DNA of 41,670 nucleotides from a virus. This document shows, piece by piece, positions 1-41,670 of the stretch. Position numbers and translations under genes: made by a program. Within the stretch, counting starts at the first letter, position 1; the number at the start of each line of letters is the position of its first letter. Below the pieces are notes generated by a model. The model was not told where the DNA came from and did no database searches. It saw only the letters and a list, made by a program, of their open reading frames with translations. The stretch lies in the IMG/VR virus record IMGVR_UViG_3300044712_001987, positions 1 through 41,670 of that record, one strand, 5' to 3'.

Positions 1-11
1 AGACGGATAGC

Positions 12-54
12 GCCGGTTCCATCACGATGCTGTCACGGAACCGGCACTGTTTTT
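12..54 (+). terminator. Host rho-independent terminator left of the prophage
   Basis: A 9-bp perfect stem, GCCGGTTCC at 12-20 and GGAACCGGC at 37-45, is followed by a T-run at 50-54. It probably ends a rightward host gene outside the window. The prophage landed just after it, in an intergenic gap between converging transcription units. Confidence 0.8.
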
Positions 55-58
55 ACTA

Positions 59-63
59 TGTTC
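59..63. repeat. Left 5-bp target-site duplication
   Basis: TGTTC lies directly before the first prophage base and recurs directly after the last one at 41456-41460. Five-base duplications are the hallmark of Mu-family transposition. The agreement of both copies with independently aligned terminal sequences fixes the boundaries. Confidence 0.93.
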
Positions 64-245
64 TGTGAATCACCAATAGGTATGGCAGTAGCCGGGAATT
101 GGCGGGATCGAGCGGGAAACCATGGGAAGGCCCAATTAAAGGGGATCGGGAGGCGAGCAAGGCAAGTCAGGGAAGACAAATACTTTGCGCGCGATTTGGC
201 AGTAAATTAATTTAGCACCGAAAAATGGCGTGCGATTTGGCAGTA
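64..245 (+). other. attL: Left end with transposase-binding sites L1, L2, L3
   Basis: Three copies of a GATTTGGCAGTA-like site lie on the plus strand: L1 at 79-90 (GGTATGGCAGTA), L2 at 193-204 and L3 at 234-245 (both GATTTGGCAGTA). They start 15, 129 and 170 bases from the left terminus. This is close to the L1/L2-L3 layout of phage Mu, with one site at the tip and a pair more than 100 bp inside. No gene is seen between the terminus and the stop codon at 268; the stretch holds only these sites. Confidence 0.85.
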
Positions 246-267
246 CACTGTCATACTCTAAGTGACC

Positions 268-456
268 TTATCGCTTAGAAGATTTTTTATCTTCTTCGCA
301 ACTTCTAAATATTTTGTGACCATCGAGAATTTTAATATCTCTTTCTACGCGTTTACCAAGCGCACTCCCAGTTAGTCTTTCAGCAAACATGGATGAAGTC
401 TTGTCGAGTGTCACCCGAACTGAAAAAGGTATATCTTCGCCAAATTTACGATTCAT
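268..456 (-). CDS. 62-aa protein paired with the GAF-domain cargo protein
   Basis: I do not recognise this family. The product is small and highly charged, ending in a lysine/aspartate/serine-rich tail (CEEDKKSSKR), with no membrane segment or clear domain. Its ATG overlaps the stop codon of the upstream gene in an ATGA arrangement, so the two are translationally coupled and probably act together. It is AT-rich like its partner and unlike the rest of the element. It lies right next to the left end, the usual place for cargo in transposable phages. A partner, antitoxin-like or regulatory role is possible but not shown. Confidence 0.6.
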   Translation of the reverse strand: MNRKFGEDIPFSVRVTLDKTSSMFAERLTGSALGKRVERDIKILDGHKIFRSCEEDKKSSKR

Positions 457-1403
457 GCCGCCTCCCTCTTGAGAATATACAGGTGGTGTTCAAGTATTAA
501 TCGTGTAATAAAATGATCGAGAACCCAGGTATATAGTTCACGGTGCTTTTCTTCTAAGCAATTTTTCTTATTTCCGAGTATGCTAAGAACATAGATTGGC
601 TTTCGCACATTTGGACAATAAATTGGACAAGCAAGGATTGATCCACTATCGTGTGGTTGTATATTTCCTTTTATAATATTTCTTTCGACCTTACTATTTT
701 TCTTTAATTCTGCTTGAATATCAGAAACTATTATCATAGTTCCAGTAGTTAATGCTCGCATTATAGTGCTTGTTGGAGATGAAAGTCTATCTGGGCTGGT
801 CCGAGGTGGATGTGTTGTTGGAGCAAAAGCAAACCAGTCATCTGGCTTATTGTCTTTTATTGACATTAGCCCTACTCTAAACTCAACCTCATCATTTTGC
901 AGATATTCAAATACACCCTTTACCCCACATGCTAGCAATCCAATTTGTTGTGTAGGTTGTGTTATGTTATTGAAGATATCAGTAGAAATCCATCTTTCAG
1001 AAAGTGATTTTTTTGTGTCTCTAAGAAATCGTTCCGATTTTGCCAAAACTACTTGATTTATAGATTCAAGAATTGAAAGTATATCTTCTCTATCAAGTGC
1101 GCTATTTGGTTTTGAATAATGAGATACTACACCTTTTAGCCCTTTTGCTAATTGGCTTAGAGCATATATTATTGCAACTAAAACCAAGTGGTTTGTTTTT
1201 AAGACATTAGTAGCTCTACCTCCTATTGCTGACGATAATTGAGCTGATAAATTAGCATTAGATAGGATAGTGACGATAAAAGAAGTCGGTAAAATAAATA
1301 ACAATGGACCAAATATAAATTTTACCGACCAATGTTCATATTGGGAAGATATCCATGAACAAATTTTGGTTACCCTCGACGTCCTGAATTCAGGCAATTT
1401 CAT
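453..1403 (-). CDS. Two-TM membrane protein with cytoplasmic GAF-like domain (cargo)
   Basis: This 316-aa protein has hydrophobic segments at about 28-48 and 70-88, a linker or coiled stretch at about 100-135, and then a GAF-like region at about 140-305. The end of that region reads SGSILACPIY...PIYVLSILGN...F-T-L, the pattern of the last strands and helix of GAF sensor folds. No kinase or cyclase domain follows, so the GAF part may itself sense a ligand at the membrane. AAGGA lies 12 nt before the ATG and a TATAAT box (1406-1411 read leftward) lies directly upstream. The gene is strongly AT-rich and is coupled to the 62-aa gene. Its place beside the left end suggests a lysogenic cargo function such as defence. 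The GAF call is moderate; the function is inferred only from context. Confidence 0.6.
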   Translation of the reverse strand: MKLPEFRTSRVTKICSWISSQYEHWSVKFIFGPLLFILPTSFIVTILSNANLSAQLSSAIGGRATNVLKTNHLVLVAIIYALSQLAKGLKGVVSHYSKPNSALDREDILSILESINQVVLAKSERFLRDTKKSLSERWISTDIFNNITQPTQQIGLLACGVKGVFEYLQNDEVEFRVGLMSIKDNKPDDWFAFAPTTHPPRTSPDRLSSPTSTIMRALTTGTMIIVSDIQAELKKNSKVERNIIKGNIQPHDSGSILACPIYCPNVRKPIYVLSILGNKKNCLEEKHRELYTWVLDHFITRLILEHHLYILKREAA

Positions 1404-1405
1404 AA

Positions 1406-1411
1406 ATTATA
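1406..1411 (-). promoter_or_regulatory. Possible -10 box upstream of the GAF cargo gene
   Basis: Read leftward this is a perfect TATAAT, but it sits only 3 bases before the start codon at 1403. No convincing -35 is seen at 16-18 bp. If it is used, the mRNA would be nearly leaderless, or the true start lies further in. Confidence 0.3.
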
Positions 1412-1498
1412 ATATTCCTTTATGGATAAAACATCTAAACAAAAGTCTTTTTTCCTACCGGATAAAACATGTCAAGAGATGCAGTGTTGTTAGATTCC

Positions 1499-1549
1499 GA
1501 TTGGCAGAAAAGTCTAGCTGAACAAAACTGACGCGCGATTAGGCGGTAA
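1499..1549 (+). repeat. Internal degenerate copies of the left-end site
   Basis: CGCGCGATTAGGCGGTAA at 1532-1549 matches 16 of 18 bases of the L2 site at 188-205, in the same orientation. A weaker copy, GATTGGCAG, starts at 1499, 38 bp before the GATT at 1537; L2 and L3 are 41 bp apart. The pair looks like a decayed L2-L3 block on the inner side of the AT-rich cargo. It could be a relic of an earlier left end, an extra transposase site, or the scar of cargo exchange. Confidence 0.55.
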
Positions 1550-1560
1550 GAAATATAGAT

Positions 1561-2736
1561 TTAACCCGTCGCCTCTGGCTCACTGACCTTCTTTCTAAAA
1601 TTCTCATCGTCTTTACAGAAAGTAAGCGAATCAAAAATCAATCCTGACAGTTTCATGAGGTGTTCAGGCTTAGAAATGATAATCCCATTTGCGGTTCCGA
1701 TTTCAAGCCCAGCCTGCCTAATCGCTTCTTTACGTTCTTCAGATAGCTCGACAATAAATTGCACTGCCGGGCGCTGCTTATCTCCCTGATAGCGGAGAAT
1801 CCAGCGATTTACCTTGCCTTGGTAAAGAACCGAGTAATACGATTCCGTGTCCTTCCCAACAATTTCATCTGTGTCAACCAACCCGCTTACTATTTCTCTT
1901 ACAATATACAAGATTTTTCTTTCAGCTGCTGTGGTCACGATTTTGGGATTTACCGCGTCAACAAAATCTTCTTCCATTTCATCCAAGGCTCCTTGAGGAC
2001 TTTTGTTTCCGGCCTGAGATGATGGTGGCGTGCTAAGGCCGCTGACCACCATTTTCCCCATGGCCGCTGCGACCGATTGTTTTACTAGAGGAGTTATTGA
2101 CTCCAGAAACTTCACTGTCAGTTTAGGAGCCAAGTCCGCGCGGATAGCGATCAGTCTCACAAAGTCCTGATCTACCTCACGTAAACAGCTTTCTATGGCA
2201 TCCTGGAATATGGAGAGAAGTATACGGTCTTCGGCAAAGGTGCGGAGGGCTTCAGGGTGAAATTGATCATACCGGAAATGGTAAAGCTGTTCGGCGGCCG
2301 AGTCGGAAAGCTCATGAAAATCGACCATAAGAAACGGATCTGGGTCCATGATGTTCTGCTGCTTCAAATCGGTGTAGAAGCGCCATTCACGGCCGTTTGA
2401 TATTGCAGCGATAGTAACGCCAGGCGTAGCGTTAAAGTACCGCGCCAGTTGACTGGTGTGGTTGGTGATCTTTTCAATAAAGGGTTTCGCCTCAACAAAC
2501 ATGACCGGACGTGCGTCGGAAAACAGGGCGTAATCTACCCTTTCATTCGCCTTTAGACCAGGGAGATCGGCAGTGTACTCTGCTTTAACCCTGGTAGGAT
2601 CAAAAGGGCTGAAACCTAGAATATCCAGAAACGGCAGGATTAGAGCCTGCTTTGTGGTTTCCTCAGTATTGCAGTGCGGCCCTACGCTCTTGACGTGTTC
2701 AACGTGGCGCAGCAGTCTCTCCTTAAATTCCAGCAT
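1561..2736 (-). CDS. Type I restriction R-subunit N-terminal-like nuclease (PD-(D/E)xK)
   Basis: The 391-aa product carries the HSDR_N-type nuclease fold at its N-terminus: E25/E26 in the first helix, ILPFLDILGF at 33-42, then D68 in VDYALFSD and E82-A-K84 in FVEAKPF, which form the D...ExK catalytic core. There is no helicase motor, so it is not a full HsdR subunit. The C-terminal half (about 270-380) is unassigned. AAAGGAGG precedes the ATG. The gene follows the repressor after 27 bp on the same strand and should be transcribed in the lysogen with it. Related single-domain proteins are common in prophages. A role in DNA restriction or superinfection exclusion is an inference. Confidence 0.75.
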   Translation of the reverse strand: MLEFKERLLRHVEHVKSVGPHCNTEETTKQALILPFLDILGFSPFDPTRVKAEYTADLPGLKANERVDYALFSDARPVMFVEAKPFIEKITNHTSQLARYFNATPGVTIAAISNGREWRFYTDLKQQNIMDPDPFLMVDFHELSDSAAEQLYHFRYDQFHPEALRTFAEDRILLSIFQDAIESCLREVDQDFVRLIAIRADLAPKLTVKFLESITPLVKQSVAAAMGKMVVSGLSTPPSSQAGNKSPQGALDEMEEDFVDAVNPKIVTTAAERKILYIVREIVSGLVDTDEIVGKDTESYYSVLYQGKVNRWILRYQGDKQRPAVQFIVELSEERKEAIRQAGLEIGTANGIIISKPEHLMKLSGLIFDSLTFCKDDENFRKKVSEPEATG

Positions 2737-2763
2737 AAAGCCTCCTTTGCTGACGATTAATAC

Positions 2764-3444
2764 CTACATTCTCCTCCCACTCCACACCACGCGACCGACG
2801 ACATGCAGGTCGTTGACCTCAGTCTCAGTAACAACTTCAGGATCATAGATTTTGTTGTCTGATTTGATAATCAGTGATCCGTCCCGCCTACGCTGAACAC
2901 GTTTCACCATCAGAGAGCCGTTGTACCGCAGCACATAAATGGCGTTATCCTCAACCCTCCTTGTGCCGGTGTCGACCAGGATCAGGTCGCCATTGGAGAG
3001 CGTCGGCTCCATACTGTCGCCCTTCACGCTTATCAGGGCAAGGGCCTGGACCGAGACGTCCAAGGCATTCCGCACCCACTCAGAGCGGAATGCCAGGTGG
3101 TCCACGATCTGTTCGCTGTGGACCATGGCTCCGCCGCCTGCACTGGCTGCTACCTCATAGCGCGGGACCAGGACGAAGTCCTCGCCCAGGTCCTTGCCGG
3201 TTGTGTATTCCCCTGCCGGCCCTGCCTCATCCCGCTTCATCGGACCGTCGCCGGTCGCAAGCCAGCCAAGACAAACACCGGCAGCATGAGCAATAACCTC
3301 TAATGTGTCAAGAGGGGGATAAGTTTCGCCGAGTAAATATCGGCGCAGTGTTCCTTCAGAAATGGCGCACTTGTCGGCAAATGAGCGGTTCGATATGCCG
3401 TTCATTGCCTTTTTTAACCTGCCCTTGAACGCGTCAGAGTTCAT
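2764..3444 (-). CDS. CI/LexA-type phage repressor (XRE HTH + S24 peptidase)
   Basis: The 226-aa product has an N-terminal helix-turn-helix (about 6-62; SFADKCAISEGTLRRYLLG is the recognition region) and a C-terminal S24 peptidase fold. The catalytic serine is S144 in GDSMEPT and the general base is K181 in LMVKRVQ. The likely self-cleavage bond is A102-G103 in AASAGGG. RecA-stimulated autocleavage, hence induction by DNA damage, is expected from the family. It replaces the Mu-type c repressor. It should bind the AACTCTGAC sites at 3431-3565, one inverted pair of which covers its own start codon, implying autoregulation. No Shine-Dalgarno sequence is visible, so translation may be weak or leaderless. 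Confidence 0.9.
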   Translation of the reverse strand: MNSDAFKGRLKKAMNGISNRSFADKCAISEGTLRRYLLGETYPPLDTLEVIAHAAGVCLGWLATGDGPMKRDEAGPAGEYTTGKDLGEDFVLVPRYEVAASAGGGAMVHSEQIVDHLAFRSEWVRNALDVSVQALALISVKGDSMEPTLSNGDLILVDTGTRRVEDNAIYVLRYNGSLMVKRVQRRRDGSLIIKSDNKIYDPEVVTETEVNDLHVVGRVVWSGRRM

Positions 3445-3565
3445 GAGCCAAACTCTGACGCGAACTCTGACGCCGTGTTCTTTTGGTCAGAGTTGTATAA
3501 CATACTGAAATTAAACGGCATATATGCGCCCCTGTAATAAAATAAGAAAAATCGAACTCTGACGC
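3431..3565. promoter_or_regulatory. Operator array (five AACTCTGAC(GC) sites)
   Basis: Five copies of one site occur: GCGTCAGAGTT at 3431-3441, AACTCTGACGC at 3451-3461, 3463-3473 and 3555-3565, and GTCAGAGTT at 3486-3494. The first two form an inverted pair around the repressor start codon. Sites three and four face each other across the presumed repressor promoter region; a TATACA lies at 3494-3499 read leftward, without a clear -35. The fifth is 11 bp upstream of the early -35. This matches dimeric repressor binding that controls both directions. In Mu the operator also acts as the transposition enhancer; that role here is inference. Confidence 0.85.
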
Positions 3566-3576
3566 GTATTTTTTGT

Positions 3577-3605
3577 TTGACATGCGTATTATTTGGAAGT
3601 AACCT
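3577..3605 (+). promoter_or_regulatory. Predicted early (lytic) promoter
   Basis: A perfect TTGACA at 3577-3582 is followed after 17 bp by TAACCT at 3600-3605. It faces rightward toward the ner and transposase genes and lies directly downstream of the last operator at 3555-3565, as expected of a repressor-controlled early promoter. The -10 is weak. Confidence 0.55.
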
Positions 3606-3630
3606 TTCAAATAAGTTTGGAACTCAGAAC

Positions 3631-3659
3631 AAAAAAAGGAGGGTGGCTAACCCACCTTT
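3631..3659 (-). terminator. Terminator of the leftward KTSC gene
   Basis: Read leftward, GGTGGGT pairs with ACCCTCC around a 5-nt loop (6 of 7 pairs, extended by AAA/TTT) and runs into seven T residues (complement of 3631-3637). It overlaps the end of the KTSC gene and would stop its transcript before the operator region. Confidence 0.65.
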
Positions 3660-3859
3660 CGAGTGCGGTACCTGTTCTTAATGTAGGAATCGAAATAGCC
3701 CCCCTTGGACCCGGCACGCATCAGCCCGGAATACCGTTCTTCAGGTACGCCGGAATACTGATATATACCGCCGCTGTGAAACTTTATTTCCAGGATCATG
3801 GAGTCAGGCTCGTAACCCACGGAATGGATATTTGATGATGATACACGCTGACGGTCCAT
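3647..3859 (-). CDS. KTSC-domain protein
   Basis: Almost the whole 70-aa product is a KTSC domain, a short fold named for its similarity to a lysyl-tRNA synthetase C-terminal region: SSSNIHSVGYEP...LEIKF-GGIYQY-GVP-E-Y. Its biochemical role is unknown. The ATG at 3859 is chosen over an upstream TTG because GGAGG lies 6 nt before it. It is transcribed against the early operon, within the stretch between the early promoter and ner, and has its own terminator. It may be expressed in the lysogen or act by antisense transcription on the early leader. Confidence 0.75.
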   Translation of the reverse strand: MDRQRVSSSNIHSVGYEPDSMILEIKFHSGGIYQYSGVPEERYSGLMRAGSKGGYFDSYIKNRYRTRKVG

Positions 3860-3891
3860 CAATTGCCTCCCGCGATAAAAAAATAAAGAAC

Positions 3892-4032
3892 ATGAACGAA
3901 GCTGATCTTATCTCCCTATTCGACTGGTATGACTTCAGGGACCCAATCGGTCACAAACTAACCATGTGCGACGACTTTCTCGACCTGGTTAAGGCTGTTA
4001 CCGGTCAAAATCTATCACGAGGTAAGCTATGA
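3892..4032 (+). CDS. Small early protein, unknown function
   Basis: This 46-aa acidic product, MNEADLISLFDWYDFRDPIG..., is the first gene of the early operon. I chose the ATG at 3892. An in-frame reading extends up to 3832 but would overlap the KTSC start region, and no upstream ATG has a clear ribosome site. Its end overlaps the ner start in an ATGA arrangement, which supports it as a real, coupled gene. No family is recognised. Confidence 0.5.
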   Translation: MNEADLISLFDWYDFRDPIGHKLTMCDDFLDLVKAVTGQNLSRGKL

Positions 4033-4220
4033 ACCGCAAAATTAAATCCATCCTGGTCCGGAGAGGGATAAAGCAGAAAGAGATCGCCGAGGAACTCGGC
4101 CTCGATATCTCCACCGTATCCGGCTGCATCAATGGGCACAATGGTTCCAAGCGGATCAAGGAATACATCGCCAAGCGCCTCAACATGGACTACGCGAAAC
4201 TCTGGGGCAGGGCCGCTTGA
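4029..4220 (+). CDS. ner: Ner-like HTH regulator
   Basis: This 63-aa protein is essentially one helix-turn-helix domain (KQKEIAEELGLDISTVSGCI, residues about 16-35). Its position directly before transposase A and opposite the divergent repressor is that of ner in Mu, which shuts down early and repressor transcription during lytic growth. It looks closer to the XRE class than to the classical Ner family, so the symbol rests on position. Confidence 0.7.
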   Translation: MNRKIKSILVRRGIKQKEIAEELGLDISTVSGCINGHNGSKRIKEYIAKRLNMDYAKLWGRAA

Positions 4221-4301
4221 TATTAAGTGGTGAATATAAGCCATCCTTAACCGTGCCGCAACAGTTTTAATAAAAGAAGTTTGGTTGCATGGGGCCGCGA
4301 T

Positions 4302-6437
4302 ATGTCCGGAAAAGTAGCAAAAACTCACTACACCGCCAAGGAATTAGCCGGGCTTCCGGGGTTGCCAGATACTGAGAGCGGCGTCATTCGCAAGGCAAAG
4401 TCAGAATTATGGCCCTCCCAAAAGCGCACCGGCCGCGGCGGCGGCCGCGAGTACCCTATCACCGCCCTGCCTGCCGAGACGCAGGATCACCTCATTAACC
4501 AAATGGTTGTAGATCTCCCTGAAAAGGCATGTCAGCTCCCCGCCGTCCGCGAGGCTTCAGTCATAGCCGAACCACAACCGGCCACCTCCCTCCCGGCCGT
4601 CACCACCCTCAAGAAATGGCAGGCACAAACCATGGATGCCCGACTGGTCTTCATACGCCTCATCGAGCGGGCCGCTCCGAACATCGGCGTCACCAGGGCG
4701 ATCCGCACCATTGTCAAACAGGCTACTGAAGAGACACTCCCGCCCGAGGTCGCGGGCCTTGTACCACTCGCCAACGCCCGCAAGGGCGCGGACGGCTCCC
4801 GCACACTATCGGAGCGGTCACTACTGCGCTGGTGGTCGGAGTACAAAAAGGCCGGCTCTTATGCCGCCCTGGCGCCGAGGGCCACGGAGCATAACGACCT
4901 GCCTGCCTGGGCGCCATACTTTCTCCAGGTCTACCGCGTCCCGCAGAAGATCAGCGTGGATCACGCACTGGAGGATCTGGCCGCCATCCTCCCCGAAGGG
5001 ATACCGATGCCGAGCGAGAGCCAGGCCCGCCGCTTTATCAAGAAGTACAGCCGCCTGGAGATCCAGAAGGGGCGCATGACCGGCAAGGAGCTGAAGAGCC
5101 TGAAGGGCTTCATCCGCCGCGACACCAGCGAGTTCCTTCCCCTCGACATTTGTCTCTGCGACGGCCATTCGTTCAAAGCCGACGTGGCCCATCCGGTTCA
5201 CGGCAGGCCCTTCAAGCCCGAGGTGTGCGGCGTCATCGACGCCGTAACTCGCGTGTGTCTCGGCTGGAGCGCCGGGCTGGCCGAATCCTCACAAACCGTG
5301 GCCGACGCCTACCGGCATGCGGTCACCGTCAATGATGAAAAGCGCTACGGCGGTATTCCCGCCATCCTCTATGCCGACAAGGGCGCAGGCAACGAAGCGA
5401 TCGTCAACTCCGATCCTTTCTGCGGCATGTATGCGCGCATGGGTAGCACCTACAAGACCGGCATCCCCGGCAATTCCCAGGCCCGCGGGCTTATCGAGAA
5501 GATGCAGGATAGCCTCTGGATCCGCGCGGCCAAGAAGCTCCCAACCTACAGCGGCAAAGGCATGGATGATCAGGTCCGGCGCAAGGTGTACCTGGCCATG
5601 GAAAAGGACGTGAAACAGGCGTTAAAGACGGGCAAAGAGGGGAAGAAATCGCAATTGCTGCTCTCCTGGCTTGAATTCCTCGACTTCTGTCAGGCCGAGG
5701 TCGAAGCCTACAACCGGCGACCCCACTCGGCCCTTCCGCGGATAACAGATTCCGAGACCGGCCTGCGCCGCCACATGTGCCCGCTGGAGATGTGGAGCGC
5801 CTTCCTGGCCGAAGGCTGGGCAGCAACGGTCCCTGAGCCCAGTGAAATGGATATCCTGTTCAGGCCGCATGTCACCGTAACCACCCGCCGCGGCGAGGTG
5901 CGCCTGTTCGGAAACGTCTACTATGCGGCGGACCTGGTCCACTACAACGGTGAAACCGTCATCGTCGCCTATGACATCCACGACGCCCAGCAGGTTTTGG
6001 TTAAGGACCAGGACGAGCGGCTCATCGCAATAGCCGGATGGAACGCCAACAAGAAGGCTTTTTACCCGGTCTCCGCAGTCGAGCAGGCGCGCGAGGACCG
6101 CAAGAACCGGCGTATCAAGACATTGGAGCGTCACCTGGACGAGGTGCAGGCTGAGGCCGACGTTCCGCTCCTGACCGACTGCAGAGAGTTGCCTCCAGAA
6201 GTCATAGCTTTTGAAGAAAAACAGAAAGAGAAGGAAACGAGAAAAGAAGAAAACAGAAAGCGGTTTTTCAACGACATCAACGAGGTCTATGACGACATCC
6301 GGGCACGGCAAAAACAGGGGCTCGCGTCGGAATATGAAACCACCTGGGCGGACGACAAGGACCGCTCCGGGGCCAAGCGGGTGGGGCTCTACAAGACCGA
6401 CCCCGATTGCGCGGGCAGGTTCAAGATTGCCAAATAA
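4302..6437 (+). CDS. A: MuA-like DDE transposase
   Basis: This protein carries out strand transfer for integration and replicative transposition. From the ATG at 4302 it has 711 residues; a TTG at 4281 would add seven without a better ribosome site. Order of domains: an N-terminal winged-helix Mu-type DNA-binding domain (about 8-65, YTAKELAGLPGLP), helical end-binding domains (about 100-250), and an RNase H-like core with D287 (LCDGHSF), D359 (YADKGAGN) and E399 (GLIEKMQD). A beta-barrel follows (about 490-560), and then a charged helical tail that in Mu contacts MuB and ClpX. Its expected binding sites are the GATTTGGCAGTA repeats at both ends. B follows after 80 bp. Confidence 0.96.
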   Translation: MSGKVAKTHYTAKELAGLPGLPDTESGVIRKAKSELWPSQKRTGRGGGREYPITALPAETQDHLINQMVVDLPEKACQLPAVREASVIAEPQPATSLPAVTTLKKWQAQTMDARLVFIRLIERAAPNIGVTRAIRTIVKQATEETLPPEVAGLVPLANARKGADGSRTLSERSLLRWWSEYKKAGSYAALAPRATEHNDLPAWAPYFLQVYRVPQKISVDHALEDLAAILPEGIPMPSESQARRFIKKYSRLEIQKGRMTGKELKSLKGFIRRDTSEFLPLDICLCDGHSFKADVAHPVHGRPFKPEVCGVIDAVTRVCLGWSAGLAESSQTVADAYRHAVTVNDEKRYGGIPAILYADKGAGNEAIVNSDPFCGMYARMGSTYKTGIPGNSQARGLIEKMQDSLWIRAAKKLPTYSGKGMDDQVRRKVYLAMEKDVKQALKTGKEGKKSQLLLSWLEFLDFCQAEVEAYNRRPHSALPRITDSETGLRRHMCPLEMWSAFLAEGWAATVPEPSEMDILFRPHVTVTTRRGEVRLFGNVYYAADLVHYNGETVIVAYDIHDAQQVLVKDQDERLIAIAGWNANKKAFYPVSAVEQAREDRKNRRIKTLERHLDEVQAEADVPLLTDCRELPPEVIAFEEKQKEKETRKEENRKRFFNDINEVYDDIRARQKQGLASEYETTWADDKDRSGAKRVGLYKTDPDCAGRFKIAK

Positions 6438-6441
6438 AAAA

Positions 6442-6489
6442 GCCGCCTGGTGTCTTCACCACCGGCGGCCAACTCCCCGCGAAAGCGGG
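6442..6489. other. Two hairpins between A and B
   Basis: A GCCGCC...GGCGGC stem extended by TGGTG/CACCA (6442-6469, with a small bulge) is followed by CCCGC-GAAA-GCGGG (6476-6489). Neither has a T-run, so they are unlikely to terminate. They may affect mRNA stability or the relative yield of transposase and ATPase. Confidence 0.4.
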
Positions 6490-6517
6490 AATAACTTGGA
6501 TAGGGGGACTATAGCAG

Positions 6518-7261
6518 ATGAAACACGAAATGGTCAAAACAAAAGACGTCCGGCGCTTCATGCAGAGCGTCGAAGACCTCTTGAACCGCCCCATGGGCAC
6601 CGAGGGCATGGGGCTCCTGTGGGGACCTCCCGGCACCGGAAAAACCACCTCCCTGGCCTATGTGGCCAACGTTTATGACGCGGTCTATGTTCGCGCCGTG
6701 GGTTGCTGGACCGTTACCTCCATGCTCGGCGATCTGTGCCGCGAGTTGGGCGGGAAACGGATGCTGAGGCGCTCCGACATGGTGGAATACATCGTCGAGG
6801 AGCTCACCAAGGACGGCCGCCAGCCGCGACCGATATTCATTGACGAGGCCGACTACTGCTTCCGCCAGTTCGAGATGGTCGACTCCCTGCGCGACATTTA
6901 TGACCTCTCCGGCTGCCCGGTGATCCTCATCGGCATGGAAGACATCGCCCGCCGTATCCGCACCCATGAGCGGATCGCCCGCCGCATCACCCAGTGGATC
7001 GAATTCAAGGGCCTCGACTTCGACGACACGGTCCAGGTAGAAAGTGAGGTCTGCGAAGTGACGCTCGCCGAAGATCTTATCCGCCACCTCCATGCGGCGA
7101 CCTCGGGCAACATCGGCCGTATCATCATCGGCCTGACCAAGATCGAGAAATTCGCCCTGGCCAACGGACTGGATACCATCTCCGCCGCTGATTGGGGAGA
7201 GCGACCCCTTTACTTCGACCAGCCCACCTTCGGCCGAAAAAAGGCCGGCAACGGGACATAA
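6518..7261 (+). CDS. B: MuB-like AAA+ ATPase (target selection)
   Basis: The 247-aa protein belongs to the MuB/TniB AAA+ group, which binds DNA in an ATP-dependent way, activates the transposase and selects target sites away from the element's own ends. Walker A is GPPGTGKTT (36-44) and Walker B is IFIDEAD (106-112, D109-E110). A C-terminal helical part follows. It lacks the long N-terminal DNA-binding appendage of Mu B (312 aa), a common difference in non-enterobacterial Mu-like phages. AGGGGG lies about 10 nt upstream of the ATG. Confidence 0.93.
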   Translation: MKHEMVKTKDVRRFMQSVEDLLNRPMGTEGMGLLWGPPGTGKTTSLAYVANVYDAVYVRAVGCWTVTSMLGDLCRELGGKRMLRRSDMVEYIVEELTKDGRQPRPIFIDEADYCFRQFEMVDSLRDIYDLSGCPVILIGMEDIARRIRTHERIARRITQWIEFKGLDFDDTVQVESEVCEVTLAEDLIRHLHAATSGNIGRIIIGLTKIEKFALANGLDTISAADWGERPLYFDQPTFGRKKAGNGT

Positions 7262-7347
7262 CCCTCTTTTGAACATGCGATATCGGGGCGTAGGACTTTG
7301 GGATAGACCAAAACCACTACACTGAGATGCATTCAAAGGAGGAGTGA

Positions 7348-7761
7348 ATGGCTGGGAAGAAAGGAATGTACCACAAGAAACCTGACGCGAAGGCCGTCAG
7401 GAGGATGATCTGGAGAAGCATGCGGGTAATGCGGACGTTTACGCTGGCGGGGCTGGCGGTTACCGTCCCAGGCGCAACCTACGGCAATGTCAGAAAGTTT
7501 GTACACGGCATGCACCGGCATGGCGTCGTCACCAAGATCGGCGGTTACGTAAGCGGCAGGGCCGGGGATCAACAGCAGTATCACCTGGTTAAAAACAGCG
7601 GGCCGGTCTACCCGACCGTGTGCGAAAAGTGCGGACAGCCTCTGTCCGCTAAAATTTGCGACCCGTCTTTAAAAGAAAGAGAGAAAGAGAAAGAGACAAA
7701 GAAAGAAAGAGAGGAGGTGGTGACCGATGACCACGACCGACCGGATGCAACTGCTGCGTGA
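7348..7761 (+). CDS. Early protein with predicted winged-helix and Cys pair
   Basis: The first about 85 residues of this 137-aa protein look like a winged helix-turn-helix (AGLAVTVPGATYGNVRKFVH, then HGVVTKIGGYV). One CEKCGQ zinc-knuckle half follows, and then a long charged tail of Lys/Glu repeats (KEREKEKETKKERE). AAAGGAGGAG before the ATG is a strong ribosome site. An 86-bp gap before it shows no feature. It lies where Mu carries its semi-essential early genes; function unknown. Confidence 0.7.
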   Translation: MAGKKGMYHKKPDAKAVRRMIWRSMRVMRTFTLAGLAVTVPGATYGNVRKFVHGMHRHGVVTKIGGYVSGRAGDQQQYHLVKNSGPVYPTVCEKCGQPLSAKICDPSLKEREKEKETKKEREEVVTDDHDRPDATAA

Positions 7762-8038
7762 TAAGTGCGCCGAGCTCGGCCAGGCCGAAGTCGCCCGCCG
7801 CCTCGATTACTCGCCGTCGGCCATTAACCAGGCGCTGCAGGGCAAGTACCAGGGCGCCTTGGACAACCTGCTGACCAGGGTAGAAGAGATATTCGGCTGC
7901 ACTACCGTCATTTGCCCGATACTCGGCGAGATATCACTCCGGAAATGCTCCGAGAACAGAAAGCGCCCGTTCGCAGCGACGAACCCGCTGCGGGTGCAGC
8001 TGTACCGGCAATGCAGAAAGTGCGGGGGGAGGCCATGA
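7727..8038 (+). CDS. HTH protein of Mu-like early region
   Basis: A helix-turn-helix occupies about residues 8-55 (LGQAEVARRLDYSPSAINQAL), and the tail ends in a Cys cluster (CRKCGGRP). Short HTH proteins of this kind are frequent in early operons of Mu-like phages and are thought to be regulators; no target is known here. It overlaps the previous gene by 35 bp and is preceded by GAGGAGG. Length 103 aa. Confidence 0.7.
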   Translation: MTTTDRMQLLRDKCAELGQAEVARRLDYSPSAINQALQGKYQGALDNLLTRVEEIFGCTTVICPILGEISLRKCSENRKRPFAATNPLRVQLYRQCRKCGGRP

Positions 8039-8310
8039 GCGAACATGTATCGGGGAAAATACGCCCTTCCGAAGATGCCCGCAAGGTTTCTAATGTTCGC
8101 CCCACCTGTCCGAAATGCAACGGCCTGTTGCTGCCCGAAACCACACTGAGCGGCGACGGCGAGACCGCTTTGGTGGTCTCGGTAGGATGCGTAAACTGCG
8201 GCGAGCGTTTCTTTCGGGGCCATCAGAGGAGGCGGCCGGGCATTGACGAGCGAATCATGCGTACATCGGAGGGCAGCCCGTCCCACAAGGGACCGAGGGC
8301 ACGGGCATGA
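8035..8310 (+). CDS. Small zinc-ribbon protein
   Basis: The 91-aa product has two CxxC pairs, CPKC (about residue 25) and CVNC (about residue 53), making a zinc ribbon, and an Arg/Lys-rich tail. The start is the ATG of an ATGA overlap with the previous gene, with GGGGGAGG before it. A longer reading from 7912 would bury the upstream gene and is not needed. Probable nucleic-acid or protein adaptor; no specific function recognised. Confidence 0.65.
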   Translation: MSEHVSGKIRPSEDARKVSNVRPTCPKCNGLLLPETTLSGDGETALVVSVGCVNCGERFFRGHQRRRPGIDERIMRTSEGSPSHKGPRARA

Positions 8311-8441
8311 CGTGGGTCTTGCTGTTCTGGCCGATAGCCGCGGTCTTTGCCGCGGTGCTCTGGTATCCCTTCGGCGAAGCGGCGGGCCGGTCTGATGAAT
8401 CGGCGGAAGAGATTCTGAAGAATATTGTCGGGCACTTTTAA
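8307..8441 (+). CDS. 44-aa single-pass membrane protein
   Basis: The product starts MTWVLLFWPIAAVFAAVLWY, one hydrophobic helix, followed by a short charged tail ending in NIVGHF. It begins in an ATGA overlap with the zinc-ribbon gene and ends in TAA, so it fits the overlapped gene string. Small membrane proteins occur in Mu-like early regions; the function is unknown. Confidence 0.55.
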   Translation: MTWVLLFWPIAAVFAAVLWYPFGEAAGRSDESAEEILKNIVGHF

Positions 8442-8485
8442 CCATAAGGGCGGCCCCCTGAGGCCGTCCGGAAGAGGAGTGAACC

Positions 8486-8683
8486 ATGAAACGATTTCTT
8501 AGTTGGCTGAAATACAGGAAGTTACGAAAAGAACAAGCGGCCCGGGCCGCTTCCCTGGCCGTGCAACTGGTCATGAGCGGCAGCCTTGCGCAGCCGAAGT
8601 TCACGGGGATCGGCGCCCTGGTTCGGACGGAGTTGAGAGTCCCTTCACACAAGGTATTCATCCGCCGCGAGGGCTGGGCGTGA
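8486..8683 (+). CDS. Small basic early protein
   Basis: The 65-aa product begins MKRFLSWLKYRKLRKEQAAR, basic and possibly amphipathic, without a known domain. GGAAGAGGAG gives a good ribosome site. A GGGCGGCC/GGCCGTCC hairpin lies in the 44-bp gap before it. Its stop overlaps the next start in GTGA. Confidence 0.55.
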   Translation: MKRFLSWLKYRKLRKEQAARAASLAVQLVMSGSLAQPKFTGIGALVRTELRVPSHKVFIRREGWA

Positions 8684-8919
8684 GCGCCCCGGCCGCGTTG
8701 ACGCTGGCCCTGGTCGCCTTGATGATCGGTTGCACGGCCGGGTCCATGTATCAGACCTGGACCGCCCATTACCGGAACATGGAGGCAATGACGGGCCGCT
8801 ATCTGGCGGAGAAGGCGTGGCTCGACGCTCGAACAGCCGAGATTATGAACGAAGTCGAGAGAGACGCAATGGACGTTAAACGGCAGTTACAACAGAAATC
8901 AAGGAGGGGTAAACAGTGA
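8680..8919 (+). CDS. Small membrane or lipoprotein-like protein with helical tail
   Basis: Start chosen at GTG 8680, overlapping the previous stop (GTGA). The open frame extends further up but would lie over the upstream gene. The 79-aa product has a hydrophobic segment (about 5-20) ending LMIGC, which resembles a lipobox but lacks the usual basic N-terminus. A charged helix follows (AEIMNEVERDAMDVKRQL). It may be an anchored coiled-coil protein; function unknown. Confidence 0.5.
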   Translation: MSAPAALTLALVALMIGCTAGSMYQTWTAHYRNMEAMTGRYLAEKAWLDARTAEIMNEVERDAMDVKRQLQQKSRRGKQ

Positions 8920-9566
8920 TGGAAAAAGCACTGCTAAAAAACACACTAGTTTCGGAAGAAAATATAGGAATTCCTGAAGGATATATGGAAGACAGCCGCG
9001 GCGCGCTCATGCCGGTCGAAAAGGTCCGGGAGATTGATAAATTGCGCGATGACCTGGTGCGGGGGATCGTGGCAGGCGCAATCAGTACCCACCAGGTGGT
9101 AAGCCGGTTCAAGACATCTGCCATGGCGGACATAGAGGCGTTTGTCGATCTCTCCGGAGAGCGCTTCGGCGTCAAGCGCGGCGGGGGCAAGGGAAACGTC
9201 ACCCTTACCAGCTATAACGGCCGGTACCGGGTCGTCAGGGCGATAGACGAGTACATCGTATTCGACGAGCGCCTGCAGATCGCCAAGGAGCTCATCGATG
9301 ATTGCATCCGCCGCTGGTCCGAGGGGTCCAGCACGGAAATACAGGCGCTGATAAACGACGCCTTCCAGGTCGACAAGCAGGGCAAAGTCAACGTCCGTGG
9401 GATACTACGCCTGCGGCGGCTCGACATTGAGGACGAAACCTGGCGGCAGGCCATGATCGCGATCGCCGAGAGCCTTCAGACGGTGGGGTCGAAGGCGTAC
9501 TTGCGGGTCTACGAACGGGATGCCAGGGGCGAATATCAGCAGATCAGCCTGGACACGGCGAAATAG
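8919..9566 (+). CDS. DUF3164 family protein
   Basis: The 215-aa product matches the DUF3164 family, a conserved early gene of Mu-like phages of unknown biochemical role. Recognisable stretches are DSRGALMPVEKVREIDKLRD, the VDLSGERFGVKRGG block, and the C-terminal YLRVYERDARGEYQQISLD. The ATG at 8919 has AGGAGGGG 9 nt upstream and overlaps the previous stop; a GTG at 8916 is less well placed. The protein is soluble and charged. Confidence 0.85.
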   Translation: MEKALLKNTLVSEENIGIPEGYMEDSRGALMPVEKVREIDKLRDDLVRGIVAGAISTHQVVSRFKTSAMADIEAFVDLSGERFGVKRGGGKGNVTLTSYNGRYRVVRAIDEYIVFDERLQIAKELIDDCIRRWSEGSSTEIQALINDAFQVDKQGKVNVRGILRLRRLDIEDETWRQAMIAIAESLQTVGSKAYLRVYERDARGEYQQISLDTAK

Positions 9567-9575
9567 GAGGCTGCC

Positions 9576-9965
9576 ATGCAATGTCCGAAATGCACGGAAA
9601 ATATCGAAGAATCCGGTATCACAATCCAGCCATGCCTCGATTTAATCGAGGTTGCCTTCACCTGTCCCGGTTGCAGACGGTCATTCTTCTGTCTTCTCTC
9701 TCCGAACACCTTTGTTCAAGACATGGGCAAGCCCGCCGTCGCCGACGTCCCTGACGAAGGAGTAACGGTATCGATCCTGTCCCTGGTCGGGGTGACGGTC
9801 GATGAGGCGGTTGTGGCCGGGTGGAACGCCGAGCAACGGTTGCAGGCTGTTGACTGGGCGGGCGCTATTCATTTACAGGCATCGGATAATGACGATGTCG
9901 AGGTACCGGAAATGCCGGAGTTCCTGGAAGAGTATCAGGGGTCTCCGTTTTTGGAGGTGACGTGA
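9576..9965 (+). CDS. Zinc-ribbon protein, unknown function
   Basis: An N-terminal zinc ribbon is formed by CPKC (3-6) and CPGC (about 30-33). An acidic C-terminal region rich in Asp/Glu (DNDDVEVPEMPEFLEE) follows. Length 129 aa, AGG before the ATG, GTGATG coupling to the next gene. The acidic tail with a metal knuckle suggests a protein-interaction adaptor, but I cannot name one. Confidence 0.65.
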   Translation: MQCPKCTENIEESGITIQPCLDLIEVAFTCPGCRRSFFCLLSPNTFVQDMGKPAVADVPDEGVTVSILSLVGVTVDEAVVAGWNAEQRLQAVDWAGAIHLQASDNDDVEVPEMPEFLEEYQGSPFLEVT

Positions 9966-10180
9966 TGACCAGGAAACAGGAGGTGCGGTATCGGACCGGC
10001 AAACTCCAGTCGGGGGGGAATTGCGGGTGCTGTATTCACATCGAACGTCGACCGGGTGAGGACCATCTTGGCGCTCATGGGTGCCGGGTTCTGGGACCGG
10101 GTACCGGGCGAGGGTTCACGGTCAATCATGACGGGGTCTGCGACAAGTTTGAATTGCGGAGGAAATATCATGGCGCGTGA
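9965..10180 (+). CDS. Small Cys-rich protein
   Basis: The 71-aa product has four cysteines in the pattern CGCC...C...C, with histidines between them (CCIHIERR, GAHGC, DGVCDKFEL), suggesting bound metal. Similar Cys/His small proteins occur next to one another here and at 10922. The ATG at 9965 has GGAGG upstream and overlaps the previous stop. Confidence 0.6.
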   Translation: MTRKQEVRYRTGKLQSGGNCGCCIHIERRPGEDHLGAHGCRVLGPGTGRGFTVNHDGVCDKFELRRKYHGA

Positions 10181-10337
10181 ACGCGAGATTGAAGGGATTG
10201 AAACCGTGGGAGCGTTGAAAGAAGCGCTGGAGGGCTTGCCCGATGATATGCCGGTCGGAGATTGTTTCTGCGAGGGGATTATGTTGACCGTCTTCAAGGA
10301 TGATGAAAACGGAAAGAGATTCATCGTCTTCCAGTGA
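10170..10337 (+). CDS. 55-aa acidic early protein
   Basis: The start is the ATG at 10170, with GGAGG 7 nt before it, inside the end of the previous gene. The product reads MAREREIEGIETVGALKEAL... and ends in a predicted beta hairpin (GIMLTVFKDDENGKRFIVFQ). No known family. The frame is open further upstream, but without a ribosome site. Confidence 0.5.
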   Translation: MAREREIEGIETVGALKEALEGLPDDMPVGDCFCEGIMLTVFKDDENGKRFIVFQ

Positions 10338-10347
10338 TTGCGAAACC

Positions 10348-10375
10348 GGCAACTTGCGAAATTTCGCAAGTTGCC
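10348..10375. repeat. 28-bp perfect palindrome
   Basis: GGCAACTTGCGAAA is followed directly by its own reverse complement, and CCGG flanks both sides. It has no loop and no T-run, so it is more likely a protein-binding site, cruciform or repeat-element remnant than a terminator. It sits in a 150-bp gene-poor gap of the early operon. Confidence 0.7.
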
Positions 10376-10459
10376 CGGTCGTCCGGAGGCGGCGCTCCGG
10401 GCCTGATGATGCAGCCGAAGATGTAGGGGCGCTGCTTGCCGCGCCATCAGGAGGAACCC

Positions 10460-10486
10460 ATGCGAACCGTAACAGGTGGAGCGTAG
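10460..10486 (+). CDS. Possible 8-codon leader peptide
   Basis: An ATG 6 nt after a strong AGGAGG opens an 8-codon frame ending TAG at 10484-10486, two bases before the next gene's ATG. It may feed ribosomes onto that gene or may be a by-product of the ribosome site. Weak evidence. Confidence 0.25.
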   Translation: MRTVTGGA

Positions 10487-10488
10487 AA

Positions 10489-10662
10489 ATGGAACTCTTC
10501 GCAGTAGAACAACATTTCCTTCAGCAGGAAAGAGAATTTCACGCCGACCGGATAACCCGTCGTACTCTGCGGCATCGTCCCGTCCGTGAGGTTTTGGCAG
10601 TCATGGCCAAAGCAGGCAACCGTCAGGCCGCCGAAATACTGGCGGGAAGGGGTGTCAGATGA
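10489..10662 (+). CDS. 57-aa basic helical early protein
   Basis: The product is MELFAVEQHFLQQEREFHAD..., rich in Arg and Glu and likely all-helical. GGTGGAG lies 8 nt before the ATG, and the end overlaps the next gene in ATGA. Unknown family; it could be DNA-associated. Confidence 0.5.
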   Translation: MELFAVEQHFLQQEREFHADRITRRTLRHRPVREVLAVMAKAGNRQAAEILAGRGVR

Positions 10663-10925
10663 GGTCCACCGGCGCCATTCATTTCGCCCGGATAGAGAAC
10701 TCCGACCGCCTCCGCCGGGTATTGGCGGTGCTTTCCGACAGGCAACCGCACAGCACCATGGAAATTGTCCAGGCCGCGGAAGTTTGCGCTGTCAACTCGG
10801 CGATCGCCGAGCTCAGGATGAACGGGATCCGCATCGAGTGCAGACAGGTCGGCCGGGAACGCTTCGAGTACACGCTGGTCGAACAGTTGGTGACATTGGC
10901 CGATCCACCGCCAGAGGCGGCGTGA
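10659..10925 (+). CDS. Winged-helix protein of early region
   Basis: The 88-aa product looks like a compact winged helix: RLRRVLAVLSDRQPHSTMEIV, then AAEVCAVNSAIAELRMNGIRIECRQ and a beta wing (RERFEYTLVEQLV). Such small DprA/MarR-like wHTH proteins are common in phages and bind DNA. It is coupled on both sides (ATGA before, GTGA after). Confidence 0.65.
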   Translation: MRSTGAIHFARIENSDRLRRVLAVLSDRQPHSTMEIVQAAEVCAVNSAIAELRMNGIRIECRQVGRERFEYTLVEQLVTLADPPPEAA

Positions 10926-11119
10926 GCTGCGGGGAGTGCAAATTCTTCGGTTGGGACGGCTTGCAGCGGCATTGCCTGCATCCGGAACACCCGCTGCCGA
11001 TTGTGAAGTGGCCGGGGAAGTGTAGAGACTTTGTGGACATTGATAAGAAGATTATGCCGGGGAAGCCGCAGCCGTGGTTGGAACCGGTTGAACTGCGAAG
11101 GGTGAAGAGTGAAGTGTGA
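10922..11119 (+). CDS. Small Cys-rich (C-x2-C ... C) protein
   Basis: Start at GTG 10922, overlapping the previous stop. The 65-aa product begins with the pair CGEC, followed by C and C further on (RHCLHP, GKCRDFVD), a four-cysteine pattern seen in small zinc or iron-sulphur proteins of phages. The long frame open upstream overlaps two other genes and is not credible. Confidence 0.6.
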   Translation: MSCGECKFFGWDGLQRHCLHPEHPLPIVKWPGKCRDFVDIDKKIMPGKPQPWLEPVELRRVKSEV

Positions 11120-11132
11120 AAGGGGCCAGGCA

Positions 11133-11537
11133 ATGACGAAAGAAGATTGGGCACGGATAGAGAAAGCGCTGGGCGGGATATACGGCTACGCCAAACTCCA
11201 GGTTGACGGCCGCGAGGTCACCTTTCAGAGACAGCTTGTGTCCAAAAATTCTCTAGGGGTCATCACCTATGTTGACGGCCATATGAAGGGGGTATGGCTT
11301 TCGCCCAGGGAAGAATACCCCGAACGGCGCTACATGAGGCCTTTTTCTCGTTATATATACCCCGCGAAACAGCGGGAGAAAATAAAAAAGATGCCGAAGT
11401 GGATGAAGAAGGATCTGCGCATCGACCCCGATGAAAAGATTCAATTATTCTCCTCCATCTGGCCCTCAGCCACCGCGATTCGCCGCCACTATCAGAAGAC
11501 ATTCACCAGCATCGAACTGATTGAGGAAGTCGGATGA
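11133..11537 (+). CDS. Conserved-looking early protein, unknown function
   Basis: The 134-aa product has a beta-rich N-terminal half (GYAKLQVDGREVTFQRQLV, GVITYVDGHMKGVWL) and a basic helical C-terminal half with a Lys-rich segment (KQREKIKKMPKWMKKDLRI). I do not recognise the family. The ATG at 11133 has AGGGG upstream; a GTG at 11109 overlaps the previous gene. It is coupled to the next gene by ATGA. Confidence 0.6.
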   Translation: MTKEDWARIEKALGGIYGYAKLQVDGREVTFQRQLVSKNSLGVITYVDGHMKGVWLSPREEYPERRYMRPFSRYIYPAKQREKIKKMPKWMKKDLRIDPDEKIQLFSSIWPSATAIRRHYQKTFTSIELIEEVG

Positions 11538-12031
11538 AAATCACTTGCACCTCATGCCACACGATAATGCACCTGGAGGCGGCCATGGAAGAGGCCGCGG
11601 GCCGCGAGTTTACGGCGTTCCTCGCCGGGCTCGGAGAACTGGCCAGGCCGCTGGTGGCGTACCTTGGTTTATTCCGGCCTGCTACCCGGGCGCTGGCGTA
11701 CGAGCGCATGCTCCGCCTGGCCCGAGAGGTGATGGAGTTGTCGGATGATAACACACGGCTTGCGGCGGCCATTTCCGAGACGGTGGAGGCGCTCAGGCAG
11801 AAGAGGGATGAAGGCGACGTGCGGCCGCTGAAGAGCCACAACTATTTGAAGCGGGTACTGGAGAATACGCCTTCAAATCCCCCCCAGCCCCCCTTTGCCA
11901 AAGGGGGGAGTTCTCGTGAGGGGAGAGATGATCCGGATAACCCCACTTTGAAAAAGGGGGGTGGCGAAGCCGGGGGGATTTCCAAAACCGCCAGGGCCAT
12001 CGGACGCCTGGAGAACTGGAAGAAAGGCTGA
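11534..12031 (+). CDS. Early protein carrying an in-frame repeat element
   Basis: This 165-aa protein has a helical body (about 1-113) with a CTSC pair at the N-terminus, and then a low-complexity stretch (about 114-149, Pro/Gly/Lys-rich, PPQPPFAKGG...LKKGGGEAGG). That stretch is the translation of the palindromic repeat at 11875-11981. The last 15 residues (TARAIGRLENWKKG) look like the original C-terminus. The repeat therefore appears inserted in frame without breaking the gene. It overlaps the next start by one base (TGATG). Confidence 0.65.
   Translation: MKITCTSCHTIMHLEAAMEEAAGREFTAFLAGLGELARPLVAYLGLFRPATRALAYERMLRLAREVMELSDDNTRLAAAISETVEALRQKRDEGDVRPLKSHNYLKRVLENTPSNPPQPPFAKGGSSREGRDDPDNPTLKKGGGEAGGISKTARAIGRLENWKKG
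11875..11981. repeat. MITE-like palindromic repeat, copy 1 (in frame in a gene)
   Basis: The element starts AAATCCCCCC and ends GGGGGGATTT, so it has inverted termini. It contains CCCCCTTTGCCAAAGGGGG and CCCCACTTTGAAAAAGGGG arms and a GGTGGCGAAGCC segment. A second copy at 16098-16192 shares ends and inner blocks, and a half copy lies at 40153-40190. I associate this family with intergenic repeats in Geobacter-type genomes; here it lies inside coding sequence. Confidence 0.85.
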
Positions 12032-12405
12032 TGCCGTGGGTCCGGGAAGCGGTCGGCGACGGCCTGGCGGCGCTGCTGGCGCTGCGGCTCAAGAATACCC
12101 CGGCCGAGGACATGATCGAGCTCACCGCCGACATCTGGGTCCAGGCGTTCCGGCAGCGGGCATTCATTGAGGAAGTGGACGCTCCCCGCATCCGCGAGGC
12201 GTTTCGGCGGATTTTTCCAAAAATCCGGGAATGGCCCGCGCCGCTGGATGTCATTGAGCTGATGCCGCCCCGGCCGGAACGGCTGAAGCTGCCGCAGCCG
12301 GTAATCAGCGACGAGGAGCACGCAAAAAACGTGGCCAGGGTTCGATTGATGGTGGGATCGTTCCTGGAAAACTGGGGACCGAAGACCACGAGGAAGGAGG
12401 ATTAA
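12031..12405 (+). CDS. Mu-like early region protein, unknown function
   Basis: The 124-aa helical protein includes DMIELTADIWVQAFRQRAF and a WPAPLDVIELMPPRP segment. It lies directly before GemA, where Mu-like phages of non-enteric hosts often carry a short conserved protein. No catalytic motif is seen. The start overlaps the previous stop by one base. Confidence 0.6.
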   Translation: MPWVREAVGDGLAALLALRLKNTPAEDMIELTADIWVQAFRQRAFIEEVDAPRIREAFRRIFPKIREWPAPLDVIELMPPRPERLKLPQPVISDEEHAKNVARVRLMVGSFLENWGPKTTRKED

Positions 12406-12407
12406 AC

Positions 12408-12875
12408 ATGGCTTCAACGCGGAATAAAAAATGGAATAAAAAACAAGCCACTCCCGAAGACCGCCGCCGGTCCGAGCTCGCCAAGATCCACATAGCCAAA
12501 ACTGAAAAGGGCATGTCCGATGATGATTACCGCTGCATGCTGCACAACGTAGCCGGCGTTACTTCCGCGGCCGACCTGGATGTCAAGGGTCGCCGGGCCG
12601 TGCTGGATCATCTGTGCGGGGGGCGTCCCCAGCATGCCTACCCGAAGCGCCCGAAGAATATGGACCGTCCCACTTCCCGTGCAGCGCAGTTGGAGAAGAT
12701 TGAGGCGCTCCTCACCGTCGGAGGCAAGCCCTGGGCCTATGCGGACGCCCTGGCCCGGAACATATGCAAGGTTGAAAAGGTCGAGTGGGTACCGGATACC
12801 GACCTCTACAAGATCATTACTGCCCTGCGCAAGCAGGCGCAGCGTGAGGGATGTGACCTCAGTGGGGAAAAGTAA
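12408..12875 (+). CDS. gemA: GemA-family regulatory protein (Mu gp16, DUF1018)
   Basis: The 155-aa protein shows the GemA pattern: LAKIHIAKTEKGMSDDDYRC near 24-43, TSAADLDVKGRRAVLDHL near 52-69, then a C-terminal region with QLEKIEALL...WAYADALARNI and a final ITALRKQ helix. In Mu, GemA modulates host gene expression and DNA supercoiling-linked functions. It sits just before the Mor-type activator as in Mu. AAGGAGG lies upstream of the ATG. Confidence 0.9.
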   Translation: MASTRNKKWNKKQATPEDRRRSELAKIHIAKTEKGMSDDDYRCMLHNVAGVTSAADLDVKGRRAVLDHLCGGRPQHAYPKRPKNMDRPTSRAAQLEKIEALLTVGGKPWAYADALARNICKVEKVEWVPDTDLYKIITALRKQAQREGCDLSGEK

Positions 12876-13462
12876 TGAATAACGCATTACACAATCTTGA
12901 CGGATATCCGGAGCTCCTGGAAGACTTGTGGGCGAAGATTGCCGAGGTCCTCATCGAGGGCGGTATTCACGAGACGAAAGCCCGCGAAGCGGCCTTTGCC
13001 GTTACCGAATATATCCGCGCCGAGTGGGGAGGCAGGCGGCATTACACCCCGAAAGGACGGACCGGAGCAAAACAGCCGGAGCCGGAAAGCGGTTCTCTTT
13101 TTGATGCTCCGCTCTCCGAACCGGCCCGGATTGAGGAAGAGTGCAGCACGGCCCTACGGGAGAAAATAGCGGCAATCCTGGTGGGTATGGGGATCCCGTT
13201 CGATGCGGCACTCCCCGACGTTGTCGCGGAGTTGGTGAAAAACGCCTGGGTCGGCGAGTTTGTCTATCTCCCCCGCGGGCTTCGTTACGACCTGCGCCGC
13301 CGCGATTACGCCATCTGGCGTTCATGGGACGGGTCGTATCGATCCAAACTGGAACTGATGAAACGGCACAACATCTCGGAGATTCGGTTTTACCAGATCG
13401 TGGCGCTGGTCAGGAGGGCTGAGTTTAAGCGGACTCAGCCGGTGTTGCCGGGGGTGGAATAA
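12875..13462 (+). CDS. mor: Mor/C-type transcription activator with duplicated dimerisation domain
   Basis: This 195-aa protein ends in a Mor-type helix-turn-helix (about 136-182: RDYAIWRSWDGSYRSKLELM, then NISEIRFYQIVALVRR). Its dimerisation unit appears twice, at about 18-61 and 94-135. Both copies follow the pattern L-x2-KIA-x2-L-x2-GI...W-x-G-x3-Y-x-P-x-G. Mu Mor is about 129 aa with a single unit. As the last early gene it should switch on later transcription. No separate C gene is seen, so it may serve both the Mor and C roles, with the two 24-bp repeats at 14283 and 22718 as candidate targets. Confidence 0.88.
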   Translation: MNNALHNLDGYPELLEDLWAKIAEVLIEGGIHETKAREAAFAVTEYIRAEWGGRRHYTPKGRTGAKQPEPESGSLFDAPLSEPARIEEECSTALREKIAAILVGMGIPFDAALPDVVAELVKNAWVGEFVYLPRGLRYDLRRRDYAIWRSWDGSYRSKLELMKRHNISEIRFYQIVALVRRAEFKRTQPVLPGVE

Positions 13463-13485
13463 CGCGGCGGTATGTGCCGCCGCGT
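13462..13485. terminator. Hairpin after the early operon
   Basis: ACGCGGCGG (13462-13470) pairs with CCGCCGCGT (13477-13485) around a 6-nt loop. It lies between two converging transcription units: the early operon and the leftward moron. The following bases (CGGAGTTACTTTT) give only a poor T-tract, so termination efficiency is uncertain. Confidence 0.55.
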
Positions 13486-13490
13486 CGGAG

Positions 13491-13631
13491 TTACTTTTCT
13501 TCACGAGTAGTAATTTTCAAGACGTTGTGTATGACTTTTTCTTCCGCGTTGGTCGCTATGGCCAATGGCGGTGGCGGCGGCGGGGTCTCAGGTTTGGGGG
13601 CCGGGGCCTCGCCGTCCTTATTTTCAGACAT
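13491..13631 (-). CDS. 46-aa proline-rich small protein (moron)
   Basis: The product is MSENKDGEAPAPKPETPPPP, then an uninterrupted proline run and a helical tail ending LKITTREEK. AAAGGAGG lies 9 nt before the ATG at 13631; an in-frame ATG two codons earlier is too close to it. It follows the membrane protein gene by 16 bp on the same strand and is probably co-transcribed. No family recognised. Confidence 0.6.
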   Translation of the reverse strand: MSENKDGEAPAPKPETPPPPPPLAIATNAEEKVIHNVLKITTREEK

Positions 13632-13647
13632 GCGCATTCACCTCCTT

Positions 13648-14133
13648 TCAGGTGAAGATATAGGCCACCCCGGCAACAGCAAGGGCGGCAAAAGAAAGGA
13701 TCAAGACCTTTGAGCTGGCTCGTAATTTTATTGCTCGTTTCGTTTGCTCTGCTGATTGATTAATGACTTGCTTTTTCAAGTCATTGGCCAAGGTTTTCAT
13801 TGTCGGCCCGGGCTCGTATTCGTCCAAGTATGCAAGGTAGCCCCAATAATCCGGGAATTTCACCTGCTGATCCGGTCTCCCACGAATGGCATCGAGACAA
13901 AAAGCAAGGACGAAGAACGCCGCGGCCAGGGATACGATAGACGCCCACTTCCAGAATGGGAGAGGCCAGAAGAATGTATGGTTTTGGAGAAGTGAAAAGT
14001 TAAGGGCCAAGGCCAGAGAAGCCGACCAGAGATAGGTCTTGAACAGCCCATCCTGCCGAACCGGAACCTTGTCCACAACATAGAGGTAGTAGTTCTCCAT
14101 CATCCGAAAGAGCTGTTCCTGATCTTTTTCCAT
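13648..14133 (-). CDS. Three-TM membrane protein (moron)
   Basis: The 161-aa product has hydrophobic segments at about 34-50, 62-80 and 142-160. A soluble loop of about 60 residues (DAIRGRPDQQ...DYWGYLAYLDEYEPGP) lies between the second and third. GGAGG precedes the ATG at 14133, and a promoter with TTGTTA and TATCAT lies upstream. It faces against the phage operons between early and late genes, the typical place for lysogenic-conversion genes. A role such as superinfection exclusion is only a guess. Confidence 0.65.
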   Translation of the reverse strand: MEKDQEQLFRMMENYYLYVVDKVPVRQDGLFKTYLWSASLALALNFSLLQNHTFFWPLPFWKWASIVSLAAAFFVLAFCLDAIRGRPDQQVKFPDYWGYLAYLDEYEPGPTMKTLANDLKKQVINQSAEQTKRAIKLRASSKVLILSFAALAVAGVAYIFT

Positions 14134-14162
14134 AAGGACGCCTCCTGATGTTTGATGAGCGG

Positions 14163-14192
14163 ATGATAGCACACACAAAAAATCATTAACAA
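14163..14192 (-). promoter_or_regulatory. Predicted promoter of the leftward moron
   Basis: Read leftward, TTGTTA (14192-14187) and TATCAT (14168-14163) are separated by 18 bp and lie 30 bp before the start codon at 14133. It is independent of the phage operators, so expression in the lysogen is plausible. Confidence 0.55.
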
Positions 14193-14255
14193 GTCGATAA
14201 CTGATGGGCGCTGACCGGCTTGCCCGGTCCTGCGCCCAGTTATCCCCCTTCCACC

Positions 14256-14287
14256 AAGGCCCGCCACCCCGGCGGGCCTTTCATTTT
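14256..14287 (+). terminator. Terminator before the late region
   Basis: A perfect 10-bp stem, AAGGCCCGCC at 14256-14265 and GGCGGGCCTT at 14271-14280, is followed by TCATTTT. It would stop rightward read-through from the early operon just before the candidate late promoter at 14283. Confidence 0.75.
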
Positions 14288-14306
14288 ATAAAGCCCTTTA
14301 CTATCA
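14283..14306 (+). promoter_or_regulatory. Candidate Mor-activated late promoter, copy 1
   Basis: These 24 bases begin ATTTTATAAAG and end CTTTACTATCA, and recur exactly at 22718-22741. They include a TTTATAAA dyad and a -10-like TACTAT (14299-14304), but there is no consensus -35, as expected of an activator-dependent promoter. Copy 1 follows a terminator and precedes the lysis/terminase block. Copy 2 precedes the protease/capsid block. Mu has C-activated promoters at equivalent places. Confidence 0.65.
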
Positions 14307-14578
14307 GGCATCAACGTATCTTTGATACGTTGTCCCCGCCATTGATTAACCCCCATGGCGGAGCGCTGAATAAGCCCGGCGTTCCGCCCCTTTTAAAACA
14401 CAACGGCCAACGAGGCTAACGTGATACCCGGTGCCAGCCGGGCGAGAGGGGGAGAGCCCGTCCTCCCCCTCTCACAACTTGAATACCAAGGGAGCCCACG
14501 ACCCCAGCCTCCGTGATCCTGGGCAGGCTCCGTAAAGAGGGGGCGGGTTATCCCGCCCCCATGATAACAGGAGCCCCC
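14307..14578. other. Gene-free leader of the late operon
   Basis: No credible gene is seen. The stretch holds three hairpins: CAACGTATC-TTT-GATACGTTG (14312-14332), a GAGAGGGGG.../...CCCCCTCTC stem near 14450-14476, and GGGGCGGG-TTAT-CCCGCCCC near 14539-14560. They may shape the late mRNA leader. Confidence 0.5.
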
Positions 14579-15049
14579 ATGTCGCACCCCATCACCGCAC
14601 ACTTCACCCTGGAGGAACTCACCCGCTCCGCCACGGCTCTCCGCCTGGGCCTGGATAACACCCTCCCGGCCCAGTTCCTCCGCAACGCCGAAAAGGTGGC
14701 CTCCACCCTGGAGCGCATACGCTCCTACTTCGGAGGGAAGTCCATCCGCATCACCAGCTGCTTCCGCTCGAAAACCGTCAACGCTGCCGTGGGCGGCTCC
14801 CTGACATCGGCGCATTGCGCGGCCATGGCCGCCGACTTCGAGGTCATCGGCGTGCCGCATATCGAGGTGTGCCGGGCAATCCCCGAGATCGTCCCCGAGT
14901 TCGACCAGGTCATCTATGAGTTCGGCCCCACCGGCTGGGTCCACCTGGGTCTGGCGCACAAAGCGCCACGCGGCCAGCAGCTGACGGCTGTGAAGATTAA
15001 AGGCAAGACGGTCTATAAACCGGGGATTCTGGATTTGTGGAAAATATGA
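14579..15049 (+). CDS. Peptidase M15-type endolysin
   Basis: The 156-aa product fits the M15 zinc peptidases used as phage endolysins, which cut the peptide bridges of peptidoglycan. Zinc ligands are expected to be H79 and D86 in TSAHCAAMAADF (the SxHxxGxAxD motif, with the Gly changed to Ala) and H122 in GWVHLGL. An acidic residue shortly before it (E114 or D109) is the likely general base. The ATG at 14579 has GGAG upstream. There is no signal peptide, so release needs a holin, presumably the protein at 15164. Confidence 0.88.
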   Translation: MSHPITAHFTLEELTRSATALRLGLDNTLPAQFLRNAEKVASTLERIRSYFGGKSIRITSCFRSKTVNAAVGGSLTSAHCAAMAADFEVIGVPHIEVCRAIPEIVPEFDQVIYEFGPTGWVHLGLAHKAPRGQQLTAVKIKGKTVYKPGILDLWKI

Positions 15050-15063
15050 AGCGGAGGTCACCC

Positions 15064-15138
15064 ATGCGATTCTGTTTCCTTCTCATCATCCTCGCCGCCC
15101 TCGGAGCCTGTGTGCCCTGGGTACCGGCGTTCAATTAA
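15064..15138 (+). CDS. 24-aa lipoprotein-like peptide
   Basis: The product starts MRFCFLLIILAALGAC and ends VPWVPAFN. It has a short basic start, a hydrophobic core and a lipobox LGAC with the cysteine at residue 16, leaving a mature lipopeptide of only nine residues. GGAGG lies 7 nt upstream of the ATG. It sits between endolysin and holin genes, where Rz1-type spanins or tiny lysis lipoproteins occur. Too small for family assignment. Confidence 0.55.
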   Translation: MRFCFLLIILAALGACVPWVPAFN

Positions 15139-15163
15139 CCATCTACCAACCGGAGGTCAAACT

Positions 15164-15832
15164 ATGAAAACCGACGTAAAGCCCTGGCTCGGAGCCTTAA
15201 CCTTCATCGGATTCATCGCCTGTCTTTTGCTGTTGTTCTATGTCCCCCCTCCCTCCGGGACTCGTGACATCATCCTGATAGTCATCGGCACGCTGGTCGT
15301 CCTAGTCAAAGACGTCTACGGATTTTACTTCGGATCCAGCGAGGGGAGTGCCCGCAAGACCGAGCTGATGAGCGGCGCGGACCTGCCGATTGCGCCGGCA
15401 CTGATTCAGGGCACAACAAGCATTCCCCCTACATCCTCCGTCAAAGAAGGTGGGTTCGCACGCCTGTCTATCCTGGTCATCCTTGCAATCCTGGTAACGG
15501 CCTTCATCACCGGCTGCGCAACTACCGAGACCCCGCAGAGCACAGCAGCCAAATCGCTCCTCGGTACCCGCCAGGGCATCATCGCCGTTGCCACCACCGC
15601 CGATGAGCTGTGCACGCAAGGGGTGATGAAACAGGCGGATTGCGACACCGCCGCCAAGGTTTACACCCAGGCACAGGTCGCGTACAACCTCGCGTCTGAT
15701 GCCTTCCTGGTCTACCTGGATACCGGACAGCCGGGCGGCTTTGAAGCGGTCATGTCCCGGCTCAGGACGCTTTTACTCGATATGCAGAAACTGACGGGCG
15801 CGGCAAGCAGCGCCCCTACGGGAGGTAAATGA
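15164..15832 (+). CDS. Holin-like protein fused to a lipoprotein-type C-terminal domain
   Basis: Start at ATG 15164 with GGAGG upstream; 222 aa. Residues 10-27 and 35-50 are membrane segments followed by YGFYFGSSEGSARK, a pattern typical of phage two-TM holins. After a linker, a third hydrophobic stretch (101-117) ends ITGC at C118, a good lipobox. A helical domain of about 100 residues rich in Ala/Thr follows. It looks like a holin and a spanin-like lipoprotein joined in one frame. Whether the second half is made separately is unknown; no strong internal ribosome site was noted. Confidence 0.65.
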   Translation: MKTDVKPWLGALTFIGFIACLLLLFYVPPPSGTRDIILIVIGTLVVLVKDVYGFYFGSSEGSARKTELMSGADLPIAPALIQGTTSIPPTSSVKEGGFARLSILVILAILVTAFITGCATTETPQSTAAKSLLGTRQGIIAVATTADELCTQGVMKQADCDTAAKVYTQAQVAYNLASDAFLVYLDTGQPGGFEAVMSRLRTLLLDMQKLTGAASSAPTGGK

Positions 15833-16026
15833 TGGACCCTGCAATCGCGCAACTCATTCTCTTGGGACTCACCCTGGCGGAGAAGGTCATTTTCTCGGTG
15901 GGCGGCAAACTGATCGAGGTCAACACCTCGGACCTTACCGACCCGGCAAAGATAACCAAGGCGCTGGAAGCCGCACGGGAGGAAGGTTTCCCTGCCCTGA
16001 AGTTCGTCAGCTCCGCCCAGGGGTAG
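15832..16026 (+). CDS. Small late protein, unknown function
   Basis: The 64-aa product begins MDPAIAQLILLGLTLAEKVIF, a hydrophobic or amphipathic helix, followed by DLTDPAKITKALEAAREEGF. The ATG at 15832 is 6 nt from GGAGG; the ATG at 15829 is only 3 nt away. It sits in the lysis cassette. Unknown family. Confidence 0.55.
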   Translation: MDPAIAQLILLGLTLAEKVIFSVGGKLIEVNTSDLTDPAKITKALEAAREEGFPALKFVSSAQG

Positions 16027-16029
16027 ATT

Positions 16030-16296
16030 GTGGCAGACGAGATCGATCGCGCCCAGGCGAATGATGCGTTTTTTCTTGAGCTGGCGCTGAGAAACTTAAA
16101 TCCCCCCCATCCCCCCTTTGCCAAAGTGGGGAGCCCGAACGAAGTAGATAACCCCACTCTAAAAAAGGGGGGTGGCGAAGCCGGGGGGATTTGCATCGAC
16201 TGCGACAAACCCATCCCCGAAGCCCGCCGCCGGGCGGTACCCGGGTGCACTAGGTGTATAAACTGCCAAACAGAATTTGAACGGAGATCCCCGTGA
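16030..16296 (+). CDS. TraR/DksA-type zinc finger protein with in-frame repeat insertion
   Basis: The N-terminal MADEIDRAQANDAFFLELAL and the C-terminal four-cysteine finger CIDC...PEARRRAVPGCTRC-x2-C are typical of small TraR/DksA-family proteins of Mu-like phages, which bind the RNA polymerase secondary channel or have unknown roles. Between them about 32 extra residues (PPHPPFAKVG...KKGGGEAGG) come from the repeat at 16098-16192. The family normally has a short linker there, so this is a visible insertion into a known gene. The start is GTG. The product has 88 aa. Confidence 0.82.
   Translation: MADEIDRAQANDAFFLELALRNLNPPHPPFAKVGSPNEVDNPTLKKGGGEAGGICIDCDKPIPEARRRAVPGCTRCINCQTEFERRSP
16098..16192. 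repeat. MITE-like palindromic repeat, copy 2 (inside TraR-like gene)
   Basis: It starts AAATCCCCCC and ends GGGGGGATTT, with CCCCCTTTGCCAAAG and CCCCACTCTAAAAAAGGGG arms and the GGTGGCGAAGCC block shared with copy 1 at 11875-11981. It is read through in the same kind of frame as copy 1, giving Pro-rich and Lys/Gly-rich peptides. Confidence 0.87.
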
Positions 16297-16622
16297 GCCA
16301 ACTACCTGCAATCAACTATCAAGCCCTCAACTTCTGGTTCGGTGTCGGGAACTCTTGCATCATGCTGATCCTTGGCGTCGTAGGTTGGTGGAACCTCCGG
16401 GAGAAGGTCACCAACAAAAGATTTCAGGAGGCGGAGAAACGCCTCGCCGGGCTGGAGAGCGACATCAAGCACCCGCCGTCATGCACTTACCACCCGCGCC
16501 TGGAAGAGCGGATGGACACGGCTGTAGGCAAGTTGGAACGGATGGACGGCAAAATCGACGGCCTCAACAGGGCCGTCGACCTTATGAATGAATTCCTGAT
16601 TAATCAGGGAGGTAAACGGTAA
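16293..16622 (+). CDS. DUF2730 family membrane-anchored coiled-coil protein
   Basis: The 109-aa product has one membrane segment (about 14-33, NFWFGVGNSCIMLILGVVGW) and a helical coiled-coil tail with the family-like pattern RLAGLESDIKHPPSCTYHP and a final KIDGLNRAVDLMNEFLI. DUF2730 genes sit just before the terminase genes in Mu-like phages; the function is unknown. GTG start in an overlap with the previous gene. Confidence 0.8.
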   Translation: MSQLPAINYQALNFWFGVGNSCIMLILGVVGWWNLREKVTNKRFQEAEKRLAGLESDIKHPPSCTYHPRLEERMDTAVGKLERMDGKIDGLNRAVDLMNEFLINQGGKR

Positions 16623-16918
16623 TGGCATTCTCCGATCTTTTGACCACCGATATCCGCCTTGTCATCCTGCGGGCACTGGAGCAGGACCTGGGTTACAGCC
16701 ACAACGAGTCCATCATCCACTCCGTAGTGGAACGGTTCGGCCACAAGTGCAGCCGGGACGTCATCAGAACACAGCTTTGCTGGCTCCGAGAGCAAGGGCT
16801 CGTCACCATTGAGGACGTGGCCGGCTACATGGTGGCGACGATCACCCTGCGCGGCGCGGACGTGGCTTGTGGCCGGGCAACCGTGCCGGGCGTTAAGCGC
16901 CCGAACCCGAGGGGTTGA
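16622..16918 (+). CDS. ArsR-like winged-helix phage protein
   Basis: The 98-aa winged helix has the order RLVILRALEQDLGYSHNES, CSRDVIRTQLCWLREQGLV and a wing ending ITLRGADVACG. This matches a conserved Mu-like phage family of small wHTH proteins (VpaChn25_0724-like) located between DUF2730 and the small terminase. No cognate DNA site is known. Confidence 0.75.
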   Translation: MAFSDLLTTDIRLVILRALEQDLGYSHNESIIHSVVERFGHKCSRDVIRTQLCWLREQGLVTIEDVAGYMVATITLRGADVACGRATVPGVKRPNPRG

Positions 16919-16920
16919 GC

Positions 16921-17490
16921 ATGGGCCGCCAACCATCGTCCATAGACATGCTGCCGACCGAGATCAAGGAGCAGCTCCAGGAACTGCTGCGCGATCCGCG
17001 CTGCACTCAGCTGGACGCTACCAGGAAGATAAACGAGATACTGGAGGCCGAAGGCCATCCTGACCGGCTTACCAAGTCCAGCGTAAACCGTTATGCCCTC
17101 AAGATGGAAGAGGTGGGCGCAAAGATCCGCCAGGGCCGTGAAATGGCCGAGATGTGGATCGGCAAGTTCGGCGCCGCCCCCCAGGGCCAGCTCGGGCTCC
17201 TCATCACCGAAATGCTGCGCACTCTTGCCTATGACCTGTCGCTCAGACTCCAGGACGCGGACATAAACGACCCGGAAACCCTGTCCGCCACCATCGACCA
17301 GGTGAAGGCCTTGGCCCTGGGCGTGCAGCGGCTGGAACAGAGCACGACCCTGAATGTGAAGCGGGAGGCGGATATAAGGCGGCAGGCCTTTCAGGATGCC
17401 GCCGATGCGGTGGAGAAGTCCGACAGCCTGCAGCTGAAACCCGAAACTCTCGACTACATCAAGAAGGTGATCTATGGCCTGGCGTCATAA
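16921..17490 (+). CDS. Small terminase subunit (Mu gp27-like, DUF3486)
   Basis: The 191-aa protein opens GRQPSSIDMLPTEIKEQL, as in DUF3486 proteins. It has a predicted helix-turn-helix in the first 80 residues (LDATRKINEIL...LTKSSVNRYALKME) and a helical oligomerisation region behind it. It recognises the packaging site and hands DNA to the large subunit. The ATG at 16921 is 6 nt after GAGGGG; a TTG at 16915 is too close. It overlaps the large subunit gene by 17 bp. Confidence 0.88.
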   Translation: MGRQPSSIDMLPTEIKEQLQELLRDPRCTQLDATRKINEILEAEGHPDRLTKSSVNRYALKMEEVGAKIRQGREMAEMWIGKFGAAPQGQLGLLITEMLRTLAYDLSLRLQDADINDPETLSATIDQVKALALGVQRLEQSTTLNVKREADIRRQAFQDAADAVEKSDSLQLKPETLDYIKKVIYGLAS

Positions 17491-19123
17491 TTTCCTCCAC
17501 ATATTCCTCCCGGCCCTCGCCTTCTTCTTCCTCATGGGGACGATCCGGCCGGATGCGGTCCTGGCCGCGGACAAGGCTGCCCAGGCCCCGAGCCATGTCC
17601 CGACCTCGGAAGACCAGCACAAGAGTTCCGCTTTCCCTCCCGGCTTCGAGCCGCTCATAAAGCTCACCGAGTACCAGAAGCGCTGGATCGAGGACAAGAG
17701 CCGCTTCAAGATCGGCATGATGAGCCGCCAGGGCGGGAAGAGCTTCGGCACCTCCCTGGAAGCGGTCATCGACTGCTACGAGCACAAGACCAAGTGGGTC
17801 TTTCTCTCCGCCGGAGAGCGGCAGTCCCGCGAGCTCATGTCCACGGCCGCCATGCACGCCCGCGCCATCGGCCTCGCCGTCATCGAACTGGAAGGGACCT
17901 TCAAGGAAGGCGATACGGAATACAAGCAGCTGGAGATCGTTTTTCCCAACGGCAGCCGGATCATCGGCCTGCCCGCCAACCCGGCGACCGCCCGCGGCCA
18001 CTCGGCCCATATCCTCCTTGACGAGTTCGCCTTCCACAAGGATTCCCGGGCCATCTGGAAGGCCCTCTTCCCCACCGTCACCCGTGGCTACAAGATTCGG
18101 ATTATCTCCACCCCCATGGGGAAGAAGAACAAGTTCTACGAACTCTGGACAGCAAAGACCCTTCAGACATTCAACGGCGTTGAGCACGAGGTCAAGGGAG
18201 AAAGGGGCGGCTGGTCAAAGCACAAGGTCGACATCTTCGACGCCGTGGCCATGGGCCTCACCCTTGTCGACGAGGACGGCAACGAGATCGAGCCCGAGGA
18301 CCTGCGGCTGGCGCTCGCCGACGATGAAGCCTGGCATCAGGAATACCTCTGCGAGTTCATCGACGAAACCACCGCCTTCCTAACCTATGACCTCATCGAG
18401 AGCGTCGAGGACGTGCGTATCGACCACTATCCACACTGGGCGGAGGAGCTTGTCAATGCAGCCATCGACTTCCACGAAGAGCACAAGTCCGAGGAGAATC
18501 CTCCTCCTTTCACGGCGGGGAGGGAAATCCTTGCTGATGTCCTGTTTGCGGGAGATCTATATCTTGGCTTCGACGTTGCCCGAAGACGAGATATGTCAAT
18601 CATCTGGCTTGATGAGGATAGTGCTGGAGTCGCCCGAGCCCGAGCTGTTATTGACCTCAAGAAGCAGCCCTTCGGGGTGCAGCGCCTGGTTCTGTTCTCG
18701 CTTCTGCGGCTGTCGCGCATGCGCCGCGGCTGTATCGATGAGACCGGCGTCGGCATGCAACTGGCTGAAGAGGCCCTTGAGATGTTCGGCAGCCACATGG
18801 TCGAGCCGGTTACGTTCACGCCCAAGAGCAAAGAGGCTCTTGCCAACGGAATCAAGAAAAGCTTCGAAGACCAGAAAGACCGGATCCCGGCGGAAACAGC
18901 AATCAGGCAGAGCCTGCACACGGTTAAGAAGGTAGCCACAAGCGCAGGAAACTTCCGCTTCGACGCCGACCGGGAAGAAACGACCGGCCATGCGGACCAT
19001 TTCTGGGCAAAGAGCCTGGCGGTAATGGCGCGGTCGAACCCTTCCGCCCCCATCGAACACAGGACCGCCGGCCCGCTCCGGCCGGGCTACGGCGGAGCGA
19101 TGAACAATTACATGAGGACCTGA
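17474..19123 (+). CDS. Large terminase subunit (Mu gp28-like)
   Basis: This is the packaging motor, with ATPase and nuclease parts. The Walker A variant is SRQGGKS (84-90) and Walker B is ILLDEFAF (180-187, D183-E184). The second half holds the RNase H-like nuclease, with the FDVARRRD segment near residue 355. The length, 549 aa, is usual for Mu gp28. Odd point: residues 1-33 read like a Sec signal peptide (HNFLHIFLPALAFFFLMG, then VLA|AD), which a cytoplasmic motor should not need. The ATG at 17474 has AGGTG close upstream. A start at M21 or later would remove most of this segment. Confidence 0.93.
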   Translation: MAWRHNFLHIFLPALAFFFLMGTIRPDAVLAADKAAQAPSHVPTSEDQHKSSAFPPGFEPLIKLTEYQKRWIEDKSRFKIGMMSRQGGKSFGTSLEAVIDCYEHKTKWVFLSAGERQSRELMSTAAMHARAIGLAVIELEGTFKEGDTEYKQLEIVFPNGSRIIGLPANPATARGHSAHILLDEFAFHKDSRAIWKALFPTVTRGYKIRIISTPMGKKNKFYELWTAKTLQTFNGVEHEVKGERGGWSKHKVDIFDAVAMGLTLVDEDGNEIEPEDLRLALADDEAWHQEYLCEFIDETTAFLTYDLIESVEDVRIDHYPHWAEELVNAAIDFHEEHKSEENPPPFTAGREILADVLFAGDLYLGFDVARRRDMSIIWLDEDSAGVARARAVIDLKKQPFGVQRLVLFSLLRLSRMRRGCIDETGVGMQLAEEALEMFGSHMVEPVTFTPKSKEALANGIKKSFEDQKDRIPAETAIRQSLHTVKKVATSAGNFRFDADREETTGHADHFWAKSLAVMARSNPSAPIEHRTAGPLRPGYGGAMNNYMRT

Positions 19124-19124
19124 C

Positions 19125-20645
19125 ATGGCTGAAAAGCAAAAACCCATCACCGACGAGATAGCCAGCGCGGCAACCGATTTCGATATCTTTCAGGGGTTCA
19201 TGACCCACCTGGCCAATCCGGACAAGGTGCTGGCCCTGGAGTGCGGCGGCGACATCACCGTCTATGACGACATGAGCCGGGATGATCGTATCGGCCCTTC
19301 GCTGCGTACCCGTGCGCTGGCGGTCATCGGTCGGGAATGGGAAGTTACCCCTTTCTCGGACAAGGCCGAGGATATGCTGCGAGCCGAATACGTGAAACAG
19401 GTCTTCCTCGGCTTTCCCTTCGATCGCGCCCGGCGGGCGCTGCTGCGCGGAGGCACCCTCAAGGGGTTCGCTCTGTCCGAAGTGATGTGGGACTACAGCG
19501 AAGGGGATGTGTTCATCAAGGACATGCGCCACCGGAACCAGCGGCGCTTCCGCTTCGACCTGGAGGGAAACATCCTGCTCATCACCCGCGACAACCCCAT
19601 GGGTGAGAACGTGAGTACGAGGGAAGGCCTGCCGCTTCGGAAGTTCCAGCATGTAACCTTCGGCGATGAGGTGGAGACCCCCTACGGCGTGGGCCTGGGC
19701 CGGGAGTTGTACTGGCCATGGTGGTTCAAGAAGAACGGCATCAAGTTCTGGCTGATGTTTTGCGACAAATTCGCCGGCCCCACGGTCAAGGGCGAATACC
19801 CGGCCGGTGCGACCGAGGAGCAGAAAAACAGCCTCCTGTCGGCGGCCCAAGCGGTCCACTCCAACAATGCCGTGATTTTCCCCCAAGGGATGAGCCTGTC
19901 TCTCCTTGAGGCGGCGCGCAGCGGCTCCATCACCACCTATAAGGAGTTGGTGGAATACATGGACGCCGCCATGACCGTGGTGATCCTCGGCCAGACCGCC
20001 ACCACGGAAGGGACACCCGGCGCGCTCGGCAACCAGGATGCCCAGGCGGACGTGCGGGGCGACCTGGTCAAGGCGGACGCGGACGCGCTGAGCGAGGCAC
20101 TCAACAGCGAGAACGGCGTGGTGCGCTGGCTGGTGGATTACCAGTTCCCGGGTACGAAGAAGTACCCGCAGATCTGGATAAAGACCGAGGATGAGGATGA
20201 CGAGCTGACCGTGGCCGGGCGTGATGAGAAGCGCTCCAACGCCGTGGCCGCCAGCGGCGCGCGATTGACGCCGGTTTACTTCAAGCGGCGGTACAACCTG
20301 GAGGGGGATGAGATAGAGACCACCCCCCAGCCCCCTCCTGAATCAGGAGGGGTAGCCCGGCAGGGCGCGGGTGACGGGATTTCCCTCGCCGAACCGGGAA
20401 ACGACCCCACGGCAACCGTCTCAGCCCTCACCGACCGCCTGGGCAAAGCCGCCGCCCCTCAGACCGACGCCTGGATCGACGCCCTGAAGAAACGCATCGG
20501 CGCTGCCGAGAGCATCGATGAGCTTCCGGAGATCATCCTTGCCGCCTATCCGGACATGAGCGTGGAGGCCCTGGCCGGGATCGTCGCCGAGGAGACCATG
20601 CGGGCATTCATGGCCGGACGCATTGAGGCGGAGAGCGGCGAATGA
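19125..20645 (+). CDS. Portal protein (Mu gp29-like, DUF935)
   Basis: The 506-aa product is a DUF935 portal: DDRIGPSLRTRALAVIGREW near 52-71, a conserved LRGGTLKGFALSEVMW block near 108, the WWFKKNG and DKFAGPTVKGEYP blocks, and GQTATTEGTPGALGNQ near 290. It forms the dodecameric DNA channel of the head. Near residues 400-420 a Pro/Gly-rich stretch (PQPPPESGG) is encoded by a palindromic repeat (20332-20352) and seems to be an in-frame addition between the portal body and its C-terminal extension. Confidence 0.9.
   Translation: MAEKQKPITDEIASAATDFDIFQGFMTHLANPDKVLALECGGDITVYDDMSRDDRIGPSLRTRALAVIGREWEVTPFSDKAEDMLRAEYVKQVFLGFPFDRARRALLRGGTLKGFALSEVMWDYSEGDVFIKDMRHRNQRRFRFDLEGNILLITRDNPMGENVSTREGLPLRKFQHVTFGDEVETPYGVGLGRELYWPWWFKKNGIKFWLMFCDKFAGPTVKGEYPAGATEEQKNSLLSAAQAVHSNNAVIFPQGMSLSLLEAARSGSITTYKELVEYMDAAMTVVILGQTATTEGTPGALGNQDAQADVRGDLVKADADALSEALNSENGVVRWLVDYQFPGTKKYPQIWIKTEDEDDELTVAGRDEKRSNAVAASGARLTPVYFKRRYNLEGDEIETTPQPPPESGGVARQGAGDGISLAEPGNDPTATVSALTDRLGKAAAPQTDAWIDALKKRIGAAESIDELPEIILAAYPDMSVEALAGIVAEETMRAFMAGRIEAESGE
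20332..20352. repeat. Palindromic repeat inside the portal gene
   Basis: CCCCTCCTGA and TCAGGAGGGG form a perfect 10-bp inverted repeat around one base, with a CCCCCCAG block before and a GTAGCCCGGCAGGG segment after. It resembles intergenic repeat elements but is read in frame. Confidence 0.6.
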
Positions 20646-21838
20646 CCCCCAAAGAATTCGAAGCCATCTTCAAATTGCCTTTCAACGAGGCTTCCAGGTT
20701 CTTTCAAGAGAAGCTGAACATCCCGACGAGCGCATGGGACGCCCTCTGGAAAGAACAGCACGCCAGGGGCTTCATGGCTGCCGGGGCGATGAAGGCGGAC
20801 CTGCTCACGGATCTGCGAGGGGCAGTGCAGAAGGCAATCGATGGCAAGCTCACCCTAAAGGATTTCCGCGAGCAGTTCGACGGGATCGTTGAAAAGCACG
20901 GCTGGGCATACAAGGGCGGGCGTAACTGGCGCAGCCGCCTGATCTGGGACATCAACATCACCACCGCCTACCAGGCGGGCCGCTGGCAGCAATTCGAGGA
21001 GAGCCTTACCGAGTTCCTCCGCTACGTGCATGCCGACGGGGTCATCAATCCCCGGCCGTTGCACGTGTCCTGGAACGGGACCGTGCTCCCAATTGATCAT
21101 CCCTGGTGGGACACCCATTATGGCCCCAACGGATGGGGATGCCACTGCCGGGCGGTCCGGGCTTGGAAACAGGATTATGAGAAAGCGTTGAAGGAAGGTC
21201 GCGGGCAAGCCCCGTCCTCAGCCATCGACCCTACAACTGGCGCGCCGGTGGGTATCGATAAGGGGTGGGATTACAACGTGGGGAAGGCGGCCTTCGGCCA
21301 GAGCATCCAGAAGAAGCTCATGGAAGACCAGGGACCGTGGAAAGACCTTTACCCGGCTGGACCGGAGGAGTACCGCCGTCCGGCAAAGATGCCGGTGGAC
21401 GCGCCGAAGGCGGAACGCGGCACTTTGGAGCACACCCAAACCGGCCTTCGGGAGGCGTTGAGAAGGGCGGTTGGCGGCGATTCGGTATCTATCGCTGATC
21501 CGACCGGAGAGAGAACGCTGATTACCCAGGGGATAGTGGATCATATTCTGGCGAAGTCGGACAAACGATGGGACGGTCGGGAGGAATATTTCCCGTTCAT
21601 CCGCGAGCTGCTCGAAGACCCTTACGAGATATGGGTCAATTTCGCGATAAGCGAGGTCTCCGGCCGGGTCGGACTGCGCAAGAAGTACGTGAAGGTCATA
21701 CGGCTGGACAAGAATCGGCTTCTGGGGCTGTACGCGGAGATTCAGGACGGTGTCTGGGTGAGCGGGGATTTCTTCCGCGGCGGGATGACCGCGGCCAACA
21801 ATCTGCGGAAGGGGAAGCTGCTGTACGGCAGGGAATGA
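20642..21838 (+). CDS. MuF-type minor head protein fused to a BECR-fold nuclease-like domain
   Basis: Residues 1-190 are the Mu F/SPP1 gp7 head-morphogenesis domain, including RSRLIWDINITTAYQAGRW (98-116) and the C-terminal signature THYGPNGWGCHCR (158-170). After a linker (about 200-285), residues 286-398 form a separate domain (GERTLITQGIVDHILAK, then EYFPFIRELLEDPYEIWVNF and beta strands with KKYVKVIRL). It resembles PBECR2, the phage barnase-EndoU-colicin-RelE-type nuclease found at MuF C-termini. Such proteins may be injected with DNA and act as RNase toxins. Catalytic residues cannot be assigned by eye. No obvious immunity gene follows. Confidence 0.88.
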   Translation: MTPKEFEAIFKLPFNEASRFFQEKLNIPTSAWDALWKEQHARGFMAAGAMKADLLTDLRGAVQKAIDGKLTLKDFREQFDGIVEKHGWAYKGGRNWRSRLIWDINITTAYQAGRWQQFEESLTEFLRYVHADGVINPRPLHVSWNGTVLPIDHPWWDTHYGPNGWGCHCRAVRAWKQDYEKALKEGRGQAPSSAIDPTTGAPVGIDKGWDYNVGKAAFGQSIQKKLMEDQGPWKDLYPAGPEEYRRPAKMPVDAPKAERGTLEHTQTGLREALRRAVGGDSVSIADPTGERTLITQGIVDHILAKSDKRWDGREEYFPFIRELLEDPYEIWVNFAISEVSGRVGLRKKYVKVIRLDKNRLLGLYAEIQDGVWVSGDFFRGGMTAANNLRKGKLLYGRE

Positions 21839-21962
21839 GAGCTATGCGCCTCCGTCCAGACGCACGTCCTTTGCCCGACGGTTACGGGGAACGGCCCCGC
21901 CGAGCCAGCAAGTGAGTAAATACTACCGCATTCGCACCGGGATGTAAACAGGGAACCGCCAA

Positions 21963-22499
21963 ATGGAAACCAGCATTGTCATACATGATGAGAAGGTGAA
22001 AGCGGTCCTCGCGAGGCTCGCCGCCAAGGTTAGCGACATGTCCCCGGCCATGCACGAGATCGGCCAGTATTACGAAAGGCGGGTCCTGGAGAACTTCTCG
22101 GCCGAAAGCGACCCCGAGGGGCGGCCCTGGCCCAAGCTTTCCGCTGTCACCCTGGGGCTGGGGCTGGGAAAACCGGGACGTCTGAAAAAGAGTGGCTATC
22201 TCGCTAAAAAGGGCAGGCAGTACCTGACGAACAAGAAAATGCTGGTTGAGCGCGGCGACCTGCGGGCCTCGGTTCATTACCAGGCGGAACGCAACCAGGT
22301 GACCATCGGCGCCGGAGGCCATATACCCTACGCCGCCATTCACCAGTTAGGCGGCCTCACCGGCAGGGGCCGCAAGACCAGGATTCCGGCGCGGCCGTAT
22401 CTCGCCGTCAACGAGGGTTCGGGTATGCGCCTGGCTGAAAAGGACCGGCTGCGGATTGTCGAGATCGTGGAGCAGCACATCGCGAAAGCGGCCGGGTAA
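21963..22499 (+). CDS. G: Phage virion morphogenesis protein (Mu gpG-like)
   Basis: The 178-aa protein matches the virion morphogenesis/tail completion family: IGQYYERRVLENFSAESDPEGRPWPKL (40-66 region), a KMLVERGDLRASVHY block, and YAAIHQLGG with RIPARPYLAVNE near the C-terminus. It completes the head-tail joint. Between the MuF gene and this one lie 124 bp without a convincing gene. AGGGA precedes the ATG. Confidence 0.9.
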   Translation: METSIVIHDEKVKAVLARLAAKVSDMSPAMHEIGQYYERRVLENFSAESDPEGRPWPKLSAVTLGLGLGKPGRLKKSGYLAKKGRQYLTNKKMLVERGDLRASVHYQAERNQVTIGAGGHIPYAAIHQLGGLTGRGRKTRIPARPYLAVNEGSGMRLAEKDRLRIVEIVEQHIAKAAG

Positions 22500-22502
22500 G
22501 GC

Positions 22503-22535
22503 AGACCTGCCAGGTTTCGCAAACCTGGCAGGTCT
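22503..22535. repeat. Palindromic repeat after gpG
   Basis: A 15-bp perfect stem (AGACCTGCCAGGTTT and its complement) closes over the loop CGC. Sequences of the type GACCTGCCAGGTTT...AAACCTGGCAGGTC are dispersed intergenic repeats in many bacteria. The stem could also terminate the upstream transcript, though no T-run follows. The rest of 22536-22717 shows no gene. Confidence 0.8.
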
Positions 22536-22717
22536 CGAAAACCCCAAACCGCCAAATTTGCCTTGTGGGACGTTTTGATCGGGGCCGGGGTCTAAAGGGT
22601 CGCGGTTAAGGGGGAAGACGCAGCACAACAAAATTTAAAGATGGTTTTAATGCGGTTCTGGTTGCGGCCACGGACGGGTTTTTCTCTAATCGCTATCCGC
22701 TATCCGCTGCTTTTGAG

Positions 22718-22741
22718 ATTTTATAAAGCCCTTTACTATCA
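22718..22741 (+). promoter_or_regulatory. Candidate Mor-activated late promoter, copy 2
   Basis: This is an exact 24-bp copy of 14283-14306, with TTTATAAA and a TACTAT -10-like box at 22734-22739, 46 bp before the protease/scaffold start. The position matches the Mu late promoter in front of gene I. The flanking sequences of the two copies differ, so the identity is confined to this block. Confidence 0.65.
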
Positions 22742-22786
22742 CCCCGCCGCTCTCACTTGTATGGTGGACCGGAAACAGGAGGCCGC

Positions 22787-23800
22787 ATGAAGAAGAGAAT
22801 CAAGATGCTGAAGCCGGGGAAATTCACGGCCATGAACGGCAAGGTTGTGAATTTCAGCGAGGCGGACCTGAAGGCCACGGCCGCGGCTTATAACCCGGAG
22901 ACCTACGCGGCTCCGTTCGTCATCGGCCATCCCAAGCATGACGACCCGGCCTACGGCAGGATCGGGACCGCTGAATTCGCCGAGGGGTTCCTCTTGGGCG
23001 AGCCTGACCAGGTGGACCCGGCATTTGCCGAGGCAGTCAACGCGGGCAAGTTCAACCGGGTGTCGCTATCCCTCTACGAGCCGGACAGTCCGAACAACCC
23101 GGTCCCCGGTGTCTATTATCCCCGCCACCTCGGTTTTCTCGGGGCCATGCCGCCGGCGGTCAAGGGGCTCGGAACGGTAAGCTTCGCCGAAGGCGAGACC
23201 GGCATCATCGAGCTGGCGGCCTGGAGCGACCGCACCATCGCCCGCTTGCTCAGGAGCCTGAAGAACAAGCTTATTGAAAAATTCGGGACGGAAGATGCCG
23301 AAGCGGCCCTGCCCGAATGGGATATCGAGTCAGTCCAGGAAGAGGCCTTGCGGCCTGACATAAAAACCGAAGCAACGACGGAACCGGCGTTTGCTGAATC
23401 GAAACAGGAGGTGGAAACCATGGCTCTTACGGCCGAGCAGCTCGCCGCCAAAGAGGCGAATCTGAAGCAGAGGGAAGACGCGCTGAACACGAAGGAGACC
23501 ACCGGGGTTCATGACGGAAACGTCGCCTTCGCGGAAGGCCTGGTCAAGGAAGGGAAGCTCCTTCCGGCAAACAAGGCGGCCGTGGTTGCTGCCCTCGACT
23601 TCGCCACCGGCATCACCAAAGGTGAAACCCTGGAATTCGGCGAGGGTGACGCGAAGCAGACCAAGGCCCCGGCCGATGTTCTCCGGGACTTGTTCAGCGC
23701 CGCGCCGAAGGTCATCGAATTCAGCGAGATGGCCGGGGATCGCTTCGACCCGGAAGCGAACAAGGGCAAAATACCGGCGGATCTGGCGAAACACGTTTAA
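22787..23800 (+). CDS. I: Head maturation protease with C-terminal scaffold (Mu gpI-like)
   Basis: The 337-aa product resembles Mu I. It has an N-terminal protease-like half (MLKPGKFTAMNGKVVNFSE, then APFVIGHPKHDDPAYGRIGT and HLGFLGAMPPAVKGL) and a charged helical scaffold half (TAEQLAAKEANLKQREDALN). I did not assign the catalytic residues with certainty. The ATG at 22787 is preceded by AGGAGG. A second, internal start at 23420 makes the scaffold alone, as in Mu I/Z and lambda C/Nu3. It probably cleaves the scaffold and assembly proteins inside the prohead. Confidence 0.85.
   Translation: MKKRIKMLKPGKFTAMNGKVVNFSEADLKATAAAYNPETYAAPFVIGHPKHDDPAYGRIGTAEFAEGFLLGEPDQVDPAFAEAVNAGKFNRVSLSLYEPDSPNNPVPGVYYPRHLGFLGAMPPAVKGLGTVSFAEGETGIIELAAWSDRTIARLLRSLKNKLIEKFGTEDAEAALPEWDIESVQEEALRPDIKTEATTEPAFAESKQEVETMALTAEQLAAKEANLKQREDALNTKETTGVHDGNVAFAEGLVKEGKLLPANKAAVVAALDFATGITKGETLEFGEGDAKQTKAPADVLRDLFSAAPKVIEFSEMAGDRFDPEANKGKIPADLAKHV
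23420..23800 (+). CDS. Z: Nested scaffold protein (Mu gpZ-like)
   Basis: Inside the protease gene a textbook AGGAGG (23406-23411) lies 8 nt before an in-frame ATG at 23420. It gives a 126-aa acidic helical protein beginning MALTAEQLAAKEANLKQRED. A ribosome site this good inside a coding region points to a separate scaffold product sharing the C-terminus of the protease, as known for Mu I/Z. Confidence 0.75.
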   Translation: MALTAEQLAAKEANLKQREDALNTKETTGVHDGNVAFAEGLVKEGKLLPANKAAVVAALDFATGITKGETLEFGEGDAKQTKAPADVLRDLFSAAPKVIEFSEMAGDRFDPEANKGKIPADLAKHV

Positions 23801-23856
23801 AACCAGCGGCTAGCAGCTAGCGACTAGCGGCTCAACGACTGAAAGGAGTTCACACC

Positions 23857-24453
23857 ATGACCATCAATGGACAAGTCGGGAGCTTCTCCCGAGACGAAGA
23901 ACGCGCGCAGATCCCCGGGCATGACCCGGTCGTATTGTCCGGCAAGCTGACGGCAAATGACGGCGTATACCCGACAGGCCTTGTTCTCACCCACAACGTA
24001 TCCGGGGTGTTGATTGCTCTGGCCGAGGTGCCCGACGAGGTAATCGCCACCGGGAACGGCGCGACCCAGGTCTATAACGATACCGTGGCATCGTCCCCGG
24101 TGGAGCCCGGCACCCTCGCGATCACCGATGGCGTCGAGACGTTTACCGACGACGGCAGCGGCCGGCTGGCAGGAAGCGCCGGCGGCAGCGGCACCATCAA
24201 CTACAAGACCGGCGCTGTCTCGCTCGATTTCAACGCCAACGTGGGTAACGGTACGGATATCACCGCCGACTATGTGACCGCCGTTTCCGGCGTCCTGGAC
24301 GAACAAACGGATACCGCCTACAGCGCGTCCGGCCTGTATGTGGCGCATGGCACGGTGGACACCACGGTCCTCAAAGTCGGCAAGACCGCTAAGGCCGCGC
24401 CGTCGGAGGCGCTGCTGATGCTCTTGCAGAAGAAAGGGATATACCCGAAATAA
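23857..24453 (+). CDS. Head decoration protein (lambda gpD-like) with inserted beta domain
   Basis: This 198-aa protein is read as lambda D-type: its N-terminus (HDPVVLSGKLTANDGVYPTGLVL) and its end (EALLMLLQKKGIYPK) are family features of the capsid cement trimer. Lambda D is about 110 aa. Here about 80 residues (VIATGNGATQVYNDTVASSP through DFNANVGNGTDITADYV) are inserted. They look like a beta-sandwich module also seen in tail proteins. AAGGAG precedes the ATG. The short gap before it contains CTAGC-type repeats. Confidence 0.85.
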   Translation: MTINGQVGSFSRDEERAQIPGHDPVVLSGKLTANDGVYPTGLVLTHNVSGVLIALAEVPDEVIATGNGATQVYNDTVASSPVEPGTLAITDGVETFTDDGSGRLAGSAGGSGTINYKTGAVSLDFNANVGNGTDITADYVTAVSGVLDEQTDTAYSASGLYVAHGTVDTTVLKVGKTAKAAPSEALLMLLQKKGIYPK

Positions 24454-24539
24454 CATTTTCCCGTAGGGGCGGGGTAATCCCGCCCACATCGATAAGGTTC
24501 GAACCGGGGCATGAAGACCAGCCCCCAACAGGAGGTACC

Positions 24540-25658
24540 ATGAAACGCATTTTCGGCATTCTTTCCGTTTGGCTCGGCCTGCTTCTCCTGGCCGTTGTTC
24601 TATTTCCCGGCGCTCAGGCCATGGCTTCCGGCGGCGATCACTCACTGGCCGCCATGCCGCTTCTTGCCTTCGGCTTCATCAACATCCGCGGCCTGTTTAC
24701 CCGCGAGGCAATCATCCGCTACCTGACCGAGCTTCCGATCCTGGAGACGCCGGTCATGGACAGTATCTTCATGGTCCGTCCCCAGCAGCCGCTGCCGCTC
24801 ATCGGCGCGGACCTGCTGCAGTCCGTGGCCAAGGCCATGCCCCTGGCCCGGCGCGGCGGACGTTCCATTACCATCGCCGGGGGGACCGCATCGACCGGTT
24901 TCTATGAGCCGTTCCCGATTCGCCCCGACATCGGCGTCACCGGGGCCGACCTGAACAACCTGAAGGTGCTCATGGGTGACCAGGCGTCCCTGTCAACGTG
25001 GGCGCAGGGGAAGACCGATATCCTGCGGCGCACGGTGCGCGCCACCACCGAGGGCCTGTGCTGCGTCGCCGTCACCGGCAAGATTCAGTGGCCCGTTCAG
25101 CTGGAGGGGGGCGGCTTCGAAACCTACGAAGTTGATTTCGGATCCATCCAGAGCTACACCACCACGACCAAGTGGGACGCCTCGGGCGCCAAGCTGAAGG
25201 ACGTGTTCCTGTCGCTGCGGGGCATGCACAAGAAGCTCAAGGAGAAGGGGTACGGCGGCAAGGTCGAGATATGGGCGGGCGAGGCCGCCTATAACGCACT
25301 GTTCGCACTCGCCGAGGGGCACGTCTCCACGGCGCAGATGACCGTGGCCATCTCCGAGCAGGGGATCAATGTCGGCGGGTACCTGGTCAAGCCCAGGGAT
25401 GAGCTGTACTACAACCCGCAAACCAAGGCCATGGTGCCGGTAGTGGCCACGAAGACTGTCAAGATGATCGCCCTGGACGCCGGGCACCAGATGCCCTACT
25501 GCGCCATTGACGACCTGGACGGTAACCTCCAACCGCTCCCCTTCTTCGTTAAGCCGATCAAGACCGAAAACCCGAGCGGTTTCCAGCTGGTGGCGGAATC
25601 CAAGCCCTTCCCGATTCCTAATGTGAACGGGATATGTGATTCCACGGTGACCACGTAA
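24540..25658 (+). CDS. Major capsid protein (lambda gpE-like) with signal-like N-terminus
   Basis: From about residue 48 the 372-aa product follows the phage major capsid E family: FTREAIIRYLTELP, a RGGRSITIAGG loop, FYEPFPIRPDI, an EVDFGSIQSYTTTTKWDASG block and a KVEIWAGEAAYNALFAL helix. Residues 1-32 (MKRIFGILSVWLGLLLLAVV...AQA) are a textbook Sec signal peptide, which is abnormal for a capsid subunit. The start is supported by AACAGGAGG 4 nt upstream. It may be removed by the head protease, or the true start may be at M39 (MPLLAFGF), which lacks a good ribosome site. Confidence 0.9.
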   Translation: MKRIFGILSVWLGLLLLAVVLFPGAQAMASGGDHSLAAMPLLAFGFINIRGLFTREAIIRYLTELPILETPVMDSIFMVRPQQPLPLIGADLLQSVAKAMPLARRGGRSITIAGGTASTGFYEPFPIRPDIGVTGADLNNLKVLMGDQASLSTWAQGKTDILRRTVRATTEGLCCVAVTGKIQWPVQLEGGGFETYEVDFGSIQSYTTTTKWDASGAKLKDVFLSLRGMHKKLKEKGYGGKVEIWAGEAAYNALFALAEGHVSTAQMTVAISEQGINVGGYLVKPRDELYYNPQTKAMVPVVATKTVKMIALDAGHQMPYCAIDDLDGNLQPLPFFVKPIKTENPSGFQLVAESKPFPIPNVNGICDSTVTT

Positions 25659-25673
25659 GACTGAAGAAGTGAA

Positions 25674-25707
25674 GGGACAGGCCCTTTAGCGTTAAAGGGC
25701 CTGTCCC
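25674..25707. repeat. GGGACAGGCCC palindromic repeat, copy 1
   Basis: GGGACAGGCCCTTTA (25674-25688) pairs with its complement (25693-25707) around 4 nt. A second copy lies at 28843-28881. Both sit in short gaps between head or tail genes. The lack of T-runs argues against ordinary terminators. Confidence 0.75.
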
Positions 25708-25721
25708 CTTCGGGAGGCATC

Positions 25722-26150
25722 GTGCCGTACTGCAACCTTGTCGAAATCAAAAAGCAGCTCCCGGAAGCGGTCATTGTTCAGCTCACCGATGACACACTGA
25801 TCGGAGCGGTTGTAGTGGAAAATGTCGACAAGGCGATAGCCGACGCCGACGCGGAGATTGACGGGTACTGCCGTAAAAAGTACGACGTGCCGTTCACTCC
25901 GGTACCCTCCATCATCAACAAGCTGGCGGTGGATATCAGCATCTATAACCTGTTCTCCCGTCGGGACAGCGAACCACCCAAGGTGCGTACAGACCGATAT
26001 AACGCCGCGGTTCGTGTGCTGGAGAATATCGCCAAAGGTACGGTTACCATTGGCGCAGGCGAGGATACCGCAACCCAGGCCCCAGCCGACCTCCCACAGT
26101 TCAGCACTCCTGATCCGGTTTTCACCAAGGATAGTCTGAAGGGGTTCTGA
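25722..26150 (+). CDS. gp36-like head-tail connector (DUF1320)
   Basis: The 142-aa DUF1320 protein opens MPYCNLVEIKKQLPEAVIVQ, with DKAIADADAEIDGYCRKKYD and the RRDSEPPKVRTDRYNAAVRVL block; these are classic Mu gp36 features. It acts in head-tail joining. GTG start with GGAGG 5 nt upstream, and ATG overlap with gp37. Confidence 0.9.
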   Translation: MPYCNLVEIKKQLPEAVIVQLTDDTLIGAVVVENVDKAIADADAEIDGYCRKKYDVPFTPVPSIINKLAVDISIYNLFSRRDSEPPKVRTDRYNAAVRVLENIAKGTVTIGAGEDTATQAPADLPQFSTPDPVFTKDSLKGF

Positions 26151-26662
26151 TGTACGCCCATGAAATCATCACACGGATTACGAACCGCCTGAAGGAGCAT
26201 GTCAGCAGTGTGGAAATCGTGCCCTGCGCGAAGGCGCCGGACGACTACCGGCTCCGGCATCCGCGCGGGGCTCTTCTGGTTCACTACCCTCGCAGCGAGA
26301 ACGACCGTGGCCGCCGCTCCCGCTTCGCCGTCCGGGCCGTGGCCCGCTTCGAAGGGGATGCGCTGCTCTTCCTGGAGGCAGCGCGGCTGATTCTCAACGG
26401 GTGGCAGATCCCCGGCTGTTCCCGATTCGTATTTTCCGGCGACGAGTTCGTGGATGAGAAGCAAGGGGTCTGGGCGTATGACATTGCGTTCACCATATCG
26501 ACACCGGCGGCGCCGGTCGCCGGTGATGCGATAACGAACAAGTTGACGGCATTGACTGCCGGGCTGTGGGTGCTTGATTTCACTACTCAGACGTTCCGAA
26601 TCCTGGATGAAAACGGCAACGAGCTAACCGACGAACTTGGGGATCACCTCACATGGCAATGA
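26150..26662 (+). CDS. gp37-like tail terminator protein, copy 1
   Basis: The 170-aa protein belongs to the Mu gp37 family. Its core (LRHPRGALLVHY, VRAVARFEGDALL-LEAARL, GWQIPGCSRFVFSGDEFVDEKQGVW) is nearly identical to the second copy at 27541. It has an extra C-terminal tail (about 140-170, [18 protein letters not shown]) missing from copy 2. It is followed with overlap by the collagen-like gene. Confidence 0.85.
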   Translation: MYAHEIITRITNRLKEHVSSVEIVPCAKAPDDYRLRHPRGALLVHYPRSENDRGRRSRFAVRAVARFEGDALLFLEAARLILNGWQIPGCSRFVFSGDEFVDEKQGVWAYDIAFTISTPAAPVAGDAITNKLTALTAGLWVLDFTTQTFRILDENGNELTDELGDHLTWQ

Positions 26663-27525
26663 ACAGGGTAACGATTATACGGGTGTTGTTGGCGGCTGTG
26701 GCAACGGCGGTGATAGTAATTCCGCCCATTGCCGGGACGTCGGCCGACCGGCCGTATTACCAGTACCCCGACGCCGTACGGTTGAGAGACACCTCCCGGA
26801 TGTTGATATTCGACAATATCTCGGGCAGTCGCAACATTACCGGCGCCATGCTCCGGAGTGAATTAAGTGTCCCGGGGCCGCAAGGAGAACAAGGGCCTCA
26901 GGGGTCGACCGGCCCCCAGGGCGCAACAGGACCGCAGGGGCCACAAGGAAATCAGGGGCCACAGGGTCTGACGGGACCACAGGGTGAACAAGGGCCGCAG
27001 GGACTGACAGGCGCGCAAGGTGAACAGGGTCCGCAAGGACTGCCGGGAGCTCAAGGCGAACAGGGTCCCCAGGGGCTGACGGGTCCTCAGGGCGCAACAG
27101 GACCGCAGGGGCCGCAGGGAGATCAGGGGCCACAGGGTCTGACGGGACCACAGGGTGAACAAGGGCCGCAGGGACTGACAGGCGCACAAGGTGAACAGGG
27201 TCCGCAAGGACTGCCGGGAGCCCAAGGAGAGCAGGGTCCCCAGGGGCTGACGGGGCCACAAGGCGCGACAGGCCCACAGGGCGCGACGGGTCCTCAAGGG
27301 GCAACAGGACCGCAAGGCCCCCAGGGCCTGCCGGGGGACGCCGAGTATATCGAACCGAACGTGATGTCGGCATTCGCCGCGACCGGAAGCGACAGCACGC
27401 TCGTCCTCAAGGGGCAAACGGCCGGAGTCGTAAAGCTGGAAGTCCAGGACGAAACGGCGAATCCCAAGATCCAAATGGACTCGGCCGGCAACCTGGTGGT
27501 ACGCGGGACAATAACCATCTATTGA
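26653..27525 (+). CDS. Collagen-like secreted or virion protein
   Basis: The 290-aa product has a signal-like N-terminus ([20 protein letters not shown]), a globular stretch, about 51 G-x-y triplets (75-228) dominated by GPQ, and a 62-residue C-terminal beta domain ([19 protein letters not shown] ... [12 protein letters not shown]) that probably trimerises. Collagen-like phage proteins often serve as tail or fibre spacers, but an exported host-surface role fits the signal. The triplet region contains a 171-bp tandem repeat (from 26921 and from 27092). It sits between two copies of gp37 and overlaps the first. The ribosome site is weak. Confidence 0.85.
26921..27262 (+). repeat. 171-bp tandem duplication in the collagen-like gene
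   Basis: The block from about 26921 is repeated from about 27092 with few, mostly third-position, changes. 171 bp equals 19 G-x-y triplets, so the duplication keeps both frame and triplet register and suggests length variation by slippage or unequal crossover. Confidence 0.8.
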
Positions 27526-27540
27526 ACAAACGAGGCAGAG

Positions 27541-27957
27541 ATGTTCGTCCATGAAATCGTCGAGAATGTTACGACACGATTGAAGGCCCATATAACCGGG
27601 CTTGAAGTAACCGGATTCCCTGACAAGCCGGGCGATTACCGGCTCCGCCATCCACGCGGGGCGCTCTTGGTCCACTACGCGGGGAGTGATGCCGACGGAC
27701 CTCGCCGGCCGCGAATAGCGGTCCGGGCCGTGGCCCGCTTCGAAGGGGATGCGCTCCTTATCCTGGAGGCGGCGCGGTTAATCATTACCGGCTGGCAGAT
27801 AGTGGGTTGCACCAGGTTCGAGTACGCAGGCGACGAGTTCGTCGAGGAGAAGCAGGGTATCTGGGAATATGACATCGTTTTCACCACCACCAGTTCGTCC
27901 GCTCCGGTTGGGGAGGATCGGCTGAGGGAGAAATTGACGGAGTTGGGGATCACGTAG
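27541..27957 (+). CDS. gp37-like tail terminator protein, copy 2
   Basis: This 138-aa second gp37 paralogue has the same core as copy 1. A DNA stretch of about 35 bp encoding VRAVARFEGDAL is identical in both, while flanking parts have diverged. It ends DRLREKLTELG, close to the usual end of the family, so this may be the ancestral copy and copy 1 a partial duplicate carrying the collagen gene. Confidence 0.85.
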   Translation: MFVHEIVENVTTRLKAHITGLEVTGFPDKPGDYRLRHPRGALLVHYAGSDADGPRRPRIAVRAVARFEGDALLILEAARLIITGWQIVGCTRFEYAGDEFVEEKQGIWEYDIVFTTTSSSAPVGEDRLREKLTELGIT

Positions 27958-28008
27958 GGGCGGGGTCTTCCCGCCCGTAACCAGGGCGAATACAAGATTC
28001 GCCCCTAC
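27954..28008. repeat. GTAGGGGCG terminal-inverted-repeat element
   Basis: GTAGGGGCG (27954-27962) and CGCCCCTAC (28000-28008) bound a 55-bp element containing GGGCGGG/CCCGCCC and GGGCGAAT/ATTCGCCC hairpins. A half-like version, GTAGGGGCGGGGTAATCCCGCCC, occurs at 24463-24485. It looks like a small dispersed intergenic repeat of the host. Confidence 0.65.
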
Positions 28009-28027
28009 ATGAAAAAAGGAGGCACAC

Positions 28028-28822
28028 ATGCCCGCACAGAATCTGCTTGAATCAAGGTATTACTCCGGCCAGGGGGCTCTGCTCATCGCGGAGCGCGATG
28101 CAACCACCGGGGCGGCCAAGGGATACACCCACGTGGGGAACTGCCCGGAATTAAAGATGTCCGTAGCCGTGACTGTGGATGAGCACAAGGAATCGACCAC
28201 CGGCCAGAGCGGCATCGACAAACGCCGCACCAAGGAGACCAAGGTTACTGTCTCAGCGATTCTCGAATCGTTGAACAAGGAGAACCTGGCCAGGGCGCTC
28301 AGGGGAACGGCCGCTGCTGTTGTTGCCGGATCCGCTGTCGATGAGCCGGTAGTCGCCTATCTCGGGAAAACCGTGGCGCTCGCGCATCTCAAGGTGTCCA
28401 CCGTGGTGGTGAAATCGGACGACGCTATTCCGGTTACCTACGAGGTGGATAAGAACTATACGGTCAATCCCGAGGCCGGAAGTATCAACATCCTCACCAC
28501 CGCACAGCAGACCGCCCTTGGCGCCGTGGCCAACATCGCCGACGAGGACAACCTGGAAATCAGCTACTCCTATGCGGCACAGGAAACCGTCAACGCGATG
28601 ACGGAGGGGGCGAAGGATTACCGTCTGCGCTTCGAGGGGATGAATACTTCCGAGGACAATAAGTCGGTAGTGGTGGAGATTTTCAAGTTTTCCAGCGACC
28701 CGCTGAAAGAGCTTTCACTAATCGGGGAAAACTGGGGACAGATTGCCCTGGAAGGCGCCGCGCAGCTGGACCTCACCAGAACCACCGGCAGTAAATACTT
28801 CCGGGAGATTATGGAGGCGTAA
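28028..28822 (+). CDS. Tail tube protein (siphovirus type)
   Basis: The 264-aa protein has the size, composition and position of a major tail tube subunit: beta-rich, with VGNCPELKMSVAVTVDEHKE and TKETKVTVSAIL at the N-terminus, a middle Ig-like insertion and a C-terminal GTNT-like block (DYRLRFEGMNTSEDNKSVVV). No tail sheath gene lies beside it, which supports a non-contractile tail. AAGGAGG precedes the ATG. The tail chaperone and tape measure genes follow in standard order. Confidence 0.8.
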   Translation: MPAQNLLESRYYSGQGALLIAERDATTGAAKGYTHVGNCPELKMSVAVTVDEHKESTTGQSGIDKRRTKETKVTVSAILESLNKENLARALRGTAAAVVAGSAVDEPVVAYLGKTVALAHLKVSTVVVKSDDAIPVTYEVDKNYTVNPEAGSINILTTAQQTALGAVANIADEDNLEISYSYAAQETVNAMTEGAKDYRLRFEGMNTSEDNKSVVVEIFKFSSDPLKELSLIGENWGQIALEGAAQLDLTRTTGSKYFREIMEA

Positions 28823-28842
28823 TTATCAACCCCCGTCCGCAA

Positions 28843-28881
28843 GGGGACAGGCCCTTTAACGACTGTAGAGGGCCTGTCCCC
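28843..28881. repeat. GGGACAGGCCC palindromic repeat, copy 2
   Basis: GGGGACAGGCCCT (28843-28855) pairs with AGGGCCTGTCCCC (28869-28881). Same family as 25674-25707, with a longer loop (13 nt). Confidence 0.75.
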
Positions 28882-28909
28882 CTCAAAGGTTAACCACGGA
28901 GAACAGACT

Positions 28910-29308
28910 ATGCGCAAGCACGAAGTAATCGAAATCGACGGCAAGAAAATCACCGTCTCGGAATTGAAGGTAAAGGACATCCTCTCGCTCTTTCAGGGGG
29001 AGGACGGCAAACTCGGGTCGGTGAAGGTCTCTGACATAATCGGCAGGGCAAAGGACGCCATTCCCTTGGCGGTGGACTGTCCGATGGAAGAACTCAGCGA
29101 GTTCGCCCCCTCCGAGCTGGAAGAAGTGTGGGAGGCGTTCAAGAGGGTGAACGCGGTTTTTTTCAGGGTCGCGGACGGGCTGGGGCTGGTAGGCGTCCTC
29201 AACGACCTGAAAGATTCAGCCGCGAGGATTTTCTCCAGTCTGTATTTCTCCTTATTGAGCGAGGCCATGGACAAAACGTCTGGGAGTACGGATACGGAAG
29301 TTTCATAG
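28910..29308 (+). CDS. Tail assembly chaperone (lambda G-like)
   Basis: The 132-aa product is the zero-frame tail chaperone, beginning MRKHEVIEIDGKKITVSELK. It sits between tail tube and tape measure genes and binds the tape measure protein before tail assembly. A slippery T-TTT-TTC at 29158-29164 diverts some ribosomes into the -1 frame to make the longer GT form. Confidence 0.85.
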   Translation: MRKHEVIEIDGKKITVSELKVKDILSLFQGEDGKLGSVKVSDIIGRAKDAIPLAVDCPMEELSEFAPSELEEVWEAFKRVNAVFFRVADGLGLVGVLNDLKDSAARIFSSLYFSLLSEAMDKTSGSTDTEVS

Positions 29309-29421
29309 AGGCTTTACAAGCCGTTTACAAGCACGATGAAGAGGCGATAAAGCGGGTCGCGACAGCGGTCCGCATGGCGTATCACGCAGACGCGAAGGGA
29401 TTTGATAAGTGGATGGGATAG
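28910..29421 (+). CDS. Frameshifted tail chaperone GT
   Basis: A -1 shift at 29158-29164 joins the first 85 residues of G to 85 residues from the overlapping frame (QGRGRAGAG... to ...YHADAKGFDKWMG), ending at 29421, to give about 170 aa. The T part contains EDFLQSVFLLIERGHGQNVW and VATAVRMAYHADAKGF, typical of GT C-terminal domains. It lacks its own start and ribosome site. GT is the form that loads tail tube protein onto the tape measure complex. Confidence 0.82.
29158..29164 (+). other. Programmed -1 frameshift site (T TTT TTC)
   Basis: In the G frame the codons are GTT TTT TTC, giving the canonical X-XXY-YYZ heptamer T-TTT-TTC. After slippage the next codon is CAG at 29164-29166 and the -1 frame stays open to 29421. 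The shift direction and place match lambda G/GT and most siphoviruses. Confidence 0.85.
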
Positions 29422-29444
29422 GCAGAGACCCCACGGAGTAATAC

Positions 29445-32400
29445 ATGTCGTCACCTACGGTCATGGAAATCATCATCGCGGCAAAGGATGCGTTTTCCAG
29501 GACATTCGAAAAATTCGACCAGGATCTGAAGGAACTTGCACGCACCGGGAATACCGCCTCCGGTATCCTCGACAAGTCCTTTAAGACCCTGAACCTGCGC
29601 TCGGCCTTCGATATTGAGAAGGAAAAAGCGCAGATGATTCTCGCCTTCGAACGGATCAAAACCTCCGGCGTGGCATCGGCCACGGAAATAAAGCGGGCAC
29701 AGCAGGGGCTGAAGGAACAGCTTGCCGAGCTGGATAATAAGTTGAAGGGTAACGCGGGCGGGTTTATGTCCATGAAGGGCGCCGCTGGCGCTCTCTCCGG
29801 AGTACTCGCCGGTGTGGGGATCGGCGCCCTGGCAAAGGACGCGATTGACGCTGCGCTCAAGATGCAGAAACTTGAAACCGCATTTCGCTCCGTGTCGGGA
29901 AAAGACGCGGGCCGGGAGATGGCGTTCGTACGCGAGGAGGCGAACCGTCTCGGTCTGGATATCGGAACCGCGGCAGGTGAGTACGGCAAGCTTGCAGCCG
30001 CCTCCAAGGGCACGGCCCTGGAGGGAGAACAAACCCGTAAGATCTTTACCGCACTGTCCGAGGCATCCGCCGCCCTGGGCATGTCCGCCGATGAGGCGGG
30101 TGGAGCCCTGAACGCCATTCAGCAGATGATCAGCAAGGGGAAGGTGTCGACCGAGGAACTCCGCCAACAGCTCGGCGAGCGGCTCCCCGGCGCATTCCAG
30201 ATCGCGGCCCGGGCGATGGGTGTAACCACCGCGGAACTGGACAAGATGCTCGAACAGGGGCAGGTGACTGCCGAAGAATTTCTACCCAAGCTGGCTACCT
30301 CCCTGCACGACACCTACGGCACGGCGGCCGTTGAGGCCGCGACAAAAGGCCAGGCGGCCATCAACCGCTTTAACAACGAGATGCTTGCCTCAAAAGCCGC
30401 CGTGGGCGAATCCCTGATGCCGGCGTTCACAGACCTCCTGAAGGGGATGAAACCCATATCTGAAGGCCTTATGTGGCTGCTAGCGGGGTTCGTCAAGATT
30501 GGCCCGCTTATCGGTGGGGCTATCGATTCGATGATTGCCCTGGCACGTGCGCCTGTCGATGGGCTGGAGGCGACCAGAAAGAAGCTGGCGCAGATCGAAA
30601 CCAACTTACTTGAAACCGTTGACGCCATCGATAAGCAGTACGGCAAACAAGCCGAAAACTCGAAGAAGACCGACAAGGAACTGGCCGACGAAAAAGAGAG
30701 AAACGACAAGCGCCGGGCCGATTCCGCGAAAAAGACCGACCTGGACATGGCCAAGTCCGCCGAAGGATACGCCAAGGCGGTGGGCGATACCGACCGGCTC
30801 CTCACGGAAAAGTATGAAAAGGCCTATCAGGAACGCAAGAAAACCGTTCAACAGTACTATGACGAGCAGTTAAAAACCGTTCAGAAGGGCACGGCGGCCT
30901 ATACCCTGCTGGAAAAGACGAAAAACGAAGCCCTGCTGAAACTGGGCGAGCAGCACAAGGGGGACGCGAAACAGATCGAGCTGGACAAACTGGACTCCGC
31001 CCTTGCGGTGGCACGCGACGGGAACGAGGAGCGAAAGGCACTCATCCAGGAGCAGCTCAACCAACAGGTCATCACCGAACAGCAGGGGCAGAAACAGATC
31101 CTGGACATGGAGACTGAGGCCGCCGGGAAGCTTTACGATGCGAAAAAGAAGCGTTTCGAGCTGATAGCGGGGCTCTATGGGCAGGATTCGGAAGAGTACA
31201 AAAAAGCCATGGCGGAGATGGCGCAGGCGCATTCCGCGTTTGTCGACAAGGAATCCGCGCAGGTTCAGGCAGCAGCACAGGTGCGGCGCGACGAGCTGGA
31301 CAAATCCTCCCTCGACTATGAGCTGGAGCTGGCCAAACGCCTCAATTGGCTCAAAGACAGCGAGAGGGATGGGCTCATCACCGCCCAGCAGGCTGCCCGA
31401 GACAAGCTGGAGGCGGAGAAGAATTACCTTGCGCAGGTGGCCGAACTCAGGCGCCGGGAGCTGGCGGAAGCCGTGCCCGACACGGTCGAATACAAGCAAG
31501 CTCTGGCCGCGAAGTACCAGGCCGACCGGGAGTACGCCGAAGCAAAGCGGGCGCTGGACGACCAGATCAACGCCGAGAATATCGCGAACCAGAAACGGGG
31601 CGAGGAAGAGATACGGAAGGATTCGGAAAAATCACTCGCCGACTTCCGCGCTTTGGCACAAGGGTTTTATGCCCAGTGGGACGCGATAACGAACAGGGTT
31701 ATTGCTCTCGGCCCGAAGGTTGCCGCGGCATTCGGCGTCCCCCTTAAAGATACGGTCTTCGATACCGTCGACAAGCTGAAAACCAAGCTGGACGAGGTGG
31801 CAAAGGCCGTGCGGCAGGCGGCGGAGGCGTCACGGGATATGGGCCTGTTCTCCCATCTGCTGGGCGAGCACGCGGAGAGAGCGGAGCAGCTCACCTACCG
31901 TTACTACTCCCAGCGCCTAGAGGTAACCGAGCTTACCGAGCAGTTGAAGAAGATGGGGCTTGCCACCGAATGGCAGTTACAGTATGCGAACAACCTGGTC
32001 AAGAAGATGGACCTCCTGAACGATTCCGACCTTCAGGGAGTGCGCGGTGAGGTGGATCGCCTCACGCAATCCCTGAAGGAAGCGCAAGAGCAGGCTGATG
32101 ACACGGTGAACAGCCTACGGGACGAGCTGGACGAGATGCTGGGCAACAAGACGGCCATCGAGAACCGCGATTACGAGGCAAAGAAGGATGAACTTCTCTC
32201 CAAGCTGGCCGACGCCCAGCAGGCGGGAAACACGGCCATCACCCAGGAATACCAGGAAGCGCTCAAGCTCCTGGAGGAGATCCACAAAAAGAAGATGGCC
32301 AACATCAAGGAGGAAGCCGAGGCGGCAAAAAAAGCCGCGCTCGAATCCTCCACGTCTTCACCCACCGCAATCCCCGGTTTCGCGGGTGGCGGCCGGTTCC

Positions 32401-32789
32401 CGGGGCCTGACAGCCCGGTGGACAACCTGATCGTAAAGGTGCGCTCCGGCGAGTGGGGCATAAGGAACGAAGCCGTTCGATTCTGGGAGGGCAACATCGG
32501 TCGGGGATTTATGGCCGGTATCAACGATCCGCTCTCGGCCGCCGGCCGCCAGATCTGGGAGCGGCTGCGGGCAAAGGCTACTGCCTGGAAGGACTACCTC
32601 TACATCCCCACGCCCAGAGTAAATTTCGCGACAGGCGGGGCGTTCTCCGATGCCGCCGAGTTCCAGGGGCAAGCGACGGACGGGAGGGTAACGCAGATCA
32701 TCAATATCTACCCCCAGCGTCTCGATGAAGCCACATTCCGCCGCGAAGTACTGCCTCACATGGAAAAGGTAACGAGGCTGAAGAAATGA
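29445..32789 (+). CDS. Tape measure protein
   Basis: At 1,114 aa this is the longest protein of the element; it sets tail length. After a helical N-terminus comes the tape-measure core (about 130-310: KMQKLETAFRSVSG, SAALGMSADEAGGALNAIQQ, GKVSTEELRQQLGERLPGAF, QVTAEEFLPKLA), a hydrophobic segment (about 345-360) and long charged coiled coils rich in K/E/A/Q. A Gly-rich C-terminal region (IPGFAGGGRFPGPDSPVDN) is typical of the tip-proximal end. GGAG lies 6 nt before the ATG. It overlaps the next gene in ATGA. Confidence 0.93.
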   Translation: MSSPTVMEIIIAAKDAFSRTFEKFDQDLKELARTGNTASGILDKSFKTLNLRSAFDIEKEKAQMILAFERIKTSGVASATEIKRAQQGLKEQLAELDNKLKGNAGGFMSMKGAAGALSGVLAGVGIGALAKDAIDAALKMQKLETAFRSVSGKDAGREMAFVREEANRLGLDIGTAAGEYGKLAAASKGTALEGEQTRKIFTALSEASAALGMSADEAGGALNAIQQMISKGKVSTEELRQQLGERLPGAFQIAARAMGVTTAELDKMLEQGQVTAEEFLPKLATSLHDTYGTAAVEAATKGQAAINRFNNEMLASKAAVGESLMPAFTDLLKGMKPISEGLMWLLAGFVKIGPLIGGAIDSMIALARAPVDGLEATRKKLAQIETNLLETVDAIDKQYGKQAENSKKTDKELADEKERNDKRRADSAKKTDLDMAKSAEGYAKAVGDTDRLLTEKYEKAYQERKKTVQQYYDEQLKTVQKGTAAYTLLEKTKNEALLKLGEQHKGDAKQIELDKLDSALAVARDGNEERKALIQEQLNQQVITEQQGQKQILDMETEAAGKLYDAKKKRFELIAGLYGQDSEEYKKAMAEMAQAHSAFVDKESAQVQAAAQVRRDELDKSSLDYELELAKRLNWLKDSERDGLITAQQAARDKLEAEKNYLAQVAELRRRELAEAVPDTVEYKQALAAKYQADREYAEAKRALDDQINAENIANQKRGEEEIRKDSEKSLADFRALAQGFYAQWDAITNRVIALGPKVAAAFGVPLKDTVFDTVDKLKTKLDEVAKAVRQAAEASRDMGLFSHLLGEHAERAEQLTYRYYSQRLEVTELTEQLKKMGLATEWQLQYANNLVKKMDLLNDSDLQGVRGEVDRLTQSLKEAQEQADDTVNSLRDELDEMLGNKTAIENRDYEAKKDELLSKLADAQQAGNTAITQEYQEALKLLEEIHKKKMANIKEEAEAAKKAALESSTSSPTAIPGFAGGGRFPGPDSPVDNLIVKVRSGEWGIRNEAVRFWEGNIGRGFMAGINDPLSAAGRQIWERLRAKATAWKDYLYIPTPRVNFATGGAFSDAAEFQGQATDGRVTQIINIYPQRLDEATFRREVLPHMEKVTRLKK

Positions 32790-35700
32790 GCATTCAACGC
32801 ATCCTCGCAAACAACCGAAACGCAGTCACCACGGCCGTCCTTACGGCCTCCGCCGTTAAACCGGCGGCCGCGGTGTTCCCCGGCAAAGCCGTGCGCCGGG
32901 GCTCCGGTTCCGTCCGTCTGGCGGGCTCGTACACCGGGCACGATGATGCTTCCTTCGAGGTCCGCGTCACCTCCGACCTGGGCTCCGGGCGGATATCGTC
33001 TCCGGTGTTCTCCGGAGTGGGCAGCGGCAGAATGGTGGATGTATCGGCCGCCGATGTCCCGGCCCAGCCCATTGAGGTGGAACTGGTGAACCTGGGCACC
33101 GCCTCCCGGTCCGCGTACCTGGATTTCTACGGCGTGCAGCTGGTCGCAAAGAATGCGGGCGAGCCGGGGAATTCAGTCAACCTGTTCGTTCGTGAGCAGC
33201 TGACAGCGGCTGCATCGCAATTCTCCCTCCTCGTAGACATCGAGGCAGGCGAGGACACGTTTACCGGTGAGGAATGGGAATGGACCGGCATCACCCGGAC
33301 GCTTTTCGGAGACGGGACCCTGCCGGAGGACTGCCCCCGCATCCGCATCCAGGGTGACCCGACGGTCTACCGCCAGTACCGGGAGTACACCTCCGACGGC
33401 TGGGTCTACCACCTGACACCCTCGCCGACGGCAAAACTGGCGGCAGGATCTAAAATATCCGTCGTTACCGGCAGCCGCACCGTGACCGTATCGGATGGAA
33501 CTATAACGGAGATTTATCCCGGCATCGTCACCCTGTACGACCTGCTCTCGGCGCTCCGGAGCCGGTCTAACCTCATCACCGTACAGGGGGTAGTTTCCAA
33601 GAACCTGGCGCCCGGCGGCATGGCTGCGCTGGATCTGCCGCTCAGGACGGCGGCAAAGGCCAACCCACCCGCCATCAGTGGCGGCTGGTACGAGCTGAAG
33701 GACTTCCCGGACTCGCTGGAGGTAAAACCGGCGGCTCCGACCGAAATCGTCTCCCTGGAATACAAGGGTGAGAGCCTGTGGAGCGTGAAGGGGACCGTTT
33801 CCGGGAATCTCCCCGACGCCCGAACCGGCGTGCCATACAGCGAGGCGTTGAGCCCGGTCGGCTTCACCCTCCCGGCCCCACCGGTTACACAGTCGACATC
33901 GAGCCTGGCGAAGCAGACCGGAGTGGCGCGGATCATGGCCATCGAATACCAGTCCCGCGATGACGAGGCAGGGGAAACCGAACCGCCGGTTATCATATCG
34001 GCCAGCAAGTTGGGCGCGAACGCGGCCGCGAAGATGATAACCGCAACCTATACAAAGAACCGCCGGTCCGCGAACTGCGAGGTGGGAGAGGTCCCGGTGA
34101 CTTTTTCCAGCTACTGTCTGGGGCTGGCCGAGGGAGGTGATGTTATGGCTTTGGATCCGGCGTATGCAAGCCGGTTGACCGCGCTCTACCAGTGGCGGCA
34201 CGCTTTTATCGATGCGAATACAATTTTGCCGGGTGAAGAGCCGTTGAATGCCCGATTCAAGCTGGAGTTCACCAGGGTATACCTCAACGACACGCGTAAA
34301 ATCACTTGGTATTTCGACACATATGCCGCTGCGTATGCGGCCTATGAACAACAGCTGGCGGACGGCCGTAACGTAGGAGTCGGTCCCGTTGTGAATGAGT
34401 CAACGGGCGGACCCGGCGCACGTAATTACCTGGGCGCCGGTACGGACATTGCCTGGATGGAGCGGTGTTTCAGCGTGCTGCTCAGGTCGCTGGAAAATAT
34501 CTATACCTTTCCGACCGCACTGACCATGTGGGATGCCCTGAAAGGCGAGGTATTAAGTGACCTGAATGTACTGCAGTCTTCTGCTTTGGACGATGTCGAA
34601 ACAGCTCAAGACGCATTCCTCACCCGCTACAACTCAGAGATCGACCTCATCTACCTATCTGCCGGTATCGTGCCGGGAAAAACTGACGGCGTCGGCACGA
34701 GTGCTGGGTGTTGGCGCGACATGGACTCGGCGTATTACTGGGCGTTGTCTGACGGCTATGCCCCGGCGTTTACGGATGCGGTCTATTACAGCACGACGTT
34801 TGACGGAGAGAATACGCAGGAGTTTGCCTTTGTTATTTCCTGCAAATGCCCGGACCAGCTGAAAGAAGGCGACAGGCTAAGCATATCGATTGCCGGGGCC
34901 TCCGGAGGCGGGAACGGCAGCGCCTCGGCGAGCATCATCATCCCCATTATCGCCGGTAGCGCACGCTTCCTTTCCGGCGGAGTCGCCGGCGACGACACCC
35001 TGACATGGGATGTGCGCGGAGGGGCCACCTCCTTTCCGCAGTTCGCCATGGCGGCCTCTCCGGTCCGCTTCGAAGCGGACGGGCTGGCGTTCTCCCTGAT
35101 GAACGGAGGGATCCCGTTCGCATTGGGGGATAAGTTCAGTTTCTCCGTGGAGGGCGGCTCGTTTGCCTGGAGGAAGAACGGCGGAGCCTGGAATTCGGAT
35201 CTGCCCCTGCAGAGCACCCTGCTTTCCGACGGGCTCACCGCCGTATTCACTCCGGGCGCATACCCGTCATTTGCCGTGGGAGATCATTTCCGCTTCGATG
35301 CGCGGCAACCCAATTCCCCGGCAAACATCGCGGTACCGACTCCCGAGCAGTGGAGATGGGATTCCGCCTCGGCAGTCCTGATTATGGATTTCGGAGCGGA
35401 TACCGACATCGACAGCCTGGCTTTTGCCCGGCACGACCTGCCCTCGTCCGCGACCATCACCGTGCAAACGAGCGACGATGGTGTCTCCTGGGCGGCCCTG
35501 GCGACCCTCTCCGCCGCTAACCCGGTTATAGCCTGGATTGCACCGGAGATGGTCACCACCCGATACCTGCGCTGCTCCATCAATGCGGCAGGGGCTATCG
35601 GTTGGCTGTTCGCCGGACAGGCTCTCACCACCGAACTGGCCCCCGAGACCATCACCCTGCGGAAGCACTACGACCTGACCCACGGTCCGCGCGAGGGAGC

Positions 35701-35977
35701 GGTCTATGGCGGGAAGGGTTCGGCGGGCCTGATAGAGTGGCGCAATTTTATCAGTAAAGCCGAGTTGGACGCCCATGTAACGGCCATTGAATATTGCAAA
35801 CAGAACGGCAATCTGCCGCTGGTGGTGATCCCCCACCACCTGCACCCGGCCGAGGCGATGCTGGTGACGGTGGAGACGGATTCTGTCGAGATTGTCGACG
35901 AATTGCAGTTTCATCCGAATGATTCGACGCAGCGAATACTGTCCCTGTCGCTGCCGCTGGCGGCGGTGCTGCAATGA
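32786..35977 (+). CDS. Large tail/tip protein with discoidin-like region
   Basis: The 1,063-aa product is beta-rich throughout and follows the tape measure, where distal tail or baseplate-wall proteins lie. Residues about 85-260 carry tail-protein features (VQLVAKNAGEPGNSVNLFVR). A region near 880-960 (WRWDSASAVLIMDFGADTDI, then DLPSSATITVQTSDDGVSW) looks like an F5/8 type C (discoidin) fold that could bind sugars. I cannot assign a named family over the full length. A host-recognition or tip role is inferred from position and the carbohydrate-binding-like domain. Confidence 0.7.
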   Translation: MSIQRILANNRNAVTTAVLTASAVKPAAAVFPGKAVRRGSGSVRLAGSYTGHDDASFEVRVTSDLGSGRISSPVFSGVGSGRMVDVSAADVPAQPIEVELVNLGTASRSAYLDFYGVQLVAKNAGEPGNSVNLFVREQLTAAASQFSLLVDIEAGEDTFTGEEWEWTGITRTLFGDGTLPEDCPRIRIQGDPTVYRQYREYTSDGWVYHLTPSPTAKLAAGSKISVVTGSRTVTVSDGTITEIYPGIVTLYDLLSALRSRSNLITVQGVVSKNLAPGGMAALDLPLRTAAKANPPAISGGWYELKDFPDSLEVKPAAPTEIVSLEYKGESLWSVKGTVSGNLPDARTGVPYSEALSPVGFTLPAPPVTQSTSSLAKQTGVARIMAIEYQSRDDEAGETEPPVIISASKLGANAAAKMITATYTKNRRSANCEVGEVPVTFSSYCLGLAEGGDVMALDPAYASRLTALYQWRHAFIDANTILPGEEPLNARFKLEFTRVYLNDTRKITWYFDTYAAAYAAYEQQLADGRNVGVGPVVNESTGGPGARNYLGAGTDIAWMERCFSVLLRSLENIYTFPTALTMWDALKGEVLSDLNVLQSSALDDVETAQDAFLTRYNSEIDLIYLSAGIVPGKTDGVGTSAGCWRDMDSAYYWALSDGYAPAFTDAVYYSTTFDGENTQEFAFVISCKCPDQLKEGDRLSISIAGASGGGNGSASASIIIPIIAGSARFLSGGVAGDDTLTWDVRGGATSFPQFAMAASPVRFEADGLAFSLMNGGIPFALGDKFSFSVEGGSFAWRKNGGAWNSDLPLQSTLLSDGLTAVFTPGAYPSFAVGDHFRFDARQPNSPANIAVPTPEQWRWDSASAVLIMDFGADTDIDSLAFARHDLPSSATITVQTSDDGVSWAALATLSAANPVIAWIAPEMVTTRYLRCSINAAGAIGWLFAGQALTTELAPETITLRKHYDLTHGPREGAVYGGKGSAGLIEWRNFISKAELDAHVTAIEYCKQNGNLPLVVIPHHLHPAEAMLVTVETDSVEIVDELQFHPNDSTQRILSLSLPLAAVLQ

Positions 35978-36309
35978 TTCTGCTCGCTCGCCTCGATACT
36001 GACCCGCCTATCTCATTCTATCGGGACGCTCGGGCGGTCTCTTTTGCGTCAGGTGCCCCCTACCGGAGGCTGGTAATCGTGGGCGCCATCAGACGGCCGC
36101 TCCAGGTGGGAGGCGGTTCGGAGAACGCCAACTGCTCCATCACCTTGGACAACGGCGATGGTCGATTGACCGCGCTTTTCGCCATTCCGCCCTTCCGGCG
36201 GCGGTCGGTGATAGAGGATGTATCGACCGGAACGGCCGTCAGGCTCTTCACCGGCACGGTGACCAGGGTGACCCTGGGGCCGGAAATAACCCTGCAACTG
36301 GAGGCATAG
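35974..36309 (+). CDS. Small tail protein, unknown function
   Basis: The 111-aa product is mostly beta (RLVIVGAIRRPLQVGGGSEN, ANCSITLDNGDGRLTALFAI, FTGTVTRVTLGPEITLQLEA). The middle is reminiscent of baseplate or hub proteins that start with a domain binding the tail tube. ATGA coupling to the gene before; the next starts 1 bp later. Confidence 0.6.
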   Translation: MILLARLDTDPPISFYRDARAVSFASGAPYRRLVIVGAIRRPLQVGGGSENANCSITLDNGDGRLTALFAIPPFRRRSVIEDVSTGTAVRLFTGTVTRVTLGPEITLQLEA

Positions 36310-36310
36310 C

Positions 36311-36925
36311 ATGGCAATTGTGACAGCATGGAAATATGGCGATGACGGGCTGTTCGGCTTAACCCTTGGGGCAACCGATAGACTGGCGTTTTCCGGTGGT
36401 GGAGAGGCCCTCCCGTCACCAATGAGCGTGGATGCCTGGAACCCGCGAACGGTAGTAGTCGATTCTGTGTTGGCGTTCCTCAACTCGGCGCGCAACTGCC
36501 GCTACGTGAGCCCGACGCAGGTGTCCCTTGAGGAGGCGGCCGCCGTGGCGCTCGCACCCGCAAACGTGGCCCAGTCGGACTGCCAGGTCAAGGTGGAATG
36601 GAAAGACGACGCGGTCAATACGGCGCTGTCCAACTGCAAGTTCTACGCGTACAACGGGGTAACGGCGTCTGAAGCGCCTGCCGGGTGCACGGTTGTGGCC
36701 TTCGAGCGCACGGCGGACGCTATCCGCAAGAACCGCATCGGCGGCGACACGACCGGAAAGGCATGGGATGCTGCCTACGGCTGCGGCGGTAACGGAAACG
36801 CCCTATCCCTTGCGGACCAGGCATCGTCGGCCGACCATGCGTTTTACCTCGGCATCAGTCTGAAGCCGACCACCTACGGCCAGAACAGCGGCATCAAGTT
36901 CAGGGTGGAATTCGATGTTGCTTGA
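36311..36925 (+). CDS. Tail protein, unknown function
   Basis: The 204-aa beta-rich product has four or more cysteines (RNCRYVS, SDCQVKVEW, SNCKFYAYNG, AAYGCGGNGN) and ends in a strand pattern typical of virion proteins (GIKFRVEFDVA). GGAGG precedes the ATG. It overlaps the next gene. No family recognised; a structural role is likely from its place in the tail operon. Confidence 0.6.
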   Translation: MAIVTAWKYGDDGLFGLTLGATDRLAFSGGGEALPSPMSVDAWNPRTVVVDSVLAFLNSARNCRYVSPTQVSLEEAAAVALAPANVAQSDCQVKVEWKDDAVNTALSNCKFYAYNGVTASEAPAGCTVVAFERTADAIRKNRIGGDTTGKAWDAAYGCGGNGNALSLADQASSADHAFYLGISLKPTTYGQNSGIKFRVEFDVA

Positions 36926-37226
36926 TTTCGGTCCGCTCACCATCACTGACGCCGACGGTGTGACACATTTCGGCAAACGTCCGTCGTTGCTGAAACGACC
37001 GTTTCGACAGGTACGCCTGGCGGTAGAAAACGGCAGTATCGGCTGCAAATGGCCGGACGGTCTCGTTCCGGCCGAGTTTTACGCGGCTGTTAATGTCAGT
37101 CTTGACCCGTGCGGCCAGGCGGATTGTGCCGTCAGGTACCGTCTGGTCGCGCTGATGCCCGATGGACGTAGGTGGAGCAACCTGTATGACCTGACGGGCA
37201 ACCTGATTTCCGAGGGCTGGATGTAA
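36915..37226 (+). CDS. Small tail protein, unknown function
   Basis: The 103-aa product is beta-rich with a WPDGL turn and an ending of the form YDLTGNLISEGWM. It overlaps the genes on both sides (11 bp and 1 bp). Its position among tail-tip genes suggests a structural or assembly role; no homologue is recognised. Confidence 0.55.
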   Translation: MLLDFGPLTITDADGVTHFGKRPSLLKRPFRQVRLAVENGSIGCKWPDGLVPAEFYAAVNVSLDPCGQADCAVRYRLVALMPDGRRWSNLYDLTGNLISEGWM

Positions 37227-38083
37227 TGGCTGAGACCGAGAGTAACGGATATGTTTCCGGGCTTGACGGGGCGGCGCTGGAAGGTGTGTTTACCGGGGCC
37301 GCCGGTAGCGCGGCGCAGGTTCTGGCGTGGGGAAAAGGTTCCGCATCGGCCGGGATATCCGCCCTGCTTGCGGGCAGGATGACCTGCGGCAACGACCGGC
37401 CCGGCCTGATATCAGGACGACCGGAAACATCCCTCTCGGCGTTGGCTCTGGCTGCCGTGAATACATCCGTGTCAGCTATGTTCATAGGCGGCGAGCCCGA
37501 CACATTCGGGCTCGCCATACCACTATCCGATCCCGTTCCGCTCAGGTCGTCAACGGTCTGGGGGCAGTTCGTCTCTCCGGTCCCGCTGCCGGTGGGCTAC
37601 GGACGGATTACTATCACCCCCATCCCCTACGACAACACCGGCAGGGTGTTCTTTTTATTGGACCATGCAATTCAGGCGGTGGACGGGCTCACGCGGGATG
37701 ATGTGACTGATAGCCAGTTCAGCTGGGAGAACACAACCGACGGCGAAGGGCACGCTATATCCCTTTTGCGGCTGGCTACTCCCGCCATGACGAATGAAAT
37801 AATGGCTGTCAGTCTACGCGGTCGGATGCACCCGGATACCGGCGAGTTGCTCGAAAGCCCCGCCGATATCATATGGGACCTGCTGGGGAATATTTGCGGC
37901 TTACCGGTGAATTACAGCGACTTGGACGCCTTCCGTTCCCAATGCCGGGATATAGGCATAAAACTGAGTGGCCTGCTGGAGAGCGCCACCGTAACCATTC
38001 GCGCGCAGGTCGATGAAATCATGGCGAGTTGCGGCGGCGTATGGAGCGGCGGCATGCCGGGCATAGCGAGGGTGTATCCCTGA
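37226..38083 (+). CDS. Tail hub-like protein, N-terminal part, with ESNGY domain
   Basis: The 285-aa protein has a Gly/Ala/Ser-rich N-terminal module (1-95: ESNGYVSGLDGAALEGVF ... SGRPETSLSALALAA) shared with the next gene. The remainder resembles the first half of a siphovirus hub protein (GYGRITITPIPYDNTGRVFF, LESPADIIWDLLGNICGLPV, TIRAQVDEIMASCGG). It ends abruptly after that helix, where hub proteins normally go on. The likely continuation is the next gene, so the pair seems to be one hub split by a second copy of the N-terminal module. Confidence 0.7.
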   Translation: MAETESNGYVSGLDGAALEGVFTGAAGSAAQVLAWGKGSASAGISALLAGRMTCGNDRPGLISGRPETSLSALALAAVNTSVSAMFIGGEPDTFGLAIPLSDPVPLRSSTVWGQFVSPVPLPVGYGRITITPIPYDNTGRVFFLLDHAIQAVDGLTRDDVTDSQFSWENTTDGEGHAISLLRLATPAMTNEIMAVSLRGRMHPDTGELLESPADIIWDLLGNICGLPVNYSDLDAFRSQCRDIGIKLSGLLESATVTIRAQVDEIMASCGGVWSGGMPGIARVYP

Positions 38084-39075
38084 TGGATTTTACCGAGAGC
38101 AACGGATATATTTCCGGTTTCCAGGAGAGTACACTCCCGGCCGTCTTTAGCGGCTCCGAAGGCACAACCGCCGGTGCTCTGGTCTCGGGGTTTGCCTCCG
38201 GCATATCGGTACAGCACGGCGGATTCCTGCGTGCGGTCGAGTTGGTGACGGGCGAGCAAAGCGCCCATGTCTCCGGCCTGCCGGAGACATCCATTGACGC
38301 CATGCTGCAGGCGGCAACTGCCTGCACCGCCGCCGGTCTGCTCATCGCCGAAGATCCACCCATTGAACCGTCATACGGCGATTTCACCATCAGGAACATG
38401 ACGGATCTGGAGATTCCCGCATCGAGCGATGATATCTACACCACCCTCAGCATCCGCTATGACTACGACTGGTCAAAAAGGGAATTCCGCAAGGCGCTGC
38501 TTCTGGAAGCCCCTTCACAGATAAAAGTATTCGGACGCGTGCCGTACACGCTGGAAGCAAAATGGCTGAAATCCCCACGGCAGGCCTATCTGCTCGGAGA
38601 GAGGATGCTCGGGTATCTGTCCCGGCCTCGCTGGGGCGTTCCTTTCACGACAGGCATTGATGCCGCGGCTATTCCTCCCGGCGTGTGGGCGCCGGTCAAT
38701 CATCCTCATGTCCCGGCATCGGGTCGGATGCTGGTCTTGAACAGCGAACTGGACCCTTCATCCGCGTCGGTACGACTGACCGTCGAGGCGATAGTCGGTG
38801 CCGTGCCGGAAATCGTGCTGGCGAAACTCTCGGAAGCCTATGCCCCGCAACTGCCCGACGGGATTAGCGTCACCTATATCTCAGGCCATGCGATTTTTGC
38901 CATTATGGATGAGGATGGGAAGCCGATTATCGGCGCAAAGGTCACCCTCGACGGAGGTCTTACCCTGCCGACGGATACTTCCGGCAAGGTATCGTTCCAG
39001 ACCGGGAGAGGCGTTCATCACCTCAAAATCGAGGCGACCGGATACGTTACGCAGGAATTGGATGTGACAATATGA
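38083..39075 (+). CDS. Tail hub-like protein, C-terminal part, with ESNGY domain
   Basis: Start at the ATG overlapping the previous stop (TGATG); 330 aa. Residues 1-92 repeat the module of the previous gene (ESNGYISGFQESTLPAVF ... SGLPETSIDAMLQAA). Then comes a hub C-terminal-like part (YTTLSIRYDYDWSKREFRK, EAKWLKSPRQAYLLGERML, RWGVPFTTGIDAAAIPPG). At the end (about 255-330) is a carboxypeptidase-regulatory-like Ig domain (GKPIIGAKVTLDGGLTLPTD, HHLKIEATGYVTQELDV). The order suggests this completes the hub begun in the previous gene. Confidence 0.7.
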   Translation: MDFTESNGYISGFQESTLPAVFSGSEGTTAGALVSGFASGISVQHGGFLRAVELVTGEQSAHVSGLPETSIDAMLQAATACTAAGLLIAEDPPIEPSYGDFTIRNMTDLEIPASSDDIYTTLSIRYDYDWSKREFRKALLLEAPSQIKVFGRVPYTLEAKWLKSPRQAYLLGERMLGYLSRPRWGVPFTTGIDAAAIPPGVWAPVNHPHVPASGRMLVLNSELDPSSASVRLTVEAIVGAVPEIVLAKLSEAYAPQLPDGISVTYISGHAIFAIMDEDGKPIIGAKVTLDGGLTLPTDTSGKVSFQTGRGVHHLKIEATGYVTQELDVTI

Positions 39076-39530
39076 AACTGAAGAAGATCATTATTGCCGG
39101 CGCGAAGGCTGCGTTCGGCATACGGATGGTGAAGGATACGGCGGCTGTTGTGTGTACCCCGAAAGTCACCGGACTGTTTCTCCTGGATGACGACCTGGAA
39201 TGGACTGTCACTGAAACAGAAATCGTGCTGACTCCCGGCCTCACTCTGCCCTCGTTTATCCCGATACGGTTGCTCGGCGAAACTTGCGGGGCGGAGGTTC
39301 AGTGGGAGACCTCGTGGGAGGCCAGCTATCACTATGGCCACACGCCGTTATTTTGGGGGTCTGGGCCAGTCGGTGTAGTGGGGTGGCAGATGGAGTTTCC
39401 CTGGGAGGTGTCCTATTATCTGGGCGCGGCAGTCGCCTTCCGGATATGCTCCGGAGTGTTGACTGTCACGGCCAGTTGCGGCGGGGTTACATACGGGCCG
39501 GTGACGATCAGGATCGTGTACGGAGAGTAA
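39072..39530 (+). CDS. Tail-tip protein, unknown function
   Basis: The 152-aa beta-rich protein contains repeated aromatic stretches (QWETSWEASYHYG, QMEFPWEVSYYLG), which read like two copies of a WE-S-YY strand pair. The first 20 residues are basic. ATGA coupling to the hub-like gene. It lies where a receptor-binding or fibre gene is expected. No family recognised. Confidence 0.55.
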   Translation: MKLKKIIIAGAKAAFGIRMVKDTAAVVCTPKVTGLFLLDDDLEWTVTETEIVLTPGLTLPSFIPIRLLGETCGAEVQWETSWEASYHYGHTPLFWGSGPVGVVGWQMEFPWEVSYYLGAAVAFRICSGVLTVTASCGGVTYGPVTIRIVYGE

Positions 39531-39531
39531 C

Positions 39532-40293
39532 GTGATACCACGCATCATCCATCAAATATGGCTCGGCCCGCAGATGCCTGAGCAGTACCGGAAATGGCGT
39601 GAGCGGCTCACCGCGCTGCATCCAGGCTGGGACGTGCGTCTCTGGACTGCGGGTACCCTCTCGGACTATGACGAGATCCTAGACCGCTACGACCTGCGCG
39701 GCTATCACCCGACTATTGCTTCGGACGTGTTCCGAGTGATGGTCGTGCTGCAATACGGCGGATTTTACCTGGACTGTGATACCGAGCCTCTATCCTGCCT
39801 GGAACCGCTACGAGAGCATTCATTCGTTTGCCGCTATAACGGCGAGCAGTGGTACTCCGGCCGTGAGCTGCGCATAGCCAGCGGTTACGGTTTCGGGGCC
39901 GAGGCAGACAGCCAGATACTGGCATCGTACCTGGTACGGTGCGAAGCAATGCAGGGGCAAACCGATGATGTTCTGTGGCGGGTAGGGTTCCTGGGACTCT
40001 CCGCACATCTCTGGGCGCATCGCGGAGAAATCACCCTGCTGCCAAGGGCGGAATGGGAACGGTACTGTCGGCACGAAGGGCAGGCGGGATGGTCGCAATC
40101 CGGCGAGTACCGGCCGATACCTATCCGGACCTCCCTGCCGGAACCGTTCAAGAAATCCCCCCCGACCCCCCTTTTACAAAGTAGGGAGAAAAGCCGTCCC
40201 TGGCCATCCGCCGATGAAATGTTGCGTCATCATCGGGGTCCGAATACAGGATGCTGCGGGAGGCCGTCAACTCAGGAATTGAGGAGGAAGTAG
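39532..40293 (+). CDS. DXD-motif sugar transferase
   Basis: The 253-aa product belongs to the glycosyltransferases with a DXD sugar-binding motif: MIPRIIHQIWLG (1-12), a TIASDVFRVMVVLQYGGFYL block and DCD at 81-83, which should coordinate metal and nucleotide sugar. It starts with GTG. It could modify host surface polysaccharide (blocking other phages) or glycosylate tail proteins; it replaces the usual tail-fibre gene here. The last about 45 residues are low in complexity and derive partly from a half repeat at 40153-40190, so the C-terminus may be a tacked-on tail. Confidence 0.85.
   Translation: MIPRIIHQIWLGPQMPEQYRKWRERLTALHPGWDVRLWTAGTLSDYDEILDRYDLRGYHPTIASDVFRVMVVLQYGGFYLDCDTEPLSCLEPLREHSFVCRYNGEQWYSGRELRIASGYGFGAEADSQILASYLVRCEAMQGQTDDVLWRVGFLGLSAHLWAHRGEITLLPRAEWERYCRHEGQAGWSQSGEYRPIPIRTSLPEPFKKSPPTPLLQSREKSRPWPSADEMLRHHRGPNTGCCGRPSTQELRRK
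40153..40190. repeat. Half copy of the MITE-like repeat in the glycosyltransferase gene
   Basis: AAATCCCCCC followed by a CCCCCCTTTTACAAAGTAGGGAG arm matches the left half of the elements at 11875 and 16098, without the right half. It is translated in frame as a Pro-rich peptide near the end of the protein. Confidence 0.7.
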
Positions 40294-40300
40294 AAAAAGA

Positions 40301-40377
40301 GGCAGCGGCCGAACCATGCTAGAACATGGCCCGACCGCCTTCCCACTGAATGAGCAGTGAGCCGACCGAAGGCTGCC
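40301..40377 (+). other. Structured leader upstream of the methylase gene
   Basis: GGCAGC (40301-40306) can pair with GCTGCC (40372-40377), enclosing CCATG-CTAGAA-CATGG and CACTG-AATGAG-CAGTG hairpins. An alternative GCCTTC/GAAGGC stem (40337-40342, 40368-40373) would compete with the outer pair. The 145-bp gap has no gene. Mutually exclusive folds ahead of a DNA-modification gene recall the RNA control of Mu mom, but this is speculative. Confidence 0.4.
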
Positions 40378-40438
40378 CCACCCTGTACAGAGCATGGGGA
40401 GCCTAACAAAACTTGTTTGATAAATCAAGGAGGCTCAC

Positions 40439-41209
40439 GTGAGACATTATCCGATTCTTGCATGGCCCGGCGGTAAGCGACGCCTGGCGAAGGTACTTAT
40501 ACCGATGATAAACAGCAAGCCCCACACCTGCTACGTAGAGGAATTCGCAGGGGGAGGTTCTATGTTCTTTTTCAGACAACCGGCTGAGGTGGAGGTTTTA
40601 AACGATGCCAACAACGAGCTTATAAATCTTTACCGCGTCGTAAAGAACCATTTAGAAGAGTTTATACGGCAGTTCAAGTTTGCCCTCTCAAGCCGGAAAT
40701 TGTTCGAGTGGGCGAAGGCAACCCCGACCGAAGTTCTGACCGATATCCAACGCGCCGCGAGGTTTCTCTATATTCAAAAACTGGCCTTTGGTGGCAAGGT
40801 TACTGGTCAAAATTTCGGTGTTTCACCCAGTGAGCCGCCTCGATTCAACATCCTCCGCCTGGAAGAGGACCTCAGCCAGGCCCATCTTCGGCTGGCTCGG
40901 GTCTGGATCGAGCATCTCGACTGGCATGCATGCCTGAACAAATACGACAGGGACTATACGCTTCATTTTATGGACCCGCCGTACTACGAGCTGGAAGGCT
41001 ACGGAATGCCGTTCCCCCTCGAGGAATACCAAAAGATCGCCGAGGCCATGCATACCATGAAGGGTAGCGCCATTCTTACCATCAACGACCATCCGGAAAT
41101 GAAGCGGATATTCAAGGGATTCACGTCCGAAACGGTAGGTATCAACTACACAATCGGCGGCGGCGGTAAAGGTAAAAACAGGCGAGAGATGATTGTCAGG
41201 ACCTGGTAG
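40439..41209 (+). CDS. dam: DNA N6-adenine methyltransferase (Dam/D12 class)
   Basis: The 256-aa protein has the D12-class order: N-terminal LAWPGGKRRLAKVL, SAM-binding EEFAGGGSMFF (35-44), a target-recognition middle (FLYIQKLAFGGKVTGQNFG) and the catalytic DPPY (179-182). It transfers a methyl group to adenine, often in GATC. It occupies the right-end position held by the DNA-modification genes in Mu, so it probably protects packaged DNA from host restriction. GTG start with GGAGG 5 nt upstream. Confidence 0.93.
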   Translation: MRHYPILAWPGGKRRLAKVLIPMINSKPHTCYVEEFAGGGSMFFFRQPAEVEVLNDANNELINLYRVVKNHLEEFIRQFKFALSSRKLFEWAKATPTEVLTDIQRAARFLYIQKLAFGGKVTGQNFGVSPSEPPRFNILRLEEDLSQAHLRLARVWIEHLDWHACLNKYDRDYTLHFMDPPYYELEGYGMPFPLEEYQKIAEAMHTMKGSAILTINDHPEMKRIFKGFTSETVGINYTIGGGGKGKNRREMIVRTW

Positions 41210-41220
41210 GATGGGCTCTT

Positions 41221-41319
41221 GTGGCGTACTTTGATATGACCTCAATCGGAAAGCCAAGCCAGGGGGAAATCTGGGCCGCCTCAGCCATATTGATTTCCGG
41301 CGAGCGGCAAAAAGCATAA
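41221..41319 (+). CDS. Possible 32-aa protein at the right end
   Basis: A GTG start gives a frame ending SGERQKA, with IGKPSQGEIWAASAILIS in the middle, 11 bp after the methylase stop. No ribosome site is visible upstream. It may be a short real gene or a relic. Weak evidence. Confidence 0.25.
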   Translation: MAYFDMTSIGKPSQGEIWAASAILISGERQKA

Positions 41320-41347
41320 TCAAAAATGATATTCAAAATCAAAACAG

Positions 41348-41395
41348 AAGGCAAATTTAAAGCCGCTTAAAGTCCGGCCTTAAATTTGCCTTTTT
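41348..41395 (+). terminator. Terminator at the end of the late operon
   Basis: A 13-bp perfect stem, AAGGCAAATTTAA (41348-41360) and its complement (41380-41392), is followed by T residues to 41395. It lies just inside the right transposase sites and shields host DNA from late transcription. The A-rich other side could make it work both ways. Confidence 0.85.
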
Positions 41396-41405
41396 GTAAA
41401 ATGTT

Positions 41406-41455
41406 TTACTGTCAAATCAAATGCAAATCACTGCCAAAGCAAACGGCGCGTTACA
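41406..41455 (-). other. attR: Right end with transposase-binding sites R1, R2
   Basis: Read inward from the right tip, R1 (41440-41429, GCTTTGGCAGTG) and R2 (41418-41406, GATTTGACAGTAA) are inverted relative to the left-end sites and 21 bp apart, close to the R1-R2 spacing in Mu. The tip reads TGTAACGCGCC, and the GGCAGT core is at bases 21-26 from the end, exactly as on the left. I saw no clear R3. Confidence 0.85.
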
Positions 41456-41460
41456 TGTTC
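41456..41460. repeat. Right 5-bp target-site duplication
   Basis: TGTTC directly follows the terminal CA of the prophage and equals 59-63. Confidence 0.93.
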
Positions 41461-41517
41461 CGCAATAAAACCGTTTACATGCATATGATGTTGCTCGAAA
41501 GGTTACTTAAAAAGAAA

Positions 41518-41547
41518 AAGGCCTTGCGGTCGGAATCGCAAGGCCTT
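41518..41547 (-). terminator. Terminator of the tRNA-Phe gene
   Basis: Read leftward, AAGGCCTTGCG pairs perfectly with CGCAAGGCCTT around an 8-nt loop and is followed by TTTCTTTTT. It is host DNA and ends the leftward tRNA transcript about 60 bp from the prophage. Confidence 0.88.
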
Positions 41548-41556
41548 GATTTTACA

Positions 41557-41632
<76 letters not shown>

Positions 41633-41670
41633 GATTGAGCCCTCAACTTATATATTTATTTCCCCTGACT

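Follow-up and report, generated by a model that had tools for sequence, protein, structure and literature searches.

The toxFtsLD9 protein of Gelidibacter mesophilus is a TM-GAF toxin that blocks division, with culture collapse as the result, and is neutralised by PanA (PMC10440598). In RexAB (lambda; P. putida P1), a prophage-encoded membrane protein and its soluble partner abort infection (PMC12894663). In PycTM of the Pycsar systems, TM segments are coupled to a small-molecule-binding type of domain. The gene pair analysed here, located in the window (the whole 41,670-nt stretch of viral DNA under analysis, IMG/VR record IMGVR_UViG_3300044712_001987), resembles each of these systems in part. 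It is a small two-gene module, putatively of the membrane-effector type, that is real, conserved, mobile and uncharacterised in all libraries searched; its most likely role is that of a mobile anti-phage or toxin-antitoxin (TA)-type module in which a small partner would restrain or trigger a GAF-gated effector. The features of the pair are as follows.

453–1403, minus strand: gene A, open reading frame (ORF) of 316 aa; two TM segments at the N-terminus are followed by a helical stalk and, at the C-terminus, by a GAF domain
1263–1319, minus strand: TM segment 1 (residues 29–47, Kyte-Doolittle mean 2.25)
1128–1184, minus strand: TM segment 2 (residues 74–92, Kyte-Doolittle mean 1.47)
468–956, minus strand: predicted GAF domain (about residues 150–312; topology a-b-b-a-b-a-a-b-b-a in the AlphaFold2 model; Foldseek)
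453–456, minus strand: 4-nt ATGA overlap, stop of gene A and start of gene B
268–456, minus strand: gene B, ORF of 62 aa, basic, pI 9.8, with a partner ORF in this place in 11 of 11 intact loci
1424–1475, no strand assigned: 16-nt direct repeat upstream of gene A (copies 1424–1439 and 1460–1475, 36 nt apart), a possible operator that most relatives lack

By description, toxFtsLD9 is a toxin of similar size (281 aa), with a predicted TM helix region, a GAF domain and a protein antitoxin; its partner, however, is a Panacea-domain protein rather than a basic protein of 51–74 aa, and gene B, having no Pfam match, has no detected Panacea domain. With RexAB, the pair shares the two-gene organisation, the prophage location, the proximity to the repressor gene and a membrane protein as the putative effector, but RexB has no described GAF domain, RexA is a larger DNA-binding sensor, and the window proteins match none of the Rex families in PHROGs or PADLOC. 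No Pycsar cyclase (uridylate or cytidylate) was recognised beside any copy of the pair in the flanks read or scanned. Among the relatives, the PADLOC matches to PycTM (E = 0.002, over TM2 and the stalk, in locus L043, one of 11, with no match for the window protein) and to PD-T4-4_B (E = 0.01) are too weak, and both assignments were rejected. Generally, no named defence or phage family from Pfam, PHROGs, NCBIfam or PADLOC scores above the cutoff for the window proteins, in agreement with the first-pass annotation, which recognised no known system.

Both ORFs and their overlap are located where that annotation had placed them, and hydropathy shows two TM-like peaks in protein A, for which it had proposed two TM segments; the second peak is stronger in relatives (up to 2.9). 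The positive charge before TM1 exceeds that of the loop in most family members, which suggests an N-in, C-in topology with a cytoplasmic GAF domain. The assignment of this domain was also right, though weak by sequence; by fold it is clear. A search against Pfam yields GAF_2 below the gathering cutoff for the window protein (12.3 bits vs 28.6, E = 0.2), and GAF_2 matches at E ≤ 1 are obtained for 4 of the 11 family members, the best one with E = 9e-4. By contrast with the sequence search, a Foldseek search started with the AlphaFold2 model, which was built from three sequences and has a pLDDT of about 45–80 per 10-residue block in the GAF half and low values in the N-terminal half, returns 22 PDB hits with E ≤ 0.001, of which almost all are GAF proteins, including PDE6C (E = 4e-5), fRMsr, Lcd1 with cAMP, PDE5A, PDE2A and the histidine-kinase GAF 3o5y. 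The model thus clearly predicts a GAF fold, a central antiparallel sheet with flanking helices, for the C-terminal half of protein A. Across the 11 relatives, the most conserved residues are V119, K122, F144, P150 and Q153 in the stalk, and S212, DI 228–229, GS 254–255, P260, R301, E305 and L308 in the GAF domain. Unlike the cGMP PDEs, fRMsr and the histidine-kinase GAFs that share this fold, protein A contains no catalytic or kinase output and carries an N-terminal TM hairpin. The description of the protein as lacking an output domain is therefore correct as far as an enzymatic domain is concerned but possibly misleading, as the likeliest output is the TM hairpin.

Ten further intact relatives of gene A (18–37% identical) were identified at the following loci.

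L002, Shewanella baltica plasmid pS22303: intact pair
L003, Shewanella algidipiscicola chromosome: intact pair
L004, Marinobacter salexigens: intact pair, with an insertion-split copy in L005
L014, L015, L016, L040, L041, L042 and L043, further genomes: intact pairs

A small ORF overlaps the 3' end of the large gene in all 11 intact loci, the window included, and no known family covers the window proteins above its cutoff; homologues that usually occur alone, or membership in a housekeeping family, would have spoken against the two-gene system proposed from the sequence. The overlap is ATGA (offset -3) in five loci, including the window, and for most of the others the offset lies between -7 and about -60; the Shine-Dalgarno sequence of the small gene is usually strong. 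An ATG-initiated ORF of at least 50 aa arises by chance in the same interval in 0.8–7.6% of shuffles, depending on the locus. The family is patchy, with 1/198, 4/369 and 7/237 genomes in three samples, where the counts include the seeds and the last one also a weak match. Protein A as the query gave no match in phage records, in IMG/VR or in E. coli genomes, and protein B alone gave none in phages or plasmids. A match in L045 (E = 3e-4), which is partial and lies inside a larger frame, was judged spurious. The upstream direct repeats were considered as a family-wide operator and rejected, as only the window and L043 exceed shuffles.

Two damaged copies were found. At positions 5789–6812 of L005, the GAF gene is split by an insertion with a 350-aa IS30-like transposase ORF, and the small gene is intact and identical to that of L004; at 2927–6700 of L044, where the pair follows a recombinase gene, transposase ORFs split the GAF gene and the small gene is frameshifted. 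These two cases weakly support the view that the large protein is the costly component of the pair.

The small gene of the window is preceded by a Shine-Dalgarno sequence, GGGAGG, just upstream of its ATG, and the ATGA overlap points to translational coupling of the two genes. Across the 11 intact loci, protein B is 51–74 aa long and mostly basic (pI 8–10.5; 6.1 in L043), with no Pfam match, no convincing PDB sequence match and no match to a DNA-binding family. An AlphaFold2 model (pLDDT 57) contains helices at residues 19–28 and 32–47; a ribbon-helix-helix fold is possible, although its strand is not modelled. The motif VKFSVDxTSKEAAKKL is common to L002–L004 and the motif LGNSSKEQLKKEA to L016, L040 and L041; in both, a hydrophobic stretch leads into an S/T-S-K/R-E helix start. 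What connects the two sets is their position and the resemblance of their N-termini, which read MSQ- in L041 and L002–L004; pairwise scores between the sets are not significant. The L041 partner is full-length, starting further upstream (MSQKEPRKEN...). BLASTP searches with the small proteins of the window and L002 gave no match, and shuffled-alignment z-scores were therefore used, which for the window protein are 5.3 with L014, 4.1 with L003 and 3.4 with L002. The one usable pair of gene B sequences (dN 0.07, dS 0.14, 13 differences) indicates modest selection.

The mobile unit has the same boundaries as the pair. The L002 plasmid and the L003 chromosome share a 1157-bp block with 88.7% identity that contains just the two genes; it starts 43 nt ahead of gene A and extends as far as the last codons of gene B, and the compared flanks show no other long match. 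In L043 (positions 5394–7798), the pair adjoins a tyrosine recombinase, IntI-like by inspection, and makes up a single integron cassette, delimited by GTTAGAA at 6618 and by an attC site at 7700–7798, after which comes a further gene (255 aa). An automated attC search with a strict consensus found none; the site was recognised by eye from its core TTCTAAC/GTTAGAA, and folding then supported it as palindromic (dG -28, z -5.3). Three copies, in L040, L041 and L042, directly follow tRNA genes.

Two co-translated genes on a plasmid, a prophage and an integron, together with the toxFtsLD9 precedent, are also compatible with a plain TA or addiction module that serves the maintenance of the element and has no anti-phage role. 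TA cassettes stabilise integrons and plasmids, and the layout of adjacent, co-directional genes that overlap in 11 of 11 loci is of the TA type. By TA standards, however, the large gene is long, the large-then-small arrangement is the less common TA gene order, and the location among restriction-modification (RM) and BstA genes points to defence. We consider this explanation unlikely as it stands, with the caveat that TA and defence roles are not mutually exclusive.

The genomic context in the window itself is a complete Mu-like prophage that spans positions 64–41455 of the window.

59–63, plus strand: left copy of the target-site duplication TGTTC
64–89, plus strand: left terminus of the prophage, starting with TG, with GGCAGT at nt 21–26, in the same register as in L030
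187–204, plus strand: left-end repeat 1, putative transposase site
228–245, plus strand: left-end repeat 2, putative transposase site, directly left of gene B
1531–1548, plus strand: third repeat copy, flanking the A-B cassette on its opposite side
1561–2736, minus strand: HSDR_N-type 'endonuclease' (PHROG 4225, E = 4e-125), adjoining the repressor gene
2764–3444, minus strand: repressor (Peptidase_S24 and HTH)
41430–41455, minus strand: right terminus of the prophage, inverted, with GGCAGT at nt 21–26
41456–41460, plus strand: right copy of the target-site duplication TGTTC

Between the two 5-bp TGTTC copies, the prophage begins with TGTGAATCACC... at 64 and ends with ...GTTACA at 41455; the sister phage L030, whose MuA is 69% identical to that of the window phage, starts with TGTGAACCACTAGGAGCTATGGCAGT in the same register. 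Just past the right end, the host DNA contains a tRNA-Phe gene. The sequence GCGCGATTTGGCAGTA and its variants occur in the window in three near-identical copies, against 0.08 expected, and given their similarity to the terminal sequences are best read as transposase-binding sites. The second and the third copy enclose the A-B cassette, which thus sits inside the left end of the phage, as AT-rich cargo of a Mu-like prophage. The unusual composition noted by the first-pass annotation is borne out for the first 2 kb (38–41% GC vs 55–64% in the phage body), but the GC content of the neighbouring 'endonuclease' gene and of the repressor gene is also intermediate. The same annotation put the pair outside the repressor operon, which is only partly right because all four left-end genes are on the minus strand, in the transcription order repressor, 'endonuclease', gene A, gene B; sharing the strand of the repressor, genes A and B could be expressed during lysogeny. 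The 'endonuclease' gene may be another piece of cargo or a second defence gene; its relatives occur in phages that infect hosts of several phyla. A frame at the prophage's right end (40439–41209) resembles DNA adenine methylase, and a related sequence is present in L017.

Prophage location and co-direction with the repressor gene are as in RexAB and raise the alternative that the order of action is that of RexAB, with the small basic protein serving as an infection sensor or trigger that activates the membrane protein, e.g., by binding nucleic acid. The prevailing basic character of the small proteins and their low-confidence helix-helix core, which is compatible with ribbon-helix-helix, fit this scheme as well; RexA is a large protein, in contrast, the small protein matches no DNA-binding family, and the GAF domain already offers a sensor. 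The split large gene next to an intact small gene in L005 is neutral in this respect. On balance, a trigger role of the small protein appears rather improbable compared with the preferred reading, in which it holds the effector in check.

In related Mu-like phages, other genes fill the same stretch between the left end and the repressor gene: L030 encodes a TM protein and a 323-aa protein there, L061 a hydrophobic protein of 225 aa, and L060, L064 and L080 exported-looking proteins. In L030, these genes form an overlapping two-gene cassette (565–2060) for a 187-aa hydrophobic and the 323-aa soluble protein; PADLOC has no match for them, and Pfam none above the cutoff. Accessory regions of Pseudomonas Mu-like phages are likewise mostly found in the left arm (PMC4378225). 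The presence of exported proteins in the left-end cargo is compatible with a function of the pair in signalling, in the envelope or in superinfection exclusion (a moron), with the small protein as a chaperone-like partner and no killing involved. GAF domains are mostly ligand sensors, which is in line with such a function, but protein A has no enzymatic output domain, no dedicated cyclase was recognised in the neighbourhoods examined, and the pair travels in isolation; this explanation appears very unlikely.

The preferred reading, a defence or TA-type module, draws on the company that the pair keeps elsewhere. In Marinobacter, type III Mod/Res genes are located 80 nt upstream of the pair (PADLOC, 1.8e-58 and 6.4e-176); in L003 (S. 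algidipiscicola), a BstA-like protein is encoded nearby (1.6e-20); L016 contains PDC-M41A/B candidates, and L002 a weak Mrr_cat match below the cutoff. BstA proteins form a defence family carried by prophages (PMC8585504), and integrons, described as a biobank of defence systems, lack those larger systems that have more than two genes (PMC12409362). In L014, L040 and L041, no defence gene was recognised nearby and the surrounding genes are ordinary chromosomal ones. With a handful of loci and no statistical background, the defence-gene company is suggestive only. The neighbourhood comparison that the first-pass annotation proposed thus finds the pair kept on a plasmid, in an integron cassette and beside defence genes, and its view of the pair as a candidate undescribed defence, TA or signalling system gains support from this mobility, from the defence neighbours and from the lack of a known family; among the three roles, context favours defence or TA.

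Taken together, these observations are best compatible, with a probability of roughly one half, with a mobile, self-contained immunity or TA-type module that is carried as lysogenic cargo and consists of a GAF-gated membrane effector and a small regulatory protein. Under this hypothesis, the TM hairpin would anchor the large protein, the effector, in the inner membrane with both termini inside, and the cytoplasmic helical stalk and GAF domain would gate it. The small basic protein, co-produced through translational coupling, would be the regulator, most likely keeping the effector inactive by binding the GAF domain or the stalk. An infecting phage would change the signal, either via the GAF ligand or because the small protein is lost or captured; the hairpins could then assemble into oligomers that harm the membrane or the machinery of division, and growth would halt before phage is made.

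More tentatively, and somewhat short of even odds, the pair might represent an undescribed anti-phage family whose two-TM effector is under the direct gating of a GAF domain and is kept off by a co-translated basic protein of about 55 aa, a minimal two-gene cargo of integrons, plasmids and the ends of Mu-like prophages. The natural boundaries provided by the integron cassette and the shared block imply that a 1.2-kb construct suffices for testing function, ligand and mechanism. If it is an immune or TA module, the pair would be among the smaller ones with a sensor domain and an effector in one chain, with a tiny partner gene that is easily missed by gene callers.
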